From positions 1 through 13,549 of the forward strand of contig JAAZPN010000076.1 in NCBI GenBank assembly GCA_012797215.1: a DNA stretch of 13,549 nt, given 5' to 3'. The stretch comes from Chloroflexota bacterium (lineage in GTDB: Bacteria > Chloroflexota > Anaerolineae > Anaerolineales > Anaerolineaceae). Positions 1-13,549 of this stretch are shown one piece after another. A program made the position numbers and the translations under genes. Below the pieces are notes generated by a model. The model ran no database searches. It had not been told where the DNA came from and saw only the letters and a list, made by a program, of their open reading frames with translations. Every line of letters begins with the position of its first letter. Within the stretch, counting starts at the first letter, position 1.

Positions 1-410
1 ACTTCCCCAACTACGCCGCGATTATTCCGCCCTCATTCAAAACCCGCACTGTGTTGACCACCGCTGACCTGTTGAAAGCCTGCCGGCAGACTGAAATCAT
101 CGCGCGCGAAGGCAATTTCATTGCCCGGCTGGATATCCAGCCTGAGAGCGGCGCGGAAAAGGCTTCCCAACTCGAAATTTCGGCCATTTCTGAGCAGACC
201 GGCTCATCTGAAGTCATCGTGGATGCTTCCGTGGACGGCACTCCGCTCTTGATTTCCTTCAATGTGCGCTATCTGCGCGAAGTGTTGGAGGTCATCAAGA
301 CTGCCAATGTCATTCTGGAGACCAACGCGGCCAATCCCCCCGCCATGATTCGACCGGTAGGGGACGACACCTTCAAACACATCATCATGCCGATGAACAT
401 CCAGCGCTAA
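1..410 (+). CDS. dnaN: DNA polymerase III beta subunit (sliding clamp), C-terminal part
   Basis: Cut by the left window edge; the reading frame starts at base 3 and 135 residues are visible, roughly the last third (third clamp domain) of a protein that is usually 360-380 residues. The clamp is a ring-shaped dimer that tethers the replicative polymerase to DNA. Seen: the opening FPNYAAIIP matches the conserved clamp segment (FPDY..vIP type), followed by a TADLLKACRQTEIIARE helix, a SGAEKASQ strand region, the FNVRYLREVL segment and the family's typical C-terminus IMPMNIQR, close to the usual MPMR ending. An intrinsic terminator follows directly, so the gene is the end of its transcription unit. 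dnaN normally sits next to dnaA and oriC, which implies the origin lies to the left of this window. Identification is firm. Confidence 0.95.
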   Translation, partial: FPNYAAIIPPSFKTRTVLTTADLLKACRQTEIIAREGNFIARLDIQPESGAEKASQLEISAISEQTGSSEVIVDASVDGTPLLISFNVRYLREVLEVIKTANVILETNAANPPAMIRPVGDDTFKHIIMPMNIQR

Positions 411-427
411 TAGAGCGTAAAAAAAAC

Positions 428-459
428 GAACCGGACGAAATTTGTCCGGTTTTTCTTTT
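428..459 (+). terminator. Rho-independent terminator of dnaN
   Basis: The arms AACCGGAC (429-436) and GTCCGGTT (444-451) form an 8-bp stem with a 7-base loop (GAAATTT), followed by a T-rich run to 459. It starts 18 bases after the dnaN stop, the expected place for the end of that transcript. Confidence 0.88.
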
Positions 460-472
460 CCTGGAGTACATT

Positions 473-517
473 CTTGCCAGCAAGCCTGATATTCCGGAAT
501 CTTTCAGAACAGGCAAG
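473..517. repeat. Nested dyad-symmetric element downstream of dnaN
   Basis: Three nested inverted pairs share nearly the same centre: CTTGCC (473-478) with GGCAAG (512-517), CTGA (486-489) with TCAG (504-507), and the 10-bp palindrome ATTCCGGAAT (491-500) in the middle. No T-run follows, so it is not a terminator. It could be a protein-binding operator or an RNA fold for the downstream transcript; function unknown. Confidence 0.35.
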
Positions 518-559
518 CATACCCAATCATGACCAGGTTCAATGCGAGATTGCGCATAG

Positions 560-664
560 ATTAATTTATTAGCAATATTTGCGTATAATTATGGGTTTAT
601 TCTATAATATTACTGTGGAAAGCCGCGAATCATTCGGCGCGCCCCCTCCCAGGCATGATAAAAT
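560..664 (+). promoter_or_regulatory. AT-rich promoter-like region upstream of the PEP/pyruvate-binding gene
   Basis: The 411-691 spacer becomes strongly AT-rich from about 560 to 614. It holds two exact TATAAT hexamers (584-589 and 603-608) and a TAAAAT (659-664), the last 27 bases before the start codon. The -35 partners are poor (TTAATT at 561 with 17-bp spacing; TTGCGT at 579 with 18-bp spacing), so the exact start of transcription cannot be called. GCAATATTTGC (572-582) is a short dyad. A DnaA-box-like nonamer with one mismatch (reverse complement CTTTCCACA) lies at 614-622; alone it is weak evidence for origin function. Confidence 0.4.
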
Positions 665-691
665 CAGGCATATTCCTCCGCGAGGCAGCTC

Positions 692-3046
692 ATGACCTTA
701 CCGCAAAGCGGCAGCGACCGCTACTACAGCATCTATCTGGCGCTCTCCCAATATCCGGTTCTGTCCGGGCGCATACGCGAGCTGATGCGGCAGGAGCTTT
801 ACCAGAAAGGGCTGACCACCCCATCCGCGCTGAACGCGGAAGCCGTGCAGAACGCGGTTCAATCCCAGGAACGCGAAGGCATTCGCGACCCACTCTCCGA
901 AGAAGATTCCGAAACCTGGGAATACCGCAAAGCGGAAATGCTTAACCAGCTCACGGACACATATTTCGCCAAGTTTATTGGTTTCGAACAGCTTACCAAG
1001 CTAATCCAACAGGCTTTGAACGAACGCGGCGTTCACGTGCCGGAGATCACGATTGAATTCAACCCGGAGACCGCCCCGACGGAAATGCTTTTCAACCAGG
1101 GCATGATGATTGAAAAAATGCCCGAAGAGAAGCGCGCGCCATACGAAGCGCGTCTGCACGAGATCAAAGTTGTCCTGATCCGCAGCATGATCAGCGACCA
1201 ATTGCGCTACATCAATATCGCCAAAGACTGGTTTACAGTCTCCGACCTGGCCGAAATTCGTCAGCACAAGCTCGGTAGAGGTCGAATCGGGGGTAAAGCG
1301 GCGGGTATGCTGCTCGCGGCTCGGATACTCAAGGAAAAATCCAGCGAAAGCTTGCGCGAAAGTCTGCAAACCCCTACATCGTTCTACATTGGCTCCGACG
1401 TCTTCTACAATTTCCTATCCATCAATAATCTGCATCACTGGAACGACCAGAAATATAAAGACGAAGAGCAAATGCGCAGCGATTACCCGCTTATCGTCGA
1501 AGATTTCATTCGCGGCGACTTTCCGCCTTCCGCCGTCCAACATCAGGAAACGATTCTGAGCATGGCCGGCAAACGCCCGCTGATTGTGCGCTCTTCCAGC
1601 CTGCTGGAAGACAATTTTGGCACCGCTTTCGCGGGGAAGTATGAAAGCATCTTCCTGCCTAACCAAGGAGACCCTGAGGAGAATCTACACGCGCTGCAGC
1701 AGGCTATCGCCCACATCTATGCCTCCACGCTCAACCCGCCGGCGCTGCTTTATCGAAAAAGCCGAGGTTTACTGGATTACGATGAACGCATGGCGCTGCT
1801 TATTCAGGTTGTGGAAGGGCAGCGGCAGGGGGATTACTACTTCCCACAGCTCGCCGGCGTAGCATACAGCCAAAATCAATTCCGCTGGTCTCCTCAAATT
1901 CGCACAGAACAGGGCTTTGTGCGCCTGGTCTGGGGTTTGGGCACCCGCGCAGTGGACCGGGTTGGAAACGATTACCCGCGCCTGGTCGCTCTCAGTCACC
2001 CTTCGTTGATGCCCTCATCGTCCACGCAATCGATTCGCCGCTATTCTCAGCAGTTTATTGACCTGCTTGACCTTAAGCAGAATAAATTTACGACAATATC
2101 GGTCCGGGATGTGCTTAATCAAAGAATTCCACAGCTGCGTTACCTGGCTCAATTGGACAGCGACGGGTATTTTCAGACGCTGCGCAGCAACTTAATTGAG
2201 GGAAAGCCCGAGAATCTTGTCCTGACCTTCGACGAACTGCTGCGCCGGACGGATTTCGCGCCCTTGATGCGCGAACTGCTATCCACGCTGGAAACAGAGT
2301 ACCACACGCCAGTAGACATTGAATTTACAGCGCGCGTGTCTGAAAGCAATGGAAAAGCATCCGTGCAAATCACTCTGATACAGTGCCGTCCGCTCGGGAC
2401 AATCAAAGAAGGCAGCTACGAGCTCCCGCAACGCGTGACCGAGTCTGATAAGGTCTTCACCGGGATCAGCGTGGTGGCGGGCGGGATGATTGAAGACATC
2501 CGCTATGTTCTCTATGTCAATCCTTCGGCCTACTTCGCGCTGGCCACGCAGGATGAGCGCAACCAACTGGAACGCGCCATCGGGAAAATCAACGCCGCGC
2601 TGCACAACGAGAACTATATTTGCGTGGGGCCAGGCCGCTGGGGAACCTCCAACCCGGACCTGGGCGTGCACGTGGATTACTCTGATATCTACAACACCCG
2701 GGCTATCGTAGAGCTTACCGGCGGCAAAGCCGGCATCCCGGATGAACCCTCACTCGGCACTCACTTCTTCCAGGACCTGCTGGAAGGCCAAATTTACCCG
2801 CTGGCCGTCAACCTGAACCGCGACACGTTTAACACGCAGTTTTTTGAAGCGACGCCCAATCACGTTCTGGAATGGCTGCCCGGCGCGGAAGCCCTCAAGA
2901 ACTGCCTGAGGGTCATCCGCGTTGCCGATTACAGCCCGGACAGCCGCTTTGACATCGTTATCGACGATTTTACAGGCCATACCCTGGCGTTTTTGAGCGG
3001 GGAAAAAGAAAAAGGCGGCGAGAAAAGACAGATTTACGTTCCATAA
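692..3046 (+). CDS. PEP/pyruvate-binding (PPDK N-domain) protein lacking phosphotransfer domains
   Basis: 784 residues. The N-terminal ~190 residues are helical and charged, with no recognised domain. From about 195 comes an ATP-grasp-like nucleotide-binding module of the pyruvate phosphate dikinase/PEP synthase type: glycine-rich GGKAAG (200-205), RPLIVRSSSLLED (295-307) with FAGKYES (313-319), AGVAYSQN (388-395), VDIEF (541-545) and IQCRP (563-567), which match ATP- and metal-binding positions of that family. The C-terminal ~200 residues carry GPGRWGTSNPDLG (646-658) and GTHFFQDL (689-696), a conserved tail of stand-alone PEP/pyruvate-binding proteins. The phosphohistidine motif (GG.T.HAA) and the PEP-binding barrel are absent, so it should not be a complete PPDK or PpsA; reaction and substrate are unknown. 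ATG 692 is preceded by GAGG at 682-685. It is transcribed alone, away from dnaN's terminator, and its stop abuts a parS site. Confidence 0.85.
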   Translation: MTLPQSGSDRYYSIYLALSQYPVLSGRIRELMRQELYQKGLTTPSALNAEAVQNAVQSQEREGIRDPLSEEDSETWEYRKAEMLNQLTDTYFAKFIGFEQLTKLIQQALNERGVHVPEITIEFNPETAPTEMLFNQGMMIEKMPEEKRAPYEARLHEIKVVLIRSMISDQLRYINIAKDWFTVSDLAEIRQHKLGRGRIGGKAAGMLLAARILKEKSSESLRESLQTPTSFYIGSDVFYNFLSINNLHHWNDQKYKDEEQMRSDYPLIVEDFIRGDFPPSAVQHQETILSMAGKRPLIVRSSSLLEDNFGTAFAGKYESIFLPNQGDPEENLHALQQAIAHIYASTLNPPALLYRKSRGLLDYDERMALLIQVVEGQRQGDYYFPQLAGVAYSQNQFRWSPQIRTEQGFVRLVWGLGTRAVDRVGNDYPRLVALSHPSLMPSSSTQSIRRYSQQFIDLLDLKQNKFTTISVRDVLNQRIPQLRYLAQLDSDGYFQTLRSNLIEGKPENLVLTFDELLRRTDFAPLMRELLSTLETEYHTPVDIEFTARVSESNGKASVQITLIQCRPLGTIKEGSYELPQRVTESDKVFTGISVVAGGMIEDIRYVLYVNPSAYFALATQDERNQLERAIGKINAALHNENYICVGPGRWGTSNPDLGVHVDYSDIYNTRAIVELTGGKAGIPDEPSLGTHFFQDLLEGQIYPLAVNLNRDTFNTQFFEATPNHVLEWLPGAEALKNCLRVIRVADYSPDSRFDIVIDDFTGHTLAFLSGEKEKGGEKRQIYVP

Positions 3047-3062
3047 AGTTTCACGTGAAACA
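3047..3062. other. parS: parS-like ParB-binding site, copy 1
   Basis: AGTTTCACGTGAAACA matches the classical bacterial chromosomal parS 16-mer TGTTTCACGTGAAACA at 15 of 16 positions (only the first base differs). It begins immediately after the TAA of the preceding gene. ParB-family proteins load on such sites to organise and segregate the origin region. The CACGTG core and both GTTT/AAAC flanks are intact, so binding is plausible. parB and parA are not in this window. Confidence 0.82.
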
Positions 3063-3079
3063 ATAATTCACGCCGGCGA

Positions 3080-3095
3080 TGTTTCACGTGAAACA
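3080..3095. other. parS: parS ParB-binding site, copy 2 (exact consensus)
   Basis: TGTTTCACGTGAAACA is an exact, fully palindromic copy of the classical parS sequence. Its centre lies 33 bp from that of copy 1, about three helical turns, so both face the same side of the DNA. Together with nearby dnaN this supports an origin-proximal segregation locus. Confidence 0.9.
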
Positions 3096-3407
3096 TTATT
3101 GTTTTCGGGAGGATTTTTCCCCAGCTTGTATAAGAAGATGTGGGTAATGGGAGCGTTTCTCAACGCGCGGGGATATTCTTCAAAAATATTCCAATTCAAG
3201 TGTAGCTTTTGTTTATCGTGGTGGGTTTTTTGGGGGTAGGATTGGGAGGCATGTGCACAGCCGCGAAACAGAGCTGTTAGCGCAGCGATTTTTTATCTAA
3301 TCACCGCGCGGCCTGCCTGTTGGCGCCGGCTCGCGATAAGATCAGCTATGAAAATCCCTTGACCCATTCCGGGTTTAGGTATAAAATCTCTCCCCTCAAG
3401 GCAATTT
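3096..3407. other. Non-coding stretch between the parS pair and the tRNA
   Basis: No credible gene is seen. The stretch holds the right arm of an AT-rich inverted repeat around parS copy 2 (AAACAATAAT 3058-3067 with ATTATTGTTT 3095-3104), a single DnaA-box-like nonamer (TTACCCACA on the minus strand, 3139-3147, one mismatch to TTATCCACA), a small hairpin GCGTT-TCTC-AACGC (3153-3166), a G/T-rich segment with several G-runs (3219-3249), the palindrome TGTGCACA (3252-3259), and the tRNA promoter at its right end. One DnaA-like box is too little to call an origin. Confidence 0.5.
3359..3387 (+). promoter_or_regulatory. Sigma-70-type promoter of the tRNA-Arg gene
   Basis: TTGACC (3359-3364) and TAAAAT (3382-3387) are separated by 17 bp; each matches the consensus at five of six positions. 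The predicted start near 3394 is about 14 bases before the mature tRNA, leaving a short 5' leader. Confidence 0.75.
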
Positions 3408-3480
3408 GCCCTCGTAGCTTAATGGATAGAGCACCTGCTTGCGGAGCAGTAGGTTGCGCGTTCGAATCGCGCCGAGGGCA
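3408..3480 (+). tRNA. tRNA-Arg (anticodon GCG)
   Basis: 73 bases fold into a full cloverleaf. Acceptor GCCCTCG (3408-3414) pairs with CGAGGGC (3473-3479), discriminator A at 3480; D stem GCTT/GAGC; anticodon loop TTGCGGA gives GCG, reading CGC and CGU arginine codons; T stem GCGCG/CGCGC encloses TTCGAAT. Arginine identity features are present (A20 in the D loop, C35, A73). The outermost anticodon-stem pair (27-43) is a C-T mismatch. CCA is not encoded. Most bacteria use ACG (read as inosine) for these codons, so the G34 version is unusual. The T-rich bases 3481-3490 may help termination. Confidence 0.95.
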
Positions 3481-3529
3481 TTTCTGTTTTAAGCGCATCT
3501 GACGCGCCTTTTAACCCATCGCGCGGTGG

Positions 3530-3547
3530 TAGAATCCAACCAAGGAG
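3530..3547 (+). promoter_or_regulatory. Promoter -10 and ribosome binding site of the lipoprotein gene
   Basis: TAGAAT (3530-3535) is a likely -10 element and AAGGAG (3542-3547) is a strong Shine-Dalgarno 6 bases before ATG 3554. If the -10 is used, the leader is only about 12 bases. No convincing -35 hexamer is visible. Confidence 0.5.
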
Positions 3548-3553
3548 CGCGCG

Positions 3554-4804
3554 ATGAAAAATATCCCGTTTTCTCTTCTTATTCTCCTGATGCCGGCTCT
3601 CCTCCTGAATGCTTGCACGCCAGCGGCGCCCACAGAAAATCCTGCCGCTGCAGCGCCTTCTGCTTACCCTGCCGGGGCGGAGGCGCACCAGGCCGCTACT
3701 GTGTACCCGGCAGCGCCCGTGCTGGCAACACCGCCTGCGCCGTTAACGCCTGAAGTGCCGCCATCAGCCGCGGCGGCTGGCATTCCACTCTATTCCCTTC
3801 GCATTTTCGCGAACGGACAGGGCTGGGCATCCAATTGGAATCAAACAGCGCTTTACCACAGCGCGGACGGCGGTCTTTCGTGGGCGGATGTGAGCCCGGC
3901 AGCCGCGTTGGCCGGCGCGAGCGGCGGTTTTTACAGCTTTTATCTTGACGGGAGCACCGCCTGGCTCAGCGTCCCCACTTTTGAAAGCTCAATGCTATTG
4001 CACAGCCCCAACGCGGGCGCGACCTGGTCTACCACTGTGCTTGATTTTCCCGCGGGCGATCCGCAGTTTTTGGACGGCCAAAACGGCTTTTTACTCAGCC
4101 GCCTGGGAGCAGGGGCTGGCTCGGAATACATCGCCCTGTATCAGACCGCTGACAGCGGCGCTACCTGGGAACTGCGCTTCAGCCACGAAGCCGGAGGCGC
4201 AGATCCATCCCTTCCTGCAGGCGGTCAAAAGACCGGCTTTGTGTTTCCGGTCCTTAATAAAGGATGGGTTAGCGGAAGTGTGCCGATTAATGACTTCGTA
4301 TTTTTATACCGGAGTACTAATAGCGGTGAGTTTTGGTTTCTGGTAGATGTTTCTATGCCGGATGGTGATATTGGCGCGATGTTCGAAAGTTTTCCGCCAG
4401 CATTCTTCAGCTCTACGGAGGCCATCCTGCCGCTGCGTGTATATTTGCCGACCGGAAGTCCGCAGACCTGGTTCTACCAATCCGTTGATGGCGGTGAGAC
4501 CTGGACCTTCCTGAGCGGAGCTCTGCCTTCCGCTAACCATTTTGTTTTCGCGGACGCGCAGCACTGGTGGCTGCTGGGAGAGTTTGGGCTCTTCCGCACG
4601 CGCGACGGCGGCGCAAGCTGGGAAGACCACTCCGACGGGCTCCCCGAGGGCTTTACCCCACTCACCATGGATTTCCCGGACGCGGACAACGGCTGGATGC
4701 TTGCATCTCCGGAAGGAGACACCAGCATGGAGAGCAATTATCTCTTTCACAGCGCTGACGGCGGCCTGCATTGGGAGCTGCTGCCGGCGTTTGTCGCGGA
4801 TTGA
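3554..4804 (+). CDS. Asp-box (BNR/YCF48-like) repeat lipoprotein
   Basis: 416 residues. The signal peptide has a short basic start, a hydrophobic stretch (residues 7-18) and a lipobox LNAC with the lipidated cysteine at 21, so the protein should be anchored outside the cytoplasmic membrane. Residues 22-75 form a Pro/Ala-rich linker. The rest is a predicted beta-propeller with seven Asp-box-like motifs of the form S.D.G.(S/T)W at 103-110, 151-158, 198-205, 254-261, 310-317, 349-356 and 400-407, spaced about 40-56 residues. Such repeats occur in sialidase-like, YCF48/HCF136 and sortilin-type propellers. No catalytic sialidase residues can be identified, so a binding or scaffold role is more likely than hydrolysis. 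The ATG 3554 start is fixed by AAGGAG just upstream. No terminator is visible before the next gene. Confidence 0.82.
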   Translation: MKNIPFSLLILLMPALLLNACTPAAPTENPAAAAPSAYPAGAEAHQAATVYPAAPVLATPPAPLTPEVPPSAAAAGIPLYSLRIFANGQGWASNWNQTALYHSADGGLSWADVSPAAALAGASGGFYSFYLDGSTAWLSVPTFESSMLLHSPNAGATWSTTVLDFPAGDPQFLDGQNGFLLSRLGAGAGSEYIALYQTADSGATWELRFSHEAGGADPSLPAGGQKTGFVFPVLNKGWVSGSVPINDFVFLYRSTNSGEFWFLVDVSMPDGDIGAMFESFPPAFFSSTEAILPLRVYLPTGSPQTWFYQSVDGGETWTFLSGALPSANHFVFADAQHWWLLGEFGLFRTRDGGASWEDHSDGLPEGFTPLTMDFPDADNGWMLASPEGDTSMESNYLFHSADGGLHWELLPAFVAD

Positions 4805-4908
4805 GCTAGGCTTGGCTTTATGTAAGGGGTTGGGGACTTGGCATAGGTTTTGCAGCCATTCGTAAAAGCTTATGCGCTGCTCGCATGGAAAATTGGTTGT
4901 TAATCTTA

Positions 4909-4929
4909 TATAATACGGGCATCAAAAGG
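4909..4929 (+). promoter_or_regulatory. Promoter -10 and weak RBS of the deacetylase gene
   Basis: An exact TATAAT lies at 4909-4914; the -35 at the proper distance (TGGAAA, 4887-4892, spacing 16) is poor. A start near 4921 would give a 17-base leader containing AAAAGG (4924-4929). A hairpin ATGCG-CTGCT-CGCAT (4872-4886) lies at the upstream edge and could be an operator. Confidence 0.5.
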
Positions 4930-4937
4930 CTCGCCTA

Positions 4938-5765
4938 ATGAAAAAGTGGTTTGTAATCCTTCTCAACCTGGCTCTGCTGGCCGGATTAGCGCTTTCCGCG
5001 CCCGCGCCGGTCGTGGCCGCCCCGCGCGAACAAGCCCTGCCCCCGGATAACTACAGCGCTGACTCTGGGCGCGCGCAGGCTTTCATTCAACTCGTCAACA
5101 ACTGGACCGCCCCCGAACCAAGCGCTGAATCCAGCCAGGATCTGCCCCAGGCAAACCCTGACCTGGTGATTTACCTGACCTTCGACGATGGACCAGACCC
5201 CAAATGGACTCCGCAGGTGCTGGCGCTGCTGCAAAAATATCACGCAACTGCCGTTTTTTATGAAATTGGCAGAAACGCTCGCAGTTATCCCCAGATTTCG
5301 CTTGCGGTGGCGGATGCCGGCCAGATGATTGGGCTGCACGGCTACAATCACATTGAGCTGCCAAAACTGGGTTATTCCGATTTCTATTTGGAAGTGATAG
5401 ATACCCGCGACGCCATCCGGGATGCCCTCAGCGAGCGACCCGACTTAACTAATCAGTTGACTCCCTGCCTGCGGCCGCCTTATGGCGCGGTGAGCGACAG
5501 CGTCTACAGCTACGCGTACGACATGAACTACGCGATTTCCATGTGGCACCTCGATACGCGCGATTGGACCGGCATTTCCGGCGAAGAAATCCTTGGCTTG
5601 GTTGAAAAAGGATTAGAGCCGTATCGCGTGGTTCTGATGCACGACGGTGGTGAGGACCGCGCCGAAACCGTGCGCGGTTTGGAGTTGATCCTGCATGAAT
5701 TGACGCTGCGCGGCTATCATTTTGAACCCTATTGCACCGTATCGGGGCAGGAATACAACCGTTAG
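4938..5765 (+). CDS. Secreted polysaccharide deacetylase (NodB domain, CE4)
   Basis: 275 residues. Residues 1-28 form a signal peptide (KK, hydrophobic core, then an AA cleavage region near PVVAA), so the enzyme acts outside the cytoplasm. Residues about 75-265 are a NodB homology domain that removes acetyl groups from amino sugars such as N-acetylglucosamine in peptidoglycan or exopolysaccharide. Visible motifs: TFDDG (81-85, catalytic base and metal Asp), HGYNH (134-138, metal histidines; the usual Ser/Thr after the first His is Gly here), RPPYG (179-183), W203 with DTRDW (206-210), and LMHDGG (233-238, catalytic His). All expected catalytic and metal residues are present, so activity is likely. 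The substrate cannot be read from the sequence. It follows the lipoprotein by 133 bp with its own promoter; both are cell-surface proteins but no functional link is shown. Confidence 0.9.
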   Translation: MKKWFVILLNLALLAGLALSAPAPVVAAPREQALPPDNYSADSGRAQAFIQLVNNWTAPEPSAESSQDLPQANPDLVIYLTFDDGPDPKWTPQVLALLQKYHATAVFYEIGRNARSYPQISLAVADAGQMIGLHGYNHIELPKLGYSDFYLEVIDTRDAIRDALSERPDLTNQLTPCLRPPYGAVSDSVYSYAYDMNYAISMWHLDTRDWTGISGEEILGLVEKGLEPYRVVLMHDGGEDRAETVRGLELILHELTLRGYHFEPYCTVSGQEYNR

Positions 5766-5829
5766 CTAGCTTTTCCTTACGAATTCGCGCGTTTTCTTAT
5801 GATTCTCTAAGGATTCATGCGTAATTTTT

Positions 5830-5869
5830 GTGAATTTCACTTGAAATCTAAATAACAATTATGTATACT
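5830..5869 (+). promoter_or_regulatory. Strong promoter of the RNA methyltransferase gene with overlapping operator-like dyads
   Basis: TTGAAA (5841-5846) and TATACT (5864-5869) are spaced exactly 17 bp, each five of six consensus bases. Dyads GTGAATTTCAC (5830-5840) and ATTTCA-CT-TGAAAT (5834-5847) abut and overlap the -35, a natural place for a regulator to bind. The predicted transcription start is near 5876. Confidence 0.7.
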
Positions 5870-5875
5870 GAAATT

Positions 5876-5914
5876 GTTAGACGCTTGGGTGCCCCCCTCA
5901 CCCAGGCGTCTAAC
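5876..5914 (+). promoter_or_regulatory. 5'-leader hairpin of the methyltransferase mRNA
   Basis: Arms of 16 bases (5876-5891 and 5899-5914) pair along their whole length with one G-U wobble, around a C-rich 7-base loop (CCCCCCT). No T-run follows on either strand, so it is not an ordinary intrinsic terminator. It begins where the promoter at 5841-5869 would start transcription, so it would form the extreme 5' end of the mRNA, 49 bases before the start codon. It may protect the transcript from decay or give rise to a small RNA. Confidence 0.6.
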
Positions 5915-5963
5915 ACTTTAACGCTCAAAAATCCATCGCTGAACAGCTGAAAGGAAGGGAAAT

Positions 5964-6605
5964 TTGGAAATCTGGTTTATGCAGTGCCAGAACGAGAGCT
6001 GTCAGTTGCGTTTCCCGCTGGATTTAGACCAGTATCAAGGCAGGTTTTGCCCAATTTGCGGCGCGGAGCTTACGCGCGTGCTAAAAGCGCTGGACCCTGC
6101 CGCGCCAGACAGCGCAAGAAACAGTTCCCTTCCCACGCTGGAAGCCTTGCTTGACAATATCCGCTCAGCCTTGAACGTCGGCGCGATTTTTCGCGCCGCG
6201 GATGGCGCGGGATTACGAAAACTGTGGTTGGGCGGCATCTCCCCCGCGCCTGGCGTGCAGCCGCAAATAGCCAAGACTGCCTTAGGCGCTGAAACGCACC
6301 TGCCCTGGGATAGCGCGCCAAACGCTGTGGCTCTTGCCTCTGCTCTCAAAGCCCGCGGTTACATCCTTCTGGCGCTGGAAAACACGCCGAACGCCCGCCC
6401 GCTGTTTTCGTACCGGCTTCCGAAAGAAAACCCGCGCCCTGTTTTATGCATCGTGGGCAGTGAACAAGCCGGCGTGGACCCAGGCTTGCTGGCGTTAGCG
6501 GATGAAGTCTTGTGCCTGCCAATGGGCGGCAGCAAGGGTTCGTTGAATGTCGCGGTGGCTTTTGGTATCGCGGCTTACTGGCTGCGCTACGCTCCCCCTT
6601 CATAA
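5964..6605 (+). CDS. RNA 2'-O-methyltransferase, SpoU/TrmH (SPOUT) family, with N-terminal zinc ribbon
   Basis: 213 residues. Residues 1-40 form a probable zinc ribbon with C8, C13, C29 and C32 (CQNESC and CPIC). Residues 57-210 form a SPOUT knotted methyltransferase domain, which transfers a methyl group from S-adenosylmethionine to a ribose 2'-OH in tRNA or rRNA. All three family motifs are present: NVGAIFRAADGAG (71-83), IVGSEQAGVDP (163-173) and LPMGGSKGSLNVAVA (185-199), including the catalytic arginine and conserved Glu and Asn. The start is TTG: the strong RBS AAGGAAGGG (5951-5959) lies 4 bases before TTG 5964 but 19 before the next Met (ATG 5979), and both starts keep the cysteines. 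The exact target nucleotide is not predictable; the ribbon may help bind RNA. It ends at a bidirectional terminator shared with the convergent glgC. Confidence 0.87.
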   Translation: MEIWFMQCQNESCQLRFPLDLDQYQGRFCPICGAELTRVLKALDPAAPDSARNSSLPTLEALLDNIRSALNVGAIFRAADGAGLRKLWLGGISPAPGVQPQIAKTALGAETHLPWDSAPNAVALASALKARGYILLALENTPNARPLFSYRLPKENPRPVLCIVGSEQAGVDPGLLALADEVLCLPMGGSKGSLNVAVAFGIAAYWLRYAPPS

Positions 6606-6636
6606 AAAAAACTCCGGGTTTTCCCGGAGTTTTTTA
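6604..6636. terminator. Bidirectional intrinsic terminator between convergent genes
   Basis: ACTCCGGG (6611-6618), loop TTTT, CCCGGAGT (6623-6630) form a perfect 8-bp stem, with an A-run before it (6604-6610) and a T-run after it (6631-6635). It can stop transcription from the methyltransferase on the plus strand and from glgC, which ends at 6648, on the minus strand. Confidence 0.92.
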
Positions 6637-6647
6637 TGTTCAGCTAT

Positions 6648-7904
6648 TTAGGGCGCGATAACCGTCCCGGCCGGAATAGTAGTGTGCTTAGGAATGACCA
6701 CGATCCCATCACGCACCTTGTACAGAGCGTGGTCTACTTCCTTATCCTCGGGGAAGGGCTTAATCACCACGTTATCCCCGATGCTGGCGTTTTTATCGAT
6801 GATTGCGCCCTGGATGTCGCAGTTCCGACCAATCCCTAAGGGTGCGCCGTTTTTAAGCGTGCCATAATAGTCGCCGCCCATCATGATAGTGTCTTTTATT
6901 ACAGAGCCTTCGCCAACCTGGCTGCGCACGCCAATGATGGAATGTTCAATCGTGGCGTGTTCAACATTGCATCCCTCCGCGATAAGCACTTTTTTAAAAG
7001 CGCAGCCGACTACGCGCGAGCAAGGCAGAAAACGGGGATGCGTGAAAATTGGCTTATCCGGGTCATAAAAGTCAAATCCGGGATTTTCATCCGTCAATTC
7101 CAGGTTGGTCTCATAGAAAGAGCGGATAGTACCAATATCCCGCCAGTAGCCTTCGTAGTTATAGCCATACACCGAAGCTCCTTGTCCAATCAGGTAGGGG
7201 ATAATGTCGCCGCCAAAATCATCAAGGCGCTCCATGCCGCCCTTCCGAAGCACATTCACAAGCAGCTCGGTATTGAATAGATAAATGCCCATCGAGCCGA
7301 GATAGGGGCTTTCCGGGTCGTCCCGGCTGACCATGCTGGCAAGTTTCTCGGGGTCTTTGGGTTTTTCGGCAAAATCCGTTATGCGCCCATCTTCCGCGCG
7401 TTTAAGCAATCCAAAACGAGAGGCTTCCAATTTAGGCACCGGCTGCACGGCGACGGTTACGTCCGCGTTGTTATCCCAATGGAACTGGGCCATCTCGGCG
7501 TAATCCATGCGGTACAGGTGGTCACCAGCCAAGATGAGCACATAGGGGCATTTGGTGGAGCTTATCTCCATTAGCTGCTTACGGACTGCATCCGCCGTGC
7601 CCTGATACCAATCAGTATGCTCCATAGTCTGTTCCGCAGCCCAAATCTGGACCCATCCGGAGTGGAACGAATCAAAAGTGTAGGTCTGGGAAATATGCCG
7701 GTGAAGCGAGACTGAATTAAACTGGGTCAGAATCGCGATGCGAAAAATATCGGAGTTGATGCAGTTGCTGATAGGAATGTCAATCAGGCGGTACTTTCCA
7801 GCGATAGGGACCGCTGGTTTCGAGCGTTCGGAAGTGAGCGGATACAGACGTTTGCCCTGTCCTCCGCCGAGAATGACGCCGAGTATCTCGCTGGTCTTGG
7901 GCAT
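6648..7904 (-). CDS. glgC: Glucose-1-phosphate adenylyltransferase (ADP-glucose pyrophosphorylase)
   Basis: 418 residues, the usual length. The enzyme makes ADP-glucose from glucose-1-phosphate and ATP, the committed step of bacterial glycogen synthesis, in the cytoplasm. Seen: nucleotidyltransferase signature GGGQGKRLYPLT (13-24) with SERSKPAVPIAGKYRLID (25-42); WYQGTADA (99-106); metal-binding Asp in LAGDHLYRMDY (125-135); sugar-phosphate motif FAEKPK (178-183); GSMGIYLF (203-210); YWRDIGT (253-259). From about 290 to the end lies a left-handed beta-helix domain used for assembly and allosteric control. The ATG at 7904 follows AAAGGA with 8-base spacing. It lies 93 bp downstream of recN on the same strand and could be its last operon gene or have its own promoter. 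No glgA or glgB is in the window. Confidence 0.95.
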   Translation of the reverse strand: MPKTSEILGVILGGGQGKRLYPLTSERSKPAVPIAGKYRLIDIPISNCINSDIFRIAILTQFNSVSLHRHISQTYTFDSFHSGWVQIWAAEQTMEHTDWYQGTADAVRKQLMEISSTKCPYVLILAGDHLYRMDYAEMAQFHWDNNADVTVAVQPVPKLEASRFGLLKRAEDGRITDFAEKPKDPEKLASMVSRDDPESPYLGSMGIYLFNTELLVNVLRKGGMERLDDFGGDIIPYLIGQGASVYGYNYEGYWRDIGTIRSFYETNLELTDENPGFDFYDPDKPIFTHPRFLPCSRVVGCAFKKVLIAEGCNVEHATIEHSIIGVRSQVGEGSVIKDTIMMGGDYYGTLKNGAPLGIGRNCDIQGAIIDKNASIGDNVVIKPFPEDKEVDHALYKVRDGIVVIPKHTTIPAGTVIAP

Positions 7905-7971
7905 AATAAAGATCCTTTCTTAGGTATGAAATTGTGTCAGGAACAATCCCCTGAGTATGACGATTTCAAGC

Positions 7972-7997
7972 GTCAGGTTGTGGTGAGCTTACCTGAC
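7972..7997 (-). repeat. Inverted repeat between recN and glgC
   Basis: GTCAGGT (7972-7978) and ACCTGAC (7991-7997) are perfect 7-base inverted copies around a 12-base spacer, abutting the recN stop codon. No T-run follows on the minus strand, so termination would be weak. It may be a processing site, a partial terminator or an operator for glgC. Confidence 0.4.
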
Positions 7998-9725
7998 CTA
8001 ATCAATTTTACCCTGAAACTCGGCGACCGCGCGCATCAAGTCCCGCGCGGACTGCAGTGTTCCCGCGCTGACAGCGCCAATCATGCCGGCCAGTTCCTGC
8101 TCACGCCCGTTGGCATCCAACGCAAGCACATGGGTCAGGGTGCGGCCGTCCGCTTCATGCTTGGAAACGCGCAGATGCTGGTCGCCGTAGGCTGCCAACT
8201 GCGGCAGGTGCGTGACGCACATCACCTGATGCTTGCGCCCGAGCTGCCAGAGCATCTGCCCTACAATGACGCCCACCCGACCGCCAATGCCCTGGTCAAT
8301 CTCGTCAAAAACCAGGGTTGGGATTTGGTCCGCTTCCGCCAGCACATGTTTCAGCGCGAGCATCAGCCGCGAAGTTTCGCCGCCAGAAGCTATTTTTACC
8401 AGAGGTTTAAGCCCCTCGCCCGGGTTGGTTTCGATTAGAAATTCGACCTTGTCAGCGCCAGTCGCGTCAAAAGCCACGCGCTGCCCATCCAACTCCAAGC
8501 CATCCGTGTCGGGAGTAAGAGCAAAGTTCACCTGGAAGCGGGCGTTTTTCATTTGCAGGTTTTTCAGCTGAGTCTCTATGCCATTTTCAAGCCGTTTGGC
8601 GGTTCCGCGCCGCTCACGGCTGAGCGCGCCAGCGACCGCGCCAAGCTCTTCCTTTATCCGGCTTATTTTAAACTCCACTTCAACTATCTGCTCTTCCAAA
8701 TTCTCCACTTTAGCCAACTCATCTTTGGCGTTTTGCAGATATGCCTTAATACTCTCCAGACTGCCGCCGTACTTGCGCTTGAGGAAGTTGAGCGTGTTCA
8801 GCCGTTCTTCAATCTGGTCCAGCCGGGTTGGATTAAATTCGATGTTCTCCAGGTATCCGCGCAGTTCGTAGGCGATCTCGGAGATTGTGTTTAATGCCTG
8901 GTCCGCCCTTTCGCTCATCGCGGACATCTGAGGGTCAATCCGCGCAAGCTCGTCCAGGGCGTGTTGGGCTTGTCCAAGCAGGTCGGTTACAGGTGGAATC
9001 TCGCCGCCTTCATCCAGAGCGGAAAGCGCTTGCTGTGAAAGGCTGTGCAGGGTTTCCGCGTTCGCCAGCAGGGTGCGTTCCTGACGCAGGTCCGCTTCCT
9101 CGTTAGTTTTCAGGCGTGCTGTCTCAATTTCCTGGATTTGGTACTTGAGCATATCCGTGCGGTCTTTGGCGTACTGCTGCAGTTTCAGGAGTTCTTCCAG
9201 CTCCGCGCGGTCCGCCAGCCAGTGGCGGTAGAGGCGCGCGTATTCGCTAAGCGCATCCTCGTGATGCGCGAAGCGGTCCAACAGCTCCAGGTGATGGCGC
9301 ACTTTCAGAAGAGAAAGATGTTCGGACTGTCCGTGGATATCTGCCAAGAGCGCGCCAAGCTCGGATTGCAGCGAGAGGCTGACGCTTCTTCCGTTCACGC
9401 GGGCGACGCTGCGGCCTCCGGAGCGGATTTCGCGGGAAAGCGTCAATGGCTCGTTTTCCTCCCACAATCCTTCCGGTTCAAGCAGAGCCCTGACCGCCGC
9501 GGCACTTGGCGCGTCCAGCTCGAATACTGCTTCGATGACGGCTTTTTCACTGTCGCGCCGGATATCGTTGACATCCACCCGTCCGCCCAGGACGGCGTTG
9601 AGCGCGTCCAGGATGATGGATTTGCCCGCTCCGGTTTCACCGGTCAGCACCACCAGCCCATTAGTAAATGTGAGCGTCAGATCTTGAATAATGGCAAAGT
9701 TTTGAATACGCAGTTCCGCAAGCAT
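7998..9725 (-). CDS. recN: DNA repair ATPase RecN
   Basis: 575 residues, in line with other RecN proteins (about 550-580). RecN is an SMC-like ATPase that acts early in repair of double-strand breaks. Seen: the N-terminus MLAELRIQNFAIIQ typical of the family, Walker A GETGAGKS (29-36), a long central coiled-coil region rich in Glu, Gln and Leu (about 150-370), ABC signature SGGETS (447-452), Walker B LVFDE with D474 and E475, and the H-loop histidine at 506 in VTHLPQLAAYGDQH. The reading frame is open upstream to 9911, but that extension overlaps the preceding gene and has no family similarity; ATG 9725 has GAGG at the right distance. The stop of the upstream gene is 8 bases away, so translation is probably coupled. 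The nadK-recN neighbourhood is common in bacteria. Confidence 0.95.
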   Translation of the reverse strand: MLAELRIQNFAIIQDLTLTFTNGLVVLTGETGAGKSIILDALNAVLGGRVDVNDIRRDSEKAVIEAVFELDAPSAAAVRALLEPEGLWEENEPLTLSREIRSGGRSVARVNGRSVSLSLQSELGALLADIHGQSEHLSLLKVRHHLELLDRFAHHEDALSEYARLYRHWLADRAELEELLKLQQYAKDRTDMLKYQIQEIETARLKTNEEADLRQERTLLANAETLHSLSQQALSALDEGGEIPPVTDLLGQAQHALDELARIDPQMSAMSERADQALNTISEIAYELRGYLENIEFNPTRLDQIEERLNTLNFLKRKYGGSLESIKAYLQNAKDELAKVENLEEQIVEVEFKISRIKEELGAVAGALSRERRGTAKRLENGIETQLKNLQMKNARFQVNFALTPDTDGLELDGQRVAFDATGADKVEFLIETNPGEGLKPLVKIASGGETSRLMLALKHVLAEADQIPTLVFDEIDQGIGGRVGVIVGQMLWQLGRKHQVMCVTHLPQLAAYGDQHLRVSKHEADGRTLTHVLALDANGREQELAGMIGAVSAGTLQSARDLMRAVAEFQGKID

Positions 9726-9733
9726 GCCTGACC

Positions 9734-10264
9734 TCAGCCCAATTTGATGCCGGTAGATTGATAGTATGCGCTGGAGATTAGCAGCAGCGCGTAGATCGCC
9801 TGCCATACCAGCGGCAGCAGCCCACCCAAAGCCGCCGTGCCGCCATTCAGGCTTAGGATTGGCAGCAAACGCATTACTATCAAAGGCAGGCAGCCCAAAA
9901 TGCTGCCCCAAAGCACCGTTTGGTTCAGCGCTTTGCTGCGGCGCTTACGAACAACCCAACGCACGATGTTGGCAATCAATGTGCCTACCCCCGGCGCGAC
10001 GAATAGAACCAGAAACCCAATGCGGCCGGCAAGCCAGCTGCCAGCAAAAGCAATCACAGCCGAAACTATGAAAGCCAGCGGCACGTCCAGCCCTTTGGTA
10101 GTGTCAAAAATCTTTTGTTGGGAGCGCACGCATTCCTTGCAGCGGTAGCCGGTTGGCGTCAGCACGGCTGTTTCGGGTGTGATTGGTTTATTGCAGCGGT
10201 TGCAGCGTAGAACGATTTCCTCCTGCGGGGTATTGTTGGTGTTTTGTTCTTTGTTTTCAGTCAT
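9734..10264 (-). CDS. Zinc-ribbon membrane protein of unknown function
   Basis: 176 residues, not recognised as a characterised family. Residues 1-18 are polar. A zinc ribbon follows with CNRC (21-24) and CKEC (42-45), separated by 17 residues. Three to four hydrophobic segments come next (about 61-80, 82-106, 116-137 and 143-166), with a basic loop VRKRRSK (105-111) between the second and third. The ribbon is probably cytoplasmic, so the protein would be an integral membrane protein with a small metal-binding head. The start ATG overlaps the nadK stop by 8 bases and the stop lies 8 bases before recN, so it belongs to the nadK-recN operon and is translationally coupled. Context gives no clear job; a role in NADP metabolism or DNA repair cannot be assumed. 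Confidence 0.72.
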   Translation of the reverse strand: MTENKEQNTNNTPQEEIVLRCNRCNKPITPETAVLTPTGYRCKECVRSQQKIFDTTKGLDVPLAFIVSAVIAFAGSWLAGRIGFLVLFVAPGVGTLIANIVRWVVRKRRSKALNQTVLWGSILGCLPLIVMRLLPILSLNGGTAALGGLLPLVWQAIYALLLISSAYYQSTGIKLG

Positions 10265-11135
10265 GGTGGTTTTGTTTCAGGGCAGGGTTATCGTGCAGCA
10301 CGGTCGCCAAGCGGCGGTAGAAGTAATTCGGTTCGCCAAAGCGCACCATCTTCAGTGAGTGCCGGTTGGCTGTCACGCGCACGCAATCATTAGCATTCAG
10401 GCGGATGGGGTCAATGCCGTCCACGCTGAGGACTGCCTCATGGTCGCAATGAGCGCGCAGAAGCACGCTGGCTCCCTCCGCCAGCACAACCGCGCGGTCC
10501 AGCGAAAGGTGCGGGGCGATGGGCAGCAGCAGCATATTGCGCAACTCTGGCGGCAGGATGGGACCGCCAACCGCTAACGCGTAGGCCGTGGAGCCCGTTG
10601 CCGTGGCGACAATCAGTCCATCCGCGATGTACGAGGTGAGGTAACCTTCGTTCAGGTCCACGCGCACCTCAATTGGGCGCACAATGCGCCCGCGCGAAAC
10701 CACGATTTCATTGATAACATCCCATTCACCGCTGACGCGCTCTTCCTGGATGAGCTGGGTCAGGAGCATCATGCGCCGCTCCAGATGAAAATCACCAGAA
10801 AGCAAGCGCGGCAGCGCTGCTTCCCAGGAGAATTCGGTCAGTTCTGAAAGGAAACCCAGTTTTCCAGCCTGAACACCCAGCAATGGAATCCCCAGCGGAG
10901 CGCACAAGTGCCCGGCGCGCAGCAGGGTTCCATCACCGCCTAAGACAATGACCAGGTCTACCCCGGTGAGGTCAGGCTTGGTGGAGGGCTGGGCAGACTC
11001 CGCAGTATAAGTGCTGACTTCCGCGCCCACAGCTGCAATGCGCTGCCCGATAAACTCGGCAAGCTGCAGCGCTTTTGGCATCTCCGCGTTCGGGAGAAGC
11101 ATAATACGCTTTGGCGCAGAAAGAGGTGCTGGCAT
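10257..11135 (-). CDS. nadK: NAD kinase
   Basis: 292 residues, the normal size. It phosphorylates NAD with ATP (or polyphosphate) to make NADP in the cytoplasm. Seen: the diagnostic GGDGT (66-70) with LLRAG after it, GVQAGKLGFLSEL (87-99), the INE motif (141-143), DGLIVATATGSTAY (172-185), GGP (190-192) and PIAPHLSL (205-212). All are conserved family blocks including the catalytic Asp of GGDGT. The start ATG 11135 is the first in the frame after the promoter. There is no Shine-Dalgarno: TATAAT (minus strand, 11148-11143) ends only 7 bases before the ATG, so transcription would start at or next to the start codon. It is the first gene of the minus-strand operon with the zinc-ribbon protein and recN. 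Confidence 0.95.
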   Translation of the reverse strand: MPAPLSAPKRIMLLPNAEMPKALQLAEFIGQRIAAVGAEVSTYTAESAQPSTKPDLTGVDLVIVLGGDGTLLRAGHLCAPLGIPLLGVQAGKLGFLSELTEFSWEAALPRLLSGDFHLERRMMLLTQLIQEERVSGEWDVINEIVVSRGRIVRPIEVRVDLNEGYLTSYIADGLIVATATGSTAYALAVGGPILPPELRNMLLLPIAPHLSLDRAVVLAEGASVLLRAHCDHEAVLSVDGIDPIRLNANDCVRVTANRHSLKMVRFGEPNYFYRRLATVLHDNPALKQNHHD

Positions 11136-11142
11136 AGTCAGT

Positions 11143-11148
11143 ATTATA
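11143..11148 (-). promoter_or_regulatory. Promoter -10 element of nadK (leaderless candidate)
   Basis: TATAAT on the minus strand, ending 7 bases before the nadK ATG. With normal spacing transcription would start within a base or so of the ATG, and no ribosome binding site exists upstream. The -35 region is weak (GGCAAA at 17-bp spacing). Confidence 0.55.
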
Positions 11149-11294
11149 GTCGGAGTTGAAAGCCTTTTGCCACCCGTTGAAGCTTATAAATATTTATCGC
11201 GGTTCCTGACGCGTCTTTTGCCCCATTGATTTTTCCAGAGGCAAGCGATAAATGCTAAGCGACACTCAAAGGGCGCCAGGTCACCCTGTAGGTT

Positions 11295-11320
11295 CGTCAT
11301 CGCGAGTGCGCGAAGCGATA
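11295..11320. repeat. Dispersed REP-like element
   Basis: The segment beginning CGTCATCGCGAG and followed by CGAAGCGATA resembles the widespread intergenic repeat of the type GTCATTGCGAG...GCGAAGCAATC found in many bacterial genomes, including chloroflexal ones. It contains the hairpin ATCGC (11299-11303) / GCGAT (11315-11319). Only one degenerate copy is visible here, so repeat status rests on resemblance. Confidence 0.4.
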
Positions 11321-11459
11321 GCCCACCTTCCGATGATTGCCATCCTGATACCCTTTTGGGCACAGGTCGGCAGCGAAGGATTTTTCTTTCATAGAAATTT
11401 GCTTGTTTACAGCTCAGCGCGGCTTAAGTACCAAGCTCAGACAGCAACAAATGATTCGA

Positions 11460-11488
11460 TTGACTTAAGTCGTCAATTTTTTTATACT
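11460..11488 (+). promoter_or_regulatory. Promoter of the ABC importer operon
   Basis: TTGACT (11460-11465) and TATACT (11483-11488) are separated by exactly 17 bp, each five of six consensus bases. The predicted start near 11495 leaves a leader of about 11 bases before ATG 11506, without a Shine-Dalgarno sequence. Confidence 0.75.
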
Positions 11489-11505
11489 CTGTTACATAAT
11501 TCACC

Positions 11506-12312
11506 ATGAAAAAGCTGACCAAAACACAACGGCGCGGATCCCTGCGCCCGGGCGGCAGCCGCGCCGGGACGGTTTTTCTCGCGGCAGCGGCAGGCATCAT
11601 CACCTGGCAGCTGCTTTGGCTGCTGCTCAAGCTCCCCGAATTCATCCTTCCACCGCCTATTGTGGTCTGGCAAAAATTCATACAGGTCCTCAGCAACGGT
11701 TTACTTTGGCGGCATCTCTCTTTTACGCTGCTGGAGATCCTTTTAGGACTATTCTTTGGGAGCCTGAGCGCCGCTGTGGTGGGGTATTTCCTCTCCAAGC
11801 ATCCGCGCGCGGAAAACTTTGCCTCACCCTATCTGGTTGCCAGTCAATCGGTGCCCATTGTCGCCATTGCGCCGCTGCTTGTCATATGGTTTGGTCCCGG
11901 GCTTTTCTCCAAAGTTCTCATCTGCGCGCTGACTGTTTTTTTCCCGGTTTTGGTGAACACATTGGTTGGTTTGCGCGAGGTACCGCAAGACCTGCGTGAG
12001 CTGATGCGTTCCCTAAAAGCCGCGCCGGCGCAAACTTTGCGTTACCTGGAGCTGCCTGCCAGTCTGCCTGTCTTCCTGGGGGGCCTGCGCGTGGGCGCCA
12101 CGCTCTCGGTCATCGGCGCGATTGTTGGCGAGCTGGTCGGTTCAGACCGCGGTCTGGGTTTCTTAATTAACGTCGGCAGAGGACAGTACGACACTGCCCT
12201 CGTTTTCGTGGCTGTACTCACCTTGATGGTGCTGGCAGCTTCGCTTTATGGGTTAATTCTCTTGTTAGAGTCGCGCCTGCTCGCGTGGCAAACCTGGCGG
12301 CAGACCAAATGA
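11506..12312 (+). CDS. ABC transporter permease, NitT/TauT (SsuC/ThiX/RibX-like) family
   Basis: 268 residues, a typical size for this permease class. It forms the membrane channel of a substrate-binding-protein-dependent importer. Six hydrophobic segments are visible (about 22-42, 72-96, 108-128, 134-156, 196-215 and 230-256). The cytoplasmic EAA-type coupling loop lies at about 164-187 (RELMRSLKAAPAQTL...LPASLP), and the family's GELVGSDRGLGFLI stretch at 208-221. The basic, Arg-rich first 20 residues should be cytoplasmic. It is the first gene of an operon with a receptor gene 17 bases downstream and an ATPase after that. The start ATG has no recognisable RBS, but the promoter and the lack of any alternative Met before the first membrane segment support it. 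Confidence 0.88.
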   Translation: MKKLTKTQRRGSLRPGGSRAGTVFLAAAAGIITWQLLWLLLKLPEFILPPPIVVWQKFIQVLSNGLLWRHLSFTLLEILLGLFFGSLSAAVVGYFLSKHPRAENFASPYLVASQSVPIVAIAPLLVIWFGPGLFSKVLICALTVFFPVLVNTLVGLREVPQDLRELMRSLKAAPAQTLRYLELPASLPVFLGGLRVGATLSVIGAIVGELVGSDRGLGFLINVGRGQYDTALVFVAVLTLMVLAASLYGLILLLESRLLAWQTWRQTK

Positions 12313-12329
12313 ACCTGGAGTGCACCTTT

Positions 12330-13304
12330 ATGAAACGTTTAATCCCAATAGTACTGCTGGCCGCCCTGCTGCTGACAGCCTGCTCTGGAAGTAAGCCCGC
12401 ACAGAATAAAGAGCTGCGCGAAATAACGCTGAACCTGACCTACATCCCTAATGTGCAGTTTGCCCCGTTTTACGTTGCCATTGAGAACGGATACTTCAGC
12501 GAAGCGGGTTTGAATGTTAAACTCAACTACGGCAACGAAGCGGACCTTATCGCGTTAGTGGGTTCCGGCAACCAGCAGTTTATGATTGCCTCGGGTGAAC
12601 AGGTGCTGATGGGGCGCGCCCAGGGGCTGCCCGTTGTGACAGTTTACAACTGGTATAAAGAGTTCCCGGTGGGCATCGTCTCCCTGGCGGAAAAAAACAT
12701 CAACACTCCCACGGACCTGAAAGGCAAAGCGGTGGGTTTGCCAGGCTTATACGGCGCGAGTTACATTGGATTTGAAGCATTCGCGCAGACCGAAGGGCTG
12801 CAGGGGAATGATTACTCCCTGCGCTCCATTGGGTTTTCCCAGGTCGAATCGCTGGTGAGTGGAATCGTGGACGCGGCGGTGATATATCTGCCAAACGAAC
12901 CCTCTCAACTGCGCGCCAAAGGCTACGCGATTAACACCATGCGCGTGGCGGACAGCGTGGACTTGATTGGAAATGGCTTGGTAACCAACGAAACCACCAT
13001 CAAAGACGAACCCGAGTTGGTGCGCGCGGTGTTGGGCGCGCTGCTAAAGGGCGTTCAGTTTAGCGCAGAAAACCCGGATGAGACCTATCGGATTTGCGCC
13101 AAATACGTGGACAACCTGGCCGAAGCGGATGAGACTGTGCAAAAGCAGGTCTTGGCAGAGTCCATCAAGCTTTGGGACGTTTACCCAACAGACGAAGACC
13201 ATACTCCTCGCTGGGAAAACATGCAGACTATTTTATTGAACCTGGGCCTGATGAGCCGGTCGGTGGACCTTAAAGGCGTGTATGACGGCAGCTTCCTCCC
13301 CTGA
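12330..13304 (+). CDS. ABC transporter substrate-binding lipoprotein, NMT1/THI5-like family
   Basis: 324 residues. The signal peptide ends in the lipobox LTAC with the lipidated cysteine at 18, so the receptor is tethered outside the membrane. The mature part starts like NMT1/THI5 and SsuA/TauA receptors: YIPNVQFAPFYVAIENGYF, then GLNVKLNYGNE, the SGEQVLMGRAQGLPV block, TPTDLKGKAVGLPG and SYIGFEAF. The motif set resembles chloroflexal RibY-like (riboflavin) and ThiY-like (thiamine pyrimidine) receptors; the ligand is inferred only. The frame is open back to 12285, but those 15 residues overlap the permease and would bury the signal peptide; ATG 12330 has TGGAG (12316-12320) at good spacing. 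Its 3' end overlaps the ATPase start by 23 bases, so the operon is translationally coupled. Confidence 0.87.
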   Translation: MKRLIPIVLLAALLLTACSGSKPAQNKELREITLNLTYIPNVQFAPFYVAIENGYFSEAGLNVKLNYGNEADLIALVGSGNQQFMIASGEQVLMGRAQGLPVVTVYNWYKEFPVGIVSLAEKNINTPTDLKGKAVGLPGLYGASYIGFEAFAQTEGLQGNDYSLRSIGFSQVESLVSGIVDAAVIYLPNEPSQLRAKGYAINTMRVADSVDLIGNGLVTNETTIKDEPELVRAVLGALLKGVQFSAENPDETYRICAKYVDNLAEADETVQKQVLAESIKLWDVYPTDEDHTPRWENMQTILLNLGLMSRSVDLKGVYDGSFLP

Positions 13305-13549
13305 AATCGCCCTGGAGGTGAGCGGTCTGACCGTCAGCTTTGTTGAAAGCGACGGCAGCCTGGACGTCCTCGATGATTTGTCCTTCCAGGTGGAAAAGAA
13401 TTCCTTTGTGTGCCTGATTGGACCTTCTGGCGGGGGAAAAAGCACGCTCCTGCGTGCTATTGGCGGGCTGCTTGCGCCTACCTCCGGCCAAATCGTTTTT
13501 CCTCAGAATTCCCACAGCGAAAGCCTGACCGGCATGGTGTTCCAGAAGC
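13282..13549 (+). CDS. ABC transporter ATP-binding protein (partial, cut by window edge)
   Basis: The first 89 residues are visible and the frame runs off the right edge. It begins MTAASSPEIALEVSGL and includes an N-terminal strand region, then Walker A GPSGGGKST (47-55), GGLLAPTSGQI (61-71) and the start of the Q-loop (MVFQK, Q88). This is the NitT/TauT-type ATPase that powers import by the permease and receptor encoded just upstream. ATG 13282 has AAAGG (13272-13276) 5 bases before it and lies inside the receptor's last codons (23-base overlap, different frame). A GTG at 13318 after GGAG is an alternative start but would cut into the first conserved strand. Signature, Walker B and H-loop lie beyond the window. 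Confidence 0.9.
   Translation, partial: MTAASSPEIALEVSGLTVSFVESDGSLDVLDDLSFQVEKNSFVCLIGPSGGGKSTLLRAIGGLLAPTSGQIVFPQNSHSESLTGMVFQK

Follow-up and report, generated by a model that had tools for sequence, protein, structure and literature searches.

ParB-CTPase clamps load at parS sites near oriC. Chromosomal parS sites of ParABS systems of the Spo0J/Soj type were reportedly described by Livny in 2007. This work on chromosomal parS is cited in passages of PMC7022226 and PMC7333895, and the relevant part of the former, a review, describes it as a conserved feature that par operons are found in the origin domain. In the ParABS system of Hyphomonas neptunium, as presented in one part of the corresponding report (PMC6650430), two parS sites with the global consensus are both placed upstream of the parAB operon. 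In a gel shift experiment given there, ParB bound exactly the same 16-mer as that found in this study. A passage of Jalal 2020 (PMC7383237) describes two residues that contact parS, which are absolutely conserved in ParB proteins and changed in the related protein Noc.

The locus analyzed here lies in a DNA stretch of 13,549 nucleotides (hereafter referred to as the window) and consists of two neighboring palindromes. It resembles the chromosomal parS of ParABS systems in its 16-mer consensus, in the presence of more than one copy, in its nearness to oriC (as judged from relatives) and in the association with a ParA-ParB operon (found in the nearest relative genome, designated G001). It differs from them in the position of parB: in contrast to the origin-domain location given in the passage of PMC7022226, this gene is 24–46% of the circumference away from parS in the six closed genomes of the same class that were measured. 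Two parS sites with the global consensus are shared with H. neptunium, whereas the placement of both sites upstream of parAB, stated in the part of PMC6650430 referred to above, is not found in the window's relatives. Noc and its binding site (NBS) are similar in the ParB-like fold and in the length of the site (16 bp), but the site found here has the parS sequence, and at the positions of Q and R in Noc the G001 protein has R and G.

Two probable parS palindromes downstream of the PPDK_N gene

The window contains, in this order, the end of dnaN, a PPDK_N gene, both palindromes, a 0.3-kb non-coding stretch and tRNA-Arg, the last being the sole match in an Rfam search of the window (Table 1). 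The initial sequence-only reading had reported an exact parS at 3080–3095, a 15/16 match at 3047–3062 and the position of the latter directly after the upstream stop codon. This observation is correct, since both palindromes stand at these places and site 1 begins at the base following the TAA (3044–3046) of the 784-aa gene. The start-to-start distance of the sites is 33 bp. Only 0.01 parS matches are expected by chance in the window (200 shuffles, largest number 1), and no third parS-like site within 3 mismatches was found elsewhere in it. It is almost certain that the two palindromes serve as ParB-loading sites (parS) on a chromosome of the Anaerolineaceae-like (Chloroflexota) type. The sites themselves are ordinary; what is unusual is the chromosome layout seen in relatives.

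Table 1. Coordinates of the features identified in the window and of the origin-like module of relatives
Feature	Position	Strand	Remarks
dnaN 3′ end (DNA polymerase III beta, C-terminal domain; last 135 codons)	3..410	+	PF02768, E 5e-21
784-aa PPDK_N gene (PEP-synthase-like ATP-binding domain)	692..3046	+	PF01326; stop codon abuts parS site 1
parS site 1	3047..3062	.	AGTTTCACGTGAAACA, 15/16 of consensus; 14-bp core GTTTCACGTGAAAC intact
Spacer between both 16-mers	3063..3079	.	17 bp; length kept, sequence not conserved
parS site 2	3080..3095	.	TGTTTCACGTGAAACA, 16/16
Origin-like module (relatives)	L055:21603-21913, L057:21054-21363, L059:18524-18831, L060:18732-19039, L131:2392-2718

The gene upstream of the palindromes, originally regarded as an orphan, turned out to encode a PPDK_N (PF01326) protein with a match in 71 of the 101 examined relatives. 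In many of them it is located directly beside dnaN (e.g. G001, G015, G025, G039, G050, G059). Elsewhere the parS pair is hundreds of bases away from the PPDK_N gene. In genome G022 (C54:7666-9549) only a remnant of this gene, interrupted by numerous stops, is left, and behind it an exact parS pair (133 bp apart) persists. The PPDK_N gene is context for parS and is not required by it, and the stop codon abutting parS is a local feature of the window's lineage. The DNA behind parS is not conserved: compared with the window (3098-3355), the more distant relative L061 (12408-16080) carries approximately 3.4 kb of extra DNA between parS and the tRNA-Arg stretch.

Conservation, copy number and spacing of parS in relatives

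For the window's chromosome, the ParB protein, oriC and the genome-wide number of sites are deduced from relatives. The nearest of these, G001, has 25% of sampled 31-letter words in common with the window and encodes a PPDK_N protein 100% identical to that of the window, while contig L053 shares 99.1% identity with 4,623 bp of the window. G001 carries the same parS pair in the same place. No further site with up to 2 mismatches to the 16-mer was found in this genome (1.7 Mb scanned, 85% complete), and the 4 hits with 3 mismatches are no more than in the reversed control.

Comparison of the window with L053, L054 and L061 revealed 0, 1 and 0 changes, respectively, in the 28 positions of the two 14-bp cores, and 0, 10 and 13 changes in the 19 positions of the stretch between them. 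The single core change in L054 is located in site 1, whose core is kept in L053 and L061; the core of site 2 is unchanged in all three sequences, and so is the 33-bp register. Since the cores are nearly unchanged and the spacer has diverged, this pattern bears the footprint of purifying selection on the palindromes.

The exact 14-mer is present in 81 of the 101 relatives (reversed control: 0/101). Within the family (61 genomes), exact copies number two in 40 genomes, one in 9, three in 3 and none in 9; two further genomes of the order (G070 and G095) contain five each. When genus genomes with one exact site (G003, G006, G011, G015, G023) were rescanned at 1 mismatch, a second site was found 33–561 bp off in each case (5/5). 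At this level, no parS pair was seen in G013, G014 and G017. The remaining 20 of the 101 relatives are without the exact core, though most of them have ParB. In five loci of this kind the 2 kb behind the PPDK_N gene were inspected: in G055 a single one-mismatch variant occurs twice, at a distance of 78 bp, and in G053, G035, G030 and G052 no site with up to 2 mismatches was detected in this region.

The nearest-neighbor spacing, determined for 48 loci that have two or more sites on the same contig (the window and 47 genomes), ranges from 33 to 1385 bp (median 76.5) and amounts to 33–60 bp in 21 of them. The exact copies in relatives are few and clustered; the random scatter named beforehand as an argument against parS was not seen.

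The sequence-only reading had also taken the 33 bp to represent about three helical turns. The distance is right, and the helical-turn reading does not describe a conserved property. In a phase test limited to spacings of up to 130 bp (n = 32; the orthologues of the window's pair in G001, G015 and G025 removed, the remaining rows being related), R was 0.40 with a nominal p of 0.006; other counts gave p 0.017 (n = 35) and p 0.012 (n = 30). Three-turn phasing was rejected, because the mean phase (4.1 bp) differs from that of the 33-bp pair (1.5 bp), the rows are related, and the 13 rows from outside the genus gave p 0.45. None of the 48 pairs is closer than 33 bp, which is perhaps a steric limit. 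Apart from this apparent lower limit of 33 bp, the spacing of parS is free.

The predicted ParB protein

A ParB homologue (TIGR00180) was matched in 96 of the 101 relatives (95 above the cut-off), including G001, and the lack of a parB homologue, which had been put forward as a possible objection, does not apply to these relatives. G001 contains a parA-parB operon, located on a contig other than the one carrying parS. Its ParB starts with MARKTGLGKGLDALIP, carries the sequence GERRWRAA (in which GERR is the CTP motif) and matches the Spo0J structure 1vz0, a Thermus protein, with E 3.4e-53. In alignments with Noc (7ol9), the arginine of its KSR motif and the glycine of its GHAR motif stand opposite Q and R; instead of the Noc residues Q173 and R201 (Caulobacter numbering), the G001 ParB has R and G at these columns and therefore has the residues of a parS reader. 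With these residues and the CTP motif, the protein is predicted to be the cognate ParB.

Additional ParB-like proteins were also noticed. One that is only weakly similar to ParB (about 382 aa, below the family cut-off) recurs in the genus as a second such protein (e.g. G018:C74:15714-16181, G006:C22:82990-83451). In G057, contig C24 encodes a second ParB (119.6 bits) 16.7 kb from parS, and the main ParB is encoded on another contig.

Probable location of the replication origin

There is no origin in the window: it has no DnaA-box cluster, only two scattered one-mismatch boxes, and the DnaA-box/DnaA-trio module described below is absent. In relatives, an origin-like module was identified (Table 1). 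Its first part combines DnaA-trio-like TAG repeats with a G-rich step and a pair of DnaA boxes; a triple DnaA box, with spacings of 20 and 21 bp, follows 258–277 bp further on. This layout fits the published basal unwinding system, as outlined in a passage of PMC8287927. The full module is present in the 5 sequences from which it was drawn and in none of 197 others (window included). Its left half (3 mismatches) was found in 26 of 71 genomes, with one match each (control: 0), and gave no match in the other 45, including G045, G072 and G196. The six module loci that were fetched contain 5 to 11 DnaA-box-like sequences (up to 1 mismatch) per 801 bp versus 0.17 expected, an excess that arises partly by construction because the search pattern itself contains box-like letters.

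The distance between the module and parS is 3.9 to 72.6 kb (median 13.0 kb) in all 13 genomes of the order with both on the same contig, a count that favors short distances because 8 other module genomes have them on different contigs. Among the remaining module genomes, the place of parS is not listed for G037, G047 and G061, G035 has no exact parS, and in G226 (same class, other family) the module is 243 kb from parS. The order in the close relative G025 is dnaN, PPDK_N, parS and then, 26 kb on, the module. If this synteny extends to the window's chromosome, its oriC would be expected to the right of the window, probably a few tens of kb from parS.

The parS-dnaN distance does not exceed 74 kb in 22 of 23 same-contig relatives (the exception being G045); these counts, too, favor short distances, since 21 further relatives have both on different contigs. 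In G031 and G048 the module is on the parS contig and dnaN on another one.

GC skew was sampled in six relatives, with twenty 20-kb stretches taken from each. In the single-contig genome G045 (2.95 Mb), the cumulative skew minimum within a contiguous stretch of 165 kb is at position 292,309, and the parS pair (296,307 and 296,354) is located 4 kb from it; a third exact site is at 275,869, and dnaN is approximately 490 kb from the pair. In G058 the skew changes sign near 655 kb; the module (677 kb) and parS (690 kb) follow, and one sample further on, at 820 kb, has reverted to negative. The skew of G072, G196 and G274 is compatible with parS near the origin at a resolution of 100–300 kb; owing to the sparse sampling, the minima of these genomes are known only to about that accuracy. 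G225 shows the reverse of what would be expected: its single exact parS is at the plus-to-minus skew change and parB near the minus-to-plus change (G225:C1:347340 and 2806897). This may possibly reflect inverted skew or a displaced centromere. Since the module of G226 is 243 kb from parS, inverted skew is possible in the genus of these two genomes.

In relatives belonging to the order, parS was found close to the origin, with G226 and G225 as exceptions at the class level. The proposal that the pair forms an origin-proximal segregation center without adjacent parAB is therefore supported by relatives in which the skew minimum, dnaN or the DnaA-box module is nearby. The sequence-only reading had suggested dnaA and dnaN as origin markers, which holds for dnaN and fails for dnaA. 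In the four genomes with dnaA and dnaN on the same contig (G045, G058, G072, G082), these genes are 124 kb to 1.8 Mb apart, and dnaA is therefore a poor origin marker in these genomes. Its distance from parS is 89 kb in G045, 102 kb in G082, 163 kb in G129, 0.94 Mb in G196 and more in G058, G072 and G185.

Separation of parAB from parS

In all six single-contig genomes of the class with exact parS (G045, G072, G196, G225, G226, G274), parB is located 23.6–45.5% of the circumference from parS. Measured from the skew minimum or the module, parB is 46% away in G045, 39% in G226, 39–44% in G274, about 22% in G072 and 16–21% in G196. By this measure, it is outside the origin domain (±10%) in five of the six closed class genomes; in G225, with the skew read normally, parB is near the origin and parS near the terminus. 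The sampled skew of G045 switches from plus to minus somewhere between 1.615 and 1.740 Mb, an unsampled interval that includes parB (1,636,741); this gene thus sits at the skew maximum, the presumed terminus.

Large distances between parS and parB were also found on large contigs of G058 (2.57 Mb, and at least 1.57 Mb the other way round), G133 (2.44 Mb) and G185 (3.14 Mb). Both positions are listed for another 41 family genomes, and in every one of them parS and the main parB occupy different contigs, a result that excludes only close linkage. If parB were placed uniformly, all six closed genomes would have it more than 10% away with a probability of 0.26; the data thus show that parB is not tied to the neighborhood of parS; they do not show that it avoids this neighborhood.

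The exact parS core also occurs in Chloroflexota genomes from outside the class. In six of these genomes (G286, G287, G289, G320, G398, G399) parS is about 0.9–5.2 kb from parB, as opposed to about 1 Mb or more in the closed class genomes, and in G308, G326 and G331 the distance is at least 250 kb; no exact parS was found in G316 and G396. Three few-contig genomes of the class (G224, G246, G268), with parB present and no exact parS, were left out of the count. The few-contig genomes were hand-picked from 351, and those left out include G374, G375, G386, G407, G411 and the f53 genomes. In G196 and G185, dnaA and parB are only 29 kb and 18 kb apart, respectively, and both are far from parS.

On balance, we lean towards the view that in Anaerolineales oriC, a two-site centromere and often dnaN have stayed together, with parAB far off and dnaA removed by about 0.1 to 1.8 Mb, i.e. 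that the cassette has been taken apart. A literature search (open-licence papers, titles and abstract starts, partial lists) found no report of a layout with parS and parB apart in Chloroflexota, which may nevertheless be in print.

Discussion

Site 1 abuts the stop codon of the PPDK_N gene, and RNA of the region 3040–3110 folds at −22.7 kcal/mol (z −3.66), as might be expected if the pair were a transcription terminator or an RNA hairpin at the end of this gene. However, such a fold follows from any two palindromes: read-through RNA folds because each palindrome is complementary to itself as well as to the other one. No terminator-like site (a G+C-rich stem followed by a T run) occurs at the pair, the sole one in the region 2800–3600 being located at 3273–3286, versus 1.5 expected. 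Furthermore, terminators conserve structure and not an exact 14-mer, whereas the same 14 letters are found up to 1385 bp apart in relatives, lie 17 kb from the PPDK_N gene in G058 and persist as a pair in G022, where this gene has decayed. A role as a terminator or hairpin is consequently very unlikely.

It is even less probable that the sites are operators of another palindrome-binding regulator, e.g. a Noc-like protein or a local repressor. A perfect palindrome can indeed be an operator, and several genus genomes carry the second weak ParB-like protein (about 382 aa) scoring below the cut-off, but the palindromes have the parS consensus sequence, the occurrence of two sites per genome close to oriC is not an operator pattern, and the ParB of G001 carries ParB and not Noc residues. 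Practically negligible is the chance that the pair itself is a DnaA-binding part of the replication origin. Its proximity to dnaN and, in relatives, to the DnaA-box module would agree with this, but the pair contains no DnaA box, the window has just the two scattered one-mismatch boxes, and the DnaA-box/DnaA-trio module of relatives is a separate place 4–73 kb off.

Both palindromes are, with very high probability, the parS sites that make up the bacterial centromere on an Anaerolineaceae-like chromosome. Each 14–16 bp palindrome would be recognized via the helix-turn-helix of a ParB dimer, which would close with CTP into a clamp and slide off, thereby freeing parS for the next dimer. The loaded clamps would make up the partition complex moved by ParA, and they probably load SMC, so that the origin region would separate first. 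A second parS near the first may raise loading or give redundancy. ParB binding, CTP clamp loading, SMC loading and segregation at this particular pair are assumed by analogy with the described systems.

In a group of uncultured Chloroflexota, the pair may indicate the centromere and, together with the DnaA-box/DnaA-trio module, serve as a marker for origins in fragmented genomes, where dnaA would mislead. If the proposed layout is true, ParB would be supplied from a late-replicated gene and its loading sites would be copied early; each initiation would then lower the ParB-to-parS ratio, which would return to its former level at termination. The layout would then test whether parAB must sit in the origin domain, and the lineage looks like a natural exception for studying the distance between ParB supply and its sites.
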